Shown here: positions 1 to 64,000 of the stretch, one piece after another
How positions within the stretch are numbered: the stretch's first letter is position 1
Layout: the number at the start of each line of letters is the position of its first letter
Origin: Arthrobacter sp. SLBN-112
Lineage (GTDB): Bacteria; Actinomycetota; Actinomycetes; Actinomycetales; Micrococcaceae
Length of the DNA stretch: 64,000 nucleotides
NCBI RefSeq assembly: GCF_006715225.1
Contig: NZ_VFMU01000001.1
Coordinates: 1,116,001 to 1,180,000 of the forward strand
Direction of reading: 5' to 3'
Made by a program: the position numbers and the translations under genes
Notes under the pieces: generated by a model
Database searches by the model: none
What the model was told of the DNA's origin: nothing
The model's input: only the letters and a program-made list of their open reading frames with translations

Positions 1-199
1 GGACGGTCGCGGCAGAGGCAACGTCACCGCCCGCGTGCCCTCCCATGCCGTCCGCGACGACGGCGAGGTGGCGTCCGGCGTAGGCGGAATCGTCATTCTT
101 CGAACGGATCCGGCCGACGTCGGACCGTGCCGCGAAGCGCATGATGAGGGGCCGCTGCGCCGGGCTGGAGCCGGTTGCGGGGTTTTCGGCCTCGGCCAT
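1..199 (-). CDS. PP2C-family Ser/Thr protein phosphatase, N-terminal part
   Basis: The gene is truncated by the window edge, and only the first 66 residues are visible. They carry the PP2C signatures: a DVGRIRSKNDDS segment (family pattern DxGxxRxxNED) at about residues 27-38, and VADGMGGHAGGDVAS, which holds a metal-binding Asp. It should dephosphorylate substrates of the envelope Ser/Thr kinases (the PstP role in mycobacteria). It starts 2 nt after the fhaB stop, so it is the third visible gene of a fhaA-fhaB-phosphatase operon. In related genomes rodA, pbpA and pknA/pknB follow; that part lies outside this window. The identification is firm at family level. The name pstP is inferred from gene order. 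Confidence 0.88.
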   Translation of the reverse strand, partial: MAEAENPATGSSPAQRPLIMRFAARSDVGRIRSKNDDSAYAGRHLAVVADGMGGHAGGDVASAATV

Positions 200-201
200 G
201 G

Positions 202-681
202 TTACGGCCTCAATTCAATGACCGTCTTGCCGATTCTCACGGGTACCCCTGGCTCGACGGGCAGGGCACGGGTAAGTTGCTGGTCTCCCAGGTAGGTTCC
301 GTTGGTGGAGCCGAGATCCTCGATGAACCAGCGGCTGCCCTGGGGGAAGAGCCTGGCGTGGCGGCCGGAGGCGTAGTCATCCTCCAGCACCAAGGTGGCT
401 TCCTGGGCGCGTCCCAGCAGGATGGGGCTGGCTGCCAGGGGCAGGGTCCTGCCCTTGAGCGGTCCTTCGACCACTACCAGTTGGCGGGCCTGCTGCTTGA
501 CGGGCTGCTGGTTCTCTGCCAATTCCGGGTTCCGGCGGACCTGGCGGGCGGTCGGGACGCCCGAGGCGGCTTTCCGGCCCAGCATGAGGTCCCGGCGCAT
601 GGCGGAAACGATGCTGAAGATGAGCACCCAGAGGAGCAACAGAAAGCCGAACCGCAGCGCGGTGATGGTCAGGTCGCTCAT
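202..681 (-). CDS. fhaB: FHA domain protein FhaB-like (159 aa)
   Basis: This small membrane-anchored phosphothreonine reader has one hydrophobic segment at about residues 9-27 (a leucine-rich stretch), then a basic linker. A C-terminal FHA domain follows at about residues 83-150 with GRAQEA, SGRHARL and DLGSTNGTYL, the conserved Gly-Arg, Ser-Arg-His and Ser-Thr-Asn-Gly elements that bind phosphothreonine. In mycobacteria the equivalent protein (FipA/FhaB) is a substrate of the envelope kinases and works at the division and cell-wall machinery. Its start overlaps the fhaA stop by 4 nt (ATGA), so the two are translationally coupled. Confidence 0.9.
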   Translation of the reverse strand: MSDLTITALRFGFLLLLWVLIFSIVSAMRRDLMLGRKAASGVPTARQVRRNPELAENQQPVKQQARQLVVVEGPLKGRTLPLAASPILLGRAQEATLVLEDDYASGRHARLFPQGSRWFIEDLGSTNGTYLGDQQLTRALPVEPGVPVRIGKTVIELRP

Positions 682-1418
682 GCGTGGCCACCCGGGTTGG
701 CAGGAAGCAGGCGGAAGATGATCTTTGTCCGTCCCATCGTGATGGTGGATCCGTCTGTGAGTTCGGTGCTCCCGGAGACCTTTTGGCCGTTGACGTAGCT
801 GCCGTTGGTGGACCCCAGGTCCACGGCGCTGGTGACGCCGTTGGCAGTGCGGATTTCCAGGTGGCGCCGTGATACGCCGGTGTCCTCAATGTGGATATCT
901 GCTTCGGATGACCGGCCCAGGACGATGGACGGGGCGTTCAGCGAGTAGCGCTGGCCCTCGATGTCCAGGACTGGCTGCAGCCGCACGGGCGCGCGGCTTG
1001 GTGCTGCCGGGACGTTCGGCCTGGGCTGGTTCCCGCCGGGGCCCTGGGACTTCTCGGTGGAGGAGGCAATTTCGAAATCACCGGCGCGAAGTGCGCTCTC
1101 GCGGAGGAAGGAAATCCGGACGGGCCCCTGGAGGATGTAGCCCTGGCTCCGGACGTGGTTGATGACCACGTCGCAGAGTTCTTCGGCCAGCGGCGTGCCC
1201 CACTCCTGTGCGCGTCCGAAGTCGTCGTCACTGAGCTGGACGTCGAAGACGTTGGGAACCAGAGTCCGTCCGGCCGCCACGGTGATCGCTTTGTGGTCCA
1301 CCTCGCGGCGGAGCCTGCTGGCGATCTCCACGGGCTCGACCTGGGCTTTGGAACCGGTGGAGAAGACACCGCGGACGGCCTTTTCAATGCCACGTTCAAC
1401 CTTGTCCAGCAGACCCAT
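678..1418 (-). CDS. fhaA: FhaA-like protein: DUF3662 plus C-terminal FHA (246 aa)
   Basis: The start MGLLDKVERGIEK is chosen because it is the family start and is preceded by a strong GGAAAGGAGAA ribosome-binding site; the open frame continues upstream but without support. Residues 1 to about 115 form the FhaA N-terminal (DUF3662) domain, followed by a proline-rich linker. An FHA domain at about residues 165-240 has LGRSSEAD, VSRRHLE and LGSTNGSYVNG. FhaA reads phosphothreonine marks on cell-wall proteins such as the MviN pseudokinase in mycobacteria and tunes peptidoglycan synthesis. It is the first gene of the operon with fhaB and the PP2C phosphatase. The nearby tRNA-Leu matches the gene order I recall from mycobacteria. 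Confidence 0.9.
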   Translation of the reverse strand: MGLLDKVERGIEKAVRGVFSTGSKAQVEPVEIASRLRREVDHKAITVAAGRTLVPNVFDVQLSDDDFGRAQEWGTPLAEELCDVVINHVRSQGYILQGPVRISFLRESALRAGDFEIASSTEKSQGPGGNQPRPNVPAAPSRAPVRLQPVLDIEGQRYSLNAPSIVLGRSSEADIHIEDTGVSRRHLEIRTANGVTSAVDLGSTNGSYVNGQKVSGSTELTDGSTITMGRTKIIFRLLPANPGGHA

Positions 1419-1801
1419 GGTTCTTCTCCTTTCCCCCCGGCTCCGGGGCAGTAGTTGTTGCTGACCAGCACCTGCAGGGCGGTCCGGCACTGCGCGGCGT
1501 GCCCGCCGGCAGCGGCCACTCCTACACCCGATACTACTGGCCACCCCTGCGAATGACCTTAATCCACAACGGCCGGGCGCCGGCAAAAGTTCAGATCCGG
1601 CCCTGCCCGAGGCGGTCGGGCCGGGGCTCCGGCGGGCAGATTTGGGCTGGTGTTGCCGCTCATTTGAGCTGCTGTTCCGGGCGTGTGGAAGGGGCAAGGC
1701 CGGCCAATTGGTAATTTGCGGCATCTGTCCGTTATGCTTGATCTCGCTGCTTTTACGAGGCGCGGAACGGGAAACCGGTTCGGCTGAGTGGAAGAAGTTG
1801 C
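1419..1801. other. Intergenic region between fhaA and tRNA-Leu
   Basis: This 383-nt stretch separates the divergent fhaA operon and tRNA-Leu. It should hold both promoters. A possible tRNA promoter is TTGGTA at 1708-1713 with TATGCT at 1733-1738, but the 19-nt spacing is long and I do not rely on it. No convincing gene is seen here; the open frames have no family resemblance or ribosome-binding site. Confidence 0.5.
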
Positions 1802-1884
1802 GCGCGAGTGGCGGAACGGCAGACGCGCTGGCTTCAGGTGCCAGTGTCCGAAAGGGCGTGGGGGTTCAAATCCCCCCTCGCGCA
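1802..1884 (+). tRNA. tRNA-Leu(CAG)
   Basis: The acceptor stem GCGCGAG (1802-1808) pairs with CTCGCGC (1877-1883), with discriminator A at 1884. The T-arm is GGGGG-TTCAAAT-CCCCC (1860-1876). The anticodon arm CTGGC-TTCAGGT-GCCAG reads anticodon CAG, decoding CUG. A long variable arm, typical of leucine tRNAs, lies between them, giving 83 nt. The 3' CCA is not encoded: the genomic sequence after A1884 is CGC. Confidence 0.97.
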
Positions 1885-1893
1885 CGCAATGGG

Positions 1894-1929
1894 AAGAGCC
1901 CCGGTCTTAGGACCGGGGCTCTTCTGTTT
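1894..1929 (+). terminator. Rho-independent terminator after tRNA-Leu
   Basis: A 13-bp perfect stem, AAGAGCCCCGGTC (1894-1906) with its complement at 1911-1923, closes a TTAG loop and is followed by a short T-rich stretch. It sits 10 nt after the tRNA. Confidence 0.85.
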
Positions 1930-1978
1930 AATTTCTGACCGCTGGTTCCAGCGCGCTTCGCCCCCCGCACGCCCCAGG

Positions 1979-2677
1979 TTACGGGCGCGCCGAAGCCTTG
2001 AACCGGCGGCGCGAATTGGCCAGGTGGCTGCGCATCGCGGCCGCCGCGGCAGACTGGTCACCGTCCGCAATCGCGTCCAGGATGGAGCGGTGCTCCAGCA
2101 CCACCTGCTCAAAATGGTCCCGGGCGTAATGCTCGACGCCGGTCATCAGGCGGGTGCGCGGCATGGCGATCATGGTCTGCCCCAGCGCAGCGAGGCAGTC
2201 GGAGTAGTAGGGGTTGCCGGATGCCGCCGCCACGGCCCGGTGGAACTCGAAATCCGACTTCATGGCGTGGGCTGGATGGTCCGCGCTTTCACTGAAGGCA
2301 TCCAGCGCCGCGCTGACGGCGCGCAATTGCCGGTCGGTGCGGTTCTGGGCGGCCAGTGCGGCAGCTTCGGTCTCCACCCCCATCCGGAAGGCCAGCAGCT
2401 GCAACCTGTCTTCGGTGCTGGCCACCGGACGGCTGCCCGCCACCGCAGGGGGCCCGTACGTGGGGGGAGTGAGGGCGAAGCTGCCGCGCCCCCGCTCGGT
2501 CTCGACAAGCCCCTCAGCTTGGAGCCGGGTGAGGGCGGCACGGACCACCGTACGGCTCACGCCAAAATCGCTGATGAGCGTGTTCTCGCTGGGCAGCTTC
2601 TCCCCGGGCTGGATCACGCCGTCGACGATGCGGTTGCGAAGGTCAGCGGCAAGGTCCGCGGTGAGGTTCCGGCTCAT
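1979..2677 (-). CDS. GntR-family (FadR subfamily) transcriptional regulator (232 aa)
   Basis: The N-terminal winged helix-turn-helix (about residues 5-72) shows the GntR pattern PGEKLPSENTL, FGVSRTVVRAAL and LQAEGLVETERGRGSF. The C-terminal FCD effector domain (about residues 95-220) has FEFHRAVAAASGNP and late histidines that would ligand a metal. Regulators of this type (DgoR-like) repress sugar-acid catabolism. The gene lies 9 nt downstream of the dehydratase, so it is probably the second gene of that operon. It would then control it through the CTTGT-ATT-ACAAG palindrome at 3877-3889. Its ligand is probably a hexarate or hexonate (inference). Confidence 0.88.
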   Translation of the reverse strand: MSRNLTADLAADLRNRIVDGVIQPGEKLPSENTLISDFGVSRTVVRAALTRLQAEGLVETERGRGSFALTPPTYGPPAVAGSRPVASTEDRLQLLAFRMGVETEAAALAAQNRTDRQLRAVSAALDAFSESADHPAHAMKSDFEFHRAVAAASGNPYYSDCLAALGQTMIAMPRTRLMTGVEHYARDHFEQVVLEHRSILDAIADGDQSAAAAAMRSHLANSRRRFKASARP

Positions 2678-2686
2678 GGCTCAAGA

Positions 2687-3814
2687 TTACGCGCCGAACT
2701 CCACGCTCTCGGTGGTCCAGGCGCGGGCCTGCTCGGTGAGCGTGACGCCGAGGCCGGGGCGGTCCGGGACGATCATGCGGCCGTCTTTGGTCTCGAGCCG
2801 CTCGTTGAACAAGGGGTCCAGCCAGTCGAAGTGCTCCACCCAGGGCTCGCGCGGGTAGGCTGCGGCCAGGTGGAGGTGGATTTCCATGGCGAAGTGCGGG
2901 GCCAGGCCCAGTCCGCGTTCGTCCGCGAGGGCGGCAAGGCGGAGGAACTGGGTGATGCCGCCGACGCGCGGGGCGTCCGGCTGAATGATGTCGCAGCCGT
3001 TCGCCGCGATGAGGCCCTTGTGTTCGGCGACCGAGGCAAGCATCTCGCCAGTGGCGATGGGAGTGTCCAGGACCTGGGCCAGGTGGGCGTGGCCCTCGAA
3101 GTCATAGGCGTCCAGCGGTTCCTCGATCCAAACTAGGTCGAATTCCTCGAGCCGGCGTCCCATCCGCAGGGCGGTGGCGCGGTCCCACTGCTGGTTGGCG
3201 TCCACCATCAGCGGGACATCCCAGCCGATGTGTTCCCGGATTCCGGCCACCCGGCGCAGGTCTTCCTTGCTGTCCGGGAGGCCCACCTTGATCTTGATGC
3301 CGCCGATGCCTTCCTCGATCGATTGGGTGGCCCGTGCCTTTACCTCGTCCAGGGTGGCGTTCAGGAAGCCGCCGGAGGTGTTGTACGTCCGCACTGAGTC
3401 ACGGTAGGACCCCAGGAACTTCGCCAGCGGCAGCCCGGCGCGCTTGGCCTTGAGGTCGTACAAAGCGATATCGACGGCGGCGAGGGCCTGGGTGGCGACA
3501 CCGGACCGGCCCACCGAGGCGCCCGCCCAGAGCAGCTTGGTGTAAATCTTCGCGATGTCATTGGGGTCTTCGCCAATAAGGCCAGCGGCGACCTCCTTTG
3601 CGTGGGCGTACTGAGCCGGGCCGCCTGCACGCTTGGAGTAGCTGAAACCGATGCCGGAGTGCCCCAGCTCCGTGGTGATTTCCGCGAACAGGAAGACCAC
3701 CTCAGTCATGGGCTTCTGCCTGCCGGTGAAGACCTTGGCGTCGCTGATGGGAACGGCGAGGGGAAGACGGGCAGAGGACAGTTTGACGTGCCGGATCAGA
3801 TCGACGGTGCTCAT
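2687..3814 (-). CDS. Enolase-superfamily sugar-acid dehydratase, L-talarate/galactarate dehydratase-like (375 aa)
   Basis: This mandelate racemase-type (alpha/beta)7-beta barrel has a capping domain at residues 1 to about 130. The catalytic set can be read directly: Lys174-x-Lys176 in GGIKIKVG, metal ligands Asp205 (MVDANQQW), Glu231 (WIEEPL) and Glu257 (IATGEM), then Asp280 and His307 (APHFAMEIH). A KxK plus His pair is what talarate/galactarate dehydratases use to remove water from the aldaric acid. The start is at MSTVDL; upstream in-frame sequence runs through the promoter. The gene is paired with a GntR regulator 9 nt downstream. Exact substrate specificity cannot be read by eye; other acid-sugar dehydratases of this subgroup are possible. 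Confidence 0.82.
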   Translation of the reverse strand: MSTVDLIRHVKLSSARLPLAVPISDAKVFTGRQKPMTEVVFLFAEITTELGHSGIGFSYSKRAGGPAQYAHAKEVAAGLIGEDPNDIAKIYTKLLWAGASVGRSGVATQALAAVDIALYDLKAKRAGLPLAKFLGSYRDSVRTYNTSGGFLNATLDEVKARATQSIEEGIGGIKIKVGLPDSKEDLRRVAGIREHIGWDVPLMVDANQQWDRATALRMGRRLEEFDLVWIEEPLDAYDFEGHAHLAQVLDTPIATGEMLASVAEHKGLIAANGCDIIQPDAPRVGGITQFLRLAALADERGLGLAPHFAMEIHLHLAAAYPREPWVEHFDWLDPLFNERLETKDGRMIVPDRPGLGVTLTEQARAWTTESVEFGA

Positions 3815-3876
3815 GAATACTCCTGGAAGCGGGGACTGGGCTCCTTCGCCCACCCTCTTAGGGTATAAGTGCGCTA

Positions 3877-3889
3877 CTTGTATTACAAG
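3877..3889. promoter_or_regulatory. Probable GntR (FadR-type) operator
   Basis: CTTGT-ATT-ACAAG is a perfect inverted repeat and fits the FadR-subfamily consensus TNGTNNNACNA. It lies 63 nt upstream of the dehydratase start, between divergent genes. On the minus strand it overlaps a possible -35 (TTGTAA) 15 nt before TATACC. The natural regulator is the GntR at 1979-2677. Confidence 0.65.
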
Positions 3890-3966
3890 CACTGAAGGGC
3901 GATGCGATGTGCCACTCCTGGCAGGGGAATGGAATAGCAGCGTCAGGTTGAGTGGTTGTCGAAGGC

Positions 3967-4890
3967 ATGAAGGCAATTACCTACAGTGAATACGGAAGCC
4001 CGGACGTCCTCGAAATGGCCGATGTTCCCCTGCCCAAGGTGGGGCCGGGCATGGTCCTGGTCAAAGTGAAGGCAGCCGCTGTTAACCCGGTGGACTGGAA
4101 GATCATGGCCGGCTACCTGGATGCGGCAATGGACCTGCAGTTTCCCGCGATCCCTGGATGGGACGTAGCGGGGGTTGTTGAGTCGGTGGGTATCGATGCC
4201 CGGCAGTTCCAGCCTGGCGACGAGGTCATTGCTTATGGCCGCAAGGATTATGTCCATGGCGGAAGTTTTGCCGAGTACATCGCCTTGCCGGAAAGACTGC
4301 TGGCCCGTAAACCCGCCTCGCTGGACTGGAATGAATCGGCGGGGCTTCCCTTGGCCGGGCTGACGGCGTACCAGGTCCTGAACCGCCTGGGCCTCAGGTC
4401 CGGTGAGACTGTCCTTGTCCACGGCGGCGCCGGCGGGGTGGGATCACTCGGCATCCAGATCGCGGTGGCACTGGGTGCGAAGGTTATTGCCACGGCCTCT
4501 GAAAAGAACCATGAATTCCTCCGCTCCCTGGGAGCCGAACCGGTTGCCTATGGGGACGGCCTCGCTGACCGCATACGCGCGCTGAGTCCCGGCGGTGTGG
4601 AAGTGGTTGCCGATTTTGCCGGGGGCAATCTCGAAGCGACCCTGGCGGTACTGGCCGAAGGCGGCAGGCATGCATCCATCGCTGACAGTGAGGTGGAGGA
4701 GCATGGCGGCACCTGGATGTGGGTCAGCCCGGTCGGAGCTGATCTCCAGAAGCTCGCCGAATTGGTGGACCGGCGGAACATCCGGGTGGAGGTTGCCAAG
4801 GTTCTCCCGTTGGCCCAGTCCGCGGAGGCTTTCCGCCTCAACATGGAGGGGCATACCCGGGGCAAAATCGTGGTGGCCGTGGACGCCTGA
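3967..4890 (+). CDS. NADP-dependent oxidoreductase, quinone-reductase-like MDR family (307 aa)
   Basis: This is a zinc-free medium-chain dehydrogenase/reductase. The N-terminal GroES-like domain begins MKAITYSEYGSPDVL and contains AAAVNPVDWKIMAG. The Rossmann domain has the VHGGAGGVGSLGIQIA nucleotide-binding loop at about residues 147-162. It lacks the cysteine cluster of zinc alcohol dehydrogenases and has the quinone oxidoreductase layout, reducing activated alkenes or quinones with NADPH. The start at MKAITYS is chosen by family; a GTG 15 nt upstream is also open, and ribosome-binding support is weak for both. It is divergent from the dehydratase and could be served by the same intergenic control region. 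The substrate is unknown. Confidence 0.85.
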   Translation: MKAITYSEYGSPDVLEMADVPLPKVGPGMVLVKVKAAAVNPVDWKIMAGYLDAAMDLQFPAIPGWDVAGVVESVGIDARQFQPGDEVIAYGRKDYVHGGSFAEYIALPERLLARKPASLDWNESAGLPLAGLTAYQVLNRLGLRSGETVLVHGGAGGVGSLGIQIAVALGAKVIATASEKNHEFLRSLGAEPVAYGDGLADRIRALSPGGVEVVADFAGGNLEATLAVLAEGGRHASIADSEVEEHGGTWMWVSPVGADLQKLAELVDRRNIRVEVAKVLPLAQSAEAFRLNMEGHTRGKIVVAVDA

Positions 4891-4908
4891 TTCGGGTGTC
4901 CGGGTCTC

Positions 4909-5601
4909 CTAGTTGCGCAGCGCGCCCAGCCCGGAGATCAGCGCATCAAGCCCCAGGCTGAAGGCGGTATCGGCAGGTCGGCCACGCTCCTGGCCGGCTG
5001 CCGAACTGCGCACCGCGGCGGAGAAGTTGGGGGTGGATCCGGCCATGGAGCCGGAATCGAAGATGTCTTCCGGGGCGGTGACGTCGTACGCCGACCCAAA
5101 GATAAAGGACTCCAGTGCCACGATGGCGGGGATGATGCGTTCTTGGGGGAACCCGGCGTCGAGGAAACCTTTACTCACGGTTTCGTACATGGCAAGGGTC
5201 TGCGGCGCGTCCGTCACGGGCAGGACTGCGATGACCGGAATCAGGGGTGTGTGCTCTGCGAAAACGTCCCGGTAGCTCCATGCCCAGGCCCGGACGGCGT
5301 CCTCCCAACTCCCGCTGCCGAAACCCGAGAGGTCCACCAGGGACATCAGGTGGTCCTCGACCAGGAGCAGCACGTCCTGCTTTGAGGCCACGTGGTTGTA
5401 AAGGGCGGAAGGCGCCACCTCCAGCACCTTTGCCAGCGCGGCCATGGTCAGCCCGTCGTAGCCCTTTCGGCTGATCAGTTCCAGCGCGGCGGCCGTAATT
5501 CCGGCCTTGTCCAGTACCGCCGCAGACGGTCGTCCTGCCCGCCTCCTCTGTGCTCCGCCGTTGCTGGTGGAGCGTCCCTGTGCGGCTGATACTGCCGGCA
5601 T
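4909..5601 (-). CDS. TetR-family transcriptional regulator (230 aa)
   Basis: The N-terminal helix-turn-helix (about residues 30-75) has ITAAALELISRKGYDGLTMAALAKVLEVAPSALYNHVASK in consecutive pieces, the TetR DNA-binding pattern. The C-terminal ligand domain resembles TetR_C. The start at MPAVSAAQG is preceded by GAAAGGG. The gene is divergent from the flavin amine oxidase at 5737, with a 21-bp palindrome between them. The same palindrome stands before the agmatine deiminase operon at 20.8 kb, so this repressor probably senses a polyamine or its oxidation product and controls both. That assignment is inferred from the shared site. Confidence 0.88.
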   Translation of the reverse strand: MPAVSAAQGRSTSNGGAQRRRAGRPSAAVLDKAGITAAALELISRKGYDGLTMAALAKVLEVAPSALYNHVASKQDVLLLVEDHLMSLVDLSGFGSGSWEDAVRAWAWSYRDVFAEHTPLIPVIAVLPVTDAPQTLAMYETVSKGFLDAGFPQERIIPAIVALESFIFGSAYDVTAPEDIFDSGSMAGSTPNFSAAVRSSAAGQERGRPADTAFSLGLDALISGLGALRN

Positions 5602-5679
5602 TGCTGCCCTTTCGTCGGTGTCCCCTGCATTATTCCATCCGGCTCTTCCGCTCCCGGCAGGCACCGGTTATAGTTCTAA

Positions 5680-5700
5680 TAAATGAATGGCATTCATTTA
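5680..5700. promoter_or_regulatory. Probable TetR operator, site 1
   Basis: Two 10-bp arms, TAAATGAATG and its exact complement, are separated by one base. The site begins 5 nt after a plausible plus-strand -10 (TATAGT, 5669-5674; -35 TTCCGC at 5646-5651), so a bound repressor would block the oxidase promoter. The identical 10-bp arms occur at 20847-20867. Confidence 0.8.
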
Positions 5701-5736
5701 GTGGTCCCCGTCACCAAGGGACGCAGAGAGGACATC

Positions 5737-7128
5737 ATGCTGAACCTGAACCGCGACGTCGTGGTCGTTGGAGCCGGGCCGTCCGGACTCACCGCCGCCC
5801 GTGAACTGAACAAAGCCGGCCTCACCGTCGCCGTGCTGGAGGCCCGCGACCGCGTGGGCGGCCGCACCTGGACCGATACCGTGGACGGCGCCATGCTCGA
5901 GATCGGCGGCCAGTGGGTCTCCCCGGACCAGACCGCCCTCCTGGACCTGCTCCAGGAGCTGAACCTCGAAACCTACCCGCGCTACCGCGACGGTGAGTCC
6001 ATCTACATCGGCGCGGACGGCATACCGGTGCGCTACACCGGCGAGACCTTCCCCGTGGACCCGGACACCGCCGTCGAAATGGACCGCCTGGTGGCCCTGC
6101 TGGACGGCCTGGCCGCGGAAATCGGCCCGACCGAACCGTGGGCCCATCCCAAGGCGCGGGAACTGGACACCATTTCCTTCCACCATTGGCTGCGGCAGAA
6201 CTCGGCCAACGAGGAAGCGTGCAGGAACATCGGGCTCTTCATCGCCGGCGGCATGCTCACCAAACCCGCCCATGCTTTCTCCGCCCTGCAGGCGGTCCTG
6301 ATGGCAGCTTCCGCAGGTTCGTTCACCCACCTGACGGACGAGGATTATATTCTGGACCGCCGTGTGGTGGGCGGGATGCAGCAGGTCTCGCTGCTGCAGG
6401 CGCAGGAGCTGGGCGACGACGTGATCCTTAACTCCCCGGTGCGCACCATCAAGTGGGAACCTGATTCGGAGGGCGGCCACCGCGTCTCCGTTATTTCGGA
6501 CCGCGCCATGGTCAATGCCCGGTTTGTGATCATGGCTGTTCCGCCCAACCTCTACTCCCGGGTCTCCTTCAACCCGCCGCTGCCGCGCCGCCAGCACCAG
6601 ATGCACCAGCACCAGTCCCTGGGCCTGGTGATCAAGGTGCACGCCGTCTACAGCACGCCGTTCTGGCGGGACAAGGGGCTCTCCGGCACCTGCTTCGGAG
6701 CAGACGCCCTGGTCCAGGAGGTCTACGACAACACCAACCACGGTGACCCACGCGGAACCCTGGTGGGCTTCGTGTCGGACGAGAAGGCGGACGCCGTCTT
6801 CGAGCTCAGCGCCGAAGAGCGCAAAAAGGCCATCCTGGAATCGATCGCCGGCTACCTCGGCGACGAGGCCCTGGCCGCGGAGGTGTACTACGAGTCCGAT
6901 TGGGGCTCGGAGGAATGGACCCGCGGAGCCTACGCTTCCAGCTACGATTTGGGCGGACTGCACCGCTACGGCAAGGACCAGCACACGCCCGTGGGCCCCA
7001 TCTACTGGTCATCCTCAGACCTTGCCGCCGAGGGCTACCAGCACGTGGACGGCGCCATCCGGATGGGCCGCATCACCGCTGCCCGCATCGTCGAAGTGGC
7101 GAAGGTGCCGGTTACCGCGGGGTGGTAA
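5737..7128 (+). CDS. Flavin monoamine oxidase, putrescine-oxidase-like (463 aa)
   Basis: This FAD-dependent amine oxidase has the dinucleotide fold at residues 8-45, with VVVGAGPSGLTAA and EARDRVGGRTWT (the GxGxxG and GGR motifs), and a C-terminal FAD contact near GAIRMGRITAARI. It oxidises primary amines to aldehydes with release of ammonia and hydrogen peroxide. The length and GGQWVSPDQ segment fit bacterial putrescine/tyramine oxidases. The start is at MLNLNRDV with a GAGAGG ribosome-binding site. An earlier ATG lies inside the operator and is rejected. Shared control with agmatine deiminase supports putrescine as substrate; tyramine or another amine cannot be excluded by eye. Confidence 0.85.
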   Translation: MLNLNRDVVVVGAGPSGLTAARELNKAGLTVAVLEARDRVGGRTWTDTVDGAMLEIGGQWVSPDQTALLDLLQELNLETYPRYRDGESIYIGADGIPVRYTGETFPVDPDTAVEMDRLVALLDGLAAEIGPTEPWAHPKARELDTISFHHWLRQNSANEEACRNIGLFIAGGMLTKPAHAFSALQAVLMAASAGSFTHLTDEDYILDRRVVGGMQQVSLLQAQELGDDVILNSPVRTIKWEPDSEGGHRVSVISDRAMVNARFVIMAVPPNLYSRVSFNPPLPRRQHQMHQHQSLGLVIKVHAVYSTPFWRDKGLSGTCFGADALVQEVYDNTNHGDPRGTLVGFVSDEKADAVFELSAEERKKAILESIAGYLGDEALAAEVYYESDWGSEEWTRGAYASSYDLGGLHRYGKDQHTPVGPIYWSSSDLAAEGYQHVDGAIRMGRITAARIVEVAKVPVTAGW

Positions 7129-7144
7129 ATAAGCATGCTTACTA
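7127..7144. promoter_or_regulatory. Putative stress-regulon palindrome, site A
   Basis: The core TAAGC-AT-GCTTA (7130-7141) is a perfect 12-bp palindrome, and the right half extends to GCTTACTA. It lies 50 nt upstream of the PPOX gene and matches the sites around 12.9, 13.0 and 15.4 kb. The MarR regulator at 13090-13635 is the candidate binder. Confidence 0.55.
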
Positions 7145-7194
7145 ATAGGCTGGCGGCGGGGAGCGTCCCCGACTTTCGACGAACGAGGTGAGGC

Positions 7195-7677
7195 ATGACT
7201 GACGCCCAGGGCATCAGCAAGGTTACTGACATCATCAACGATTCCAAGATCGGGATGGTCACCACCATCAACGAAGAAGGCGCCCTCGTCAGCCGGCCGC
7301 TGGCCGTCCAGGAGGTTAAGGACGACGGCGACATGTGGTTCTTCACGGGCCTTGGCACGTCCCAGGTTGCGCATGTCCGGGCTGATCCGCGCGTTAACGT
7401 CGCCTTTGGCAAGAACACCGAATGGGTGTCCGTGGCCGGAACCGCCGAGGTGGTCACGGACCGGGCCAAGATCCATGAACTGTGGAACCAGGCGGTTGAA
7501 GCCTGGTTCCCGGACGGCCCGGATACTCCCGAGGTGTGCCTGTTGCGCATCGATTCGGACTCTGCCGAGTACTGGACCAGCCCGGGCGGCACGGCCGCCA
7601 CGGTTCTGCAGTGGGTGAAGGCAAAGGTCACCAACAGCCGGATGAGCGTTGGCGAAAGCGGCACCGTGGAGTTGTAG
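7195..7677 (+). CDS. Pyridoxamine 5'-phosphate oxidase-family (general stress protein 26-like) protein (160 aa)
   Basis: This flavin-binding split-barrel protein contains the family stretches IGMVTTINEEGALVSRPLAV, MWFFTG and VNVAFG, and ends with VCLLRIDSDSAEYWTSPGG. Proteins of this type bind FMN or F420 and are often stress-induced; most have no proven substrate. A GAGGTGAGG ribosome-binding site precedes the ATG. A palindrome shared with other stress genes of this window lies 50 nt upstream. It is followed by a terminator shared with the convergent neighbour. Confidence 0.85.
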   Translation: MTDAQGISKVTDIINDSKIGMVTTINEEGALVSRPLAVQEVKDDGDMWFFTGLGTSQVAHVRADPRVNVAFGKNTEWVSVAGTAEVVTDRAKIHELWNQAVEAWFPDGPDTPEVCLLRIDSDSAEYWTSPGGTAATVLQWVKAKVTNSRMSVGESGTVEL

Positions 7678-7692
7678 GGCCGGATATGGAAC

Positions 7693-7725
7693 GGGGCGGG
7701 GCGGCTAAGGCTGCTCCGCCCCTTT
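7693..7725. terminator. Terminator between convergent genes
   Basis: A 10-bp GC-rich stem (GGGGCGGGGC at 7693-7702 with GCTCCGCCCC at 7713-7722, one G-T pair) is followed by TTT. It lies just after the PPOX stop and overlaps the end of the opposing gene. Confidence 0.7.
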
Positions 7726-8313
7726 CAGTGCCGCGAGCACTGCCGGCAGCAGCACGTCATTGCGCCCCCACACCGGATCCAGGATTTCCACGTACCAGGA
7801 GTCTGCAAGCAGGAGGGCCAGGGCATCGTTGGTTTCATCTGCCCAGTCCCGGATTTGATCCTCCTCCACGGGATTCTCGCTGGAGCCCAGCACCGTGGTG
7901 ATCTCAGGCCCGGCGAGCGTCACGGGAATGGCAGCGTTGCTTGCTTCGCCCGGTGCGTGGGCAACGGTCACCAGTTCCGTGCGGGTGGACAGCGCCAGCA
8001 GGCTGCCTGCAGTGCCGGCGCTGCAGAATCCCGTTACGTACTGCCGTTGTGCAGCACCGCCGGTCCGGATGCCCGGCTGAGATTCCCTGGTAAACAGCCC
8101 GTTCCGGTTCAGTTCGGCCAGGGCTGCGGCGATCGGCGTGGTCTCGTCGTCGAAGCCGGCGGCAAAATGGCCCGGCTGGTACGAACTGCCGCCTTCCAGC
8201 CACCGGGCCGTCAGTTCGCCGGCGGCCTCCAGGGTGGTGGCCTGGCGCCAGACTCCGCGGTCCTCCAGCAGCCGGCCGTACTGATCGTGGACAGGAACTT
8301 CTTCAGGCTTCAT
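7705..8313 (-). CDS. Hypothetical protein (202 aa)
   Basis: This acidic soluble protein has no signal peptide or membrane segment. Recognisable stretches are a helical N-terminus (TLEAAGELTARWLEG), NRNGLFTRESQPG near residue 75, a conserved-looking YVTGFCSAGTAGSL, and a C-terminal DWADETNDALALLLADSWYVEILDPVWGR with dense Asp/Glu. The layout recalls an actinobacterial family annotated as DUF6919, but I am not certain of that name. No function is assigned. It stands alone between the PPOX gene (convergent) and an unrelated membrane protein gene. Confidence 0.7.
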   Translation of the reverse strand: MKPEEVPVHDQYGRLLEDRGVWRQATTLEAAGELTARWLEGGSSYQPGHFAAGFDDETTPIAAALAELNRNGLFTRESQPGIRTGGAAQRQYVTGFCSAGTAGSLLALSTRTELVTVAHAPGEASNAAIPVTLAGPEITTVLGSSENPVEEDQIRDWADETNDALALLLADSWYVEILDPVWGRNDVLLPAVLAALKGAEQP

Positions 8314-8373
8314 CTTCGGATGCTATCGCCGGGCCTCCCTGCCGATGCAACATTCGCGACACAGCACTTAACG

Positions 8374-9000
8374 TCAGCCCGCCTGTTCAGCCGGCAGCCC
8401 GGCGGGAATCCCCGCCGCCCGTTCCGCTGCAGCAAGCGATGCTGCCAGGCTTCCGACGGCGTCCGGGTAACCCTTGTGCGTGGCAGTCCGCAGCTGGTCC
8501 GCTGTCCGCATCGCCTTGATGAGGGCGGAGGTTTCCGGCAGCCGGACGTCGGTCAGTTCCGGATGGTCGATGCTGCACGCCGGGTCCAGTTCGTAGCGCC
8601 GCCACCGGCGCATGAGTTCGTCGTGCCGGAGCCTGGCGGCCTGATGGGCAGAAAGCCGCTGCCGCTCTTCCCGTCGCGCGTTGCGCCAAGCCAGGAACCG
8701 TAGGCTGCCGCGGTAGGCGGCGATGCCTGACGCAGCAGCCGCCCCTGCCAGGACCAGTCCCGCCCACGGCGATACCAGGGCGGGGATCAATAATGCGGGA
8801 AGGGCCACGCAGGAACCAAGGAAGAGATCCCAGAACAGCTGGTCCCCACCTTCCGGTGCGCTGCCTGTGGAAGCCAGGGCCCGGCGTCGTACAACAAAAA
8901 CGGTGGCGGCCACGCTGGCCACCAGCACGGGGCCGCACAGCAGGACCGCCCACGCACCCTGAAGCAGACCGTGCATCAAGGACTCCACCACGACTGACAT
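8374..9000 (-). CDS. Hypothetical membrane protein (208 aa)
   Basis: Three hydrophobic segments are visible. One at about residues 12-36 is followed by RRR. Two adjacent ones at about 53-92 are rich in Ala/Gly/Leu. A basic, Arg-rich cytoplasmic helix (WRNARREERQRLSAHQ) and a soluble C-terminal region follow. I do not recognise a family. The start MSVVVESLMHG follows a GGAGGTG ribosome-binding site. An unusual 17-bp inverted repeat lies just upstream, between this gene and the divergent VOC gene. Confidence 0.65.
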   Translation of the reverse strand: MSVVVESLMHGLLQGAWAVLLCGPVLVASVAATVFVVRRRALASTGSAPEGGDQLFWDLFLGSCVALPALLIPALVSPWAGLVLAGAAAASGIAAYRGSLRFLAWRNARREERQRLSAHQAARLRHDELMRRWRRYELDPACSIDHPELTDVRLPETSALIKAMRTADQLRTATHKGYPDAVGSLAASLAAAERAAGIPAGLPAEQAG

Positions 9001-9015
9001 CCTGCACCTCCAGCA

Positions 9016-9069
9016 TCCAATGGAAGGACCAGACCCCGCCGGCAAACCCGGGCTGGTCCTTCCATTGGA
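9016..9069. repeat. Long perfect inverted repeat with 20-nt loop
   Basis: The 17-bp arm at 9016-9032 (core CCAATGGAAGGACCAG) is exactly repeated in inverse at 9053-9069. It lies 16 nt upstream of one start and 86 nt upstream of the other, between divergent genes, so it cannot be an ordinary terminator of either. It may be a regulator site pair, a cruciform, or a small transposon relic. Confidence 0.75.
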
Positions 9070-9154
9070 CCGTCTTCCGGGCAGAGCGTCAATGGCGGCC
9101 AAAAGGGGGAAGCGGGGTATGCCACGGACCTGCGGTGGGCGGTAGCGTGAAGGC

Positions 9155-9538
9155 ATGCGACTCAAGATGTGCAGCATCCACGTCCAGGACCCCGCCGCGG
9201 CCCACGCCTTCTACACGGGCACGCTGGGCTTTGACACGCTCATGGCCATGCCGGAGTACAACCTCTACATCATCAAGGATCCGGGAGCGAACGACAGCAG
9301 CTCAGCAGGCCTTCTCCTTGAACCCAGCGACAATCCGATCGGGGCGGACTACATGAACGCTGTTCGCGAGGCGGGGCTTCCCGCGATCGTCTTCGGGGTT
9401 CCCGATGTGCAGGCGGAGTACGAGCGGCTCGTGGCCGCAGGAGTCAGTTTCAAAACCCCGCCCACCACGGATCAGTTCGGGACCAGTGCCGTGTTTGACG
9501 ACGGCTGCGGCAACTACATCCAGATCCACCAGGACTGA
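9155..9538 (+). CDS. VOC-family (glyoxalase/bleomycin-resistance fold) protein (127 aa)
   Basis: This is a single-domain vicinal-oxygen-chelate protein with two beta-alpha-beta-beta-beta modules. It opens with LKMCSIHVQDPAAAHAFYTGTLGFDT, where His9 is a likely metal ligand, and ends in FDDGCGNYIQIHQD, where the late Glu/Gln-x-His motif supplies the second ligand set. Family members isomerise, cleave or bind small electrophiles or antibiotics. The substrate here cannot be told. A GTGAAGG ribosome-binding site precedes the ATG. Confidence 0.87.
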   Translation: MRLKMCSIHVQDPAAAHAFYTGTLGFDTLMAMPEYNLYIIKDPGANDSSSAGLLLEPSDNPIGADYMNAVREAGLPAIVFGVPDVQAEYERLVAAGVSFKTPPTTDQFGTSAVFDDGCGNYIQIHQD

Positions 9539-9541
9539 CGG

Positions 9542-9946
9542 CTATTTGGCCTGTGCCCGGTCCTTGTTGGCCTGCTTCTTCGCGGCCTCTTCCTTGACCC
9601 GCTGTGCCTCAGCGCGGACAGCCGCGTGCGTGGCTCGTTCGGTGACCAGCCACTGTGGCGGAGCCTGCAGCAGCGCGGTGATTTCCGCAGTCGTGAGCGC
9701 TTCCTCCACTCCGCCGCGGGCCAGGCCGCTGATGGACACGTTCAGCTTCTGAGCCACCACGGGGCGTGGGTGCGGGCCGTTGCGGCGGAGCTCCGCGAGC
9801 CATTCCGGCGGGTTGGCCTGAAGTTCGGCGAACTCCTCGCGGCTGATGGTTGAATCCTGGAACTCCTGCGGCGTGGCCGGGAGATAGATGCCAAGTTTCT
9901 TGGCAACGGTGGCCGGCTTCATGGACTGGGAGTTTGCAGAGGTCAT
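9542..9946 (-). CDS. DUF5997-family protein (134 aa)
   Basis: This soluble protein begins KPATVAKKLGIYLPATPQEFQ and contains REEFAELQANPPEWLAELRRNGPHPRPVVAQKLNVSISGLARGG in consecutive segments. The C-terminal half forms a basic helical tail (RVKEEAAKKQANKDRAQAK). It matches an actinobacterial family I know as DUF5997, function unknown. It is divergently arranged, 37 nt from an effector-only LysR-type protein. I recall the two being neighbours in other actinobacteria, so they may work as a pair. Confidence 0.75.
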   Translation of the reverse strand: MTSANSQSMKPATVAKKLGIYLPATPQEFQDSTISREEFAELQANPPEWLAELRRNGPHPRPVVAQKLNVSISGLARGGVEEALTTAEITALLQAPPQWLVTERATHAAVRAEAQRVKEEAAKKQANKDRAQAK

Positions 9947-9983
9947 GCTTCAAGGGTATCCGGGCGGCGGGTACTGTGAAGAC

Positions 9984-10730
9984 GTGCCCGCCGACAATGC
10001 CCCCACGCCCGACGCCCACGCCGCCCCTGATGAGGCGGCGCCACGGGTGCTTCGCATCGCGTACGTAGCCGGGGTCACCCCGGGCAAATGGATCCGCCGC
10101 TGGGAAGAGCGGATGCCACATATTCCCCTTGAAGCATTTATGGTCGACGACGGCGCGCAGCTTGGGACGCTCCGGGACGGACAGGCGGACATGGCGTTCG
10201 TCCGCCTGCCCATCGACCGGGACGCGCTCAGTGCCATACCCCTTTACGAAGAACAGCCCGTGGTGGTTGCACCGAAGGGTCACGAGATTTCCGTGTTCGA
10301 GGAAGTGGACCTCGCTGACCTGGCGCAGGAATCGTTCCTCGACGTTGCCGCCCTGGGCGGACCGGAGGCGGCGCTCCAGGTGGTTGCCGCCGGCGCCGGC
10401 CTGGTGATCCTGCCCATGTCGGTGGCCCGCCACTTCAACGTCAAAGATACGGTGGCGCGCAGGCTCAGCGGGGCGGACGGAACCGAAATCGCGCTGGCCT
10501 GGCCCACCGAGGCAACGGATGAGGTGCTGGAGGAATTCATCGGCATCGTTCGTGGCCGCACCGCCCAAAGTTCACGCCAGCCATCCGCGCAGCCTGAGAA
10601 GGTGAAGAAGGAGCCCAAGCCGGACCGTCGGGGCACCGGTGCCAAGAAGGCCCCCAAGGTGGCCCAGCGTTATGCACCCAACCCGGACAAGGGCCGCGGC
10701 CGGGGCTCACGCAAGAAGGGCAAACGATAG
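9984..10730 (+). CDS. LysR-type substrate-binding domain protein without DNA-binding domain (248 aa)
   Basis: From about residue 24 the protein follows the LysR effector domain: VLRIAYVAGVTPGKWIRRW, GQADMAFVRLPID, IPLYEEQPVVVAPKGH and AALQVVAAGAGLVILPMSVAR. No helix-turn-helix precedes it; the start is a GTG only about 23 residues before the domain. Instead a highly basic disordered tail (KKEPKPDRRGTGAKK through GRGSRKKGKR) occupies the last 50 residues and could bind nucleic acid. It is divergent from the DUF5997 gene. An alternative upstream start would run through the neighbour's promoter and is unlikely. Confidence 0.78.
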   Translation: MPADNAPTPDAHAAPDEAAPRVLRIAYVAGVTPGKWIRRWEERMPHIPLEAFMVDDGAQLGTLRDGQADMAFVRLPIDRDALSAIPLYEEQPVVVAPKGHEISVFEEVDLADLAQESFLDVAALGGPEAALQVVAAGAGLVILPMSVARHFNVKDTVARRLSGADGTEIALAWPTEATDEVLEEFIGIVRGRTAQSSRQPSAQPEKVKKEPKPDRRGTGAKKAPKVAQRYAPNPDKGRGRGSRKKGKR

Positions 10731-10766
10731 CCGGGCTTGCGGGCGGCCACTTTAGGCCCGGCAGCA

Positions 10767-10802
10767 GCAAAGCCGGGTCCGCGGGTGCGGATCCGGCTTT
10801 GC
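10767..10802. terminator. Bidirectional terminator
   Basis: A 16-bp stem with one G-T pair (10767-10782 with 10787-10802, beginning GCAAAGCCGG) closes a GGGT loop. It lies between the convergent genes ending at 10730 and 10828. Confidence 0.8.
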
Positions 10803-10827
10803 CATGGTGCGTGGTTACCCATGCGGT

Positions 10828-11490
10828 TTAGGTGTTTTGGACGTTGTCTTTGGCGTCGGTGGCGCGGTCTTTGACGTCGGCGGCGGCCATTTGGCCTTCG
10901 GCTTTGACGTTTTGGGCGGCGTCGGTGGCGGTGGCCTTGACGTTTTCCATGGCTTCCTGGGCTGGTTCCTTCAGGTCCTGGGCCATGTTCTTGGCGGCGT
11001 CGGTGACCTGGGTGGCCAGGGGCTGGGCTGCGGTTTTGAGCTGGTCCGCGGCTTCGCGTTCCTTCTGGCTTGCCGGGATCAGCGAGGAGACCAGCATGCC
11101 GGCGCCGAACGCGATCAGCCCGGCGGCCAGGGGGTTGCCGGCGGTTTTGGCTTTGACCTGGTCCGGGGCGGCGGAGACGGCCTGGCCGGCGTCGCTGAGT
11201 TTGGCCGAGACGGTATCTTGTGCCTGGTGCAGGCTGTCGCCGGCGGAGTGCATGGCGTTGGTGGTGTGTCCGGCGCCGGTGGAGGTCGTGTCGTGGACCT
11301 TGGTGGTGGCGGTGTCTGCTGCTCCCATGATTTTCTCCTTCACCCCGGTCACGGCGTCTTTTACTTTGTCGGTTTGGCGGTGGACGATGTTGGACGGGGT
11401 GACCTTGTCCGCCACGGCGTCCACGTTGGTGCCCAGCCGTGCCCGGGTGGCTTCTATGTCTGCGCGGATGACGTCAGGGTTTTCGCTCAT
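10828..11490 (-). CDS. DUF3618-domain stress protein (220 aa)
   Basis: The N-terminus MSENPDVIRADIEATRARLGTNVDAVADKVTPSNIV, in consecutive pieces, is the DUF3618 signature. It is followed by a long Ala/Lys/Asp-rich amphipathic region with LEA-like character (repeats of the type KxxAxDAxxNVK). A hydrophobic stretch lies at about residues 123-140 (LAAGLIAFGAGMLVSSLI). It is the last gene of a three-gene operon with 4-nt overlaps, after a holin-type membrane protein and an LEA-like protein. Such proteins are usually membrane-associated and induced by desiccation or osmotic stress (inference). Confidence 0.85.
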   Translation of the reverse strand: MSENPDVIRADIEATRARLGTNVDAVADKVTPSNIVHRQTDKVKDAVTGVKEKIMGAADTATTKVHDTTSTGAGHTTNAMHSAGDSLHQAQDTVSAKLSDAGQAVSAAPDQVKAKTAGNPLAAGLIAFGAGMLVSSLIPASQKEREAADQLKTAAQPLATQVTDAAKNMAQDLKEPAQEAMENVKATATDAAQNVKAEGQMAAADVKDRATDAKDNVQNT

Positions 11491-11921
11491 CGGTTTACCT
11501 CACCTGGTTTTAGGGTTGGGGGAATTTCTGAGAGGGTTTCCCCGGTTTGGGGCAGGCCCTTGATCTGCTTGAGTTCCTTGCGGCCGATGGAGGCCAGGAC
11601 CGCGGCGATGATGGCCCAGACCACGGCGACGATCAGCGCGGACCAGCCCAGGGGCATGATGGCCCCGAGGGCCCACATCAGGGCCAGGGACAGGAAGAGC
11701 AGGACGAAGTGTCCGCCCACGCCGGCGCCGGCGAGCATGCCGGCGCCTTTCCCTGCCCGGGAGGTGGATTGCTTGAGTTCGGCCTTGGCCAGTTCCACTT
11801 CCTGGCGCATCAGGGTGGACAGGTCCCGGGTCACATCCCCCAGCAACTCGCCCAGGGACGCGTTGTCCGCTTTCATATGCGCCTCACTCGGCGGCATCTC
11901 CGGAATCTGGCTACTCATCAC
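11487..11921 (-). CDS. Phage-holin-family (Actino_Holin/DUF1469-type) membrane protein (144 aa)
   Basis: The N-terminal amphipathic helix LGELLGDVTRDLSTLMRQEVELAKAELKQS is the family hallmark. Two membrane segments follow at about residues 55-80 and 86-112. The family name is misleading: these are chromosomal actinobacterial and proteobacterial inner-membrane proteins of unknown role, usually next to DUF3618 proteins, as here. It overlaps both neighbours by 4 nt and so belongs to the same translationally coupled operon. There is no endolysin or phage gene nearby. Confidence 0.87.
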   Translation of the reverse strand: MMSSQIPEMPPSEAHMKADNASLGELLGDVTRDLSTLMRQEVELAKAELKQSTSRAGKGAGMLAGAGVGGHFVLLFLSLALMWALGAIMPLGWSALIVAVVWAIIAAVLASIGRKELKQIKGLPQTGETLSEIPPTLKPGEVNR

Positions 11922-12814
11922 AGACCACCCGTGCCGCGGCGGCCGGTGCCGGCGGTGCCTTCGCTGCCGAACGGCTCGTCGTCGTTGTAGACGCCGTTTT
12001 CGGCCCGGTAGGGGTCGTCATCCAACCGAAGCGGTGTCTCCTCGGCGGTACCCGAGGGCAGGGTGCTGGTGGAAACCGGGGCCCCGCTGCCTATCGTTGG
12101 CTCTGCGAAGAGGTCATCCGTTCCGGCGGCGTACACGGTCTCCGGGTGCAGGGGCGCTACGGGCGGTGACTGCACGGCGCGGTGCTGGCCCAGGCCCTGC
12201 TGGCCTGAAGCCCGGACCTGTCCCTGTGATTCGGGGGCGCCTGCGGTGAGTCCGCGGGTGAGGCGTCCTGCCAGGACGCCGGCGCCGGCGGCGAGGAGCA
12301 GGAACGTTCCGGGCCGGTTGCGGGCAAACCGCTGGACCTCGTTCAGGAGGTCACCCGGCTCCCGGTTCTCCAGCCAGGACGCCATGGAGGACGTGCGATC
12401 GGCTGCCTGCCGGATCAAATCGCTGGCCATGCCCTGCTGGTCCGGTGCGCTGGCCATGCTGTGCAGCTGGCTGGAAATGTTCCGGATGCCCTCGGCAGCC
12501 TTCTGCTGCTGCGTGCCGGCCTGACTGGTCAGGCCCGACTTCGCCTGGTGCAGCAGGTCCTGGGCGTTGGCCTTGGCCTCGTGGGCCACGTTCGCGGCCT
12601 CGCCCTTGGCCGTCTGGGCTACTCCCTGGGCGGCAGATGCAGCTTCACCAGCAACGTTGGAAGCCTCCTCCTTTGCCGCCTGGGTCTTGGAGGTGTCGGC
12701 TGAGGTCCCCGTGTAGGGGGCCTGGCCTGGTGCTACCTCGGTTGCGCCGTATGGATCGACGACTGCCGGGTCGGCAGTGGTGCGCGGTGTCTGGGGCCAT
12801 TGGTTCTCTGTCAT
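11918..12814 (-). CDS. LEA-like/low-complexity membrane-associated stress protein (298 aa)
   Basis: Residues about 45-110 are an Ala/Lys/Glu-rich amphipathic helix with repeated KEEASNVAGEAAS / KGEAANVAHEAKA units, like group-3 LEA proteins. A conserved central part (GDLLNEVQRFARNRPGTFLLLAAGAGVLAGRL) holds one short hydrophobic segment at about residues 165-182. The rest is disordered and acidic. It is the first gene of the operon with the holin-type and DUF3618 proteins, which suggests a joint role at the membrane under stress. GTG, ATG and ATG stand in tandem at the start; the last ATG has the best spacing to AAAGAGAG. A palindrome shared with other stress genes lies 59 nt upstream. Confidence 0.78.
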   Translation of the reverse strand: MTENQWPQTPRTTADPAVVDPYGATEVAPGQAPYTGTSADTSKTQAAKEEASNVAGEAASAAQGVAQTAKGEAANVAHEAKANAQDLLHQAKSGLTSQAGTQQQKAAEGIRNISSQLHSMASAPDQQGMASDLIRQAADRTSSMASWLENREPGDLLNEVQRFARNRPGTFLLLAAGAGVLAGRLTRGLTAGAPESQGQVRASGQQGLGQHRAVQSPPVAPLHPETVYAAGTDDLFAEPTIGSGAPVSTSTLPSGTAEETPLRLDDDPYRAENGVYNDDEPFGSEGTAGTGRRGTGGL

Positions 12815-12872
12815 CATCACTCTCTTTCAGAAAGGGTTAGCTGGCGAACAAGAACCAGCAGTGCTGGCAACT

Positions 12873-12890
12873 TAGTAAGCAAGGTTACTA
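12873..12890. promoter_or_regulatory. Putative stress-regulon palindrome, site B
   Basis: TAGTAAGC-AA-GGTTACTA is an imperfect 18-bp inverted repeat 59 nt upstream of the LEA-like/holin/DUF3618 operon. A further half-site TACTAAGC follows at 12897-12904. Confidence 0.6.
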
Positions 12891-12988
12891 ATTAGATACT
12901 AAGCACACTTCCCATTTCGATTGCAAGGGGTAGTGCCCTGCCGTTTGAAGTCAGGAGTGCCCGATGTGGGGCCGGCGGGGCGGATGGA

Positions 12989-13030
12989 TAGTAAGCCTAC
13001 TTGCGAATAGGTTGCTAAGCATGCTTATTG
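12989..13030. promoter_or_regulatory. Putative stress-regulon palindromes, sites C1 and C2
   Basis: C1 (12989-13006) is TAGTAAGC-CT-ACTTGCGA, with a strong left half. C2 (13013-13030) is TGCTAAGC-AT-GCTTATTG with the perfect core TAAGCATGCTTA. Their centres are 24 bp apart. C2 ends 59 nt before the MarR start, consistent with autoregulation. Confidence 0.6.
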
Positions 13031-13089
13031 TAGGGGTGTAGCGACGCAGGGTGACCAGCACTTCGCCACCTACAGGAAGGCCGCGGCCG

Positions 13090-13635
13090 ATGACCAGCAA
13101 TCTCGATCCGGACGCCCGGAGCAGCTACCGCCTTATCACTTTGGCGGCGCGGCTGATCCAGCGGCGCCAGGACGATGCACTGGCCCCCCTTGGCCTCACC
13201 CGTGCCGCTGTTATTGCACTGGAAGGCCTGATGGGGGGCCCACTGAACCAGGAACAGCTCGCCGACGCGATCAGGGTCCAAAGCCAGACACTGGGCCGGG
13301 TCCTCACGAGGCTTGAAGCCACCGGACTCATCACCAGGATGCGCCACGCTTCGGACCGAAGGCAGCTGAAGGTGGAGCTCACCGATGCCGGCGTTGCCGC
13401 CGTTGAAGCCGCACGGAAGGCCGAGGTCAACGCTTATCCGGATGACCCGGACATTGCATGGAATGTACTCCGCGAGGAGCTGACGAAGTTTGTCCGCGCA
13501 GTACCGCCGGGCCGTGATACCGGCGTTGTCCCGTTTGCCCCGCCCGAACACCGGGCCGGGCACGGGCACGCGCACCGGCCGCAGGCCGGGCGGGCAGGCG
13601 GCGCGCGGAGCTGGGACCAGCCCCGCCAGAACTGA
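13090..13635 (+). CDS. MarR-family transcriptional regulator (181 aa)
   Basis: Residues about 10-125 form the MarR winged helix: QRRQDDALAPLGLTRAAVIALEGL, LNQEQLADAIRVQSQTLGRVLTRLEATGLI (recognition helix) and RMRHASDRRQLKVELTDAG (wing with the conserved Asp-x-Arg). The C-terminal 50 residues are a disordered, His/Pro/Arg-rich tail that is unusual for the family. The ATG follows AGGAAGG; a GTG 39 nt earlier is less likely. Two copies of the TAAGC-NN-GCTTA palindrome stand in its promoter. Related sites precede nearby stress genes, so it is the candidate repressor of the island. Confidence 0.87.
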   Translation: MTSNLDPDARSSYRLITLAARLIQRRQDDALAPLGLTRAAVIALEGLMGGPLNQEQLADAIRVQSQTLGRVLTRLEATGLITRMRHASDRRQLKVELTDAGVAAVEAARKAEVNAYPDDPDIAWNVLREELTKFVRAVPPGRDTGVVPFAPPEHRAGHGHAHRPQAGRAGGARSWDQPRQN

Positions 13636-13682
13636 AGTCCTCGCCGGCACTGACAGCCTTGCCGGAACCGTCAGCAGGAAAG

Positions 13683-13720
13683 AGCAGTGGCCGGACCTTT
13701 CGGACCGGCCACTGCTTTTA
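13683..13720. terminator. Terminator between convergent genes
   Basis: AGCAGTGGCCGG (13683-13694) pairs with CCGGCCACTGCT (13705-13716) around a 10-nt loop and is followed by TTTTA. It ends MarR and probably also the opposing small gene. Confidence 0.85.
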
Positions 13721-13721
13721 C

Positions 13722-14009
13722 TTAACCCTTGTCTTCGTGCTCATCCTCCAGCAGTCCCCGTTGCGCCAGGTCGGCTGCGTCGGCTGCCTCCGGGGGCAAG
13801 GGGTCTGTCGCCGGGGGAACGTCGCCCGGAGCATAATCAGCCAGGCCCGCCGCAACCCTCTCCTGTTCGACGGCCCGCTGGTAATCGTCGTCGTCAACGT
13901 CTTCCGGCATCTTGCCGTGGCCGCGGCGGGTGGGGTTCGGAAGCGCATCCTCCTCCGGGACTATCACGGTGTCGAGGACGTCATCGCGGTTTTCATCTGC
14001 AGTGCTCAT
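13722..14009 (-). CDS. Small acidic hypothetical protein (95 aa)
   Basis: This very acidic, probably disordered protein (MSTADENRDDVLDTVIVPEED, then GKMPEDVDDDDYQRAVEQERVAAGLADYAPGDVPP in pieces) has no membrane or signal segment. The ATG at MSTADE follows GTGGAAGG; a GTG two codons earlier is possible. It lies downstream of the release-factor-like gene and may share its transcript. No family is recognised. Confidence 0.65.
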   Translation of the reverse strand: MSTADENRDDVLDTVIVPEEDALPNPTRRGHGKMPEDVDDDDYQRAVEQERVAAGLADYAPGDVPPATDPLPPEAADAADLAQRGLLEDEHEDKG

Positions 14010-14059
14010 GGTCACCTTCCACTCGTTGGGTTCCTCCAGGAACGGGGCCGTATGGCTAC

Positions 14060-15193
14060 TTACGACGGGACGTCCGGTCCCGAAGACCAGCGCAGCAGTG
14101 CCGCCACATCGACGCCCTCCGGCAGGACTGGCCCGGGAACCAGGAGGACACGGGCGTCAGTGAGGGCCGCTGCCCGCAGCAGGGCCGCAGGGGCCGGAAC
14201 TTCGCCAAGGATTCCCGCCGCCAGGGCTTCCTCCTTGGCGGTGGCAATCCACGGTTCGGCATCCAGTGCCAGCATGGTCCGCTGCGACAAGGCGGCGTCA
14301 TTGAGGATCAGGACATCCACCTGTGCCTGCTGGAGTGCGTGGACCACAGCTCCAACGCCGTGCGCGGCCTCTGGATTCGCCTGGCCCTCCTGGACCGCCA
14401 GCCTGTCCATGACCGACTGCTGCTCCTCAGCCCAGACCTCGGCCACCCGCTGGTTGACCTGGTCTTCCAGGTTGCTGCTGTCCGCCCCGGCGGTGTGGGT
14501 GTGGGAATCGACGATTGACACCAGTGCCTGGGCGGCTTTGGAAAGTTGCTCCTGCACCAGCCCGCGGGCATGGATATCACCGGCGAGAACAATCAGCCGC
14601 GCACCGCTGTTCTCTGCCAGCCGGTCGATTTCGCCTGCCACTTCATCTGCATTCCGACGCCAGACGTCCTCGGTGTGGTGCTGGAAGCGCAGGTGCGACC
14701 AGCCGCCGCCCTGGAACTTCTTTATATGCTCGGACTCGCCCTCCACCTCCTGGACGCTCGTGGGGGCACCGGCCCCGGCGCGGTACAGCCGGATTTCCCC
14801 GTGCTCGCGGCTGACCTCGGCCACGATGTAGGCAAACTCCTCGGGCTGGTGCTTCAGCAGCGGGAGCAGGTCCGGGACGGGGTCCACTGCCAGCCGCTCC
14901 GGGAGGACGAGTTCGCCGGGGAGCACCTCATTGAGTTCGGCTTTTCCGCCATGGACCAGGACGAACCTGGACACGGGGGAGGGCACTCCGGTTGCAGGTT
15001 TCAGGGACTGTTCCATGGCGTCGACGTCAGCCGGCGCTGCACCCTGTGCTTCAAGCTGGGCCCGGGTGTTTCCGGGGCGGACATCGCCCGCTTCCAGGCT
15101 GTCCACCGTTCCGGTTCCGGCGTCCACGTAGGCGGTGCACCAGGGGCCGGGGAGGCGGTACAGGTCTGCGTATTTTTGCAGGCCGGTGGTCAC
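14060..15193 (-). CDS. Balon/Rv2629-like bacterial archaeo-eukaryotic release factor (baeRF2-type) protein (377 aa)
   Basis: The protein has the three-part layout of bacterial eRF1/Pelota homologues. The central domain is eRF1-like with SREHGEIRLYRAG, then GGGWSHLRFQHHTEDVWRRNADEVA and LIVLAGDIHARGLVQEQL. The C-terminal domain (about residues 270-377) resembles the L7Ae-like fold (GVGAVVHALQQAQVDVLIL). Mycobacterial relatives (Rv2629, Msmeg1130) belong to the Balon ribosome-hibernation group, which occupies the ribosomal A site during stress. The GTG start overlaps the upstream small gene by 4 nt. Family assignment is good; a hibernation role is inferred from the family and the stress neighbourhood. 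Confidence 0.75.
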   Translation of the reverse strand: MTTGLQKYADLYRLPGPWCTAYVDAGTGTVDSLEAGDVRPGNTRAQLEAQGAAPADVDAMEQSLKPATGVPSPVSRFVLVHGGKAELNEVLPGELVLPERLAVDPVPDLLPLLKHQPEEFAYIVAEVSREHGEIRLYRAGAGAPTSVQEVEGESEHIKKFQGGGWSHLRFQHHTEDVWRRNADEVAGEIDRLAENSGARLIVLAGDIHARGLVQEQLSKAAQALVSIVDSHTHTAGADSSNLEDQVNQRVAEVWAEEQQSVMDRLAVQEGQANPEAAHGVGAVVHALQQAQVDVLILNDAALSQRTMLALDAEPWIATAKEEALAAGILGEVPAPAALLRAAALTDARVLLVPGPVLPEGVDVAALLRWSSGPDVPS

Positions 15194-15402
15194 TGCTCCC
15201 CCTCCTCGTCGTCGAGAGGGTCTGGTGCTGCCAGATTCAAGGCTTCCTGCACCTCGGCGGGATCCGTGTCATCGGGGAAGGGCTCTGTTTCGCGCCATTC
15301 CTCCGCATGGGGCGGTTGGTTTCCGTGCACCACCCCCTGCGTTTCATGCTTCATCTGGTCATCCAGATTCTGGCCATGGGTGGTGTTGCCGCGTTCTGCC
15401 AT
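15190..15402 (-). CDS. Small acidic hypothetical protein (70 aa)
   Basis: This hydrophilic protein is rich in Glu, Asp and Pro (QPPHAEEWRETEPFPDDTDPAEVQEAL), with no membrane segment. It has a clear AAGGAG ribosome-binding site and overlaps the Balon-like gene by 4 nt (GTGA), so the two are translationally coupled. A palindromic site shared with other stress genes lies 24 nt upstream of its start. No family is recognised. Confidence 0.7.
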   Translation of the reverse strand: MAERGNTTHGQNLDDQMKHETQGVVHGNQPPHAEEWRETEPFPDDTDPAEVQEALNLAAPDPLDDEEGEQ

Positions 15403-15425
15403 GACGATCTCCTTCGCGCGTGAAT

Positions 15426-15444
15426 TAGTATCACAGGCTTACTA
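15426..15444. promoter_or_regulatory. Putative stress-regulon palindrome, site D (degenerate)
   Basis: The perfect half-site GCTTACTA (15437-15444) is paired with a partial half TAGTA (15426-15430); the spacing is 1 bp longer than at the other sites. It is located 24 nt upstream of the small gene coupled to the Balon-like factor. Confidence 0.4.
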
Positions 15445-15508
15445 GTTCGTCACTTCACCGTAGCACCAAGACGGTGCCGGCTAAAGGGGTAAAACGAGGC
15501 TTTCCCCG

Positions 15509-15802
15509 TCAGGCCTGGCAGGCTTCCTTCAGGGCCCGGACGGACTCTGTTGGCACCTGGTCGCCGGACTCCGCGATCTGGCCCAACGGCGTCGTAATTT
15601 CCGCCGGAACCCCTGCTGTCCGTGCTGCCGAGACGAGGCCTGCCAGCGCCTGGCGGTCCTCCACGCTGACCAGGCCGTCCTGTACCACCGCGCAGATCTG
15701 CCGGTTGACCTCGTGGGAGGCGGCCGAGGCAACCTTGGAGGCGGCGTCACTGGCCGCGTTGCCGGCGGCCTCCTCCACGGCACCACATCCGGTCAGCAGC
15801 AA
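15509..15802 (-). CDS. Putative lipoprotein with a broken signal peptide
   Basis: The open frame encodes a lipobox LLTGC followed by an Ala-rich helix and a small Cys-containing domain (NRQICAVVQDGLVSVEDRQALAGLVSAARTAGVP). In this frame only a TTG just before the lipobox can start translation, which leaves no signal peptide. Upstream in the same frame the codons read VVTAASLSTALLL, a good hydrophobic core, but a stop precedes them. A one-base frame change near 15830-15840 would join this core to MTFRAAR, which starts at ATG 15854. The intact gene would then span 15509-15854. This is either a sequencing error or a recent frameshift. Confidence 0.6.
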   Translation of the reverse strand: MLLTGCGAVEEAAGNAASDAASKVASAASHEVNRQICAVVQDGLVSVEDRQALAGLVSAARTAGVPAEITTPLGQIAESGDQVPTESVRALKEACQA

Positions 15803-15876
15803 CAGGGCGGTGGACAGGGAAGCGGCGGTAACGACGGGCGGCGCGGAAAGTCATGCGTCCAGCGTACCGGCGGTGG

Positions 15877-17127
15877 CTAGCGGCGGGCGGGGACGCCCAG
15901 GATGCTGTCCAGGAGTGCGTTCCGGAATTTGCCGTCCGGATCATGGCCGGCGGCAAAGGAACGGAAGTCGGCGAAGCGCGGGTACAGCTTCTCCCAGTCA
16001 TGTGCGTTCGGGGTGAACAGCTTGCCCCAGTGCGGGCGGGCCCCGAAAGGCCGGAGGGCCTCTTCCAGCACCGGGAGGAAGGCTTCCACTTCCGGCTGAA
16101 GCGGCTTCCAGGTGAAGTGCAGGGCCACGCTCTGCTGCCGGTAGAACGGGCTAAGCCAGAACTCGTCCGCCGCGCCCGTGCGGATTTCCGAGACGAAGAG
16201 CAGGGGTGCTAGTTGTCCGGCCAGGCCGCGGACCGCCTGGAGGGCGGCCGGGGCGTGCTCCAGGGGCAGGATGAACTCGCTTTGCAGTTCGTCCCCGTTG
16301 CTGGGCGTGAATTCGTGCCGGAAGTGCGGCAGCCGGTCCAGCCACAGCCCGGGTTCATCCAGCTGTGCCGTGCAGTTCTCGGCAGACATGTCCGGCAGCG
16401 GGTGCCGCGGGTTGAGGGCGGCGGTGGCGCCGAACAGGTTGGCGAGCGGCTGCTCTTCATCAAGTGCCTTGAGCCAGACCTGGTTGATCCTGTCGCCGGC
16501 GTAGTCCGTAAACAGGCTCACGCTGTAGGCGCTGGATACGATGGTGCTGAAATCGGCCAGGGCGTTGTCCCAGGGGAGATCCTCGAGGACGCGCTGGCGC
16601 ATTCTGAAGCTGGGGCGCACGGCCAGTTCCAGTCCGGTGACGATGCCCAGGGCGCCGATGCCCACCACGCTGGCGAGGAACTCGTCCCCGTCCGCCCGGG
16701 TGAGGGTGACCTGCTCCCCGGAGGCCCGGACCAAGTCGATGGACTCCACGGCGCCGGCAAGTGAAGGGTTGTCCACCCCGGAGCCGTGCGTGCCGGTCTG
16801 CACCGCACCGGCCACCGAGATGTGCGGCAGCGAGGCCAGGTTGTGGATGGCAACCCCGGACTCCTCCAACGTCCGGCACAATGCCCCGTAGCTCACCCCG
16901 CCACTGACGCGCACGGTGCCCTTGGCTGCGTCCAGTTCCACCTGCTGCGGCAGGGCCTCCAGGAGGACGTGCAGGCCGTCGGTATCACCTATCCGGTTGA
17001 AGGAGTGCCGGGAACCCAAGGCCTTGACCCGGGGCGCGGCCGCCACGATGTCCGCCAGTTCCGCTACGGATTCCGGCCGCCGGACTTTCGCGGAGGAGTA
17101 TTCGAGGTTTCCTGCCCAGTTCTTCAT
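15877..17127 (-). CDS. Alditol oxidase-like FAD-binding oxidoreductase (416 aa)
   Basis: This vanillyl-alcohol-oxidase-family flavoprotein starts MKNWAGNLEY and reads closely along Streptomyces AldO (418 aa). ALGSRHSFN carries His41, equivalent to the histidine that binds FAD covalently. LASLPHISVAGAVQTGTHGSG, SAYSVSLFTD, NCTAQLDEPGLW, HEFTPSNGDELQSEFI and ARPHWGKLF follow in the same order. Such enzymes oxidise terminal hydroxyls of xylitol, sorbitol or other polyols with oxygen, giving the aldose and hydrogen peroxide. No signal peptide is present, so it acts in the cytoplasm. A lactone-oxidase activity is the main alternative. It is a single gene here. Confidence 0.85.
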   Translation of the reverse strand: MKNWAGNLEYSSAKVRRPESVAELADIVAAAPRVKALGSRHSFNRIGDTDGLHVLLEALPQQVELDAAKGTVRVSGGVSYGALCRTLEESGVAIHNLASLPHISVAGAVQTGTHGSGVDNPSLAGAVESIDLVRASGEQVTLTRADGDEFLASVVGIGALGIVTGLELAVRPSFRMRQRVLEDLPWDNALADFSTIVSSAYSVSLFTDYAGDRINQVWLKALDEEQPLANLFGATAALNPRHPLPDMSAENCTAQLDEPGLWLDRLPHFRHEFTPSNGDELQSEFILPLEHAPAALQAVRGLAGQLAPLLFVSEIRTGAADEFWLSPFYRQQSVALHFTWKPLQPEVEAFLPVLEEALRPFGARPHWGKLFTPNAHDWEKLYPRFADFRSFAAGHDPDGKFRNALLDSILGVPARR

Positions 17128-17184
17128 CGGTGGCTTTCGCTTGGGGTCGGTTTCCTCCACTGTCAGCGCTAACAATCTCCGCTG

Positions 17185-17957
17185 TCAAGAAGCTTCCACG
17201 GTGCGGGCGGGGGTTGCACTGCCCGCACCCAGCCAGTGGCCGGGCCGCTCAAGACCGGCTGGCAGCCGGGTGGAAGGGGTGCCGCGGGCCGCGGTGATTT
17301 GTGCCTGGGTGAGGAAGAGCGCGTCGGTGAGGTCGGCGTCGTCGAATCTGGCATCGCGCAGGTCGGCCCCCAGCAGGTCCGTCGCGGCCAGGTCCGTGCC
17401 CCGGAAATCCGCGGCGATCAGGCATGCGCCGCGAAGGTTCGCGCCGCAGAGCGTCACGGGGCGCAGGTCTGCTCCCGCCAGATCCGCACCAGGCTGCAGG
17501 TGGCCCAGGGGCCGGCCGTCGTCGAAGTAGCCCGCGCGGACCTCCTCGCTGACCCCGCGTAATGCGTCGCCTACCTGAACGTGCAGGGATCCGATGTCGG
17601 CGGCCAGGATGACATCGAGGGGACCGTCTGCAACTTCCCGGACCATGGCCTGCAGGTGGCGCACGTCCGCGGCAGTATCCGGGCCGTAGGCCTTCTCCTC
17701 GGCCTGGCCAAGGAGCCACTGCATTTCGTGCAGCTGGCGCAGGACTTTGAAGGCCGCGAACATATCCGGCGCCAATGCGGGGTCCTCCCGCCAGCTGGTG
17801 CCCCCGAACAGCCGCTGGCTGACGGCCTGGCCGGCGGTTTGTCGATGGCGAAGTCGGCCGATCGGGTGAACCCGAAGGCAGTGCAGCACAATGCAAAGCA
17901 TTGCGAACAGTCAGGCCGAAGGGCGGCTTGGTCGGGGGAGGCGGCAGCGGAAATCAC
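17185..17957 (-). pseudogene. Pentapeptide-repeat protein gene, internally deleted and frameshifted
   Basis: The 3' part (17185 to about 17850) encodes GQAVSQRLFGGTSWRED, a helical segment, and then pentapeptide repeats such as ADLAGADLRPVTLCGANLRGACLIAADF. The matching N-terminus of this actinobacterial family, LRPDCSQCFALCCTAFGF and SADFAIDKPPA, lies just upstream but in another frame, from a GTG at 17957. Relatives as I recall them have about 35 further residues with a Cys-rich stretch between DKP and GQ. Here the two parts abut, so about 100 nt plus the frame have been lost. The Cys-rich N-terminus and the repeats can no longer be made as one protein. Confidence 0.65.
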
Positions 17958-17990
17958 TGCGTCCAGAGTATCCGCTGCTGCGGGGATCGG

Positions 17991-19763
17991 TCAGTCGTTT
18001 TTGGTATTTCCTGCAGGCGTGGTGCGCGGCGGCGGAACGCGACGGCTTCCGGTGGCCTCAAAGGCCGCCGCCAACCGGAGCAGTTGGGTGTCGCTGTAGG
18101 CCCTGCCGGCAATGGTGAGGCCCACGGGCATCCCGAGGTCGGAAGCGATGCCCATGGGAACCGTGACCGTGGGGATGCCGAGGTGGCGCGGAACCAGGTT
18201 TCCGTTGGCAACCCAAACACCGTTGCGCCAGGCGATGTCCGCAGAGCCTTCATTGATATCCGCGTCCGCGGGCGCCACATCGGCGGCTGCCGGGAACACC
18301 ACCGCATCCAGGCCCAGCCGGTCCATCCACTCCTCCAGGTCCACCCTGCGGGTCTCTTCGAGTCCTGTCAGGCCTTGGGGCAGGTGCGGAATGTCGGCGA
18401 GGACGGGAACCCCGTTTTCGCGGACCCAGGCGGGGTAATCCGCAATGTCGTCGTCGAACCCGTCGTACCGGTCCGGCAGCGCGCCTTTGGGGGCCGGGAA
18501 GATGGTGGAACCGACGACGCCGGCAAGGCGGTTCAGGCGAGGGTCGCCGTTGGCATCGAGGAAGTCATTCCACGCCCAGGCGGACAGGTCCACGATTTCC
18601 CGCCGCAGGTATTCCGGTGACACCAGTCCGCGCGTGGCAATGGTGGGCGTACCGGGCCGGTCGCCCTCATAGTTGGACACCACCGGGAAATCCACCTCCA
18701 CCACGTCCGCGCCTGCGGCTTCCAGGTCGCGGCGCGCAGCTTTCCACAGCTCCAGGATGGACGCGCGCGTTTCGATCCGCTGCCCGGTGGGGCCGCCAAT
18801 GCCGGGTGCCTCCGACGTCCCGGCCTCCGGATCCGCGTTGATGTACATGCGGGGAATACCGAAGCATTTACCCGCCAGCACGCCTGCCGCCCCGGAACCG
18901 TCCTGCACCGCGAGGTCCATGTACGACGACGGGCGGACAGCGGATGCCTTGGGTATCCGGATCCAGGGCTGGACACGCCAGAAATCACCTCGGGTCTCGG
19001 CATCGTCCGCCACCACTACGTCCAGGACCTCCAGCAGGTCCGCCATGGTGCGGGTGTGCGGAACCACCACGTCCATGGTGGGGACAAGGGGCCAGTTGCC
19101 GCGGACGGAAATTACACCGCGTGATGGGGTGTAGGCGCAGAGCGCATTGTTCGACGCCGGCGCCCGCCCCGAGGACCAGGTTTCCTCTGCGAGTCCGAAC
19201 GCGGCGAAACTGGCGGCCGTGGCGGTACCGGAGCCATTCGATGACCCGGACGCGAAGGCCGCGGTGAGGTAATTCTCGTTGTAGGGGCTTTCCGCCCGCC
19301 CATATGCTCCACGCTGCATACCTCCATTGGCCATGGGCGGCATGTTGGTGAGTCCGATCAGGACCGCCCCGCCGGCCCGCAGCCGTTCGATGGTGAAGGC
19401 GTCACGCTGGGCCACCAGGTCCTTGAAGGCCGGTGAGCCGGCGGCGACCGTGAGACCCTGCACCTGGTAGCTGTCTTTAGCGGTGTAAGGGATGCCGTCG
19501 AGGGGGCTGAGTGTGAAACCGGCGGCGCGGCGCCGGTCTGACGCCCGCGCCTCGATGATGGCGTCCGGGTTCATCACCACCAGCGCGTTCAGGCGTATGC
19601 CCGTGGAGTCATACTTCTCGATGCGTTCGAGATAGAGCCGGACCAGTTCCTCGCTGGTCACCTGGCCGGATTCCAGCGCGGCGCGCAGCTGCGCGATGCC
19701 GGCCTCCACAACGTCGAACGTTTCGTTGAGTGGCAGCGGAGCCTGCGTTTCGGCCAGCTTCAC
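17991..19763 (-). CDS. Amidase-signature-family amidase (590 aa)
   Basis: The Ser-cisSer-Lys triad regions can be read: Lys96 in IPYTAKDSY, the Gly/Ser loop ASGSSNGSGTA (about residues 171-181) with the cis-Ser, and a divergent nucleophile loop TWSSGRAPA with Ser198 where most members have GGSIR. It hydrolyses an amide to acid and ammonia. The start overlaps the agmatine deiminase stop by 4 nt (ATGA), so the two are one operon. A role in deamidating N-carbamoylputrescine or a gamma-glutamyl polyamine is suggested by context only; the usual N-carbamoylputrescine hydrolase is a nitrilase-family protein and none is seen here. Confidence 0.85.
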   Translation of the reverse strand: MKLAETQAPLPLNETFDVVEAGIAQLRAALESGQVTSEELVRLYLERIEKYDSTGIRLNALVVMNPDAIIEARASDRRRAAGFTLSPLDGIPYTAKDSYQVQGLTVAAGSPAFKDLVAQRDAFTIERLRAGGAVLIGLTNMPPMANGGMQRGAYGRAESPYNENYLTAAFASGSSNGSGTATAASFAAFGLAEETWSSGRAPASNNALCAYTPSRGVISVRGNWPLVPTMDVVVPHTRTMADLLEVLDVVVADDAETRGDFWRVQPWIRIPKASAVRPSSYMDLAVQDGSGAAGVLAGKCFGIPRMYINADPEAGTSEAPGIGGPTGQRIETRASILELWKAARRDLEAAGADVVEVDFPVVSNYEGDRPGTPTIATRGLVSPEYLRREIVDLSAWAWNDFLDANGDPRLNRLAGVVGSTIFPAPKGALPDRYDGFDDDIADYPAWVRENGVPVLADIPHLPQGLTGLEETRRVDLEEWMDRLGLDAVVFPAAADVAPADADINEGSADIAWRNGVWVANGNLVPRHLGIPTVTVPMGIASDLGMPVGLTIAGRAYSDTQLLRLAAAFEATGSRRVPPPRTTPAGNTKND

Positions 19764-20788
19764 AGTGAGCCTCCGTCCCTGGTGGCTGGCTGCTGCTGGG
19801 TGATGCAGTGGATGCCGCCGCCGAAGGCGAAGATGTCCCTGGCATCCACCAGCTCCACGGTCCTGCCCGGATAAGCGCGTGCCAGGATCCCGGCCGCAAT
19901 GGCGTCGTTGGGATCGTTGAAGCGGCAGAGCACCACCACGTCGTTGCCCACGTAGTGGTTGATGTAGGACCAGTCCACCCAGCCTTCCTCGTCGCGAAGG
20001 ACTGTGGGGGCCGGAACGTCGATGATGCGCAGCGGCCGGCCCTGGGCATCCAGCTGGCCGGCAAGGACAGTCTTCAGCTGCAGGTACACGGCGTGGTCGG
20101 GGTGGGCAGGATCGTCCTGGCGGTGCAGCAGGACGGTACCCGCTCCGGCGAAGGCTGCCACGATGTCCACGTGGCCCCGGGTGCCGAACTCGTCATAGTC
20201 CCGGGTCAGTCCACGGGGAAGCCAGATAGCTTTGGTGGTGCCCAGGGCCGCGTGGATTTCTGCTTCAACCGATTCCCTGGTGGCGCCGGGATTGCGGCCG
20301 GGATCCAGTTGGACGGTCTCGGTCAACAGGACCGTGCCTTCGCCGTCCACATGGAAGCCGCCGCCTTCGTTAACCAGGGCGCTTGGCCGGACGGGGACTC
20401 CGGTGCCCGCCGCCACTGTCCGGGCCACAGCTTGGTCCTGGGTCCAGGCCGCCCACTCCTGCCCGCCCCAGCCATTAAAGATCCAGTCAACGGCAGCCAG
20501 TGAGCCGTCCGGCTGATGCACGAAAGTGGGGCCGCTGTCCCTCAGCCACGCGTCATCGAGCGGAACGGCCATGACGTCGATGCCGCCGCCCAGCCATTCC
20601 CTTGCAGCTGTGGCGTCCCTTGGGTCAGCCACCACCGTAACGGGCTCGTAGCGGGCGATGGTCTGGGCCACCCGGGTCCAGGCTCCACGTGCGCGGTCAA
20701 GGGTGGGGCTGCCTACGGGGCCGAAGGTGTCATTTGGTGGTGGGAACGCCATCCATGTGCGCTGGTGGGCCTCCCACTCTGCGGGCAT
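19760..20788 (-). CDS. aguA: Agmatine deiminase family protein (342 aa)
   Basis: This guanidine-modifying alpha/beta propeller starts at MPAEWEAHQRTWMAFP, the family N-terminus. LDDAWLRDSGPTFV, NGWGGQEWAAW, NEGGGFHVDGEGTVLLTE and the nucleophile Cys328 in FGGGIHCITQQQP complete the active site. It converts agmatine to N-carbamoylputrescine and ammonia. A peptidyl-arginine deiminase-like role is less likely in bacteria. An earlier in-frame ATG lies inside the operator and is rejected. It forms the first gene of an operon with an amidase. The promoter carries the same operator as the putrescine-oxidase-like gene 15 kb away. Confidence 0.85.
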   Translation of the reverse strand: MPAEWEAHQRTWMAFPPPNDTFGPVGSPTLDRARGAWTRVAQTIARYEPVTVVADPRDATAAREWLGGGIDVMAVPLDDAWLRDSGPTFVHQPDGSLAAVDWIFNGWGGQEWAAWTQDQAVARTVAAGTGVPVRPSALVNEGGGFHVDGEGTVLLTETVQLDPGRNPGATRESVEAEIHAALGTTKAIWLPRGLTRDYDEFGTRGHVDIVAAFAGAGTVLLHRQDDPAHPDHAVYLQLKTVLAGQLDAQGRPLRIIDVPAPTVLRDEEGWVDWSYINHYVGNDVVVLCRFNDPNDAIAAGILARAYPGRTVELVDARDIFAFGGGIHCITQQQPATRDGGSL

Positions 20789-20844
20789 GTGGGCAGTGGT
20801 GCCGGTGGAAACGTGGTCAAGGGCGGCACTGTCCCCGACGGTGG

Positions 20845-20869
20845 AATAAATGAATGCCATTCATTTATT
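20845..20869. promoter_or_regulatory. Probable TetR operator, site 2
   Basis: This is a perfect inverted repeat with 12-bp arms around a single C, whose inner 10-bp arms (TAAATGAATG and complement) are identical to the site at 5680-5700. It directly abuts the -10 of the agmatine deiminase promoter. The regulator is presumed to be the TetR at 4909-5601, since no TetR gene lies beside this site. Confidence 0.8.
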
Positions 20870-20895
20870 ATGGGTACGGTGCAGGCCCGGCGCAA
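20867..20895 (-). promoter_or_regulatory. Promoter of the agmatine deiminase-amidase operon
   Basis: On the minus strand, TTGCGC (20890-20895) and CATAAT (20867-20872) are separated by 17 nt. The -10 touches the palindromic operator, so a bound repressor would block initiation. Confidence 0.6.
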
Positions 20896-20908
20896 GAGTA
20901 TTTCGTTT

Positions 20909-21619
20909 TTAGGCCGTGCCCGTCCGGTCCACCGCCGCCAGGATGGCATGCGCCAGTTGGTCCGGTTTGGTGAACTGCGGCCAGTGCCCTGTCGGCAGGT
21001 CGACGAATTCCATCTCCCGCACCTTTGCCAGTTCCGCCACGAACGGATGGCGGGCCGTGATCCACTCCCGGAGCATGGCGGACGGGAATTCGCAGGCGAT
21101 CACGGTGGCGGGCACGTTGTAGCGCCGCTCGTCATGCAGGTGCTGCCTGCCGTACGCCACGCCCCGGGGCTCAGGAACGGCCCGGGCCCGGAATGCCTGC
21201 CGCAGCCCGTCGTTCAGATCCACCAGGTCGGCGTCGTCAAAACTCTCCCAAGGCGGCAACGGCACATCGTCCCCCTGCGCCGGCAGCTCGTCGTTGATGA
21301 CGCCGCCTTCCCCCAACGGCCCGCTGTCCACGTAGATCGCGCGTTCCACCCTGTCCGGCCGCGCATCCACCACCCCATGAATGATGGCCCCGCCGCCGGA
21401 ATGCCCCACCAGGACCGTCTTGGCCGGCAAGCCATCCAGGACCTGCACCACGGCATTGATGTGGTCCTGCAGACTGATACCCGCACGGCTGGCCTCCGCT
21501 GATTCCTTGCCGGGAAGGGTGAGGGGGCGGGGGCGGTGTCCCGCTGCTTCCAGGACTGGTGTCACCTTCTCCCACGACGATGCGTCCAACCAGAAACCGG
21601 GTACCAGGATGATGTCCAT
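20909..21619 (-). CDS. Alpha/beta hydrolase (236 aa)
   Basis: This is a small esterase-type alpha/beta hydrolase. The oxyanion region is VPGFWLDASSWE, the nucleophile elbow is VLVGHSGGGAII with catalytic Ser at about residue 74, and the C-terminal catalytic His lies in PTGHWPQFTKPDQLA. A lid region with proline and aspartate stretches lies between. No signal peptide is seen. The substrate is unknown; relatives include salicylate esterase-like and lactone-cleaving enzymes. It lies downstream of RsgA on the same strand, but a 43-nt gap makes co-transcription only possible. Confidence 0.85.
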   Translation of the reverse strand: MDIILVPGFWLDASSWEKVTPVLEAAGHRPRPLTLPGKESAEASRAGISLQDHINAVVQVLDGLPAKTVLVGHSGGGAIIHGVVDARPDRVERAIYVDSGPLGEGGVINDELPAQGDDVPLPPWESFDDADLVDLNDGLRQAFRARAVPEPRGVAYGRQHLHDERRYNVPATVIACEFPSAMLREWITARHPFVAELAKVREMEFVDLPTGHWPQFTKPDQLAHAILAAVDRTGTA

Positions 21620-21662
21620 GACCGAACCCTACTCCCCGCCCCCGACACGGAAGGGACTTGTC

Positions 21663-22850
21663 CTATCGCCTCCGCTTCCGGTCCTTGCCTCCTGTCCGGC
21701 TCCCGCGCTCGGCGGCCTCGCGCTCTGCCCAGCGTTGTGATTTGCCCGCCGCAACCACTTTCTGCTGCCACTCCCGGTGGTAGGCACGCTGGGCGGCCAC
21801 GTCGGATCGGCGTGCCAGTGCCGCCATTTCCCGCTGCATCTTCAAATAGGAGTTCCAGCGGCGTTCGGCCAGGGCACCGCTGTCGATCGCTTCGCGGACC
21901 GCGCAGCCGGGCTCACTCCCGTGGCCGCAGTCAGCGAACCGGCAGCCGGCGGCCAGTTCCTCGACGTCGCCGAACATCCCGTCCAGCCCTTCGCCGGCGT
22001 CGAACAGCCCAAACCCGCGCACGCCGGGCGTGTCCATCAGCCCCGTCCCGTTGGACAGCGGCACCAGCTCCCTGGCAGTGGTGGTGTGCTTGCCTTTGAA
22101 GTCGCCGGACCGCACCTCCCCGGTTTCCTGGACCTGGCGGCCCACGAGGGCATTGATTAGCGTGGATTTGCCGGCACCGGACGGGCCCAGGAGCACGACG
22201 GTCCCGCCGGGCGGAATCCGCGCCAACAGTTCGTCGATGCCGTCCCCGTTTTCGGCCGACGTGGTGACCACTTCCACGCCTGCAGCCTGCAGGATGACTT
22301 TCCCGACGACGTCGTCCGCCACCTCCGCCAGGTCTGCCTTGGTGATGATTACCAGCGGGGTGGCGCCGGAATCCCGCGCGGCGACGAGGGTCCGTTCCAG
22401 CCGGTTGTGCGTGAGGGGCCGGTCCACGGGCACCACCACGCCCACTGTGTCCATGTTGGCGGCCAGGACCTGGGCGGCGGAGGAGTCCTCGAATGCGCGT
22501 TTTCGGCTAAGTTCCGAGCGGCGCGGGAGGACGGCCAGGATCTGCCGATCGCCCGCCCGGTTGGGGCCGATCCAGACCCAGTCACCGGTGACCGCCTGCC
22601 CGCCGGACAGGGGGTATGGCAGGTGCAGGAGCCCGTCGTCGACGGCAACGAGCAGCAGGGTGCGGTCCACGCGCACCACCCGCCCGGGTGCAGTTGCGCC
22701 CGGGCAGGGGTGCTGATGGAAATAGCGTGCGACGGCGGGCGTGTAGCCGTAAGCGGACAGGGCCCCGCCTTGCATGCGACCGCTGTTTGCCGTGCTGTCA
22801 GTGTGTTCGTTGTTGGTGGCGTCAGGGGGGTTGCCTGAAGAAGTATGCAC
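21663..22850 (-). CDS. rsgA: Ribosome small-subunit-dependent GTPase A, RsgA (395 aa)
   Basis: A circularly permuted GTPase checks 30S maturation. It has an OB-fold domain (GRVVRVDRTLLLVAVDDG, about residues 62-110). The G-motifs come in permuted order: TKAD (G4), GPSGAGKST (Walker A), then DTPG (G3) in GLMDTPGVRGFGL. A C-terminal zinc finger has CRFADCGHGSEPGC. The last 40 residues are basic. The GTG start at MHTSSGNPP follows AAGGAAA and is preferred over the longer frame; a start at MQGGALSAY is also conceivable. It is chromosomal housekeeping, not obviously linked to its neighbours. Confidence 0.9.
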   Translation of the reverse strand: MHTSSGNPPDATNNEHTDSTANSGRMQGGALSAYGYTPAVARYFHQHPCPGATAPGRVVRVDRTLLLVAVDDGLLHLPYPLSGGQAVTGDWVWIGPNRAGDRQILAVLPRRSELSRKRAFEDSSAAQVLAANMDTVGVVVPVDRPLTHNRLERTLVAARDSGATPLVIITKADLAEVADDVVGKVILQAAGVEVVTTSAENGDGIDELLARIPPGGTVVLLGPSGAGKSTLINALVGRQVQETGEVRSGDFKGKHTTTARELVPLSNGTGLMDTPGVRGFGLFDAGEGLDGMFGDVEELAAGCRFADCGHGSEPGCAVREAIDSGALAERRWNSYLKMQREMAALARRSDVAAQRAYHREWQQKVVAAGKSQRWAEREAAERGSRTGGKDRKRRR

Positions 22851-23148
22851 TGTGGTTTCCTTGGATGTCCCCGGTGCACTGGCAGGTGGACGTGCAGCGT
22901 CAGGAAACGCGAGTGCAGCCGGGAGGGATGGTTGATGTAGTGGATGCGGGGCGCTCAGGGCGCGCGGCAACAGCAGTCATCAAAACCACCCCCATTCCCT
23001 CGTGCGGGTTCCCGTCCTCCTGCCGGTAAGCGGCAGGGCGGGACCGCGTCCCACTCTAGCCGCCGCCGGCGTCGGGGGCTAGAGGTGGAAGTTTTCCGTT
23101 ATCACTGGGCTTCGGTTCGCGCGGCAACGCCGGCGGGGGCAGGTCCGC

Positions 23149-23898
23149 CTATTCGTCGAAATGCGTGAGCAACGATGCGTTGGGTGACACGGACTCCACC
23201 ACTCCGGCCGCAACGTCCCGGAGCTTGGCATTGCGTGAGCTTGAGGCTTTCCTCAGCACGGTCAGGGCAGCCTCCTGGCTGCACCGGTTCTGTGCCATGA
23301 TGACGCCGACGGCTACATCGATTGCCGTGCGGCCCTTCATTGCTGCTTCCAGGTTGTCCCGCGCCTCCTGCAGCCGGGCCAGCCGCAGCCCCAGCCGGAG
23401 GGTCTTGGACGACTGCTCCGCGAACAGTTCAGCCCTGGCGATATCACTGCCCGCAAAACCATGGATCCGCGAGGCGTAAATGTTCAGCGCCGCGGTGGAA
23501 TCGCCCTCAAGCTGCAAAGGCACAGCGAGGATTGAACCCACGGCATGGTCGGCTACAGCGCGGATGTACTGGGGCCAGCGATGTTCACGGGTCACATCCG
23601 GGACGTGGACGCTGGTCCGGGTCCGCATTGCCGACAGGCCCGGCCCGTCGCCGAAGGCGTACTGCAGTTCGTCCATCGTCCGGGCCCTGGCCGTGCTGCA
23701 GGCCACTGTGACAGGTTTCTTGTGGCGGACCACGCTGAGGTTGCAGAAGATTTCGGCGCCCCTGGGGGACAGGAGGGAAGCGGAAAAGATTGCCAACCCC
23801 TGGAAGAACTCTTCGGCATCAGAGGTTTCCAGCACCATATCCTGCAGCCGCGAGGCGACGCTGTCCTGCAATTCCAGGGGGATGGAGAAAGCGTCCAC
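23149..23898 (-). CDS. GAF and ANTAR domain transcription antiterminator (249 aa)
   Basis: Residues about 15-165 form a GAF sensor domain (FFQGLAIFSASLLSPRGAEI, GDGPGLSAMRTRTSVHVPDVTREHRWPQY, AVGSILAVPLQLEG). Residues about 175-235 form an ANTAR RNA-binding domain (LEAAMKGRTAIDVAVGVIMAQNRCSQEAALTVLRKASSSRN). Such proteins bind paired RNA hairpins and prevent termination when the sensor is triggered. Arthrobacter-type genomes carry many of them. The signal and the target RNAs are unknown. It lies upstream of no partner kinase and appears free-standing. Confidence 0.88.
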   Translation of the reverse strand: MDAFSIPLELQDSVASRLQDMVLETSDAEEFFQGLAIFSASLLSPRGAEIFCNLSVVRHKKPVTVACSTARARTMDELQYAFGDGPGLSAMRTRTSVHVPDVTREHRWPQYIRAVADHAVGSILAVPLQLEGDSTAALNIYASRIHGFAGSDIARAELFAEQSSKTLRLGLRLARLQEARDNLEAAMKGRTAIDVAVGVIMAQNRCSQEAALTVLRKASSSRNAKLRDVAAGVVESVSPNASLLTHFDE

Positions 23899-23994
23899 GG
23901 CACGTCCTTAGGCGGTTCTTCAGCAACTTCCAGGTTGCGTGTGAAGACGCCCACTTCCAAACGTTCAGTTCCACCCTACCTTGCCCACCAACTT

Positions 23995-24231
23995 CTACCG
24001 CCGAAGCTCCAGCGCCCGCTTCTGCCGGGCGGTGATGGACGAGACATAGCCGCAGTTACTGCAGGTAATCCGGAATTTCCGCGACACCGTGAGCACTGGA
24101 ATGAAGAACAGCGTGAACCTGGTGGCCTGCTCCTCCAGGAGATGGTGGACGAAGGCCCCGCAGTTACGGCAGGTTGCCGCCCTCCCGGGGAGTGCCTTGT
24201 GGACGGTCTTGAAACCGAAGAGAAGGAGCAT
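23995..24231 (-). CDS. Zinc-ribbon protein (78 aa)
   Basis: Two Cys-x-x-Cys knuckles (CRNC at about residue 22 and CSNC at about residue 57) flank a hydrophobic segment TLFFIPVLTVSRKF, the layout of the small zinc-ribbon family found widely in actinobacteria. It would bind one zinc ion. Its role is unknown. It is divergent from the diguanylate cyclase, with 145 nt between them, and stands upstream of the ANTAR gene on the same strand. Confidence 0.78.
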   Translation of the reverse strand: MLLLFGFKTVHKALPGRAATCRNCGAFVHHLLEEQATRFTLFFIPVLTVSRKFRITCSNCGYVSSITARQKRALELRR

Positions 24232-24376
24232 GGCATGCCTTTCGTGGTGCCCGTGGTTACCTGCCAGCTTAGGTGGGTTTGAGGAGTGCCGGCGGGGGTA
24301 CGAGGTCTTCTGCGCCGTGTTGGTGGATGCAATACTTGCGTGAGCAACATCGGGGCTTTGGGGGGGCTACTGGCAG

Positions 24377-25528
24377 ATGGTTCTGGATACGGCGACCCTG
24401 CGCATCGCTTTTGGCCTCATGGCCCTTGTCCTGGTGGTCCTCTTCTACTTTTCCGCCTACCGGTTGACGCGCTCGCCATACAGCGCCTGGTGGTGTGGAG
24501 CCCTGCTGTTCTTCCTGTCCGGGTCAGGCTGCTTCCTCCTGGACGGCACACCCCACCAGGTGTGGGCCAACCCGGTGGGGAACACCCTGCTGGTACATGG
24601 TGGTGTTGCCGTGTGGGCCGGGGCGCGCTCCCTGCGGACCGTGCGGCCGCCCAAGTGGGCCTTCACCGGCATTCCGCTGGTTACCCTGGTGGCCTCCCTG
24701 CTGGACCATCCGGCCACCAACACCTGGTCCGGCGGCCCCGTGTTCCTCGCCGCCATGAGCCTGACCATTGGCCTGGCGTCACGTGAGCTCTGGCGCCTTG
24801 AGCCTGGATATTCACGGGTCCGGATTCCCATGGCCGTTGCTGCCGGAGGGCTTAGCGTTTTCTATTTCTTCCGCTGGCTGGCATTCCTGGTGGTGGGCCC
24901 CAATGCGCCACTCTTCGACGCCGTGTTTGGATCCGCCGTCACCACCCTGGTGACCATGGTGCTGCTGGTGGTGGTCTCCTTCAGCATGGCGGCGCTGAGC
25001 ACTGAACAACAGACGCGCGCCCTGCGCGTGGTGGCCAGCCGGGATGACCTCACGGGGCTCCTGAACCGCAAGGCCTTCCTGGACCTGGCCGGGGAGCAAC
25101 TGGCGGACCGCTCCATTACCGGCGGCTCAGGAGCGCTGATCCTGGCCGACCTTGACCACTTCAAAACCGTCAACGACACCTACGGCCATGCCGCCGGAGA
25201 CCTCGCATTGCAGGCGTTCGCTGACGCCTGCGCTGCCACCGTACGCTCCACTGACCTGACCGGGAGGTACGGCGGGGAGGAGTTCGTCATCCTGGTGCCG
25301 GGGGCAAGTGCCGAACGGGCCGAGACGATTGCCGGGGAAATCAGCAGGCGCATGGCCGGGGCGGTTGCGCCGGACGGCATGGAAATGCCCACCGCGAGTT
25401 ACGGCATTTCCACCTACGACGGCCGGGCATTGGATGTTGATGAGCTCATCGCCGCGGCGGATGCAGCCCTGTACAGGGCCAAATCCCTGGGCCGGAACCG
25501 TGCCGCCCATAGCGATGGAGTGCACTAG
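24377..25528 (+). CDS. Membrane-bound GGDEF diguanylate cyclase (383 aa)
   Basis: The N-terminal half (residues about 8-205) holds six or seven hydrophobic segments. The C-terminal half is a GGDEF domain (about residues 220-380) with DDLTGLLNRKAFL, LADLDHFKTVNDTYGHAAGD and the active-site motif RYGGEEFVIL, intact for catalysis (GGEEF). It makes cyclic di-GMP from two GTP. No EAL domain is fused, and no RxxD inhibitory site is clearly present before GGEEF. The ligand sensed by the membrane part is unknown. Confidence 0.9.
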   Translation: MVLDTATLRIAFGLMALVLVVLFYFSAYRLTRSPYSAWWCGALLFFLSGSGCFLLDGTPHQVWANPVGNTLLVHGGVAVWAGARSLRTVRPPKWAFTGIPLVTLVASLLDHPATNTWSGGPVFLAAMSLTIGLASRELWRLEPGYSRVRIPMAVAAGGLSVFYFFRWLAFLVVGPNAPLFDAVFGSAVTTLVTMVLLVVVSFSMAALSTEQQTRALRVVASRDDLTGLLNRKAFLDLAGEQLADRSITGGSGALILADLDHFKTVNDTYGHAAGDLALQAFADACAATVRSTDLTGRYGGEEFVILVPGASAERAETIAGEISRRMAGAVAPDGMEMPTASYGISTYDGRALDVDELIAAADAALYRAKSLGRNRAAHSDGVH

Positions 25529-25561
25529 CTCCACTGCGACGGGCGGCGCGGTTCCGGATGG

Positions 25562-26677
25562 CTACTTGGCCTGAAGGGCGTCTGCCTGCTCGGCCAGGAC
25601 AGTCAGCGCCACGCTTTCCGGCCGCTCAACACTGCTCTGGATGCTCACCGTCATGCCGCTGTGCGCGGCCTTCAGGACAGATTCCATGACCTCCAGGACA
25701 TGGTAGGCCAGGGCACCGCCGGCGCGGGGTTCCTTGCCCTGCGGGGTGGCGGCCAGGTCCGCGATGCCGAACCCGCGTCCGGAATCGACGTACCCTGCCG
25801 AAGCGGGGAGGGTTTCCCAGTCCTCGGCGCCCAGGGAGAACAGCTGGACGTCGCCGTCAAAGTGGTTGGGATCCGGGACCACCAGGGATCCTTGCTCGCC
25901 GTGGATCTCGATGTTTGACGATTTGGACTTCACCGCGTCGAAGCTCATGAACAGCGTGGAGAGTGCGCCGGAAGCATGGACCAGGACTCCGGTCACATGG
26001 GAGTCAATGGTGACCGGCACCTTTTCACCCTGGCGCGGTCCGGAGCCGATGGTCCGTTCATTGCGCGTGTGGCTCGCGGCGCCCATGACCGAAACCACGG
26101 GGCCGAGCAGGGTTACCAGGGCGGTGACGTAGTAGGGGCCCATGTCCAAAAGGGGACCGCCGCCCGGCTGGTAGTAAAAGTCCGGGTTTGGGTGCCAGCG
26201 CTCGTGGCCGGGGGTCACCATGGTGGCCGACGCCGAGATGGGGGCCCCGATCAGGCCATCATCGATGGCTTTGCGGGCGGTCTGGATGCCGGTGCCCAGT
26301 ACAGTGTCCGGAGCACAGCCGACGACGACGCCTGCCTGGCGTGCCGCATCCAGCACCTGGCGTGCCTCCGCAGTTGTGGCGGCCAGCGGCTTTTCGCCGT
26401 ACACGCTCTTGCCCGCCGCGATTGCCTTCAGTGCCACGTCCGCGTGCGCGGCGGGGATGGTCAGGTTCAGGACCAGGTCGACGTCGTCAGCTGCGAGCAG
26501 TTCCTCCACGGAGACAGCGCGGACGCCGTCGTAATCATCCGCCACCGCCTGGGCACGTGCCGGATCCAGGTCCGCTACGGCTACCAGCTGGACCTGGTCC
26601 AGCCGCCGGAAGTTGGTGAGGTACTGCGCGATGATGGCTCCGCAGCCAATGATTCCGACTTTCAACGGCTTGCCCAC
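25562..26677 (-). CDS. Gfo/Idh/MocA-family oxidoreductase (371 aa)
   Basis: The N-terminal Rossmann fold (KVGIIGCGAIIAQYLTNFRRL, then VAVADLDPARAQAVADDY) binds NAD(P). YGEKPLAAT supplies the conserved Lys of the EKP motif, and HPNPDFYYQPGGGPLLDMGPYYVTAL holds the catalytic Asp and Tyr/His region. Such enzymes oxidise or reduce sugars, often at C3. It is the last gene of the ABC-transporter operon and overlaps the ThuA gene by 16 nt. With the second dehydrogenase at 28438 it probably acts on opposite steps of the same pathway (oxidise, cleave, reduce), which is inference. Confidence 0.85.
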   Translation of the reverse strand: MGKPLKVGIIGCGAIIAQYLTNFRRLDQVQLVAVADLDPARAQAVADDYDGVRAVSVEELLAADDVDLVLNLTIPAAHADVALKAIAAGKSVYGEKPLAATTAEARQVLDAARQAGVVVGCAPDTVLGTGIQTARKAIDDGLIGAPISASATMVTPGHERWHPNPDFYYQPGGGPLLDMGPYYVTALVTLLGPVVSVMGAASHTRNERTIGSGPRQGEKVPVTIDSHVTGVLVHASGALSTLFMSFDAVKSKSSNIEIHGEQGSLVVPDPNHFDGDVQLFSLGAEDWETLPASAGYVDSGRGFGIADLAATPQGKEPRAGGALAYHVLEVMESVLKAAHSGMTVSIQSSVERPESVALTVLAEQADALQAK

Positions 26678-27360
26678 AGCAGGCCCCTTTCAATGATGGT
26701 GCGGACGTTCTGGTCCTGGAGGATTTCCACGCGGTGTCCCGGGGTGGCCACGAAGATCCGGCCCTTGCCCCACTGGCGGGTCCAGATGGCAGGTGATGTC
26801 ACTTCGCGGTTCCACGGGTCCCACTCGCGGACTTTTTGGGTGGTGGTGGCCAGGACGTCGATGTAGTCGTCCGAGAGCACCCAGTACTGCTCGGTGACCA
26901 GGTCGAAGTCCTTGAGGCCTTTGGTGATGGGGTGTTCCGCGGCTGCGGGGAGCATGTTCACGGTGTAGGGGACGTAGTTGTCCGACTGCTCGCCGATGCG
27001 CTCGTCCGGGTGCTTGCCGGGGTGGCAGGCGAACTGGCCGCCGATCAGGTGGAGGTAGTCGGAGTTGTTCCGGTAGGAGTCGGCGATTCCGCCGTGCCAG
27101 CCGGCCAGGCCGGTGCCGTTTTCGACGGCGGCGCGCAGCCCCGCGAACTCGTCCTTTTCGATGGTGGTCATGGTCATGCACTGCATGATCAGGTCCACGC
27201 CCGCCATGTATTCGGCGTCCGCGTAGACCTTGGGGGATTCCTCCACGCGGACGTCGTAGCCATTGTCCTTGAGGAAGGGGATGAAGAGCTCGGTGGCCTC
27301 GTAGGGCTGGTGTCCGTCCCAGCCGCCCCGGACCACAAGGGCTGTCTTTTTCTCGGTCAT
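26662..27360 (-). CDS. ThuA-family protein (trehalose utilisation type) (232 aa)
   Basis: This class-I glutamine-amidotransferase-like fold contains TALVVRGGWDGHQPYEATELFIPFLKDNGYDV and GLAGWHGGIADSYRNNSDYLHLIGGQFACHPG in consecutive parts, and ends with WGKGRIFVATPGH. The conserved HGG and HP(G) segments mark the ThuA active site. In rhizobia ThuA and ThuB process trehalose-type disaccharides through 3-keto intermediates. The gene sits between a dehydrogenase and a TIM-barrel isomerase in a sugar ABC operon, the same gene company. The ATG at MTEKK has no equal rival. Confidence 0.85.
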   Translation of the reverse strand: MTEKKTALVVRGGWDGHQPYEATELFIPFLKDNGYDVRVEESPKVYADAEYMAGVDLIMQCMTMTTIEKDEFAGLRAAVENGTGLAGWHGGIADSYRNNSDYLHLIGGQFACHPGKHPDERIGEQSDNYVPYTVNMLPAAAEHPITKGLKDFDLVTEQYWVLSDDYIDVLATTTQKVREWDPWNREVTSPAIWTRQWGKGRIFVATPGHRVEILQDQNVRTIIERGLLWASR

Positions 27361-27398
27361 GAAGTGGTTCCTTAATATGTGGAAAGGTGGCGTAGGTT

Positions 27399-28403
27399 TC
27401 AGCGGCTGGAAAAAGCGGCGTCGAAGGCAGCTGCGGGCGGGGCGATGCGGGCCAGGTCCTGGACCATGGCCAGCGCCTGCGGGGCGCCGATGAGGCGGTC
27501 CATCCCGGCATCCTCCCACTCGATGCTCGTGGGACCCTCGTAGCCGATGGCGTTCAGGGTCCGGAAGATCCTGTTCCACTGGACATCGCCATGTCCGGCA
27601 GTGACGAAATCCCAGCCGCGCCGCGGGTCCGCCCAGGCCAGATGCGAGCCGAGGCGGCCATTGCGGCCGTCGAGCTGGCGGACGGATTCCTTTACATGCA
27701 CGTGGAAGATCCTGTCCGCAAAGTCCTGAAGGAACATCACCGGATCCAGGTCCTGCCAGATGAAGTGCGAGGGATCGAAGTTCAGGCCGAAATTCTCCCT
27801 GTGGCCAATCGCCTCAAGGGTTCGTTTCGCCGTCCAGTAGTCGTAGGCGATTTCGGACGGGTGGACCTCGAGTGCGAACCGGACGCCCACCTCGTCAAAG
27901 ACGTCGAGGATGGGGTTCCAGCGGTCCGCGAAGTCCTGGTATCCGGCGTCGATCATTGCCTGGGACGCCGGCGGGAACATGGCCACCGCCTTCCAGATGG
28001 AGGAACCGGTGAACCCCGTCACGGTCTTGACGCCAAGCCGCGCGGCCGCCCTGGCGGTGTCCTTCATGGCTTCCGCTGCCCGGCGGCGGACTCCTTCAGG
28101 CTCGCCGTTGCCCCAGACCTCCGCTGACAGGATGCCCTGGTGGCGCTCATCGATGGGGTCATCGCACACGGCCTGACCGGTCAGGTGGTTCGCAATGGCG
28201 AAGACCTGGAGGTTGTTCTTCTCGAGGATGTCCAGCCGGCCCTGGAGGTAGTTGTCGTCCTCCGCTGCCCGGCGGGTGTCCAGGTGGTCGCCCCAGCAGG
28301 CGATCTCCAGCCCGTCAAAGCCCCACTCGCCGGCAAGCCGCGCCACCTCTTCAAAAGGCAGGTCGGCCCATTGCCCTGTAAACAACGTGATTGGTCGTGT
28401 CAT
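27399..28403 (-). CDS. Sugar phosphate isomerase/epimerase-family TIM-barrel enzyme (334 aa)
   Basis: This xylose-isomerase-like (AP endonuclease 2) barrel has [15 protein letters not shown] at strand one and two, [15 protein letters not shown] with a metal-ligand Glu and His, [14 protein letters not shown] and FHVHVKES with further Asp/His ligands, and a late Glu in [11 protein letters not shown]. Family members isomerise or epimerise sugars; in glycoside 3-oxidation pathways relatives perform metal-dependent beta-elimination of 3-keto glycosides. The neighbouring dehydrogenases and ThuA favour that role here. The start is at [10 protein letters not shown]. Confidence 0.82.
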
Positions 28404-28437
28404 GTGTGTTCCTTGGTCGGTTGAAGCTGGACGTTGC

Positions 28438-29628
28438 TTAGACTTTTTGCCACTGGCTGGAGTTCGCGGCGCTGGACTCCACTGCGGCGAGGACCCGCTG
28501 CACCTGCAAAGCGTCGCCGAAGGACGGCTCCGGCTGGTGGCCTTCGCCGATTGCGGTGACCAGGTCCACCACCTGGTGGGTGAAGCCGTGCTCGTAGCCC
28601 AGGCCGTGGCCGGTGGGCCACCAGTTTCCGACATAGGGGTGCTCGGGCTCGGTGACGAAGATCCGGCGGAAACCGGCGTCAGGGGATTCGGCCGCATCGT
28701 AGAAGGACAGGACGTTCATCTCCTCGAAATCGAAGGCGAGGGAGCCTTTTGTGCCGTTGACCTCCAGCCGCATGGCGTTCTTCCTGCCCAGGGCGTAGCG
28801 CGTCGCCTCAAACACGCCGATGGCACCCGGCGAAGCGCCGCCGTCGAACTTTGCGCTGAAGATGGCCGCATCATCCACGGTGACCTCCCCGCGCGGGGTG
28901 TCGCTGCTGAGGTCACCATGGCCGCCAAGGCCCACCAGGTCGCCGGCCAGCGGACGCTCCCGGACAAAGGTTTCCAGCATCGCGGATACCCCGCTGATGT
29001 ATTGGCCGGTGACCCACTGGGCGGCATCGATGCTGTGGGCTCCGATGTCGCCCAGGGAGCCGGAGCCGGACTTGCTCTTGTCCAGCCGCCAGGTCATGGG
29101 GGCGTTTGCGTCCGAGAGCCAGTCCTGCAGGTACTGCGCCCGCACATGCCGGATCTCTCCCAGCCTGCCCTGGTCCACGAACCGCTTGGCCAGTGCCAGG
29201 GCGGGGGTGCGGCGGTAGCTGAAGCCGCACATGGAGAAGACGCCGTTTTTTGCGGCGGTTTCCGCAGCGAGCGTCATCCGTTCGGCCTCCTCCACGGAGT
29301 TTGCCAGCGGCTTTTCGCACAGTACGTGCTTGCCGGCTTCAAGGGCGGCGATGGCAATCTCGGCATGGGTGTTGCCGGGGGTGCAGATGTCGATGAGGTC
29401 GATGTCGTCACGCTCAAGCAGGCGCCGCCAGTCAGTCTCAACCGACTCCCAGCCCAGTTTGTCTGCCGCCGCGCGAACGCCGTCGGCGTTCCTGCCCGCC
29501 ACCGCGGTGAGCTGTGGCTGCAGCGGCAGGTCGAAGAACCGTGGTGCCGTGCGCCAGGCATGGGAGTGGGCGGCACCCATGAAGGCGTAGCCCACCATTC
29601 CTACGCGCAGGGGTTTGGTCTGTGTCAT
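28438..29628 (-). CDS. Gfo/Idh/MocA-family sugar dehydrogenase (396 aa)
   Basis: The Rossmann part reads [24 protein letters not shown], and the EKP motif lies in [12 protein letters not shown]. The catalytic region is [35 protein letters not shown], then [19 protein letters not shown] with the Asp and His of the active site. The layout is close to the levoglucosan-dehydrogenase type described from Pseudarthrobacter (about 390 aa), an enzyme that oxidises C3 of the pyranose with NAD. Whether this copy uses levoglucosan, a disaccharide or an inositol cannot be read by eye. It directly follows the ABC permease genes. Confidence 0.83.
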
Positions 29629-29656
29629 CGGTGATCCTTTCTACTTGCTGAAGCCG

Positions 29657-30562
29657 TTACTTGCTGAAGCCGGCCGTCAGGCCTGCGAGCAGCTGGCGGC
29701 GGCCGATGACGTAGAGCACGAGGATGGGCAGGGTGCTCAGCACCACCGAGGCGAGCACGGCGGGGATGTTGACGCTGAACTCTCCCTGGAAGCTCCACAG
29801 GCCCAGGGGCAGGACCCGCAGGCTGGGGCTCTGGGTGAGCACCAGAGGGAGCAGGAAGCCGTTCCATACATGCAGGCCGTTGTAGATGGCGACGGTCACG
29901 ATCGCCGGGCGGGTCAGCGGCAGGGCGAGCCGCCACATGGTCTGCCACTCGCTGCAGCCGTCCAGCCGCATGGACTCGAACAGTTCGTTCGGTACGTCGC
30001 GGATGAAGTTTGACAGGATCAGTACCGTCAGCGGGATGGCAAAGGCAATGGACGGCAGCATCAGCGCGAGCAGGCTGTCATACAGGTTGAGCCGGATGAT
30101 CATCAGGTAGATCGGGATGATCGTCGCCTGCAGCGGGATGGCAAGGCCCATGAGGAACATGCCGTTGACCAGCTTGAGGAATCGTCCGCTGCCGCGGACG
30201 ATGGCGAACGAGGCCATGAAGGAAATCAGCACGGTGGGAATCACGGAACCGAGCGTCACGATGACGCTGTTCATGAAATACGTTGCGAAATCCTTTTCCA
30301 GAACCAGCTGATAGTTCTCCAGTGTCGGTGACGTGGGCACCGCCAGGGGATTCTGGCCAAAGTAGCCGGCCTGGGTCTTCAGGCTGGTGATGACCACGTA
30401 GTAGACCGGCAGGATGATGATCGCCAGCCAGATCCAGCCGCCCAGGCCGCCCGGGATGTTGAGGCGCCTCAGCCGTGAGCCGAGTCCCCGCCTGGGGCTC
30501 GGGGCGTTGGTGGGGGAGCCGGAGGGAGCCCCCGCCGTGCTGCTTTTCAATACGGTGCTCAC
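29657..30562 (-). CDS. Carbohydrate ABC transporter permease, MalG type (301 aa)
   Basis: Six membrane segments are visible. The cytoplasmic EAA loop is ELFESMRLDGCSEWQTMWRLALPLTRPAI (EAA-G pattern with D-G). It is the second permease of a CUT1 sugar importer. The GTG start (VSTVLKSS) comes one nucleotide after the stop of the first permease. The N-terminal cytoplasmic extension of about 35 residues is Pro/Arg/Ser-rich. No ATP-binding gene is in the operon, so a shared MsmK/UgpC-type ATPase must serve it, as is common in actinobacteria. Confidence 0.9.
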   Translation of the reverse strand: MSTVLKSSTAGAPSGSPTNAPSPRRGLGSRLRRLNIPGGLGGWIWLAIIILPVYYVVITSLKTQAGYFGQNPLAVPTSPTLENYQLVLEKDFATYFMNSVIVTLGSVIPTVLISFMASFAIVRGSGRFLKLVNGMFLMGLAIPLQATIIPIYLMIIRLNLYDSLLALMLPSIAFAIPLTVLILSNFIRDVPNELFESMRLDGCSEWQTMWRLALPLTRPAIVTVAIYNGLHVWNGFLLPLVLTQSPSLRVLPLGLWSFQGEFSVNIPAVLASVVLSTLPILVLYVIGRRQLLAGLTAGFSK

Positions 30563-30563
30563 C

Positions 30564-31499
30564 CTACAAACCTTCCAATTGGCTGCCCTGCTTGTCCTTG
30601 CCCCCAAGGCGCTGGAGGAACAAGGCAAGTGCAAGGCCAATGATGACGAGAATGACGGCGATGACGCTGGCCGGGCCCATCAGGTTGGCCCGGAAGCCCC
30701 GGAGGTACATGTCCAGTGCCAGGATCCGTGTGGAGTTTCCCGGGCCGCCGCCGGTGAGGATGAAGATCAGGTCGAAGTACGTCAGCGAGCCGACCACCAT
30801 GAGGGTGGACGAGGTGATGATGGTGTACTTCAGCTGGGGGAGGGTGATGTGGAAGAACTGCTTCACCGTCCCGGCTCCGTCGATTTGCGCGGCTTCGTAG
30901 AGGGACTTCGGGATCTGCCGCACGCCGCCTTGGTAGATGAGGGTGTGGAACGGGACGAACTGCCAGGCGATGACAAAGATGACCAGGCCGACGGCGAGCT
31001 GCGGGACCCCCAGCCAGTCCTGGGCCAGGAAGGGTAACCCCAGGCCGGTGGCCAGGCCGAAGTTGGGATCCAGCAGGGCCTTGAAGGCGATGGCGACAGC
31101 AGCGGATGACAGCAGCAGGGGCAGGAAATACAGCACGGCCAGTGCCGCCCGGTACCGCTGGCTTCCTGCCGTGAAGACACCCAGCAGCAGGCTGATCGGA
31201 GTCTGGACAAGCCAGGAGACGATCATGATCAGGAAGGTCAGGCCCAGGGCGTTATACAGCCCGGGATCCACAAGCACGGAGAACCAGTTGCTCATGCCCG
31301 CCACCCCGATGGCACCGATGCCGTCCCAGCTGGTGAAGCTGAGGATGAGCACACCGGCCAGCGGGATGACGGCGAACACCACGAAGAAGAAGAGTGCAGG
31401 CACTGTCAGCCACGCCAGGGCGGCCCCGCGCTTTTCGGTTTGCTTGGAATCGTTCACCCCGGCGGCGGCCCTGGGGGCAGTGGAAACAGCGTTACTCAT
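30564..31499 (-). CDS. Carbohydrate ABC transporter permease, MalF type (311 aa)
   Basis: A cytoplasmic start of about 30 residues is followed by six membrane segments. The EAA loop is SLYEAAQIDGAGTVKQFFHITLPQL. It is the first permease of the CUT1 importer. It overlaps the binding-protein stop by 4 nt and is followed by the MalG-type permease. The sequence family includes importers for di- and oligosaccharides; specificity is unknown. Confidence 0.9.
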   Translation of the reverse strand: MSNAVSTAPRAAAGVNDSKQTEKRGAALAWLTVPALFFFVVFAVIPLAGVLILSFTSWDGIGAIGVAGMSNWFSVLVDPGLYNALGLTFLIMIVSWLVQTPISLLLGVFTAGSQRYRAALAVLYFLPLLLSSAAVAIAFKALLDPNFGLATGLGLPFLAQDWLGVPQLAVGLVIFVIAWQFVPFHTLIYQGGVRQIPKSLYEAAQIDGAGTVKQFFHITLPQLKYTIITSSTLMVVGSLTYFDLIFILTGGGPGNSTRILALDMYLRGFRANLMGPASVIAVILVIIGLALALFLQRLGGKDKQGSQLEGL

Positions 31500-32824
31500 T
31501 TCCCGAGGGTGCCATTCATGTTCTCGGCGAACTGCTGCGGGGTGATCGACTTCAGGAACAGCTGGTCGATGTTGTTCAGCAGGGCCTCCGCTGCGGTGGG
31601 GCTCAGCGCCTGGTCCCAGGACTGCTGGAAGCTCGGCGCGTTCTTGGCCATGTCGTAGACGTAGTTCAGGAACTCCTTGTCAGGGGAGGTGTTCAGCTTG
31701 TCCTCGATGCCGTTGACAATGGGAACCGAGCCGGAGTTGATGTAGGCGTCAATGACGGTGTCGGTCAGGATCCCGTCCTTGAAGAACTTCTTGGCGGACT
31801 CCTTTTCCTTGTCACTGGCCTTGGCGGAAATGGACATGTAGGCGGCCGGGTTGCCGACGCCGTTCTTCGGGTCACCCTTGCCGCCGGCAACGGTGGGGAA
31901 CGGGACGAAGCCGAGTTTTCCGTCCTGGACGAAGTTCTGGCCGGCCTTCTTCATGGCGCCGTAGGTCCAGGAACCGTGCAGCATCATGGCAGCCTTGCCG
32001 GAGAACAGGAGCGCCTGGTCTGCCTGGGAGTCCGCGGTGATGGAGGAGAAGCCCTTGATGAAGCCTTCGGCAGAGACCAGTTCCTGGATTTTGGTGCCGG
32101 TCTCGATCACGGCAGGGTCCAGCCAGGCATTGGGCTTGCCTTCGAAGATGGCCTTGAAGACCTCGGGCCCGCCGATGCGGTCCAGCAGGTATTCCAGCCA
32201 CATCATGGAGGTCCAGCGTGACTGGCCGCCCAGTGAGAACGGTGCAACACCCATCCCATTGAAGGTCTTCACCAGCGACATGATGTCGTCCCAGGTCTTG
32301 GGCGGCTGGACGCCTGCCTTCTGGAAGAGTTCCTTGTTGTAGAAGAGCACGATCGGGGCGACGTACTGGTTGGGCAGGGCATAGATCTTGCCGTTGACAG
32401 TGGCTGCTCCGAAGACGGACGGGAAGAACTTCTTCTTCAGGTCCGGGTTCTGGTCAAACCAGCCGGTGAGGTCCTCCACCTGGTTGGCCTCGGCGTAGGT
32501 CTTCAGGCCACCGCCGCCCCAGCCGTAGATGATGGTGGGTGCCTGGTTGGCGCCGATCGCGGTCTTGATCTTGGTCTTGTACGCGTCGTTCTGGAAATAG
32601 GTGACCGTGATCTTGTCGGCGGAGTTTGCCGAATTGAAGGCATCCACCGCTTTCTGCATGGTGGTCTGGTTCGGCTCGCCGGACAGGTACCACATGCTGG
32701 CGCCCCCGCCGCCGCTGGAGGCGCCCGGTCCGGACGTCCCGCAGGCACTGGTTGCGGCAACGGCAAAGGGAGTAAGGGCAGCGAGGGCGAGGAAAGAGCG
32801 CCGGGAGGTCTGGGGTTGCTTCAT
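31496..32824 (-). CDS. Sugar ABC transporter substrate-binding lipoprotein (442 aa)
   Basis: The signal sequence begins MKQPQTSRRSFLALAALTPFAVAATSACG: a twin-arginine-like SRRSF, a hydrophobic core and a lipobox ending in Cys28, followed by a Gly/Ser linker. The mature part is an extracellular solute-binding protein family 1 type (WGGGGLKTYAEANQVEDLTGWF, GKIYALPNQYVAPIVLFYNKELFQKAG, GKAAMMLHGSWTYG). It delivers an oligosaccharide to the adjacent permeases. It is the first gene of a seven-gene operon. A TCGAAATATTTCGA palindrome lies 55 nt upstream of its start, the probable operator of the divergent LacI protein. Confidence 0.9.
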   Translation of the reverse strand: MKQPQTSRRSFLALAALTPFAVAATSACGTSGPGASSGGGGASMWYLSGEPNQTTMQKAVDAFNSANSADKITVTYFQNDAYKTKIKTAIGANQAPTIIYGWGGGGLKTYAEANQVEDLTGWFDQNPDLKKKFFPSVFGAATVNGKIYALPNQYVAPIVLFYNKELFQKAGVQPPKTWDDIMSLVKTFNGMGVAPFSLGGQSRWTSMMWLEYLLDRIGGPEVFKAIFEGKPNAWLDPAVIETGTKIQELVSAEGFIKGFSSITADSQADQALLFSGKAAMMLHGSWTYGAMKKAGQNFVQDGKLGFVPFPTVAGGKGDPKNGVGNPAAYMSISAKASDKEKESAKKFFKDGILTDTVIDAYINSGSVPIVNGIEDKLNTSPDKEFLNYVYDMAKNAPSFQQSWDQALSPTAAEALLNNIDQLFLKSITPQQFAENMNGTLGK

Positions 32825-32878
32825 TGCTTCTCCATTGTGATTTGCAGTTGGGTTCCGGTCGTCATCTTCGACAGTCCT

Positions 32879-32892
32879 TCGAAATATTTCGA
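32879..32892. promoter_or_regulatory. Probable LacI operator for the sugar ABC operon
   Basis: TCGAAATATTTCGA is a perfect 14-bp palindrome of the LacI type, 55 nt upstream of the binding-protein start. The LacI gene at 33063 carries a 12/14 match in front of its own start. Confidence 0.7.
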
Positions 32893-33044
32893 CTCGGTGA
32901 TATAAGTCACGTTGTAAACTAAAGCGGGAAAATCCCGCGCGGTCAAGGGATCATGGAGGATATTTTTTCCGTCACGACCCGAGTTCCTCATGGGCCTTGA
33001 CCCGCGAAGAGCCTGTTCTGCACAATGAAAACGTTTCCCCACCT

Positions 33045-33058
33045 TCGAAAGATTGCGA
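33045..33058. promoter_or_regulatory. Second LacI site, probably autoregulatory
   Basis: TCGAAAGATTGCGA matches the palindrome at 32879-32892 in 12 of 14 positions and ends 4 nt before the LacI start codon. It therefore also covers the ribosome-binding region. A LacI-like GAAAACGTTTCC lies at 33027-33038. Confidence 0.5.
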
Positions 33059-33062
33059 ACCC

Positions 33063-34106
33063 ATGACGACCAGATTGTCGGAGCGGAATAAGCCCACGCT
33101 CGCTACGGTGGCCAGGCAGGCAGGGGTTTCGGCCCCCACGGTGTCCAAAGTGGTGAACGGCCGTGACGACGTTGCCCCCGAAACCAGGGCCAGGATCCTT
33201 GCCGCACTGGAGCAGGCGGGGTATCAGTCCCCGCTGCAGCGACGGGCCGCCGCGGAAAGCGGGACCGTGGTTGAAGTGGTGATCGACGTGCTCGACTCCG
33301 CCTACACCATCCAGGTCCTGAACGGCATCCTGCAGTCCGCGGCCGGCGCCGACGTCGAAATCCTGGTCAGCGTGACCGGTCAATCCACCCCTGGCCGCCA
33401 CACTCCGGAGCGCCGGGCGCAACGGATGCTGGAAGAGGGCCGGGCCGGGATGATCGTGGTGACCTCGGCCTTCAGTGAGGCGCAACTGCATGCGTTCAGG
33501 CGCCGCCAGATTCCCGTCGTCGTCATTGATCCCCTGAATCCGCCCTCAGCGGATGTTGTCAGCGTTGGCGCCACCAACTGGGCCGGCGGAAAAGCGGCCA
33601 CCGAACACCTGTTGGGACTGGGACACCGCCGTATCGCTTACATCGGCGGCATAGAGGGCGCCGAATGCAACCAAGCGCGGTTGCACGGCTACATGGCCGC
33701 CCTCATGGCACAGGGCATCAAGGTGGACCCCAGCTACATTGTGTCCGGCGGCCGGTTCCGGACCGAGAGCGGGGTCAGCGGCTTTAAGGAGCTGCTGAAG
33801 CTCGACTCCCTTCCCACGGCCATCTTTGCCGGCAGCGACGCCATTGCCCTGGGTGTGCTGAGCGAAGCGCGGCACCATGGGATCAGGGTTCCCGAAGACA
33901 TCAGCCTCATCGGTTTCGACGGCACCAACCAGGGTGAGCAATCCGTGCCATCGTTGAGCTCTGTGGCCCAGCCGCTCGAGGAGATGGGCCGGGCGGCCCT
34001 CGGGTCGCTGCTGCGCCAGGTGCGCGGCGAAGTCCTGGATTCCCACCGGGTGGAACTGGCCACCCAGGTCATCGTCCGTGAATCCACCGCTCCTCCGGCC
34101 GGCTGA
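33063..34106 (+). CDS. LacI-family transcriptional regulator (347 aa)
   Basis: The helix-turn-helix (about residues 10-60) reads KPTLATVARQAGVSAPTVSKVVNGRDDVAPETRARI, with the hinge helix YQSPLQRRAA. The periplasmic-binding-protein-like effector domain follows, with LGLGHRRIAYIGGI, IFAGSDAIALGVLSEARHHGIRVPEDISLIGFDG and a final TQVIVRESTAPP. It is divergent from the ABC operon and 10 nt upstream of an enolase-superfamily dehydratase. The ligand is probably a pathway sugar. Confidence 0.9.
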   Translation: MTTRLSERNKPTLATVARQAGVSAPTVSKVVNGRDDVAPETRARILAALEQAGYQSPLQRRAAAESGTVVEVVIDVLDSAYTIQVLNGILQSAAGADVEILVSVTGQSTPGRHTPERRAQRMLEEGRAGMIVVTSAFSEAQLHAFRRRQIPVVVIDPLNPPSADVVSVGATNWAGGKAATEHLLGLGHRRIAYIGGIEGAECNQARLHGYMAALMAQGIKVDPSYIVSGGRFRTESGVSGFKELLKLDSLPTAIFAGSDAIALGVLSEARHHGIRVPEDISLIGFDGTNQGEQSVPSLSSVAQPLEEMGRAALGSLLRQVRGEVLDSHRVELATQVIVRESTAPPAG

Positions 34107-34116
34107 AAGACGTTAG

Positions 34117-35304
34117 ATGAAAATAACCAACCTCGATACGGTGGTGGTGGACTTCTACCGGACCAACCTCATCTTCGTGCGGCTCACGACCGATGAAGGC
34201 CTCACCGGTATCGCCGAGGCCACCCTCGAAGGGCAGGAACACGCGGTCCGCGGCGCGGTTGCCGTCCTCGCCGATGCTGTCAGGGGCAAGGACCCCACCA
34301 GGATCACGCAGACCATTTATGAGGTGAACCGGGACGCCTATTGGCGTGGCGGCCCGGTGTCCATGACGGCACTCAGCGCCCTTGAGATGGCGATGTGGGA
34401 TGTTTCGGCCCGCGCCCTTGGGGTCCCGGTCCACCGGATGCTGGGTGGACAGGTACGTGACAGGGTCCGGGCCTACGCCAACGGCTGGTTCTCCGGAGCC
34501 AAGACGCCTGAAGAATTTGCTGAGGCAGCCGTACATACAGTTGCCCAAGGTTTCCGTGGACTGAAGTGGGACCCTTTCGAGGCCGCGGATCTTTTCCTGG
34601 AACCGCGCGACCTGCGGCGCATGCTTGAGCCCGTTGCCGCGGTGCGGGAGGCGGTGGGCGATGACGTTGAATTGTTCATCGAAGGCCACGGCCGCTTTGA
34701 TGTCCCCACGGCCATCCGGGTGGCACGTGAAATGGAGCAGTTCCAGCCGGTGTTCTTCGAGGAGCCCTGCCCGCCGGACGGAATCGATGCACTCATCGAG
34801 GTGCGCAGCAAGTCCCCGGTTGCCATTGCCGCGGGCGAGCGGTGGATGGGACGGAACGTCTTCATCCCCGCCCTGGCAGGCAAGGCTGTGGACTATATCC
34901 AGCCGGATGCCACACACGCCGGCGGACTGCTGGAACTCTCATTCATTTCCACGCTCGCCTCAGCCCACTATGTGCCGTTCGCCCCCCATAATCCGAGCGG
35001 GCCGCTCAGTACTGCGGCAACGCTGCAGCTTGGCGCGGCGCTGCCGAATTTCCGGTACCTGGAAATCATGGCCACGGATGTGCCGTGGCGCAGTGAGATT
35101 TCGAACGAGCGCCTCGAGTTGACGGAGGAGGGCGACGTCATGATCCCAGAAGGAGTCGGACTTGGTATCGAGCTCGACTTTGACGCGATCGCCGAGCACC
35201 CTTTCACACCGCATCCCATGCGGATCTTCAGCGACGTGGTGGCCGATATCCGGCCGCCGGACGCGCGGTCCTACTTCAACCTCGAGCGCACGTCCGCCAA
35301 GTGA
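34117..35304 (+). CDS. Enolase-superfamily dehydratase, galactonate/gluconate dehydratase-like (395 aa)
   Basis: This is a mandelate-racemase-family enzyme. The N-terminal cap begins MKITNLDTVVVDFYRTNLIFVRLTTDEG. Barrel residues include GLKWDPF (a Lys-x-Asp in place of KxK), LFIEGHGRFD (metal Glu plus His, as in galactonate/gluconate dehydratases), FFEEPCPPD, IAAGERW and VPFAPHNPSGPL with the terminal His. It should remove water from a sugar acid. It lies 10 nt behind the LacI gene, so the two are co-transcribed; its product would feed the same glycoside pathway or a parallel one. Substrate assignment is tentative. Confidence 0.8.
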   Translation: MKITNLDTVVVDFYRTNLIFVRLTTDEGLTGIAEATLEGQEHAVRGAVAVLADAVRGKDPTRITQTIYEVNRDAYWRGGPVSMTALSALEMAMWDVSARALGVPVHRMLGGQVRDRVRAYANGWFSGAKTPEEFAEAAVHTVAQGFRGLKWDPFEAADLFLEPRDLRRMLEPVAAVREAVGDDVELFIEGHGRFDVPTAIRVAREMEQFQPVFFEEPCPPDGIDALIEVRSKSPVAIAAGERWMGRNVFIPALAGKAVDYIQPDATHAGGLLELSFISTLASAHYVPFAPHNPSGPLSTAATLQLGAALPNFRYLEIMATDVPWRSEISNERLELTEEGDVMIPEGVGLGIELDFDAIAEHPFTPHPMRIFSDVVADIRPPDARSYFNLERTSAK

Positions 35305-35323
35305 ACCGATAGGCGTGGAACAA

Positions 35324-35362
35324 TGCGGCCCGGACCGACATGGTCCGGGCCGCAGTGCTTTT
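35324..35362. terminator. Bidirectional terminator
   Basis: A 13-bp GC-rich stem (TGCGGCCCGGACC at 35324-35336 with its complement at 35342-35354), a GACAT loop and a following GTGCTTTT. It lies between the convergent dehydratase and xylanase genes. Confidence 0.9.
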
Positions 35363-35381
35363 GGCGGTATTTAGCAGGCTG

Positions 35382-36548
35382 CTACTTCTGGTAGGCGGGG
35401 TGGTGGGCGTCGCGCTGCTCTCCGCCCGGGTTTGCCTTCAGGAGGGTGGACTGCAGCGCGTAGTACGAAGGCTTGCGGGTGTAGTCCTCCCACATCACGG
35501 TAGCCTCCCCCTCCTTGGCGAAGAAGACCGGGACCCAGGAGTACTTGTCGTTAAAGCCCCAGATGGTGAACGACTTGCAGTGCCCGACGTTCAGGCATGC
35601 TTCGAGGGCCAGCTGGTAGTAGCTTGCCTGCTTCTGCAGTTGTGCCGCGGTGGGCTTGGTTCCCGCGGGGACGTCCATCCGTACGTCGATTTCGGTGATG
35701 GACGTTTCCAACCCCAGATCGTTGAAGCGCTGGAGGTTGGTTTGCAGGTCTCCGGGGAAGCCGTACCGCGTGCTGAGGTGCCCCTGTACCGCGAAGCCGT
35801 CGACCTGGACGCCTGCGGCCCGAAGCTTCGGAATGAGCGCCAGGTAGGCGTTGCTCTTCGCGTTGACGCTTTCCACGCCGTAATCATTGAAGAAGAGCTT
35901 GGCGTTCGGATCCGCTTCGTGAGCCCACCGGAAGGCGTCGGCGATGATCTCCGGGCCAAGTTCCCGGATCCAGATGTTGTCCGTGGTCCTGAGGGTGCCG
36001 TCGCCGTTGAAAATCTCATTGGCTACATCCCACTGCTGGATCTTGCCTGCGTACCGACCAACAACTGTACTGATGTGGTCCTTCAGGATGGAACGGAGTT
36101 CGACCTTGCTGAAGCTGCCCTGCTCCAGCCAGGCGGGGTTCTGGCTGTGCCAGAACAGCGTGTGGCCGCGCACAACCTGGCCGTGCTGCTGCGCGAACTC
36201 GACGATGGCGTCCATCTCCGCGAAGCGGTACTGGTCCCGCTGGGGGTGGATGAATTCCCACTTGGCTTGGTTTTCGGGTGAGACCGAGCTGAATTCCGCG
36301 GCCAGGACCTCACGGTATTGCTGGTCATAGGTGAAGGGGTTGGGGTAAGGCATGTTCTCATGATGTCCGCCGCCGGCAACTGCGGTGCCGATCCGGAAGT
36401 CCTTTGGTGCCGCCCAGCGCAGGGTGTCCTGCTTGGCAAGGCCTGGGGGCTGCGGGTTTTCGTTCCCGCCTGCGGAAGCAGGCAATGCAGTCGGAAGGAC
36501 GAACGTCGACGCCAACAACGCGGCGGCCACAAGTTTTGCAACCTTCAT
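35382..36548 (-). CDS. Secreted endo-1,4-beta-xylanase, GH10 (388 aa)
   Basis: A Sec signal peptide (residues 1-26, ending ALPASA) is followed by a single GH10 barrel. Diagnostic segments are VVRGHTLFWHSQNPAWL, WDVANEIF with the acid/base Glu178, FFNDYG, and SITEIDVR with the nucleophile Glu286, then FTIWGFNDKYSW. It cleaves internal xylan bonds outside the cell. No carbohydrate-binding module is attached. AAAGGAGAGC precedes the ATG. A 36-bp perfect palindrome lies 48 nt upstream, containing the TTCCGGAAATTTCCGGAA operator presumably read by the divergent LacI protein. Confidence 0.93.
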   Translation of the reverse strand: MKVAKLVAAALLASTFVLPTALPASAGGNENPQPPGLAKQDTLRWAAPKDFRIGTAVAGGGHHENMPYPNPFTYDQQYREVLAAEFSSVSPENQAKWEFIHPQRDQYRFAEMDAIVEFAQQHGQVVRGHTLFWHSQNPAWLEQGSFSKVELRSILKDHISTVVGRYAGKIQQWDVANEIFNGDGTLRTTDNIWIRELGPEIIADAFRWAHEADPNAKLFFNDYGVESVNAKSNAYLALIPKLRAAGVQVDGFAVQGHLSTRYGFPGDLQTNLQRFNDLGLETSITEIDVRMDVPAGTKPTAAQLQKQASYYQLALEACLNVGHCKSFTIWGFNDKYSWVPVFFAKEGEATVMWEDYTRKPSYYALQSTLLKANPGGEQRDAHHPAYQK

Positions 36549-36595
36549 CAAGAGCTCTCCTTTGAGATACGAGGTTTGGCAGCAGTGATGCGCTG

Positions 36596-36631
36596 ACCGG
36601 GACCTTCCGGAAATTTCCGGAAGGTCCCGGT
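36596..36631. promoter_or_regulatory. Perfect 36-bp palindrome with LacI-type core, xylanase promoter
   Basis: The arms of 18 bp are exact reverse complements. The centre is TTCCGGAAATTTCCGGAA (36605-36622). The two CCGG units are 10 bp apart, and a third TTCCGGA lies at 36647-36653. The same spacing recurs in front of the deacetylase at 37822. In RNA it would form a strong hairpin in the xylanase leader if transcription starts upstream of it. Confidence 0.8.
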
Positions 36632-36736
36632 TGAAGCCTAGAAACATTCCGGAGAGAACGTCAAGGGTTTTCAGAGAAAGTGTCCAGCTTTACGCGGCGG
36701 AGAGGGCCTATACTTGCAGCGGACCAGGAGGAATGC

Positions 36737-37765
36737 GTGCAGGAAAGCCAACGCCCGGCAGTCACGATCTCGGCCATTGCTGCCGAAGCGGGCGTGTCAG
36801 TGCCCACCGTTTCCCGTGTCCTTAACGGCCGCTCCGATGTTGCGCCGCGCACGCGTGAGCGCGTTGAAACCCTTCTCCGCGACCACGGATACCAGCGGCG
36901 CGGAGTCCGCCCGGAAGGCCGTTCAGGCCTTATTGACCTGGTCTTCAATGACCTGGACAGCCCTTGGGCCGTAGAGATCATCCGCGGAGTTGAGGAAGCC
37001 GCCAATGAGGCCGGCGCATCAACCGTAGTGTCGGCAATCCATCGCGGAACCAAGCCCGGCTCTACCCGCCAGTGGCTGGACAACGTCAGCGCCAGGGCAA
37101 GCGACGGGGCCATCCTGGTAACTACCGACCTCGACTCGTCCCTGCGGGCCGAACTGCAGCGCCTCCAGGTTCCCGCCGTTGTCGTGGATCCTGCCGGCGT
37201 GCCGGACCTTGACGTGCCCACCATCGGCGCCACGAACTGGACCGGCGCGGTTGGGGCAACGGAACACCTCACCGGAATTGGCCATCGCAGGATCGGCTTC
37301 GTAGCCGGAACGCCGGGGCTGTGGTGCAGCCGGGCCAGGCTGGACGGCTACCGGGCCGGTCTTGATGCGGCCGGAATCCCCTTCGATCCCAGCCTGGCGA
37401 TCGAGGGCGGCTTCGACTACCAGTCCGGGTTCCGGGCGGGGTGGAAACTGCTGGAACTGCCCGAGCCCCCCACTGCCGTCTTCGCCGCCAGCGACCAGAT
37501 GGCGCTCGGAGTCTATGAGGCCGTCCGCAAGAAGGGCCTTCGTGTTCCCGAGGACATCAGCGTGGTGGGCTTTGACGACCTGCCCGAGGCCCGGTGGGCA
37601 TCTCCTCCCCTCACCACCGTGCGTCAGCCCTTGGCTGAGATGGGAAAGCTCGCCGCCCGCACTGTGCTCCGGATGCTGCAGGGCGAAGTTGTTGAAAGCC
37701 CCCGCGTGGAACTCTCCACAAGGCTGGTAGTCCGCGAGAGCACCACTGCACCCCGCCAGGCCTGA
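36737..37765 (+). CDS. LacI-family transcriptional regulator of xylan genes (342 aa)
   Basis: The GTG start follows AGGAGG. The helix-turn-helix reads VTISAIAAEAGVSVPTVSRVLNGRSDVAPRTRERV. The effector domain contains LTGIGHRRIGFVAGTPGLWC, FAASDQMALGVYEAVRKKGLRVPEDISVVGFDDLPEARWASPPLTTV and STRLVVREST. It stands between the divergent xylanase and the downstream deacetylase, both of which have TTCCGGAA sites, so it probably represses xylan breakdown until xylooligosaccharides are present. The inducer is inferred. Confidence 0.9.
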   Translation: MQESQRPAVTISAIAAEAGVSVPTVSRVLNGRSDVAPRTRERVETLLRDHGYQRRGVRPEGRSGLIDLVFNDLDSPWAVEIIRGVEEAANEAGASTVVSAIHRGTKPGSTRQWLDNVSARASDGAILVTTDLDSSLRAELQRLQVPAVVVDPAGVPDLDVPTIGATNWTGAVGATEHLTGIGHRRIGFVAGTPGLWCSRARLDGYRAGLDAAGIPFDPSLAIEGGFDYQSGFRAGWKLLELPEPPTAVFAASDQMALGVYEAVRKKGLRVPEDISVVGFDDLPEARWASPPLTTVRQPLAEMGKLAARTVLRMLQGEVVESPRVELSTRLVVRESTTAPRQA

Positions 37766-37821
37766 TCCACCAGCCTGCACCCTTGACGCGGCACCGGAGA
37801 CGACTTTACGCTTGGCCCACT

Positions 37822-37837
37822 CCGGAAACTTCCGGAA
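37822..37837. promoter_or_regulatory. LacI-type operator before the deacetylase
   Basis: Two CCGGAAA units 10 bp apart (37822 and 37832), with a perfect TTCCGGAA at 37830-37837. This is the same geometry as the core of the xylanase palindrome. It lies 29 nt before the deacetylase start. Confidence 0.6.
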
Positions 37838-37865
37838 ACTTTTCAGCGACTTCAGTGAGGCAGCG

Positions 37866-38597
37866 ATGAATTTTCCACCACGACGCCCGGCGGCTGTGCG
37901 CAAGGCGGTACTGCCCATCTCTGCCACCATGTTGGCATTCGGCGCAGTCATCCCGGCGAGCCTTGCAGACGCCGTACCTGCCCACGCGGACCAGGCAACC
38001 ACCGCCACTGTTGATTCCACCCGGCATGAGGGCAAATATCTGAGCCTGACGTTTGACGACGGCCCCGACCCCATCAACACGCCCAAATTGCTGGCCGTCC
38101 TCGAGAAGCACCACGTCAAGGCAACCTTCTGCCTGTGGGGCGACCATGTAAAACAGTATCCGGACATCGTTCGCCAAATCGCGGACGCGGGACACCTGCT
38201 GTGCAACCACACCATGCACCACGACGACATGACCAACTGGAGCGCCGACGCCATCAGGGCCGACCTTGAAGAGACGAGTGCCGCGATTCGCGATGCGGTT
38301 CCGGATGCCGAAATCAACTACTTCCGGGCGCCCTATGGAAGCTGGGGCGGAACCCCGCAGGTGGCCGCGGACATGGGAATGCAGCCCCTGGGCTGGGCCA
38401 CCGCCTTCGGAGATTGGGAACCGCCGGGAACGGCGGAGCTGGTTCGGCGCCTGAGGGAAGGCATCACGCCAGGAGGCGTCGTGTTGATGCATGACGGCGG
38501 TGGAGACAGGGCCCAGACCATTGAAGCGGTTGACCAGATTATCCCCGAACTGAGGTCAGAGGGGTGGCGCTTCGACAAGCCCGCCCGCCGCGGCTGA
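37866..38597 (+). CDS. Secreted polysaccharide deacetylase (CE4/NodB domain) (243 aa)
   Basis: A basic n-region and hydrophobic core (residues 10-42, ending AHA) form a signal peptide. The NodB domain follows: LTFDDGPD with Asp64/Asp65, CNHTMHHDD with the metal His115 and His119, YFRAPYGSWG and VVLMHDGGGDR with the late His. CE4 enzymes remove acetyl groups from xylan, chitin or peptidoglycan. Sharing an operator with the GH10 xylanase points to acetylxylan. It lies 100 nt behind the LacI gene with its own operator. Confidence 0.88.
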   Translation: MNFPPRRPAAVRKAVLPISATMLAFGAVIPASLADAVPAHADQATTATVDSTRHEGKYLSLTFDDGPDPINTPKLLAVLEKHHVKATFCLWGDHVKQYPDIVRQIADAGHLLCNHTMHHDDMTNWSADAIRADLEETSAAIRDAVPDAEINYFRAPYGSWGGTPQVAADMGMQPLGWATAFGDWEPPGTAELVRRLREGITPGGVVLMHDGGGDRAQTIEAVDQIIPELRSEGWRFDKPARRG

Positions 38598-38668
38598 CTT
38601 TTCCGCGCGGCCCAACTCTCCCGGGGTCGGTCCGTCCGCGCGCGGAAGCATCAACCAGCAAGACCAAA

Positions 38669-38713
38669 GACGGCTGCCACCCCCGCCAAAAGAGCAGGGT
38701 GGCAGCCGTCGTT
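38669..38713. terminator. Bidirectional terminator
   Basis: A 14-bp stem (GACGGCTGCCACCC at 38669-38682 with its complement at 38697-38710), a 14-nt loop, then GTTT. It lies between the convergent deacetylase and the 38726 gene. Confidence 0.85.
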
Positions 38714-38725
38714 TGCAGGGCGTTC

Positions 38726-39586
38726 CTAGCGCTTGACTGCCTCGAGTTTGAGCATCTTGGCGATGACGCCGTCGAGTTCGGAGTCGTCGAAGATCCTCTT
38801 CCAGTCGTCCTTGATGATGGTGTCCTTGCCATACTGGATGGCGATCTCGCAGGCCTCGGAGAACGGGTTGGAACCGCGCAGGGCGTTGGTGAGAGCGATC
38901 TGGACGTGGCCGAACAGCATGGCCTTGGCGGCTTCTTCCGGGACGCCGGCCGTGTGGACGGTCTCGTGCAGGGCTTCGTTGAGCAGGGTGCCGATCATGC
39001 AGGCAACAGTTTCCACCAGGGTGGGTTCCAGAATGGCGAGCTGCTTGACGGTCACCCAGTGGACGTCGATGACGGGGGCGTAGATGGTGCGGATGACGGC
39101 TTCAGCACTGTCGCGGGTCGCAGCGGGGGCGTCCTCGTCGATGGCGGCCACGACGTTCTGGGGGGCGCCTTCGCCACCGAAGGTGTCGGCCCATTCTTCC
39201 TTCGTGGTGCGCTCCAGGAACACGGACGGGTGGCACGGGTGTGCAACTGCCTGGACGACGTCGTCGCGCTTTGCCAGCAGGCCGGCGTATGCGGCGGCGG
39301 GGTCCAGGGTGAGGAGGATGGCGCCGGACTTCATCTGGGGGACAACGCCTTCGGAGACGATGCCCAGTACGGTGTCCGGGACGGCCAGGATCACCACGTC
39401 GGCGCCCTTGACGGCGTCGTCGGTGGCGGTGATATCCCGGCCTTCTGCCTGGACGCGTTCCTGGCCGGCAGGCGAGTTTTCGCTGTAGAAGACGGTGTGG
39501 CTGGATTTCTGGAGGTTGCGCGAGACGCGCATCCCCATCTTGCCTCCGGCTCCGATGACGGCGACGGTCAAAGTTTCTGCTGACAT
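38726..39586 (-). CDS. D-apionate oxidoisomerase-like NAD(P)-binding dehydrogenase (286 aa)
   Basis: This protein of the 6-phosphogluconate-dehydrogenase type has a Rossmann N-terminus (LTVAVIGAGGKMGMRVSRNLQKS) and a helical C-terminal domain. Segments VILAVPDTVLGIVSEGVVPQMKSGAILLTLDPAAAYAG and AVAHPCHPSVFLERTTKEEW, read in order, fit the ApnO family, which oxidises and rearranges D-apionate to 3-oxo-isoapionate. It starts 2 nt after the preceding gene with AAGGAG. It is the last gene of an operon with erythrulose-type enzymes, exactly those needed downstream. Without context it would be called a putative phosphogluconate dehydrogenase-like protein. Confidence 0.7.
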   Translation of the reverse strand: MSAETLTVAVIGAGGKMGMRVSRNLQKSSHTVFYSENSPAGQERVQAEGRDITATDDAVKGADVVILAVPDTVLGIVSEGVVPQMKSGAILLTLDPAAAYAGLLAKRDDVVQAVAHPCHPSVFLERTTKEEWADTFGGEGAPQNVVAAIDEDAPAATRDSAEAVIRTIYAPVIDVHWVTVKQLAILEPTLVETVACMIGTLLNEALHETVHTAGVPEEAAKAMLFGHVQIALTNALRGSNPFSEACEIAIQYGKDTIIKDDWKRIFDDSELDGVIAKMLKLEAVKR

Positions 39587-39588
39587 TT

Positions 39589-40389
39589 TCACTTGCTCCT
39601 TAGGAATTCGATACTTTGCCGGGTCCACTGGTTTTCGAGGCGGATGGTTTCCGCCTCGGAGTCCTGCCAGGGCAGCCAGTGTTCGAGAATCTGGTTGATG
39701 TTTCTTTCGTGCGGCCGGATTTTTTCGACCATGTACGTGTAGTCGAGCAGACCCTCGCCAAGGGGTGCGCCCGAGTATGTGAAGCCCACCCACCCGTCCT
39801 TGCGGCTGAAGGCAAAGTCCTTGATGTGCATGTTCAGGACATGGGGCGCGACGGCGTCAATCACCTCACGCGGCATCTCCAGCGCCGCGACGGTGTTGGC
39901 GGGGTCGCTGCAGATCCCCAGGTACGGGCTGTCCACGCCGCGGACCACGTCCAGGACCCGGGACGTGGGCACCTGTTCGTAGGTTTCCACCGCGATCTTC
40001 ACCCCGGCCGCCTCGAACTGCGGCAGCACCTCCGTGAAGATGGCCACCGCTTCCTCCGTGGCGGGGGTGTGGCCCGGGACGTTGAACATGGTCCGCAGCA
40101 ACGGCGAGCCGAGGATCGCGGCGATGTGCAGGAACCTGCGCAGGTGATCCGGGCGGATGCCCTTGGTGCCCAGCTCCAGGTCGATGCCGAGCCGGTCTGC
40201 GGTGCTCCGCACGGCCTGGAGTTCACCATCCGTCATGGCTTCCAGCGGGGCGTAGTCGCAGACCTGGAACAGGTCCACGCCCAGGTCCGCGGTCCGCTCG
40301 AGCGCCTGGTGGATGCTCAACGGCTCCGAGACCTTGTCCGAGAGCTGCCAGAAGAACGCGTAGCTGCTCAGGCCGATCCGCGAGGTCAT
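39589..40389 (-). CDS. Sugar phosphate isomerase/epimerase-family enzyme, 3-oxo-isoapionate decarboxylase (OiaC) candidate (266 aa)
   Basis: This AP-endonuclease-2-type TIM barrel has RIGLSSYAFFWQLSD at the N-terminus, VDLFQVCDYAPLEAM, KIAVETYEQVPTSRVLDVV (a Glu metal ligand), LGICSDPANTVAALE (Asp), LNMHIKDFAF (His) and a late Glu in QILEHWLPW. In D-apionate catabolism OiaC belongs to this superfamily and turns 3-oxo-isoapionate into L-erythrulose and carbon dioxide. It overlaps the triose-isomerase-like gene by 4 nt. The specific activity is inferred from gene neighbours; an epimerase role is the alternative. Confidence 0.7.
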   Translation of the reverse strand: MTSRIGLSSYAFFWQLSDKVSEPLSIHQALERTADLGVDLFQVCDYAPLEAMTDGELQAVRSTADRLGIDLELGTKGIRPDHLRRFLHIAAILGSPLLRTMFNVPGHTPATEEAVAIFTEVLPQFEAAGVKIAVETYEQVPTSRVLDVVRGVDSPYLGICSDPANTVAALEMPREVIDAVAPHVLNMHIKDFAFSRKDGWVGFTYSGAPLGEGLLDYTYMVEKIRPHERNINQILEHWLPWQDSEAETIRLENQWTRQSIEFLRSK

Positions 40390-41195
40390 ACCGCCACCTC
40401 CACTGCGGCGGGCCTGGCGGCGGCCTCGTCCAGGATGGCCTTCAGTGCCTTCGGGTCGTGGGCAAAGCGGCCCAGGAACAGGCCGGCGACGGCGTGATCC
40501 AGCTGGGGGATCAGGCCGGGGCCGGCGCTGCCGCCGTAGATCACCCGGCTGTTTTCCTGTCCCGGCAGGCTGCGCAGGTGCGCGTCCAGGCCATTGATGA
40601 TCGCGCTGATGTAACCGGGGGTGGCTGGTTCCGGGGCGCCGATGGCCCACTGCGGCTCGTACGCCACGATGGTCCGGCCCGCGGGAACCAGGGACGAAGC
40701 GCGGTTAAGTGCAGCGCTGATCTCCGCGGAGCACTGTGCGATGGCTTCCTCCACGGAGCCCCGGTGGAGTTCCCCGACGCAGAGGACGGGGGTCAGGCCG
40801 TTGCGGTAGGCGGCCGCGGTCTTCAGGCCGATGACCCGGTCATCCTCGCCGAAGATGCGGCGGCGTTCGGCGTGACCCACCTCGGCATAGCGGCCGCCCA
40901 GTTCGGCGATCGTCTTGCCGCCGACTTCGCCGGTGTAGGCGCCTTCGTCTTCCCAGAAGATGTCCTGCGCTCCGCTGGCAGCGCCGGCGGGGCCCAGGAT
41001 CCGGGCGGCCTCCGGCAGTGCCGGGAGGATGGGCAGGATGAACAGCTCGATGTCCCCGCTCTGCACCGCCGGGTGGGCGAAAGCGATGGCAGCCACGTTG
41101 CGGCAGTAGTCCACCGAGCGGGCGTAGCCGAAGTACATCTTCAGGCTGACGCCGATGATGGCCTTGGGCTTCTTAGCAGGAAGTGACACCCTCAT
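40386..41195 (-). CDS. Triosephosphate-isomerase-family enzyme, L-erythrulose-1-phosphate isomerase (LerI) candidate (269 aa)
   Basis: All TIM catalytic residues are present: the N-terminal Lys19 ([10 protein letters not shown]), the His of [12 protein letters not shown], and the Glu of [10 protein letters not shown]; phosphate-binding loops lie at YGGSAGPG and LFLGRFA. The unusual second loop and C-terminus differ from housekeeping TpiA. Paralogues of this type in tetritol and apionate operons isomerise L-erythrulose 1-phosphate to D-erythrulose 4-phosphate. Its start overlaps the RpiB gene by 23 nt; a GTG two codons later is possible. Confidence 0.8.
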
Positions 41196-41643
41196 AGTCC
41201 TTAATCAGGGAGACCTTCTCTGCCGAGGCGGAGGTTTCATCGAAGGTGTAGGTGAGCCATTCCCTGGCCAGGCGGCGGGCGAGCTCCAGGCCGACCACGC
41301 GCTGGCCGAAAGTGAGGACCTGGGCGTTGTTGGACAGGATGGCGCGTTCAACGGAGAAGCTGTCGTGCGCGGTGACGGCGCGGACGCCGGGGACCTTGTT
41401 CGCGGCGATGGCCACGCCGAGTCCGGTGCCGCAGACCAGCAGGGCGCGGTCGGCCTTGCCGGCGGCGATGAGCTCTGCGGCGGCGATGGCTACGGACGGG
41501 TAGGGGGTGTGGCTGGTGGCGTCCACCCCCACGTCGGTCACGGATTCGACCAGTTCGGAGGCTTCCAGGTCAGCCTTGAGGGCTTCCTTGTAGTCGAAGC
41601 CGGCGTCGTCGGCTCCAATGACCAGGCGGAGTTTGGTGCTCAT
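41173..41643 (-). CDS. RpiB/LacAB-family sugar-phosphate isomerase, D-erythrulose-4-phosphate isomerase candidate (156 aa)
   Basis: The RpiB fold is seen in [22 protein letters not shown]. The catalytic Cys lies in [35 protein letters not shown], and [26 protein letters not shown] follows. In erythritol, threitol and apionate pathways this family (EryI/DerI) converts D-erythrulose 4-phosphate to D-erythrose 4-phosphate, an intermediate of the pentose phosphate pathway. It overlaps the kinase gene by 4 nt. Ribose-5-phosphate isomerase activity is a possible alternative. Confidence 0.85.
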
Positions 41644-43412
41644 GCGTTCTCCTTGATGGTGTTGTACGCGGTGTTGTTGTTCTGGTTGAGGGTGTTGTGG
41701 ATGGCCCGGACAATCAGGGCCATGGAGACGGCGCCGGCATCCGGGGTGCCCAGGCTCTTCTCCGCGTGCGGGCGGGCGCGGCCTATGAGGGGGAGCAGGT
41801 TGGCGGTGTCCTCGGCAGCCTGCTGGGCCGCGGTGGCGGCAGCGTCCCAGGCATCGGCCAGGGACTTCCCGCCGTCCACGCCAGCAGCCAGGACATCGCG
41901 GAACGGGACCAGCACGTCCACCAGCGTCTTGTCACCCACCTTGGCCTTGCCGAACTTCATGATTGCCGCGGCCGCACCGGCCACGCCGGTGGCGACAGCA
42001 CCGGCGTCGGGAGCTGTCTTGTCCCCAACAGCGTTGCCCACGGCGCGGAGGGCCATTCCCCACAGGGCGCCGGAGGTTCCGCCGGCTTTGTCCGCCCAGG
42101 CGTCGGCGGCGAAGTACAGGGTGGTGGCAGCCCCGGCACCGCGGGCGACGGCGTCTGCCGCGGCTTCCACGGCGGCACGGACACCGCGCTCCATGCCGAT
42201 GCCATGATCGCCATCGCCGGCGACCGCATCAATGCGGCCCAGTTCCGCGGCGTTGGCTTCCACCACGTCCTTGGCGGCGCCGAGCGCTGCCAGGACACGG
42301 GCGGCGCCGGCGCGGGACTCGGCGGTCGCTTCGGGGATGGAAAGTTCGACGTCGGCCGCCTCGCTTCCGTCACTTGCCTGCAGGGCTTCGGCGCTGACGG
42401 CGCCGCGGCGGAAGGCCGGGGCATCGGCGGGGGCGTTCCAGAGGGTCTCGAGCTCGTCGTCGAGCCAGAAGAGGGTCAGGGAAGTGCCGGCCATGTCGAA
42501 GCTGGTGACCAATTCGCCCACCTGCGGATCCACCGCTTCCAGTCCTGCTTCGGCCAGGAGCTGGGCCACGCGGCGGTAGACCACGAAGAGCTCCTCGTAC
42601 TTCACGCCGCCCAGGCCGTTGAGGATGGGAACCACACGGGCCCCTGTGCTGGTTCCTGCGGCCGCGACTCCATCCGGCACCTCAGTCAGGAGCTTGGCCA
42701 CGAGCAACTCGGCGAGTTCATCCGCCGTCGGAATGTCCGTTTCCCCGATGCCCGGCTCGCCGTGGATGCCCATGCCGACTGCCATCCGGCCCTCAGGGAC
42801 GGAGAACAGCGGCGTTTCGGCGCCCGGGAGGGTGCAGCCGGTGAAGGCGACGCCGAAGGAACGGGTGCGGTGGTTGGCGCGTTCGGCGATCTCCACCACC
42901 TGGTCCATGCCGTAGCCGGCCTCCGCGGCCGCGGCGGCCACCTTGAACACCGTCAGGTCCCCGGCAATGCCGCGGCGCTTGGTATGTTCCTCGAGCGGGG
43001 CGGAGGAGACGTCGTCGGTGACGGCGATGCTGCGGCAGTCGATACCTTCCCTGATCAGCTTTTCCTGGGCCTGGGTGAAGTGCAGGACGTCGCCGGCGTA
43101 GTTGCCGTAGCCCAGCAGCACGCCTGCGCCGTTGTTGGCCGCCTTGGCCACGTTATAAACCTGCTGCGCCGATGGCGAGGCGAACAGGTTGCCCATGGCG
43201 GCGCCGTTCGCCAGGCCCTGGCCCACGAGTCCGGCGAAGGCGGGGTAGTGCCCGGAGCCGCCGCCGATCACCAGGGCCACGGTGTCCGGGGTGCTCCTGG
43301 TGTTGCGGACAACACCGCCGGACACGCGCTTGACCCAGCGCTGGTGGGAGGCGACGAAGCCTTCGATCATTTCGTCAGCGAAGGCTGAGGGGTCGTTGAA
43401 CAGGCGGGTCAT
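41640..43412 (-). CDS. Fused DhaK-DhaL dihydroxyacetone-type kinase, L-erythrulose kinase (LerK) candidate (590 aa)
   Basis: Residues 1 to about 335 form the DhaK domain: [24 protein letters not shown], and the substrate-binding His217 in [13 protein letters not shown], which forms a hemiaminal with the keto sugar. Residues about 380-580 form the ATP-binding DhaL domain, with [18 protein letters not shown] (metal Asp residues) and [14 protein letters not shown]. The fused form uses ATP, not a PTS. In tetrose pathways this family phosphorylates L-erythrulose. It stands between the MFS gene and the two isomerases, consistent with that role; dihydroxyacetone is the alternative substrate. Confidence 0.85.
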
Positions 43413-43523
43413 GGGAAAAGCTCCTGGGCCTAGCTGGGAAGAGTCTGCGGGGATGGGCGGTAGTTGGTGCGGGGACGCCCCCGGACAAGGAGGGCGCCCC
43501 CGGGTTCTTGCGGCTTTACGCCC

Positions 43524-44888
43524 TTAGGGTTCGGCGTGCTGCCCGGCGCCGGCGGGATCCAGGGCCTCGGCCCGGACGCCCTCGGCCGTGCGGCCGGAGC
43601 GGCTGAGGGCGACCATCAGGACGGCTGAGAGGAGCATGAAGCCGCCCACTACGAACATGGGCACAATGTAGTCGCCGGTCCAGTCCTTGAGCCAGCCGGT
43701 GATGTAGCCGGCGCTGAAGCCTGCCAAGTTGCCGACCGTGTTGATCAGGGCGATGCCGGCCGCTGCTGCCGCGCCGGTCAGGAACTGGGTGGGGACTGTC
43801 CAGAAGTTGGGCAGGGCCGCGAAGATTGCCATGGCCGTGATGGTGATGACGGCGATGGTGGCCGCGGGGGAGCCTGCGAACAGTGCCAGCGGGATGCTCA
43901 GTCCACCCACCAGGGCGGGGACGGCGATGTGCCAGGTCTTGACGCCGCGCTTGGTGGCGTCCTTGGACCAGAAGTACAGCGCGAAGGCTGCCGGCAGGTA
44001 CGGGATGGCGGTGATCAGGCCCTTCTGGAACACATCGAACTTGGTGCCGTAGATGCCTTCGAAGCCGGAGATGATGGTCGGCAGGAAGAAACCGAGGGCG
44101 TAGAGGCCGTAGATGAAGCCGAAGTAGATCAGGGAAAGCATCCACACGCGGCCGTTGCCGAAGACGGTGCGGACGCTGACGTGCTTGTTGCCCGCGGCCC
44201 TTTCGTTCTTTTCCTTCTCCAGGGCGCCGGTCAGCCACGTTTTTTCCTCGGCGGTGAGCCACTTGGCCTTGGCGGGGGAATCGGCCAGGTAGAACCAGGA
44301 AATGATGCCGATGAGGATGGCGGGGATGGCAACGCCGAGGAACATGACGCGCCAGCCTTCGAGTCCGAAGAGGCCGTGCTGCTGGATCAGGATGCCGGCC
44401 AGGGGTGCGCCGATGACGGTGGTCAGCGGCTGGGCCAGGTAGAACAGGGCCAGGATCTTGCTGCGGTGCCGGGCGGGAACCCAGAGGCTGAGGAAGAGGA
44501 TGGCGCCGGGGAAGAAGCCGGCCTCGGCTACGCCCAGGATGAAGCGCAGGATGTAAAGCTGCTCAACGTTGGCTACCCAGGTGAACAGCAGCGAGACGAT
44601 GCCCCAGCTGACCATGATGCGGGCCAGCCAGCGGCGGGCGCCGAACTTGTGCAGGGCCAGGTTGGAGGGGATCTCAAGAAGGATGTAGCCGATGAAGAAG
44701 ACCCCGGACGCGAAGCCGAACTGCGCGGCGTTCAGGGCCAGGTCCTTGTTCATGCCATTGGGCCCGGCAAAAGAGATGGCGGTGCGGTCGAGGTAGTTGA
44801 TGAAGAACATCAGGGCGACGAACGGCACAAGCCGGACCGCCACTTTCCTGATTGCGGATTTTTCGACCACCGATTGTGTGGTGTCCAC
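43524..44888 (-). CDS. MFS transporter, anion:cation symporter (ACS) family (454 aa)
   Basis: The N-terminus PFVALMFFINYLDRTAISFAGPNGMNKDL is typical of ACS permeases (hexuronate, phthalate, tartrate type). LGVAEAGFFPGAILFLSLWVPARHRSKILALFYLAQPL is the family stretch after helix four. Twelve membrane segments can be counted with a long central loop (ADSPAKAKWLTAEEKTWL). It imports organic acids with protons, which fits an acid sugar such as D-apionate for the operon it heads. It is the first gene of the 38.7-44.9 kb operon, 111 nt before the kinase. Confidence 0.88.
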   Translation of the reverse strand: MDTTQSVVEKSAIRKVAVRLVPFVALMFFINYLDRTAISFAGPNGMNKDLALNAAQFGFASGVFFIGYILLEIPSNLALHKFGARRWLARIMVSWGIVSLLFTWVANVEQLYILRFILGVAEAGFFPGAILFLSLWVPARHRSKILALFYLAQPLTTVIGAPLAGILIQQHGLFGLEGWRVMFLGVAIPAILIGIISWFYLADSPAKAKWLTAEEKTWLTGALEKEKNERAAGNKHVSVRTVFGNGRVWMLSLIYFGFIYGLYALGFFLPTIISGFEGIYGTKFDVFQKGLITAIPYLPAAFALYFWSKDATKRGVKTWHIAVPALVGGLSIPLALFAGSPAATIAVITITAMAIFAALPNFWTVPTQFLTGAAAAAGIALINTVGNLAGFSAGYITGWLKDWTGDYIVPMFVVGGFMLLSAVLMVALSRSGRTAEGVRAEALDPAGAGQHAEP

Positions 44889-45020
44889 ATTGACTCCTAG
44901 ATGTTGGTGTCCCGGCCGCGTCCGTCACTGGAGGCGTGTGGGGCTGTCTCAGATACGCGCGGCCTTTGGCGCCACGTTCATGAAGCTGTGAGTTCCACCA
45001 TAGGGTCGAATCCAAAATTG

Positions 45021-45034
45021 GTCAACCGGTTGAC
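45021..45034. promoter_or_regulatory. Probable GntR operator between MFS and GntR genes
   Basis: GTCAACCGGTTGAC is a perfect 14-bp palindrome of the FadR type, in the 229-nt divergent intergenic region. It lies 132 nt upstream of the MFS start and 84 nt upstream of the GntR start. Confidence 0.6.
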
Positions 45035-45117
45035 TTATTTTTTACGTCGGTCGTGGGTTGGCTGCTGCTGGTGCACCGTTGCACGTGGCGGCAAAAACCA
45101 GTTGTTACGCTTGGGGG

Positions 45118-45861
45118 GTGTCCGTAGAATCCGCCGCCGCGACGGCCAAGATCAGCGCCGCCCTCGGTTCCCTGGGGCAGGGCTCGGTGGTGTCGGAAGT
45201 CGCGGAGCGCCTGCTGGCCTTCTTCACCAGCGGAGACATCGCACCGGGCACCAGGCTTCCGGCAGAGCGGACGCTCGCTGCCTCTCTGGGGGTCGGCCGC
45301 TCAGCCGTCCGTGAGGCGCTCGCAGCCCTGGAGATACTCGGGATCGTGGTGGTCCGCCCTGGCTCCGGCACCTATCTGCGTGACGGCATCTCCGAACTCC
45401 TGCCGCGGACGCTGAGCTGGGGCCTGATGCTGGGCGCGCCCCGCACGCGGGAACTCGTCGAACTGCGCAGCGGCCTCGAAGTCCAGGCCGCCCAACTGGC
45501 CGCGGACCGCATCACCGACGAGGCGCTCGAGCGCATGCGGGGGAACCTTGACACCATGGCCGGGACCTTGGACGACCTGGGGGCGTTCGTCGAGGCGGAT
45601 GCCGCCTTCCATCGTGAGATCGCGGCGGCTTCCGGCAACCAGGTCCTGCAGGAACTCCTGCAGAGCATCCGCTCACTGCTCCGGATCTGGGTGGATAGGG
45701 CCCTCACGGACGAAGGGCATGCCGCGGCGGCCCTCAAGGAGCACACCAAAATCTACGAGGCTTTGGCCGCCAGTGACGTGGAGGCGGTCACGGCGACCAT
45801 GAGCTCACACATGCAAACCGCGTCCCGGCGGCTGCTGGCCGGCCTCGACGCTTCGCAGTAG
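45118..45861 (+). CDS. GntR-family (FadR subfamily) regulator (247 aa)
   Basis: The winged helix (about residues 20-90) shows SGDIAPGTRLPAERTLAASLGVGRSAVREALAALEILGIVVVRPGSGTYL in order. The FCD domain follows with LRSGLEVQAAQLAADRI, EADAAFHREIAAASGNQVLQELL and C-terminal EHTKIYEALAASD. The GTG start has GGGGGG immediately before it and a possible -10 (GTTACGCT) only about 10 nt upstream, so the mRNA may be leaderless. It probably controls the apionate/erythrulose-type operon divergently. Confidence 0.87.
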   Translation: MSVESAAATAKISAALGSLGQGSVVSEVAERLLAFFTSGDIAPGTRLPAERTLAASLGVGRSAVREALAALEILGIVVVRPGSGTYLRDGISELLPRTLSWGLMLGAPRTRELVELRSGLEVQAAQLAADRITDEALERMRGNLDTMAGTLDDLGAFVEADAAFHREIAAASGNQVLQELLQSIRSLLRIWVDRALTDEGHAAAALKEHTKIYEALAASDVEAVTATMSSHMQTASRRLLAGLDASQ

Positions 45862-45872
45862 TTTCCCGCCTC

Positions 45873-46982
45873 TCAGTTGAGGGTGGCCGCCAAGTCCTCC
45901 TTCGTCGTCGGCTGCCCGTCCGGCCGCCGGGGGCCCACTGAACCCCGGCGGACCAGGGTGGCCGTGAACTGCGCCGGAGCGGCAGGCGGCAGCCCCTCCA
46001 TCTGGCGGATCAGCGCCTTGGCCGCTGCCACACCCATGTTGTAGACGGGCTGGGCGATGACGGTCAGGGGCGGCGTGGTAAGCCTCGTCCAGGCGAAGTC
46101 GTCGTACATCAGGAACGAAACATCGGCCGGAATGGACAGGCCCAGTTCCTGGATGGCCTCCACCACGCCGAGGGCGATCAGGCCGTCGGAAGCAACCACC
46201 GCTGTGGCGTGGTCCGGGCCGCGGAGCACCTCGCGGGTGATGCTGCGGATGGAGTCGGCGTCACCGGCGTTCAGCCTGACAAGGTCCTCCGGAAAGTCCA
46301 GCCCCGCCTCAAGGAAGGCCTGCCGCATGCCCGCCAGGCGGTCGGCGATCTGCGATGACTCAAGGGGCATTCCAGCGGTGTAGGGCGCGTCGGTGGTCAA
46401 TGTTGAAATGAAGGCAATGCGCCGGTGCCCGGCGTCGAGCAGGTACTGGGTGGCCTCCCGGGAAATGCGTGCCATGTCCACGGCCATGGTCTCCACCTGC
46501 AGGTCCCCGGCGGTGCGGTCGATGAAAACCAGCGGGCGTCCGGACCGGTGCACCTCCTGCAGGTGTTCGGTGTCCACGGAGGAGGCGGGAGCGACAATGA
46601 GGCCGTCCACCCGCTTGTCCAGCAGGACCCGCACCGCGTCCACTTCCGCCGCCTGGTCCTCATCGGTGTTGACCAGGATGACGTTGTAGCCGGCTTTCTT
46701 CGCCGTGTCCGTGATGCCGCGCGTGGCGAGGCCGAAGTGCGGGTTTTCGATGTCACCCACCACCACGCCGATGGTGTGGGATTTGCCGGTGTTCATGCTG
46801 CGGGCAAGCTCGTTGGGCCGGTAGGACAATTCCTCCGCGGCAGCGAGGACGCGCTCGCGCACCTCGTCGCTGACGGCCCCGTAATTTCCCAGCGCGCGGG
46901 CGGCCTGGGCCTTGGATACTTTTGCAGCCTTTGCGACGTCGGCAACGGTTACGTCCCGCCGTCGTGCTCCTTCACCGTTCAT
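45873..46982 (-). CDS. LacI-family transcriptional regulator (369 aa)
   Basis: The helix-turn-helix reads VTVADVAKAAKVSKAQAARALGNYGAVSDEVRERVLAAAEELSYRPNELARSM in order; the recognition helix has the less common Ala-Gln-Ala-Ala residues where most have TVSR. The effector domain has HTIGVVVGDIENPHFGLATRGI, GLIVAPASSVDTEHL, LLDAGHRRIAFISTL and VVASDGLIALGVVEAIQELGLSIPADVSFLMYDD. The ATG follows GAAAGG. It is divergent from an ABC importer operon, and two TGAGNCCGGNCTCA operators lie between them. Confidence 0.9.
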   Translation of the reverse strand: MNGEGARRRDVTVADVAKAAKVSKAQAARALGNYGAVSDEVRERVLAAAEELSYRPNELARSMNTGKSHTIGVVVGDIENPHFGLATRGITDTAKKAGYNVILVNTDEDQAAEVDAVRVLLDKRVDGLIVAPASSVDTEHLQEVHRSGRPLVFIDRTAGDLQVETMAVDMARISREATQYLLDAGHRRIAFISTLTTDAPYTAGMPLESSQIADRLAGMRQAFLEAGLDFPEDLVRLNAGDADSIRSITREVLRGPDHATAVVASDGLIALGVVEAIQELGLSIPADVSFLMYDDFAWTRLTTPPLTVIAQPVYNMGVAAAKALIRQMEGLPPAAPAQFTATLVRRGSVGPRRPDGQPTTKEDLAATLN

Positions 46983-47045
46983 CTTCACCTTTCGACGGGG
47001 TGTTGACGCCCCTTGTGACTTCGGCTACATTTCTACTCATCGATG

Positions 47046-47084
47046 TGAGTCCGGTCTCAATCCTAGGGTGTGAGACCGGACTCA
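47046..47084. promoter_or_regulatory. Paired LacI operators
   Basis: TGAGTCCGGTCTCA (47046-47059) and TGAGACCGGACTCA (47071-47084) are exact reverse complements, each itself a near-palindrome of the form TGAG-N-CCGG-N-CTCA. Their centres are 25 bp apart. They lie between the LacI gene and the ABC operon. Confidence 0.75.
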
Positions 47085-47154
47085 ACAAGAGCATCGGCGA
47101 CTTTCTTCGGCGGCCCTGACAGCACCGCCTTCCCACCAACGATTGGAAAACGCT

Positions 47155-48012
47155 GTGAAGAAAATGAAATTCCGCCCGGCCGGCATTGCCGCGGCAGCAC
47201 TCGCCGGGGTCCTGGCGCTCTCGGGCTGCAGCTCCACCTCGGCGGCCTCCACCACCGAGAACAACCCCTACGGCCTGATCCAGCCCGGCACCATCCGGGT
47301 GGCCAGCCTGGGCGACTCCAAGCCCTACACATTTGCCGACGCCTCCGGTAACTTCACCGGGTTCGATGTGGAACTCTTCAAGGACGTGGCCCACCGGGCC
47401 GGTGTGGACAATGTGGTCTTCACCGGGCAGGACTTCTCCGGGCTCCTCGCAGCGGTAAGCAACGGACAGTTCGACGCCGGCGTTGCCGCCATCGGCATCA
47501 CCGACAAGCGCAAGCAAACCGTCGATTTCTCCGACGGCTACCTTGCCGGCTACCTGACCGTCATCACCACCAAGACCTCCGGCATCACCAATGCGGACGG
47601 CCTGGCAGGAAAGCGCCTCGGCGTGGTCCAGGGAACCCTCCAGGAGGCCTACGCGGTGAAGAACTTCACCACAGCCAGCCTGGTGCGCTTCCCGGACAAC
47701 AACACCGCCATCGCCGCCGTGAACAGCGGAAGCGTGGACGCCCACTTCCTGGACTACGAGGCCGCCAAGGCCTACGAGGAACAGCACGGCCTGGTCAGCG
47801 CCGCGGACATCCCCTCCTTCGACGCCCCGGCAGGCTTCGCGGTGGCCAAGGGCAAGACGTCGTTCAGGGAGGCCCTGAACAAGGGCCTCGCCGCAGCCAT
47901 GGAGGACGGAACCTGGAAGAAGCTCTACCAGAAGTGGTTCCCGGGCTCCCCGATGCCCGAGCAGTACCTGCCCAAGGCCGAGCAGACCGCGTCCACGGCG
48001 CCGAGCAAGTAA
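47155..48012 (+). CDS. Polar amino-acid-type ABC transporter substrate-binding lipoprotein (285 aa)
   Basis: The signal peptide ([24 protein letters not shown]) ends in a lipobox with the modified Cys at about residue 25. The mature protein is solute-binding family 3: [68 protein letters not shown] and [13 protein letters not shown]. The GTG start follows GGAAA; an ATG three codons later is possible. It is the first gene of an importer whose downstream oxidoreductases suggest a substrate that is oxidised after uptake, such as an amino sugar, opine or betaine-like compound (inference). Confidence 0.88.
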
Positions 48013-48057
48013 GCACCGGCACGTAAGCGCCCAGCAAGCAGGCCTTCGGCCGCCTGA

Positions 48058-48088
48058 CCGGACGGGCCGCAGCACGCGGCCCGTCCGG
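48058..48088 (+). repeat. Intra-operon stem-loop between binding-protein and permease genes
   Basis: A 13-bp perfect GC stem (CCGGACGGGCCGC at 48058-48070 with its complement at 48076-48088) closes an AGCAC loop. No T-run follows, so it is more likely an mRNA-stabilising or attenuating element that raises binding-protein yield over permease than a full terminator. Confidence 0.7.
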
Positions 48089-48119
48089 AACCTCTACACC
48101 CCTACGTCTGAGAGCAACC

Positions 48120-48908
48120 ATGGACTGGCTCAACACCATCATCCGAACCTTCTTCGACTTCGGCGCAATGGCCGAGGTCCTGCCCCAACTCCTGGCGGTC
48201 GGCCTGCTGAACACGCTGATCATCTCCATTGCCGCCACCGTCCTTGGCACGATCCTGGGCATGGTGGTCGCCGTCATGGGCATCTCACCATCCAAATGGG
48301 TGCGGGTGCCGGCCCGGGTCTACACAGACCTGTTCCGCGGCCTGCCCGCCATCCTCACCATCCTGCTGATTGGCCAGGGTTTTGCCCGCCTCAGCCAGTC
48401 GGTCTTCGGCCCCTCGCCCTACCCGTTGGGCATCATCGCGCTGAGCCTGATCGCCAGCGCCTACATCGGCGAAATCTTCCGCGCGGGCATCCTCAGCGTG
48501 GACAAAGGCCAGGGCGAGGCCTGCCGCGCCCTGGGCATGAGCTACCCCAAGTCCATGGCCCTGGTGGTGGTGCCGCAGGGCGTCCGCCGGGTGCTTCCGG
48601 CACTGGTGAACCAGTTCATCGCCATCGTCAAGGATTCCTCGCTGGTCTACTTCCTGGGCCTGCTGGTCACCGAACGCGAACTCTTCCGCGTGGGACAGGA
48701 CGCCGCCGTCCTGTCCGGCAACCTCTCGCCGCTGGTGGCATCCGGCCTCCTCTACCTGGTGGTCACCGTTCCGCTGACCCACCTGGTCAACTACTTCGAC
48801 AACAAGTTCCGCACCGGCCGCCGCCGTGCAGCACCGCCCACCAGCGGGCTGAAGGAAGTCAAGGAACTCGACGCGGCCTCGCCGCTCACTGCCGGGAGCA
48901 ACACATGA
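48120..48908 (+). CDS. Polar amino-acid-type ABC transporter permease (262 aa)
   Basis: Four to five membrane segments are seen, with the HisM/ArtQ-family pattern. The start is DFGAMAEVLPQLLAVGLLNTLIISIAATVLG, and the EAA loop is VDKGQGEACRALGMSYPKSMALVVVPQGVRRVLPALVNQFIAIVKDSSLVYFLG. The C-terminal tail is Thr/Ser-rich. It overlaps the ATPase gene by 4 nt. It is a single permease that probably homodimerises. Confidence 0.9.
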   Translation: MDWLNTIIRTFFDFGAMAEVLPQLLAVGLLNTLIISIAATVLGTILGMVVAVMGISPSKWVRVPARVYTDLFRGLPAILTILLIGQGFARLSQSVFGPSPYPLGIIALSLIASAYIGEIFRAGILSVDKGQGEACRALGMSYPKSMALVVVPQGVRRVLPALVNQFIAIVKDSSLVYFLGLLVTERELFRVGQDAAVLSGNLSPLVASGLLYLVVTVPLTHLVNYFDNKFRTGRRRAAPPTSGLKEVKELDAASPLTAGSNT

Positions 48909-49708
48909 ACACGCCCACCCCCACCACTAACAACACGGCCACCCGCACGGGTGCGCACGCTGCGTCGGACGTCCCGACATTCCACGGATCAAGCCTGGAA
49001 CTGCGAAACATGACCATGGCCTACGGCGACATCGAAGTACTGCGCAACGTCAGCCTCACCGTGGCCCCGGGCACCACCACCTGCATCATCGGCCCTTCCG
49101 GTTCCGGCAAATCCACCCTGCTCCGCGGCGTTAACCGGTTGCACGAACCCAAGAGCGGTGACGTGCTGCTGGCCGGCGACAGCACCCTGGCGGCCAACCC
49201 GGACACCCTCCGCACCCGCATCGGCATGGTGTTCCAGCACTTCAACCTCTTCCCGGACCACACCGCCGAGGAAAACGTGGCCCTTGCCCTTTGGAGCGTC
49301 AAGGGCATGCCCAAGGCCCGCGCCATGGAAACCGCCCGCCGCCGGCTCGCCGAAGTAGGGCTGGCCGAACGGGCCGACCACCGCCCCCGGGACCTCTCCG
49401 GCGGCCAGCAGCAACGCGTCGCCATCGCCAGGGCCCTGGCCATGGAACCGGAGGTGATGCTCTTCGACGAGGCCACCAGCGCCCTTGACCCAGAACTGGT
49501 CAAAGGCGTCCTGAACCTCATGGCCGGCCTCGGCAGCCGCGGCATGACCATGCTTGTGGTCACCCACGAAATGGGCTTCGCCCGCAAAGTCGCCGACCAG
49601 GTGGTCTTCATGGATGAAGGCGAAGTCGTGGAAGCCGGGACCCCGGCGCAGCTTTTCGACAACCCCCGCAGTGAACGCCTCCAGCGCTTCCTCTCGGAGG
49701 TGCTCTGA
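48905..49708 (+). CDS. Polar amino-acid-type ABC transporter ATP-binding protein (267 aa)
   Basis: An N-terminal extension of about 28 residues rich in Thr/Asn precedes the ATPase core. Walker A is GPSGSGKST, the Q-loop is VFQHFNLFPDHT, the signature is LSGGQQQRVAIARAL, Walker B is VMLFDEATSALDPE, and the H-loop is VVTHEMGFA, all intact. It is a GlnQ/HisP-type importer ATPase. It overlaps the permease by 4 nt; its stop codon overlaps the next start by one base. Confidence 0.93.
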   Translation: MNTPTPTTNNTATRTGAHAASDVPTFHGSSLELRNMTMAYGDIEVLRNVSLTVAPGTTTCIIGPSGSGKSTLLRGVNRLHEPKSGDVLLAGDSTLAANPDTLRTRIGMVFQHFNLFPDHTAEENVALALWSVKGMPKARAMETARRRLAEVGLAERADHRPRDLSGGQQQRVAIARALAMEPEVMLFDEATSALDPELVKGVLNLMAGLGSRGMTMLVVTHEMGFARKVADQVVFMDEGEVVEAGTPAQLFDNPRSERLQRFLSEVL

Positions 49709-50766
49709 TGGACGGCGATTCCATGGCAAAGCCCGCGTCAGCACCCATCCGGACGGCCGTCGTCGGCTACGGAATCTCCGGCAAGGTGTTCCACGCCCCG
49801 CTGATCGCGGCGGATTCCGACTACTCGCTGGACGTCATTGTCACGTCCCAGCCGGAGCGCGCCGCGGAGGCGGCACGCCTCTACCCGCAGGCACGAATTG
49901 TTGGGACGCCGGAGGAACTGTTTGCCAGCGCGGCGGACCTGGACCTGGTTGTCCTTGGGACCCCACCGCACACGCACTACGGCCTGGCCGCAACGGCGAT
50001 CGCCCACGGCCTGCACGTGGTGGTGGACAAGCCCTTCGTCCCCACGTCCGCCCTGGGTGAGGAGCTCATCAGCAGGGCGGCCGACGGCGGGGTGCAGCTG
50101 ACGGTGTTCCAGAACCGACGGTGGGATGCGGACTTCCTCACGCTCAGGAAGGTCCTGGCGTCCGGTGCCCTTGGCCAGGTCAGCACCTTCGAATCGCGGT
50201 TCGAATGGTGGCGGCCGGAAGGCTTTGGAAACTGGCGGGACACTGTTTCCCTGGCCGAAGGCGGCGGCATCCTGCATGACCTCGGCGCCCACCTGATCGA
50301 CCAGGCCATCCAACTCTTCGGTCCCGTGGAGCGCACCTACGGCGAAACCGCCTACCGTGGGCCCCATCCCGACGCAGCCGACACTGAGGCCTTCGTGTCA
50401 CTGCTGCACACCTCGGGGGTCCGCACCCGGCTTTGGATGAACGGGATGGCAGCCCAGGCCGGGGCCCGGTTCCACATCCTGGGCTCGCAGGCCGGCTACA
50501 CCAAGTGGGGCCTGGACGGGCAGGAACCTGCCCTCGCTGCCGGGCTGCCGCCGTCGGACCCTGCTTACGGTGTGGAGCCCCAGGAGCGTTGGGGGCTCCT
50601 GGGCGTGGACGGTGCAACAACGCCCGTTCCTGCCGAACGTGGCGCGTACCCGGAGTTCTACATCCAGCTGGCCGCCGCCCTGCGCGGGAACGGTCCGCTG
50701 CCGGTCGATCCCGCCGAACCGCTTGAAGTACTGAAAGTCATCGAGGGCATTCACGCCCTGGCCTGA
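49708..50766 (+). CDS. Gfo/Idh/MocA-family oxidoreductase, YdgJ/YvaA-like (352 aa)
   Basis: The Rossmann fold reads IRTAVVGYGISGKVFHAPLIAADSDYSLDVIVTSQPERAAEA; the GKVFHAPLI segment marks the scyllo-inositol/YdgJ-like branch. The Lys of VVVDKPFVPTS replaces EKP with DKP. FQNRRWDADFLTLRKV, GILHDLGAHLIDQAIQLFG and a late YPEFYIQLAAAL complete the core. It should oxidise or reduce a cyclic polyol or sugar. The start overlaps the ATPase stop (TGATG), so it is translationally coupled to the importer. Confidence 0.85.
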   Translation: MDGDSMAKPASAPIRTAVVGYGISGKVFHAPLIAADSDYSLDVIVTSQPERAAEAARLYPQARIVGTPEELFASAADLDLVVLGTPPHTHYGLAATAIAHGLHVVVDKPFVPTSALGEELISRAADGGVQLTVFQNRRWDADFLTLRKVLASGALGQVSTFESRFEWWRPEGFGNWRDTVSLAEGGGILHDLGAHLIDQAIQLFGPVERTYGETAYRGPHPDAADTEAFVSLLHTSGVRTRLWMNGMAAQAGARFHILGSQAGYTKWGLDGQEPALAAGLPPSDPAYGVEPQERWGLLGVDGATTPVPAERGAYPEFYIQLAAALRGNGPLPVDPAEPLEVLKVIEGIHALA

Positions 50767-50841
50767 CCTTCCCACCAAATTCTCCCCACCGGCGCAGTGT
50801 CCGCGTCATCCGCCCTCCGAACTTCACCAGAAAGGGACACC

Positions 50842-51963
50842 ATGTCCTCTGCTCCAGCCACCAAGCGCGTCGCCGTCATCGGCGGCGGTATCCTCGGCGT
50901 CTCCACCGCGGTCCACCTGCTCCGCGAAGGCGCCTCCGTGATCCTGCTGACCGAGCGCGGCCTGGCCAGCGAAGCCAGCGGCCGCTCGCTGTCCTGGCTC
51001 AACTCCGCCGGCGAGCGGTCCACCCCGTACCACCAGCTCCGGGTCGCCGGCGTGGACCGCTACCGCACACTCTTCGCCTCGGACCCCAGCCGGGAATGGC
51101 TGCAGTTTGGCGGCGGCCTCATGTGGAACGCCGAAGGGCAGCGGGACACCACCGAAGCCCGGCACGCCTATGAAAAGTCCATCGGCTACGACTCCAAGCT
51201 GGTTGCCCCGGCTGCGATCGCAACCGTAACCCCCGGAATCGATGCGGACGCGGTACCGGAAAACGCCATCTTCAATCCCGGTGAAGGCTGGGTCAGCCTG
51301 CCGGACCTGATCGACTTCCTCATGGAGGAGTTCCACGCCCGCGGCGGCGAACTGGTCCTCAACGCCGGCAAGGCTTCCGTCATGGTGGATGACGGGCGCA
51401 CCACCGGTGTGGAGACCTCTGCGGGCGGGACCTACCCGGCCGACGCCGTCCTGGTGGCCTGCGGCGCAGCGACACCCGCCGTCGTCGAACCCCTGGGAGT
51501 GCGTATCCCCAATGGTTCCCCGGTATCCATGCTGGTGGTGACCAAGCAGGTGCAGCACGACGTCGCCGCGGTGATGAACACCCCGCGCGCCGCTGTCCGG
51601 CCGAACCCGGGCGGCACCTTCGCCCTGGACCACGACTGGTACGAAGAACGCATCACCGAGCACGCGGACGGCTCCTTCAGCATCCCCGACGAGGTGGTGC
51701 AGGAACTGGCCGATGAGGCGTCCAAACTGATTGCCGGCAACCCGGAACTCAAGCCCGCGACCTGGAAGATCGGCTACAAGCCGATTCCCGGCGATGGCGA
51801 ACCGGTCCTGGGTGAACTGGGCCAGGTGCCCGGCTGCTTCGTTGCCTTCACCCACTCCGGCGCCACGCTGGGACTCATTGCCGGCGAACTTCTCGCCGGG
51901 GAAATCCTGACCGGCCGGAGGCACCCGATGCTGGCCACCTTCCGGCCGGGGCGTTTCTCCTAG
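50842..51963 (+). CDS. FAD-dependent oxidoreductase, DAO/glycine-oxidase family (373 aa)
   Basis: The FAD-binding fold is VAVIGGGILGVSTAVHLLREGASVILLTE, followed by ASGRSLSWLN. The substrate domain contains PGEGWVSLPDLIDFLMEEFHARGGELVLNAG. The C-terminal FAD contact is IPGDGEPVLGELGQVPGCFVAFTHSGATLGLIAGELLAGEI. Such enzymes oxidise secondary or tertiary amines and D-amino acids. AAAGGG precedes the ATG. With the amino-acid-type importer and the Gfo/Idh/MocA enzyme it suggests import and oxidation of an N-substituted amino acid or amino sugar (inference). Confidence 0.87.
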   Translation: MSSAPATKRVAVIGGGILGVSTAVHLLREGASVILLTERGLASEASGRSLSWLNSAGERSTPYHQLRVAGVDRYRTLFASDPSREWLQFGGGLMWNAEGQRDTTEARHAYEKSIGYDSKLVAPAAIATVTPGIDADAVPENAIFNPGEGWVSLPDLIDFLMEEFHARGGELVLNAGKASVMVDDGRTTGVETSAGGTYPADAVLVACGAATPAVVEPLGVRIPNGSPVSMLVVTKQVQHDVAAVMNTPRAAVRPNPGGTFALDHDWYEERITEHADGSFSIPDEVVQELADEASKLIAGNPELKPATWKIGYKPIPGDGEPVLGELGQVPGCFVAFTHSGATLGLIAGELLAGEILTGRRHPMLATFRPGRFS

Positions 51964-51988
51964 CCTGTCCCGGACGTTGCAGGGGACA

Positions 51989-52023
51989 GGGGCGGGGCCG
52001 CACGTTGCGCGGTCCCGCCCCTT
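51989..52023. terminator. Bidirectional terminator
   Basis: A 13-bp stem (GGGGCGGGGCCGC at 51989-52001 with 52009-52021, one G-T pair) around a 7-nt loop. It lies between the convergent FAD oxidoreductase and SulP genes. Confidence 0.8.
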
Positions 52024-52038
52024 AAGCGTGGTCAGGGG

Positions 52039-53538
52039 TCAACTGCCTAGATGACCGGTGAGGCGGCGGTGGAAGCCGGTGCTGCGCTCATCAAGGCCTT
52101 CGATCGCCACCGTGGCCCCGTGGTCCGCGTACTTCGTCTCGATGGAGTCCAGGGCGGCGACGGTTGAAGCGTCCCAGATCTGGGCACGGCTGAGGTCGAT
52201 GGTCACCAGGGCGGGATCGTCGGCATAGGCGAACTGCTCCACGAGGTCGTTGCTGCTCCCGAAGAACAGCGGCCCCACCACGTCGTAGCGGACGCTCTGG
52301 CCATCCCCGGCCGGGGTCCGCTCAACACTGATGACATGGGCAACCCGGCGGGCGAACAGCACCATCGCCAGGACAACGCCCACCAGGACGCCGTAGGCGA
52401 GGTTCCCCGTAAGGACCACGACGGCGACCGTGACCACCATGACCAGGGTCTCCGGGATGGGCATCCGCTTCAGGGTGGACGGTTTGACGCTGTGCCAGTC
52501 CACGGTGGTGACAGCCACCACCATCATGACCGCGGCAAGGGCCACCATGGGGATCTGCCCCATGATCGAGCTGAGGCCGGTCACCAGGGCCAGCAGGAAC
52601 AGCCCGGCCACGACCGTGGAGATGCGCGTACGGGCCTGGCCGGTCTTCACGTTGAGGACCGTCTGGCCGATCATGGCGCAGCCGGCAATCCCGCCGTAGA
52701 AACCGGCCAGGATGTTCGAGACGCCCAGGCCCCAGGACTCACGCCCCTTGTGCGATGGGGTGTCGGTGATGTCATCGACGAGTTTCGCCGTGAGGAGGGA
52801 TTCCATGAGGCCCACGAACGCCACGCTCAGTGCGGTGGGCAGCACCAGCTGGAAGGTCTCCAGGTTCACCGGGACAAGGAACGGCGTGATTCCTGGCAGC
52901 TTGCCGGTGAGGGGACCTTCGTCCAGGACGTCCGGAACGGAGAGTCCCGCGATGATGACGATCGCCGTCACGACGACGATGGCCACCAGCGGCGACGGGA
53001 CCACCCTGGTGAAGCGCGGAAGGATGAAAATGATCGCGAAGGTCAGGGCGAACAGCACGTAGGCGAGCCAGGGGACATTGAGGACATGGGGCACCTGCGC
53101 CATGAAGATCAGCACACCCAGGGCATTGACGAACCCGATCATCACCGACCGGGGGATGAAGCGCATCAGCCTGGCAAGACCGGCCAGGCCAAACACCACC
53201 TGGATCACTCCGGCGAGGAGCACCGCCGGCAGGACATACTGCGTTCCGTGCTCATGAACCAGCGGGGCGATCACCAGGGCGACGGAACCTGCGGCGGCAG
53301 TGACGACGCCGGGCCGTCCGCCAAGGATCGACATTGCCAGGGCCAGCACGATGGAGGCGACAAGGCTCACCATGGGATCCACCCCGGCAACGATCGAGAA
53401 CGAAATGACTTCCGGGACCAGGGCCAAGGTGGTGACCATGCCGGCCAGGACCTCGCGCGACAGCTGCCGCGGAGAGCGCAGGGCGGTAAGGACGGTGATC
53501 GGTTGCCGAATGGGGCGGGGACGGTCGGCGACGGCCAA
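52039..53538 (-). CDS. SulP-family inorganic anion transporter with STAS domain (499 aa)
   Basis: The membrane part (about residues 20-390) begins LSREVLAGMVTTLALVPEVISFSIVAGVDP, the SulP signature, and carries repeated hydrophobic segments such as GRPGVVTAAAGSVALVIAPLV and ILAGFYGGIAGCAMIGQTVLNVKTGQARTRIST. The C-terminal STAS domain has LSRAQIWDASTVAALDSI. It transports sulfate, bicarbonate or other anions with sodium or protons. No ATG exists before the first helix; a TTG (53538) after GGAGC is the best start, but a longer N-terminus is possible. It is divergent from a MerR regulator. Confidence 0.82.
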   Translation of the reverse strand: MAVADRPRPIRQPITVLTALRSPRQLSREVLAGMVTTLALVPEVISFSIVAGVDPMVSLVASIVLALAMSILGGRPGVVTAAAGSVALVIAPLVHEHGTQYVLPAVLLAGVIQVVFGLAGLARLMRFIPRSVMIGFVNALGVLIFMAQVPHVLNVPWLAYVLFALTFAIIFILPRFTRVVPSPLVAIVVVTAIVIIAGLSVPDVLDEGPLTGKLPGITPFLVPVNLETFQLVLPTALSVAFVGLMESLLTAKLVDDITDTPSHKGRESWGLGVSNILAGFYGGIAGCAMIGQTVLNVKTGQARTRISTVVAGLFLLALVTGLSSIMGQIPMVALAAVMMVVAVTTVDWHSVKPSTLKRMPIPETLVMVVTVAVVVLTGNLAYGVLVGVVLAMVLFARRVAHVISVERTPAGDGQSVRYDVVGPLFFGSSNDLVEQFAYADDPALVTIDLSRAQIWDASTVAALDSIETKYADHGATVAIEGLDERSTGFHRRLTGHLGS

Positions 53539-53721
53539 GGAGCGGCTCCAGGGGAATTGGCTCTTCTGCGAGAGCGGTGTGCAACGTCTTTGCGCGCCAC
53601 GATGCGCGGTGGTCCAGCCCTGCCATGGAAGACAATGGGGTGGAGAAAGAATGCGCCGGTGATTCCCGGCCGCATCTGCAACACTACCCCAACGTGAGGG
53701 TTGAGCCGGATTGGTGACGTG

Positions 53722-54123
53722 ATGGTGAAAGAGATGACCGCCGAAGAAGTGGTGGCGACGATGCACATCGGGGAGCTGGCAACCCGTTCACAGATGTCCC
53801 TGCGAACCATTCGGCATTATGACGAGGTGGGCCTGCTCAAACCGTCCGGCCGCACCGAAGGCGGATTCCGCCTTTACACCGAACGCGACTTTGCGCGCCT
53901 GCTGTTGATCCGCAGGATGAAGCCGCTGGGGTTCACGCTCGACGCGATGTCCGGGCTGCTGCGGGTGATCGACGCGTTGGAGGCCTCCGGGCCGGGTCAG
54001 GATGACACGGACATCAGGTCCGACTTGAATGAATTCATTGAAGAAGCAGCGAGGCGCCGGGCCAAGCTGGAGGAACAACTCGGCATGGCCGACGAATTCC
54101 TGGCGCTGCTTCGCGCCCAATAG
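53722..54123 (+). CDS. MerR-family transcriptional regulator (133 aa)
   Basis: The MerR winged helix reads MHIGELATRSQMSLRTIRHYDEVGLLKPSGRTEGGFRLYTERDFARLLLIRRMKPLGFTLDAM in order. A coiled-coil dimerisation helix follows (RSDLNEFIEEAARRRAKLEEQLGMADEFLALLRAQ). No cysteines for metal binding are present, so the signal is probably not a heavy metal. The start could be ATG 53722 or ATG 53761. It is divergent from the SulP gene and is its likely regulator. Confidence 0.85.
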   Translation: MVKEMTAEEVVATMHIGELATRSQMSLRTIRHYDEVGLLKPSGRTEGGFRLYTERDFARLLLIRRMKPLGFTLDAMSGLLRVIDALEASGPGQDDTDIRSDLNEFIEEAARRRAKLEEQLGMADEFLALLRAQ

Positions 54124-54312
54124 CGGACCCCGGGCCCAGACAATGCCGGACGGCAGTGGGATGGAGTGTTCGCCGCCGTTGCCAAACTGTGGCGTATTAC
54201 CCCGGCTCCGGCCCCGGCGGCAGTAAGCACGGCTGATAAAATGGCCGGGTTGCAGGGCGGCCTTTTTGAAGCTGGGGCAAGCAGTGCCGTAACAAGGTAG
54301 GGGACCACAATC

Positions 54313-55932
54313 ATGACGGCAGGCGGGTCACACCTCAGGATGTCGGAGAGCCGGCCGGGCACACCGGCCGGGGTTTCCGTGCCCGCCAAGGGCCGTGCCT
54401 ACCTGGCAACCCTCGAGGGTTTCATCGGCGCCCTCATGATGTTCGTCGGCTCCATTGGGACGGGCTGGATCGCCAACGGCTCGCCCATGATCCGCCAGCC
54501 GGTGGTAATTGCACTCCGCACCGAGGGCTGGGGCGTGGCGGTGTCCACCGTGCTGCTGACGGCCGGTGCCATGCTCATGATGCGTTCCTGGCTCCGGTTG
54601 GGCCAGCGGCTGGGGGACTGGGGACAGTCATCGCTGCGGTCCGTGGTGGTGGCCATATCCGCCTGGTCCCTGCCGCTGTTGTTCTGCGTTCCGGTCTTTT
54701 CCCGGGACGTCTACGCCTACACGGGCCAGGGCCGGCTGGTCCAGGAGGGCCAGAACCCCTATGAGGTGGGCATTTCCACCCTCAACAACTGGTTCGCGCT
54801 GGGTGCCGATCCCGCCTGGGCGGAAAACCGGACCCCCTATGGACCGTACTTCCTATGGCTGGCGCGTGCGGTGGTAGGACTGACCGGTGCCCAGCCCGAC
54901 GCGTCCGTTTTGCTCTTCCGCCTCCTGGCCGGCGTGGGCGTGCTGCTCTGCGTCATCTACGTACCCAAGCTCGCCGAACTGCACGGAATCAACGGTGCCC
55001 GCGCGCTCTGGATCTCCGTGGCCAACCCGCTGTTCCTCATCAGTTTCATCGCCAGCGCCCACAATGACGCCCTGATGGTGGGCCTCGCCGTCGCTGGGGT
55101 CTACTTCGCCGCCACACGGCGTTACCTGCTGGGGATCCTGCTGGTGACCGCGTCCATCGGCATCAAGCCGATCACTGTGCTGCTGCTGCCGTTCCTGGGG
55201 CTCATGTGGGCCGGCCCCGGCGCATCCTGGCCGCGAAAGTTCCTGATGTGGGGCGCGACGGCGGGCATCAGCTTCGGCGTCCTGGCCCTCAGCGGCGTCC
55301 CCTACAATCTGGGCATCGGCTGGACCTGGGCCATCATGGACCCCACCCCCGGCTATACCGGCTACTCGCCGTCGGGCTTCCTGGGCCAGCAGGTGGAGAT
55401 GCTCGCCAACGCCCTGGGACTGCCCGGCGGAACGCTGGCCACCTGGCTGCGGACCGGCATGAAGTGGGGCGCGATCGCGCTGGTCCTGCTGCTGATGTTC
55501 CGCGGCGACTACTCGCGGGCGGTGCGCCGGATGGCCCTGGCGTTCACCGCCGTCGTGATGCTTTCACCCATCATCCAGCCCTGGTACATCCTGTGGTTCC
55601 TGCCGTTCCTGGCTGTTACCGGGATCCGGGACGACTGGCAGATCCGCTCGCTTTACGTGGGCGTGACATTCTTTGTGGTGTTCGGGGCGCAGGACCAGCT
55701 CTCCGTCTGGTCCTTCGTGGAACTTCCCATCGACGCCTCGTCGCTGGCGTTCTTCACCGCCCTGGCGTTCACGTTCTACCTGCTGGTCCTGGACGTCCAC
55801 ACCCGGAAACTGCTCATCGAAGGCAAACCGCTCGACCTTGCCCGGCGGGCCTGGCAGTGGGCGGTGGAGCGCCGGGCCGAGCGCCGGGCTGATGCCCGCG
55901 CCGCCGCCGTCGAGCAATCCGAGGACAGCTAG
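54313..55932 (+). CDS. MptB-like polyprenol-phosphomannose-dependent alpha-1,6-mannosyltransferase (539 aa)
   Basis: This polytopic GT-C enzyme has about 12-14 hydrophobic segments. The first extracytoplasmic loop carries SRDVYAYTGQGRLVQEGQNPYEVG, the acidic motif region of the MptA/MptB family, followed by RTPYGPYFLWLARAVVGLTG. Further family stretches are FIASAHNDALMVGLAVAGVYFA and IIQPWYILWFLPFLAVTG. It uses polyprenyl-phosphate-mannose outside the membrane to extend lipomannan-type glycans. A basic, Arg-rich C-terminal tail is cytoplasmic. A TAAAAT -10 lies at 54236-54241. It is convergent with the next gene, 12 nt apart. Confidence 0.87.
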   Translation: MTAGGSHLRMSESRPGTPAGVSVPAKGRAYLATLEGFIGALMMFVGSIGTGWIANGSPMIRQPVVIALRTEGWGVAVSTVLLTAGAMLMMRSWLRLGQRLGDWGQSSLRSVVVAISAWSLPLLFCVPVFSRDVYAYTGQGRLVQEGQNPYEVGISTLNNWFALGADPAWAENRTPYGPYFLWLARAVVGLTGAQPDASVLLFRLLAGVGVLLCVIYVPKLAELHGINGARALWISVANPLFLISFIASAHNDALMVGLAVAGVYFAATRRYLLGILLVTASIGIKPITVLLLPFLGLMWAGPGASWPRKFLMWGATAGISFGVLALSGVPYNLGIGWTWAIMDPTPGYTGYSPSGFLGQQVEMLANALGLPGGTLATWLRTGMKWGAIALVLLLMFRGDYSRAVRRMALAFTAVVMLSPIIQPWYILWFLPFLAVTGIRDDWQIRSLYVGVTFFVVFGAQDQLSVWSFVELPIDASSLAFFTALAFTFYLLVLDVHTRKLLIEGKPLDLARRAWQWAVERRAERRADARAAAVEQSEDS

Positions 55933-55944
55933 GCGCGAAACCTG

Positions 55945-57201
55945 TCAGGCTCCCGCAGGTACCTGCGCTGTGGTTTTCCGGCCCAACTCGGCGGTGCGCT
56001 TCACCGACCACCACAGCAGCACCACCAGGAGCACGTTGCGGGTGGTGAGGATGGCCGCCATGACCGGGTGGGCGTGGATGAGCGGGGTGTAGAACAGCGG
56101 GTATATCACGAACGTGGTCATGGCGATGCCCATCAGCAAAGCTGCCGGAACCTTCCAGCGCTCCCAGTCGTGGGTGAGGCCGGCGATGATCACCGGTGCC
56201 AGCCAGATGATGAACTGCGGGGACCCCACCTTGTTGAACACTATGAAGGCGGTGACCATCATGAGCGCGCCCTCGAGGAAGAGTTCCTCCCGTTCGGCGC
56301 CGCGCCGAAGGGCACGCACCAGCAGGATGGCCGCGGTGATGGCCCCAAGGACCAGCAGCGGCTGCATCAGGAAGGCCACGGTACCGGCCCCCGGGCCGTA
56401 GACCTCGGTGGAGTTGATGGCCGTGTTGTCCGCCATTCTTGACCCGGCGATGTGGAAGACGCTCAGCCAGACCCAGGGTGTGGAGAAGGTGGCCTCGAGC
56501 TGCATGCCGCGCTCGCCCTGGTTGGTGAGGAAGTCCATGATGTGCGGCAGGCCGCCGGTCAGCCAAGTTCCCAGGCCGACGACGGCGGTCACGGCAGCGC
56601 CGGCGAGCACCACCTGGATCCGCTTGTGGCTGGCGATCACGATGGGTACCAGCACTGCTGCGGGCCACACCTTGATCCAGGTGGCGATGCTGAGCAGGAC
56701 GCCTGCCACCACGGGCCGCTCCGCCACATAGAGCAGTGCGATCAGCACGATCGGCGCCGTAATGCCTTCCACCCGGGCGAAGCTCAGGTAGCCCATGAAC
56801 ACCGTGAAGAACAGCCACCACCAGGCCGGCGCAATGCCAGTCACCTTCCGCGGGCCGCGGGTGAGGTAGACCAGGCCGACGGCGTTGAGCGCGCTGATGA
56901 TCAGGAACCAGACCAGCAGGTAGAGGCTGGGCCCGGCGATGTTGGCGAGGAAGATGGGGATCTGCGCCAGCACCGGGTAGACCCAGGGGCTGATCTTGCC
57001 GGTCAGGTCCGATGGGTTGTAGCCGTCCATGGCCCACTGCCGGTACTGCTCGGTGTCGCTGAAGGTATCGCCGTTCAGGAAGAAGGACGCCATCCAGCCC
57101 AGGAAGTACACATGGACGACGGCGAAGCCCCACCAGACACTGGATGGGCGGGCGAACCAGTCCACCACTTTTGCCGGGAGCAGTTTGGTGCGGACCGTCA
57201 C
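55945..57201 (-). CDS. GT87-like polytopic glycosyltransferase, copy 2 (418 aa)
   Basis: This integral membrane protein of the DUF2029/GT-C type has about ten hydrophobic segments. The first extracytoplasmic loop holds FFLNGDTFSDTEQYRQWAMDGYNPSDLTGKISPWVYPV, with the conserved Asp and the D-x-Y region. GTG is the start (VTVRTKLLPAK). The protein is clearly paralogous to the upstream gene: the same order of segments AVLVPIVI, LTNQGERGMQLEATFSTPWVWLSVFHIAGSRM and FNKVGSPQFIIWLAPVI. It probably adds mannose or another sugar to a cell-wall or lipid glycan. Confidence 0.82.
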   Translation of the reverse strand: MTVRTKLLPAKVVDWFARPSSVWWGFAVVHVYFLGWMASFFLNGDTFSDTEQYRQWAMDGYNPSDLTGKISPWVYPVLAQIPIFLANIAGPSLYLLVWFLIISALNAVGLVYLTRGPRKVTGIAPAWWWLFFTVFMGYLSFARVEGITAPIVLIALLYVAERPVVAGVLLSIATWIKVWPAAVLVPIVIASHKRIQVVLAGAAVTAVVGLGTWLTGGLPHIMDFLTNQGERGMQLEATFSTPWVWLSVFHIAGSRMADNTAINSTEVYGPGAGTVAFLMQPLLVLGAITAAILLVRALRRGAEREELFLEGALMMVTAFIVFNKVGSPQFIIWLAPVIIAGLTHDWERWKVPAALLMGIAMTTFVIYPLFYTPLIHAHPVMAAILTTRNVLLVVLLWWSVKRTAELGRKTTAQVPAGA

Positions 57202-57229
57202 CAGGCGGTCAAAGAACCTCGTGGAAATC

Positions 57230-58471
57230 TCAGGTCTCCTTGAGCGCGGGGGCGGGTGCGGTGGTCTTCTTGCCCAGCGTGTACAGCCGCCGGACGCTCC
57301 ACAGGAACAGGACCACCAGCAGGACGTTGCGGATGGTCAGTACCAGCGCCATCCACGGGTTGTTGTGGCTCAGGGCGTCGTAGAAGAGGGGGTAGATGAA
57401 GTAGGTTGCCACCGCAATGGCGATCAGCATGGCCGCCGGTACCCGCCATTCGCGCCAGCTGTGCGCCAGGCCCACCGCGACGGCAGGGCCAAGCCAGACC
57501 ATGAACTGGGGCGATCCCACCTTGTTGAAGACCACGAATGCCGTGGCCAGGGTCAGGGCGCCGGCCAGCAGCAGTTCGGTGCGGTCCACACCGCCGGCCA
57601 CCTTGTGCTGCTTCCCGTTGTGAAGCGCCCAGAACGTCAGCCCGGCCACCAGGAGGGCGGCCAGGACCAGGAGGGGCTGCATCAGGACGGACATGGTGGC
57701 GGTGCCCGGGCCGTCCACCTGCATGGAGTTGATGTCCGTGTTCATGTACATGCGCGAGCCGCCCACGTTCAGGACGGAAAGCCAGAGCCAAGGCGTGGTG
57801 AAGGTGGCTTCGAGCTGCATGCCGCGGTCGCCCTGCTGCGTAAGGAAGTTCAGGAGCTTGGGCACGCTGCCCAGGGCTGCCGCCAGCGCAACCACGCCCG
57901 CCGTCGTCGCGATTCCTGCCAGCACCACCAGCAGGCGGTTCTTCACGACGGCGAAGAGGGCCAGCATGATGGCCGCGGGCCAGACCTTCACCCAGGTGCC
58001 GATGGCCAGCAGGACTGACGCGACGAAGGGGCGCTTGACGCCGTAGGCAAGGGCCACGAGGACCAGCGGGGCGGTGAGGCCGTCCACGCGGGCGAAGCCC
58101 AGCCAGCCCATCAGGAAGGTGAAGGCCAGCCACCACCAGCCGGCCGGGATGGCGCTGGTGTTGCGGCCCCGCTCTGTCAGCTTCAGCAGCGCCCAGCCGT
58201 TGAGGAGCGTGGTCATGAGGACCCAGATGAAGAAGAAAGGTCCGGGTCCGGCCAGGCCTGCGATCGCCATGGGGATGAGCGCCAGGATGGGGTACACCCA
58301 CGGACTGGGACCTCCGCTGAGGTTGGCGTCATTGAACCCCGCCATGGCCCAGTCGCGGTAGATGAAGGTGTCGCTGAATGCTTCGCCGTGAAGGGAGAGG
58401 GAGGCGGCGAAGACCAGGAAGACAAGGTGCACCACAATGAAACCGCCCAGGAGGCCGCGACCGGTATTCAA
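57230..58471 (-). CDS. GT87-like polytopic glycosyltransferase, copy 1 (413 aa from TTG)
   Basis: It has the same architecture as the following gene (LHGEAFSDTFIYRDWAMAGFNDANLSGGPSPWVYPIL; QQGDRGMQLEATFTTPWLWLSVLNVGGSRM; FNKVGSPQFMVWLGPAV), so the two are a tandem duplication 28 nt apart. TTG 58471 gives a start just before the first helix. Alignment to the paralogue suggests about 25 more residues. In that extension no ATG/GTG/TTG exists, but an ATT at 58546 is preceded by AAGGA with good spacing and is in frame. Either start is possible. Sugar donor and acceptor are unknown. Confidence 0.78.
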   Translation of the reverse strand: MNTGRGLLGGFIVVHLVFLVFAASLSLHGEAFSDTFIYRDWAMAGFNDANLSGGPSPWVYPILALIPMAIAGLAGPGPFFFIWVLMTTLLNGWALLKLTERGRNTSAIPAGWWWLAFTFLMGWLGFARVDGLTAPLVLVALAYGVKRPFVASVLLAIGTWVKVWPAAIMLALFAVVKNRLLVVLAGIATTAGVVALAAALGSVPKLLNFLTQQGDRGMQLEATFTTPWLWLSVLNVGGSRMYMNTDINSMQVDGPGTATMSVLMQPLLVLAALLVAGLTFWALHNGKQHKVAGGVDRTELLLAGALTLATAFVVFNKVGSPQFMVWLGPAVAVGLAHSWREWRVPAAMLIAIAVATYFIYPLFYDALSHNNPWMALVLTIRNVLLVVLFLWSVRRLYTLGKKTTAPAPALKET

Positions 58472-58882
58472 CCGGTTCCGGACCGGGCTGGGAAGGATGA
58501 CGTTGCGGATCCTGGTGAGATTGCCGAAGAGAGCGTCGGTGGAAATGGCGGATCCTTGTCAGGTCGTGGCACAGGTGTGGCGTCGTGCTGGTGGCTGGGT
58601 TCTGCCGCATGGCTGGTTCAGGGGCGTCGGAGCCGTCCGGAAACAGCTTCCACTCCTGTCCAACTCTAATTCACAGGGCTTGGGCGCCAGTAATTGCTGA
58701 GCCATGCCCGCGACGTCACCCTTTTGACCTGCGGCGACTTATTACTTGATTTTTCAAGTTGCTGGTGATCCATTACTGGGGCACCATGGTGCGAGGCACG
58801 AAAGTGCCCACCGCCTATGCAGCCAAGGGGAGCGCTGGGCGGCGCATGCCCACCCACCCCTCGAAAGACATAGGCACTATCC
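58472..58882. other. Intergenic region between the glycosyltransferase and small-protein genes
   Basis: This 411-nt region has divergent genes on each side. It may contain the upstream-extended start of the glycosyltransferase (to 58546). A hairpin ACTTGATTTTTCAAGT lies at 58744-58759 and a 12-bp perfect palindrome GCACCATGGTGC at 58781-58792; either could be a regulator site for the small gene at 58883. No further gene is supported. Confidence 0.5.
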
Positions 58883-59086
58883 ATGAACTTCCCGCTGACC
58901 CTCACCGTGTCCGACCGCCAGAGCATGGACCGCGAGCTCGACGCCGCTGTCGCGGCCGCCAAGGCCCACGCGCTGGACGGCAAGAGCCACGGCATCCTGG
59001 TTACCCGGCACGCCGTGGACAAGTTCACCGTTGCCCTCAGCGACGCGGTTCCCTTCGGCCTCACCCGCGAACACCAGGCCTGGTAG
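58883..59086 (+). CDS. Small hypothetical protein (67 aa)
   Basis: This soluble protein starts MNFPLTLTVSDRQSMDRELDAAVAAAKAHALDGKSHGILVTRHAVDKFTVALSD in order, with a beta-alpha-beta-beta appearance and C-terminal GLTREHQAW. I recall similar small proteins in many Arthrobacter genomes, without a known role. It has codon use like its neighbours and no obvious strong ribosome-binding site. It is convergent with the DUF3072 gene, 12 nt apart. Confidence 0.65.
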   Translation: MNFPLTLTVSDRQSMDRELDAAVAAAKAHALDGKSHGILVTRHAVDKFTVALSDAVPFGLTREHQAW

Positions 59087-59098
59087 GTCCTCTCCGGC

Positions 59099-59356
59099 TT
59101 AGTTGCCGGAGTTGTCCCCGTCTCCGGAAACACGGTTGCTGCGCTGCTGCAGCCGGTCGATGTGCTTTGACGCCTCCGCCTTGCTCAGGTCCGCGGGAAG
59201 TTCTTCGCCGGCCTCCCGTGCCAGCGTATCGAGGTAGCTGCGCTGCGCCGCTGTCATGGGTTCATCCCCGGTAACCCAGTCTTCCGGGTCCCTGTTGAGG
59301 CCTGCGTTGGGCTCTGGCTCCGGGCTGCCGATGGTTTCCTGGTTGCTGTCGCTCAT
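59099..59356 (-). CDS. DUF3072-family small protein (85 aa)
   Basis: This acidic, soluble protein has an N-terminal disordered part (MSDSNQETIGSPEPEPNAG). The family core DPEDWVTGDEPMTAAQRSYLDTLAREAGEELPADLSKAEASKHIDRLQQR, in order, resembles the helical SAP-like/DUF3072 motif. The role is unknown. An earlier in-frame ATG is not supported. Confidence 0.78.
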   Translation of the reverse strand: MSDSNQETIGSPEPEPNAGLNRDPEDWVTGDEPMTAAQRSYLDTLAREAGEELPADLSKAEASKHIDRLQQRSNRVSGDGDNSGN

Positions 59357-59505
59357 GGTTACGAGTCTAGGGCGGGGTGCCGACATTCGGCAGGAGCTGA
59401 CCTTCTTCAGACGCACACATCTTCATGGCAGCGGCTTTTTGGGCAGGCACCCGCGCGGATACCGCTGGCCGGGTGCCTGCCTGCCGCTCTAATTGCCCGC
59501 TCCTG

Positions 59506-60555
59506 CTACTGCAGGGACTTCTCCGCGGGCGGCAGTTCCTCCTTGCTGCCCGTCCTGCGCCACAGCGGCTCCAGGGCGTCGAGTTCTTCCGACGTGGCAT
59601 TCCGGAACGGCGGTTCGGCGGGGACGGGCGGTTGCTGCGGGCCCGTGCGCCGGGTGGCGATGAGGCTTGCGCCAATGGAAATGCCCAGGATGGCAGTGAT
59701 GACGGCGAGGGAGACCGGCGTGGGGATGTAGTAGACGTCGATCTTGAGCGCCATCTTGATGCCCACCCAGATCAGCACCAGCGCCAGGCCCGCCTTCAGG
59801 TACACGAAGCGGTGGATGAGGTCCGCCAGCAGGAAGTACATGGCACGCAGGCCCAGGATGGCGAACGCGTTGGCCGTGAACACCAGGAAGACCTCGTCCG
59901 TGACGGCGAAGATGGCCGGGATGGAGTCGACGGCGAAGATGATGTCCGTGACTTCAACCAGCACCAGGACCGCCAGCAGGGGAGTGGCAAGCAGTACACC
60001 GCCCTTCCGGATCAGGAAGCGCTGGCCATGGAAGGCGTCCGTCATGGGCACGTGCCGGCGGAACAGCTTCAACGCCCGCGACTTCCCGGGGTCGATGTGC
60101 TCATCACGCTGCCTGAGCATCCGGTAGCCGGTGAAGAGCAGGAACGCCGCGAACAGGTAGAGGACCCACCCGGCGCCGGCAATGATGGCCGAGCCCGCCG
60201 CGATGAACAGGCCGCGGAACACCAGTGCGCCCAGGACGCCGAAGAAGAGCACGCGGTGCTGGTACTCCCGGGGGACGGCGAAGAACGTGAAGATGATCGC
60301 CCAGACAAAGACGTTGTCCACGGCGAGGGACTTCTCGATGAGATATCCGGCGAAGTACTGCTGGCCGAATTCCGTGCCGTACAGAAACCAGACCAGTCCG
60401 CCGAAGGCTACGCCGAACAGCACCCAGACCGCGGACCAGGCCGCGGCCTCCCGGACGCTGATGACGTGGGCGCGGCGGTGGGCCACGAGGTCGATGGCAA
60501 GCATGAGGAGGATGAATCCGATGACGGCGAACCACATCCAAAGGGGCACGTTCAA
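59506..60555 (-). CDS. TerC-family membrane protein, probable Mn2+ exporter (349 aa)
   Basis: Eight to nine hydrophobic segments are seen. The family motifs are LAIDLVAHRRAHVISVREA, LIEKSLAVDNVFVWAIIFTFFAVPREYQHRVLFFGVLGALVFRGLFI in order, with acidic residues in the membrane, and the second repeat LLVLVEVTDIIFAVDSIPAIFAVTDEVFLVFTANAFAILGLRAMYFLL. TerC proteins (Alx/MeeF-type) export manganese or load it into secreted enzymes. The TTG start is 7 nt after AGG; a GTG two codons later is equally possible. A yybP-ykoY-type riboswitch lies in its 5' leader, supporting manganese. Confidence 0.9.
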   Translation of the reverse strand: MNVPLWMWFAVIGFILLMLAIDLVAHRRAHVISVREAAAWSAVWVLFGVAFGGLVWFLYGTEFGQQYFAGYLIEKSLAVDNVFVWAIIFTFFAVPREYQHRVLFFGVLGALVFRGLFIAAGSAIIAGAGWVLYLFAAFLLFTGYRMLRQRDEHIDPGKSRALKLFRRHVPMTDAFHGQRFLIRKGGVLLATPLLAVLVLVEVTDIIFAVDSIPAIFAVTDEVFLVFTANAFAILGLRAMYFLLADLIHRFVYLKAGLALVLIWVGIKMALKIDVYYIPTPVSLAVITAILGISIGASLIATRRTGPQQPPVPAEPPFRNATSEELDALEPLWRRTGSKEELPPAEKSLQ

Positions 60556-60588
60556 GGGGTACCTGCTTCCAGTCAGTAACTACCAACT

Positions 60589-60681
60589 GGAGGTCTCTCC
60601 CGGCCATCGCCTGGCCCGTCCACCGGAAGGCGCAGGGGCCTCCGTACTGACGATGGACTGAAGTGGGGGATACTCCCCTCC
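60589..60681 (-). ncRNA. yybP-ykoY-type (Mn2+) riboswitch in the terC leader
   Basis: On the minus strand the element starts GGAGGGGAGTA and ends AGACCTCC; GGAGG (60677-60681) pairs with CCTCC (60589-60593) as P1. The GGGGAGTA and AGACC motifs are the conserved metal-site strands of this class. Internal helices GTCCA/TGGAC, GGAGGC/GCCTTCC and GGCCA/TGGCC can be drawn. At 93 nt it has the usual size. It lies 34 nt upstream of the start, so control is probably at translation. It would raise terC expression when Mn2+ is high. Confidence 0.75.
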
Positions 60682-60756
60682 GTATGAATAATGTACAGAA
60701 TCTTTGGAACGTTGGGTAGGTAAGCAAGAACCAAAGCGAAGCGGAAGGCTGATTCG

Positions 60757-61629
60757 ATGGATGCGAAGCTCAAAGTGGCTGTGCTGGGGACGGGAATCAT
60801 GGGAGCGGCCATGGCCCGGAACATCCAGCGGGCCGGACATGATGTTTCAGTGTGGAACCGGGACCCGGCCAAGACAAAACCGCTGGTTGCCCAAGGTGCC
60901 CGGCGTGCCGCTACCCCTGCCGAGGCTGTCGAGGCAGCCGACGTCATCCTGACCATGCTCCACGACGCCGCCGCGGTGGAAGAGGTCATCCGGAGTGCAG
61001 CGCCGGGTGTGCGGCCCGGCACTGCCTGGGTCCAGTCCACCACCGTTGGGGCGCAGGACGCCCCCTCGTTGGCCGCCCTGGCTTCAGGGCTTGGCTTGGA
61101 CCTGGTGGAGGCGCCTGTTTCCGGAACGCGGGCCCCTGCCGAGGCCGGCCAGCTCCTGGTGCTTGCCGCCGGTCCCGAGCCAGTGCGGCACCGCGTGGCA
61201 CCGGTCCTCGATGCCGTGGGCGCCCGAACCATCTGGACGGGTGACGACCCCGCCACGGGTTCGGCCGCCCGCCTCAAGCTCGTGGTCAACAGCTGGGTCA
61301 TCGCAGCCTCCAACGCCGCCGGTGAAGTGGTTGCCCTTGCCCAGGCGCTGGGCGTTGACCCGCAGCAGTTCCTTGGCGTGCTCGACGGCGGTCCGCTGGA
61401 CCTGCCCTATCTGCGCACCAAGATGGACCTCATCCTGAACGACGGGCTGGAACCTGCCTCGTTTGCCGTGGACACCGCCCGGAAGGATGCCCACCTGATT
61501 GTCGACGCTGCCGCCGGGCAGGGCTTGAAGCTGGACGGCGCTGTTGCGTATGCCGCCCGGCTTGACCGGGTGGCCGGGCAGGGGCGCACCAAACAGGACA
61601 TGGCTGCGGCCTATTTCGCCAGCTACTAG
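60757..61629 (+). CDS. NAD(P)-dependent beta-hydroxyacid dehydrogenase (290 aa)
   Basis: This enzyme of the 3-hydroxyisobutyrate/6-phosphogluconate type has a Rossmann N-terminus KVAVLGTGIMGAAMARNIQRAGHDVSVWNRDPAKT. VEAPVSGTRAPAEAGQLLVLAAG supplies the substrate-binding motif, and AARLKLVVNSWVIAASNAAGEVVALAQALGVDP holds the catalytic Lys followed by the usual N. It oxidises or reduces short beta-hydroxyacids such as tartronate semialdehyde or 3-hydroxyisobutyrate, or reduces other small carbonyls. It is divergent from the terC riboswitch and 220 nt before an MFS gene. Confidence 0.85.
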   Translation: MDAKLKVAVLGTGIMGAAMARNIQRAGHDVSVWNRDPAKTKPLVAQGARRAATPAEAVEAADVILTMLHDAAAVEEVIRSAAPGVRPGTAWVQSTTVGAQDAPSLAALASGLGLDLVEAPVSGTRAPAEAGQLLVLAAGPEPVRHRVAPVLDAVGARTIWTGDDPATGSAARLKLVVNSWVIAASNAAGEVVALAQALGVDPQQFLGVLDGGPLDLPYLRTKMDLILNDGLEPASFAVDTARKDAHLIVDAAAGQGLKLDGAVAYAARLDRVAGQGRTKQDMAAAYFASY

Positions 61630-61675
61630 AGTGCCGGGCGCAAGGCTGGCCAAGCTACCGGGATAGCGCTTGCCA

Positions 61676-61719
61676 TTGACGTAATCCTCGTCACCTTCTA
61701 TATTTGATGAATCGATTCA
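61676..61719 (+). promoter_or_regulatory. Promoter with LacI-type operator before the MFS gene
   Basis: A near-consensus promoter, TTGACG (61676-61681), 17 nt, TATATT (61699-61704), is followed 3 nt later by TGAATCGATTCA (61708-61719), a perfect 12-bp palindrome with the central CG of LacI-family operators. No LacI gene is adjacent, so the repressor must be encoded elsewhere. Confidence 0.75.
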
Positions 61720-61849
61720 AAGAGCTGACGCCCCATAGCCAATAAGTCCAGTACTGAGCAGGACTGCCCCGGGCGCAGACACCACCAAAGAACAGCGTGA
61801 ATCCCACCAGTTCCGGTTCCTTGCCAATGAAGACGAAGGACATAAGTAC

Positions 61850-63217
61850 ATGAGCACCACCCCAACCCTCGTTCCCCTCAGCAGCCAGGGAGCTGGAACA
61901 GGTCCGCGGGACCCGAGGAAAGCGGCGATGAGCGGCTGGATCGGAAGCGCCCTGGAGTACTACGATTTCGCGCTGTACTCCCTTGCGGCCACGCTGATCT
62001 TCCCCACGATTTTCTTTCCTTCGGAGAACCCCACCGTGGGAATCATCGCCTCCCTGGCAACATATGCTGTGGGGTATGTTTCCCGTCCCGTAGGTGCCGT
62101 CGTCCTTGGAGCGTACGGTGACCGGCACGGGCGCAAGAAGGTCCTCGTCTTCGCGATGCTGCTCATGGGCTTTGCCACCTTCGCTGTAGGACTCCTGCCC
62201 ACCTACGGACAGGTGGGCCTCCTGGCGCCCGCCCTCCTGGTGCTCCTCCGCCTGGTCCAGGGCTTTGCCGTAGCCGGCGAGCTTGGCGGTGCCAGCGCCA
62301 TGATCGTGGAGCATTCCCCCGACGCCAAACGCGGATTCTTTGCCAGCTTCAGCCTCCAGGGCACCCAGGTGGGTTCGATCGTGGCCACCGCCGTCCTCCT
62401 CCCGCTCGCCGCCATCCTCCCGGCTGACCAGTTCGGCACCTGGGGCTGGCGCATCCCGTTCCTGCTCTCCGCCGTCGTGATCCTGGCCGGCTACTTCATC
62501 CGCCGCCGGGTGCAGGAACCGCCGGCCTACGCAGCGCAGTCAGGCAAGCCGGAAAGCAAGCGATTCCCGCTCGTTGAACTCCTGCGCACCCGGCCGGGAG
62601 CCCTGGTCCGCTGCATCGCCATGACCTTCACCAATGTCATCGGCATGGCCACCCTCATTTTCGGCGTCTCCTACGCCACCCAGAAGGGCTACGGCAACGG
62701 CTTCTCCAGCAGCGAGTTCCTGTGGGTGACCCTCGTGGCCAACATCGCGGCCGTCGCCACCATCCCGCTGTTTGGCGCACTTTCCGACAGGATTGGCCGG
62801 CGGATGCTCATGGCTGCCGGCGGTGTCATCGGCGGCCTGCTGGTGACCGGGTACCTGTGGGCCATCGAGCAGGGGAGCCTGCCGCTGGTCTTCGTGTGCG
62901 TCGTGATCGTGCAGGGCATCTTCTTCCAGATGTGGAACGCCACCTTCGCCACGTTCTTCCAGGAGCAGTTCCCCATGCGGATCCGCGTGACCGGTTTCGC
63001 GGTCTCGCAGAACATCGGGCTCATGATTGCATCGTTCTTCCCCAGCATCTTCACCGCAATCGCGCCTCCGGGCTCCACCAACGTCCCGCTCACCATCGGG
63101 TTGACCACGCTGGGCATCTGCCTGGTCTCCGCGGTGGCCACCCTGATGTCACCGGACACCAAGGGCAAGTCACTTGAGGACCTCGAGGTGCAGGAAACGG
63201 CGAAGGCCGGGGCATAG
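61850..63217 (+). CDS. MFS transporter, metabolite:H+ symporter (MHS) family (455 aa)
   Basis: Twelve membrane segments are seen. The N-terminal motif is AAMSGWIGSALEYYDFALYSLAATLIFPTIFFP, then VGYVSRPVGAVVLGAYGDRHGRKKVLVFAMLLMG (loop 2-3 motif) and LLRLVQGFAVAGELGGASAMIVEHSPDAKRGFFASF. These mark the ShiA/ProP/KgtP-like MHS branch, which imports organic acids or osmolytes with protons. A long leader (146 nt from the -10) precedes it. The clear promoter and operator suggest substrate-specific induction. The upstream hydroxyacid dehydrogenase and downstream GntR may belong to the same pathway. Confidence 0.9.
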   Translation: MSTTPTLVPLSSQGAGTGPRDPRKAAMSGWIGSALEYYDFALYSLAATLIFPTIFFPSENPTVGIIASLATYAVGYVSRPVGAVVLGAYGDRHGRKKVLVFAMLLMGFATFAVGLLPTYGQVGLLAPALLVLLRLVQGFAVAGELGGASAMIVEHSPDAKRGFFASFSLQGTQVGSIVATAVLLPLAAILPADQFGTWGWRIPFLLSAVVILAGYFIRRRVQEPPAYAAQSGKPESKRFPLVELLRTRPGALVRCIAMTFTNVIGMATLIFGVSYATQKGYGNGFSSSEFLWVTLVANIAAVATIPLFGALSDRIGRRMLMAAGGVIGGLLVTGYLWAIEQGSLPLVFVCVVIVQGIFFQMWNATFATFFQEQFPMRIRVTGFAVSQNIGLMIASFFPSIFTAIAPPGSTNVPLTIGLTTLGICLVSAVATLMSPDTKGKSLEDLEVQETAKAGA

Positions 63218-63245
63218 CCCAGCCGACGCGCACAACTGCAGGTTC

Positions 63246-63278
63246 AGGAGGGGGCAGCGCATGCTGCCCCCTCCTTCC
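63246..63278 (+). terminator. Terminator after the MFS gene
   Basis: A 13-bp stem (AGGAGGGGGCAGC at 63246-63258 with 63263-63275) closes a GCAT loop and is followed by TCC then TT. It ends the MFS transcript. Confidence 0.85.
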
Positions 63279-63310
63279 TTATGTCCCACCCTAATGCCTG
63301 AATGTATAGA

Positions 63311-63326
63311 TGTATACAAGTATGAT
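63311..63326 (+). promoter_or_regulatory. Possible promoter/operator of the GntR gene
   Basis: TGTATACA (63311-63318) is an 8-bp palindrome of the kind bound by GntR (VanR/FadR) proteins. TATGAT (63321-63326) is a plausible -10. The preceding TGTATAGA adds a second near-half-site. It is probably autoregulatory. Confidence 0.4.
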
Positions 63327-63344
63327 GGCGGGTGGAGGTCCAAG

Positions 63345-64000
63345 ATGCCAGAAACACCTGCCCGGAACACCGGTGCCCACTTTGTCTACGCCGAACTGAA
63401 GCGGCGGATCCTTAGCCTTGAGCTGAAGCCGGGGGAACGCCTCTACGAGCCGGCCATGGCGTCGGCCCTGCAGGTGAGCCGCACACCGCTCCGGGAGGCC
63501 ATCAGGCGGCTCATCTCGGAGAGCCTGCTGGAACAGCAGCCCACCGGGGGAGTGCTGGTGCCGGTGCTGGACGAGTCCGCCATTTCCGAACTGTATGAAG
63601 TCCGCGCGGCCATGGAGTCCCTCATGGCCCGCAATGCCTGCATGAAGGCGACGCCGGCCGACATCGAAGCCCTCCAAGGCATTCTTGAACGCAACGCGGC
63701 CATGGTCAAGTTTGCCGACGACGCCATGCAGCAGGGCATGGCACTGCACGCAAAGATCGCCACGATCGCAGGGAACTCCTGGGCCCGCCGGTTCCACAGC
63801 CAGATTTCCAGCCAGATGGAACGCTACCGGCACTTCACCAACAGCAGCCAGGAACGCCGGGACCAAGCGCTGGCCCAGCACCGGGTCCTGGTGGCGGCCC
63901 TCGCCGGCGGGGACCCGGACAAGGCAGCCACGATCGCGTTCGACCACGTCATGGGCGCCCGCGACGCCGCGGTCCGGGCCATCTCCGGCAACAGTGCCTC
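63345..64000 (+). CDS. GntR-family (FCD domain) regulator, 3' end cut by the window
   Basis: The winged helix (about residues 10-78) reads FVYAELKRRILSLELKPGERLYEPAMASALQVSRTPLREAIRRLISESLLEQQPTGGVLVP in order. The FCD domain follows: LYEVRAAMESLMARNACMKATPADIEAL, MALHAKIATIAGNSWARRF (metal His) and AQHRVLVAALAGGDPDKAATIAFDHVMGARDAAVRAI. At 218 residues it is nearly complete when the window ends. GGTGGAGG precedes the ATG. It may control the MFS-dehydrogenase group. Confidence 0.87.
   Translation, partial: MPETPARNTGAHFVYAELKRRILSLELKPGERLYEPAMASALQVSRTPLREAIRRLISESLLEQQPTGGVLVPVLDESAISELYEVRAAMESLMARNACMKATPADIEALQGILERNAAMVKFADDAMQQGMALHAKIATIAGNSWARRFHSQISSQMERYRHFTNSSQERRDQALAQHRVLVAALAGGDPDKAATIAFDHVMGARDAAVRAISGNSA

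Follow-up and report, generated by a model that had tools for sequence, protein, structure and literature searches.

A likely general-stress regulon of Arthrobacter sp. SLBN-112 marked by a palindromic putative operator of MarR-type regulators

The window (i.e., the whole stretch of 64,000 nucleotides that was analyzed) contains the following genes and inverted repeats, with matches counted over the 16 scored letters of the pattern TAGTAAGC-NN-GCTTACTA.

7127..7144: palindrome, match 14/16, 50 bp upstream of the PPOX start codon
7195..7677, + strand: PPOX-class protein (Pyrid_ox_like; Pfam PF16242, 4e-52), putative target
10828..11490, - strand: DUF3618 protein (PF12277), third gene of the LEA-like operon
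11487..11921, - strand: Holin-X-like membrane protein (PF07332), second gene of the LEA-like operon
11918..12817, - strand: LEA-like protein (label from the preliminary description; without Pfam match), first gene of the operon
12873..12890: palindrome on the LEA-operon side, match 15/16, 55 bp upstream of the operon start
12897..12914: second LEA-side palindrome, match 12/16, 24 bp from 12873, absent from the preliminary description
12989..13006: palindrome on the MarR side, match 13/16, with a -35-like TTGCGA (13001-13006) in its right half
13013..13030: palindrome on the MarR side, match 12/16, 24 bp from 12989, the right half overlapping a -10-like TATTGT (13026-13031)
13090..13635, + strand: MarR-A regulator (PF01047, 4e-11), proposed binder
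14060..15193, - strand: Balon/Rv2629-like ribosome hibernation factor (PF18844; NF052289 below its cut-off)
15426..15444: weak inverted repeat ahead of the Balon-like operon; at 7-9/16, not a proper site

Scanning of the window with at most 3 mismatches uncovered 3 sites, compared with 0.04 in shuffles, and 5 sites matched at least 12/16, compared with 0 for the reversed pattern. The corresponding counts were 7 and 3 at 11/16 or better, and 25 and 48 at 10/16 or better. Weaker matches therefore carry no meaning. The palindromes named in the preliminary description at 7127, 12873, 12989, and 13013 were all recovered as sites. The repeat at 15426, which had been counted with them, scored 7/16 (9/16 in its best register), its half-sites are more widely spaced, and it fell below the 9-bit listing cut-off in a scan with a position weight matrix. 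Among 11 relatives in which its place was located, 7 had an identical repeat, 1 had a similar version, and 3 had a changed one; the flanking DNA is also conserved, and the conservation of the repeat therefore says little. The Balon operon, which has no proper site upstream, is thus unsupported as a regulon member. None of the plasmid records resembled positions 12820-13095 of the window.

The preliminary description had also taken the palindromes for the mark of a local island. Across the whole genome (4.40 Mb), however, we found 29 sites with at most 3 mismatches and 3 for the reversed pattern, and a degenerate form of the motif gave 46 sites compared with 8 for its control; the sites are hence spread over the chromosome, with remote examples at genome positions 1497660 and 762803. 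As many as 27 of the 29 sites are intergenic, although coding sequence makes up 89% of the window; 27 of 29 also have a start codon no more than 150 bp away, and the median distance upstream of the start codon was 63 bp for 43 sites. Collectively, the palindrome is found ahead of ~40 genes across the chromosome, many of which appear by sequence to belong to general-stress families, as well as ahead of the gene for the MarR-type regulator. The targets include CsbD, Dps, Usp, PfpI, ChaB, PPOX, GlgE/GlgP, and two LEA/DUF3618 operons, the second of which adjoins a SigB/F-like sigma gene (C1:1574003-1574950). The earlier impression that the targets look stress-related is supported for many of them, but 16 of the 40 target proteins scanned have no Pfam family, and some other targets, such as an MFS transporter, provide no argument for stress. 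Dormancy or desiccation, as suggested in the preliminary description, is at most a possible trigger of the regulon.

MarR-A has a winged helix recognized by PF01047 (43 bits; cut-off, 24.6) and PF12802 (39.9 bits; cut-off, 27). A palindromic site lies over its own promoter in all 28 fetched orthologs, and the MarR-proximal site is kept at 11/16 or better in each of them, including 5 that are without the LEA-side site. In the same 28 promoters, a TTGC-containing hexamer and TAT(T/G)GT stand 19 bp apart, and both conserved hexamers fall inside or at the edge of palindromes. Neighboring sites are spaced by 24 bp in 92 of 94 pairs, the loci of which overlap partly in species with the ortholog promoter set. 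At 16 sites flanked by genes on a single side, -10-like hexamers at offsets 7, 13, and 16 numbered 4, 6, and 4, and the mirrored counts were 1, 5, and 2. We rejected -10 overlap at single sites as proof of repression, since there is hardly any lean toward the gene, and the case for repression therefore rests mainly on the MarR promoter.

The 150 same-genus genomes analyzed hold 992 sites compared with 60 for the reversed pattern; these counts are uncorrected for kinship, and the search pattern derives from a MarR-A genome. The mean number of sites was 11.06 in genomes with MarR-A (n = 47), 6.53 in those with an A-like protein (n = 30), 5.33 with MarR-D (n = 15), 4.78 with MarR-E (n = 9), and 2.98 where no A, A-like, D, or E was found (n = 48), with control means of 0-0.62 across the classes; one genome with A-like plus E had 10 sites. 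Genomes without MarR-A retain sites ahead of the same target genes, so MarR-A is not needed for operator upkeep, and the genus must have other binders as well. The preliminary description had named MarR as the only candidate binder nearby. On sequence grounds, MarR-A does stand as the best candidate, since all 28 orthologs keep the site and site number follows MarR-A, but it is not the sole one in the genus. Beyond the genus, sites occurred in 37 of 185 genomes from other genera of the family (87 sites, compared with 36 for the reversed pattern), some of which have MarR-B. Genome G113 carries a distant MarR-A homolog (53%) that has a single diverged site and lacks a regulon. The idea that recognition helix and operator covary in that genome was considered and rejected, as the pattern TAGTAACCNNGGTTACTA gave 1 site with at most 3 mismatches and 20 for the reversed control.

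Several MarR paralogs also carry the palindrome in their own promoters, namely MarR-D (14 of 15 at 12/16 or better), MarR-E (10 of 10), and MarR-F (2 of 2). MarR-D occurred in 0 and MarR-E in 1 of the 78 genomes with A or A-like, and MarR-A and MarR-D never co-occur in the 150 genomes. Among the 48 genomes that yielded neither A nor D nor E, sites were read in 7 (in part for G258 and G334); MarR-F was present in 2, and no MarR was seen in the other 5. At E2, none of 10 fetched loci had a site anywhere.

We propose that the palindrome (~20 bp; WTAGTMAGY-NN-RCTKACTAW) serves as operator for a small group of winged-helix regulators of the MarR type. MarR-A would bind it as a dimer, cover the -35 and -10 elements and so repress its own promoter, and it would also keep ~40 promoters around the chromosome repressed, many belonging to general-stress genes. 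A signal would then release MarR-A, and the whole set would switch on together. In relatives without MarR-A, its role probably falls to the paralogs D, E, and F, whose own promoters contain the same operator. The predicted operator, its genome-wide distribution, its targets, and its place in the MarR-A, -D, -E, and -F promoters are documented at the level of sequence, and a general-stress regulon under MarR control, in which interchangeable regulators share one operator, is, in our judgment, likely. We suggest more tentatively, as possible though short of probable, that the regulon is defined by its operator and not by one regulator, with at least four MarR lineages (A, D, E, and F), each with the operator in its own promoter, filling the same seat in different species. 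If so, a species could keep one set of stress genes and change its switching signal, and MarR paralogs replacing one another on a fixed operator would offer a clear example from nature of how a regulon can keep its targets and change its sensor.

It is rather unlikely that the palindrome is in all cases bound by another regulator, either the near paralog MarR-B, which almost every genome of the genus seems to have, or an unseen protein, with A, D, E, and F merely members of its regulon. MarR-B could bind the palindrome too, given that its recognition helix is nearly the same as that of MarR-A and shares the QAQTMG stretch. In addition, the MarR-D query finds a match in 149 of 150 genomes, in most cases with a B-like score, sites persist in genomes that yielded neither MarR-A nor D nor E, and some other genera with MarR-B have 1-5 sites. 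However, no site at 12/16 or better was found anywhere in 15 fetched MarR-B loci, 22 further mostly B-type loci had none, and the MarR-B copy of this genome has none at 11/16 or better. Moreover, MarR-B also lies beside its peroxiredoxin gene in siteless genomes (e.g., G069 and G007), and the number of sites within the genus follows MarR-A.

An architecture of the promoter itself, such as a recognition element for the SigB/F-type sigma factor of this genome, seems highly improbable in place of an operator. The target set resembles SigB regulons and the sigma gene adjoins the second LEA operon, but the element is a two-fold symmetric palindrome of 18-20 bp, often between divergent genes, it occurs in the promoters of MarR-A, D, E, and F but not at MarR-B, and GTTT/GGGTA-type elements show no fixed position with respect to it in 43 sites. 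The idea that MarR replaces a missing SigB was discarded, as this genome does have a SigB/F-like sigma gene (217 bits, short of the cut-off of 234 bits). Activation instead of repression, a variant compatible with the other steps of the proposed mechanism, also appears unlikely; the median distance to the start codon would fit if the promoter lay downstream, but in the MarR promoter the palindromes contain or border both conserved hexamers. Finally, promoters tend to be AT-rich in a genome whose window is 66% GC, and the preliminary description had named frequent occurrence at random AT-rich promoters as a ground for refutation; the counts for the reversed pattern, which has an identical composition, place the motif far above chance in this genome and over the 150 genomes, and we regard chance matches as a practically negligible explanation.

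Bacteria of the Arthrobacter type withstand long spells of drying and starvation although they form no spores. Our search of open-access papers found no account of how these bacteria coordinate general-stress genes and nothing on this palindrome; a defined operator and a named candidate regulator would make such coordination testable. CsbD, Dps, Usp-like, PPOX, and short-chain dehydrogenase proteins are targets of the SigB general-stress regulon of Firmicutes and of SigB/F in Actinobacteria. The predicted regulon shares these target classes, whereas its mark is a palindromic operator and not a sigma-factor promoter. Within the MarR family, SlyA has many targets and the consensus TTAGCAAGCTAA, which the half-site TTAG(C/T)AAGC resembles. 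The two are alike in combining a MarR winged helix with a palindromic operator (predicted for MarR-A), and the solved chains closest to MarR-A are those of SlyA (3q5f, 4aih, and 3deu). The best SlyA chain nevertheless scored only 35.8 bits, MarR-A missed the cut-off of the SlyA equivalog NF002926 (41.4 of 120 bits), and the predicted MarR-A operator differs in its 18-20 bp with a 2-bp center. The conserved reactive cysteine of OhrR, a thiol-switch MarR, has no counterpart in MarR-A; none of the 27 MarR-A rows taken from 30 loci contained a cysteine.

Published data on gene expression in Arthrobacter during drying, in the accessible parts of two publications (PMC9608346, PMC13011423), were not mappable to the regulon. 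According to the portion of its description available, MalR of Corynebacterium glutamicum is likewise a MarR-type regulator with many targets, a palindromic motif, and a link to stress; unlike the regulon proposed here, it belongs to another group of Actinobacteria and is linked to cell-envelope remodeling, and its motif is described as very AT-rich (PMC6536590). CrtR of Actinobacteria, also studied from Pseudarthrobacter chlorophenolicus, is a MarR-type autorepressor, as proposed for MarR-A, and the available sections of its accounts give it a small regulon in C. glutamicum and a 15-bp motif with a central TTAA (PMC7432914, PMC5401885). The center of the MarR-A palindrome, in contrast to the CrtR motif as presented there, is NN between GC and GC (PMC7432914).

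Judging from the sequence comparisons described here, the palindrome is a real, genome-wide operator that most likely serves a MarR-controlled general-stress regulon. The MarR gene of the window (MarR-A) is the best candidate for its regulator in this genome, and there are signs that other MarR paralogs fill the same seat in other genomes. A literature search found no description of such an operator or regulon. Within the window, scoring against the pattern TAGTAAGC-NN-GCTTACTA (16 scored letters) gave the following sites:

7127: palindrome before the PPOX gene, 14/16 letters
12873: palindrome on the side of the LEA-like/holin/DUF3618 operon (LEA operon; 10828-12817, minus strand), 15/16 letters
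12897-12914: palindrome on the same side, 12/16 letters, missing from the preliminary description
12989: palindrome on the side of MarR-A (plus strand), 13/16 letters
13013: palindrome on the side of MarR-A, 12/16 letters
15426: inverted repeat on the side of the Balon-like operon, 7/16 letters (best register 9/16)

Thus, of the related inverted repeats that the preliminary description placed at five positions, those at 12873, 7127, 12989, and 13013 are borne out, whereas the one at 15426 is not, its score being low because the half-sites are spaced further apart. With up to 3 mismatches, the pattern occurs 3 times in the window versus 0.04 times in shuffles, and at least 12/16 letters are matched 5 times versus 0 for the reversed pattern, a control of the same composition. 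Among weaker matches the control catches up (7 versus 3 reversed at 11/16, and 25 versus 48 at 10/16).

The same description took the palindrome to mark a local island regulon. This view does not hold, as the whole genome (a single contig of 4,404,006 bp) contains 29 sites with up to 3 mismatches versus 3 for the reversed pattern. A degenerate form derived from the sites found, WTAGTMAGYNNRCTKACTAW, yielded 46 sites versus 8 for the control. According to our own gene calls, 27 of the 29 sites are intergenic and 27 precede a start codon by no more than 150 bp; for the union of 50 sites, these numbers are 45 and 43, respectively. The coding share of the window is 89%. Four of the 5 intragenic sites have a low PWM score of at most 18.2, and the fifth, at 4148234, scores 28.9. 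Two 913-aa genes (C1:393459-396200 and C1:3652483-3655224) with identical first 70 residues, presumably pyruvate dehydrogenase E1-like, each contain one and the same weak motif match.

A Pfam scan covered 40 genes behind sites and 9 window proteins. The targets include CsbD, a ferritin-fold protein (presumably Dps), universal stress protein, DJ-1/PfpI, ChaB, and transglycosylase-associated (GlsB/YeaQ-like), CBS-domain, PRC-barrel/DUF2382, GCS2-type ligase, and haem-oxygenase-like proteins. Also present are two zinc alcohol dehydrogenases, a short-chain dehydrogenase, a polyketide-cyclase-like protein, a trypsin-like/PDZ protease, GlgE, glycogen phosphorylase, FMN reductase, an MFS transporter, and DUF4383, DUF6328, and DUF6480 proteins, and further targets are the window PPOX protein and two LEA operons. 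In other organisms, general-stress genes include members of several of these classes. For 16 of the 40 target proteins, no Pfam family was found at 1e-3, and 1 more matched only below the family cut-off.

The two LEA operon copies of this genome (10828-12817 and C1:1569768-1571847) are nearly identical in their holin and DUF3618 DNA, differ in their flanks and in the middle of the LEA-like gene, and both retain the tandem palindrome at a spacing of 23-24 bp. About 2 kb from the second copy lies a SigB/F-like sigma factor gene (C1:1574003-1574950; 217 bits, family cut-off 234). In the window, 14060-15193 encodes a baeRF-type protein close to the family of the ribosome hibernation factor Rv2629, scoring 182 bits versus a cut-off of 320.

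With the palindrome searched at up to 2 mismatches, 150 genomes of one genus, which we infer to be Arthrobacter in the wide sense, hold 992 sites versus 60 reversed. When these genomes were classed by their best match to MarR-A, the mean number of sites per genome was 11.06 for strong (n = 47), 6.65 for intermediate (n = 31), and 3.69 for those without (n = 72); the Mann-Whitney value for strong versus without is 4e-19, which is no true probability because the genomes are related. At the same threshold, 48 of 197 genomes of the family have a site, i.e., 11 of 12 from this genus and 37 of 185 from other genera, the latter holding 87 sites versus 36 reversed (own table count), mostly in a few genera at 1-5 per genome. 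At up to 1 mismatch, 9 of 248 genomes of the order have a site (8 of this genus and 1 of another genus of the family), and 2 have the reversed pattern.

In 28 MarR-A-encoding contigs with Arthrobacter or Pseudarthrobacter names, the MarR-proximal palindrome lies 58-73 bp upstream of the start codon, matching at least 11/16 letters in 28/28 loci and at least 12/16 in 27/28; the 5 loci without the LEA-side 15/16 site still have it. Of 94 pairs of neighboring sites, 92 have a spacing of 24 bp (46/47 in each of two MarR-A locus sets with partly overlapping species), and the tandem pair is also found in an A-like branch (L229, L230, and L235). TTGCNN and TAT(T/G)GT hexamers occur 19 bp apart in all 28 upstream regions, and are retained in three loci (L067, L069, and L080) whose upstream palindrome has lost its left half. 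We infer that these hexamers would be the -35 and -10 elements, covered by the regulator, and hence that MarR-A may repress its own gene. An OhrR-kind thiol switch is unlikely for MarR-A, since cysteine is absent from the 27 extracted rows; MarR-E rows have 1 or 2. The C-terminal tail of MarR-A (13090-13635) is histidine-rich (HRAGHGHAHRP).

The preliminary description had regarded this MarR as the only candidate binder nearby. That it is the sole binder in the genus cannot be maintained: in five genomes without MarR-A, 15 site loci were inspected, and 10 of them still precede homologs of the same targets, as judged by printed N-termini. These are the LEA-like operon, PPOX, PfpI, a gene starting MAGNL(I/V)ARS, a polyketide-cyclase-like protein, DUF6480, and one alanine-rich protein. 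Other MarR classes bear the palindrome as well. MarR-D, found in 15 of the 150 genomes, has an own-promoter site of at least 12/16 in 14 and of 11/16 in the last, and MarR-E, found in 10 of them, has one in 10/10; among the 78 genomes with MarR-A or an A-like protein, D co-occurs in 0 and E in one. MarR-F is a palindrome-bearing MarR of G244 and G258, and class C follows a PRC-barrel gene in an operon that is preceded by 12-13/16 sites (L108 and L115). No A, D, or E was found in 48 of the 150 genomes, which average 2.98 sites versus 0.27 for the control. Sites were read in 7 of them (every site of five genomes, 2 of the 6 sites of G258, and 2 of the 3 of G334), and the MarR beside the sites read was F in 2, with no MarR in 5. 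G187, from outside the 150, has 4 sites, none with an adjoining MarR.

No site of at least 12/16 was found in the 10/10 fetched MarR-E2 loci, nor anywhere in the 15/15 fetched loci or 22 further loci of MarR-B, which adjoins a peroxiredoxin gene. MarR-B is divergent to this peroxiredoxin-like gene in many genera (L117 and L093-L116), and by eye its intergenic region has half-sites or weak repeats only (e.g., L116). In the tree, A, D, E, C, and F separate with strong support, D arising from among B-type rows (with a long-branch warning). In their recognition helix, A, B, C, D, and F share the stretch Q(S/A)Q(S/T)xG, and E has TAQSLG.
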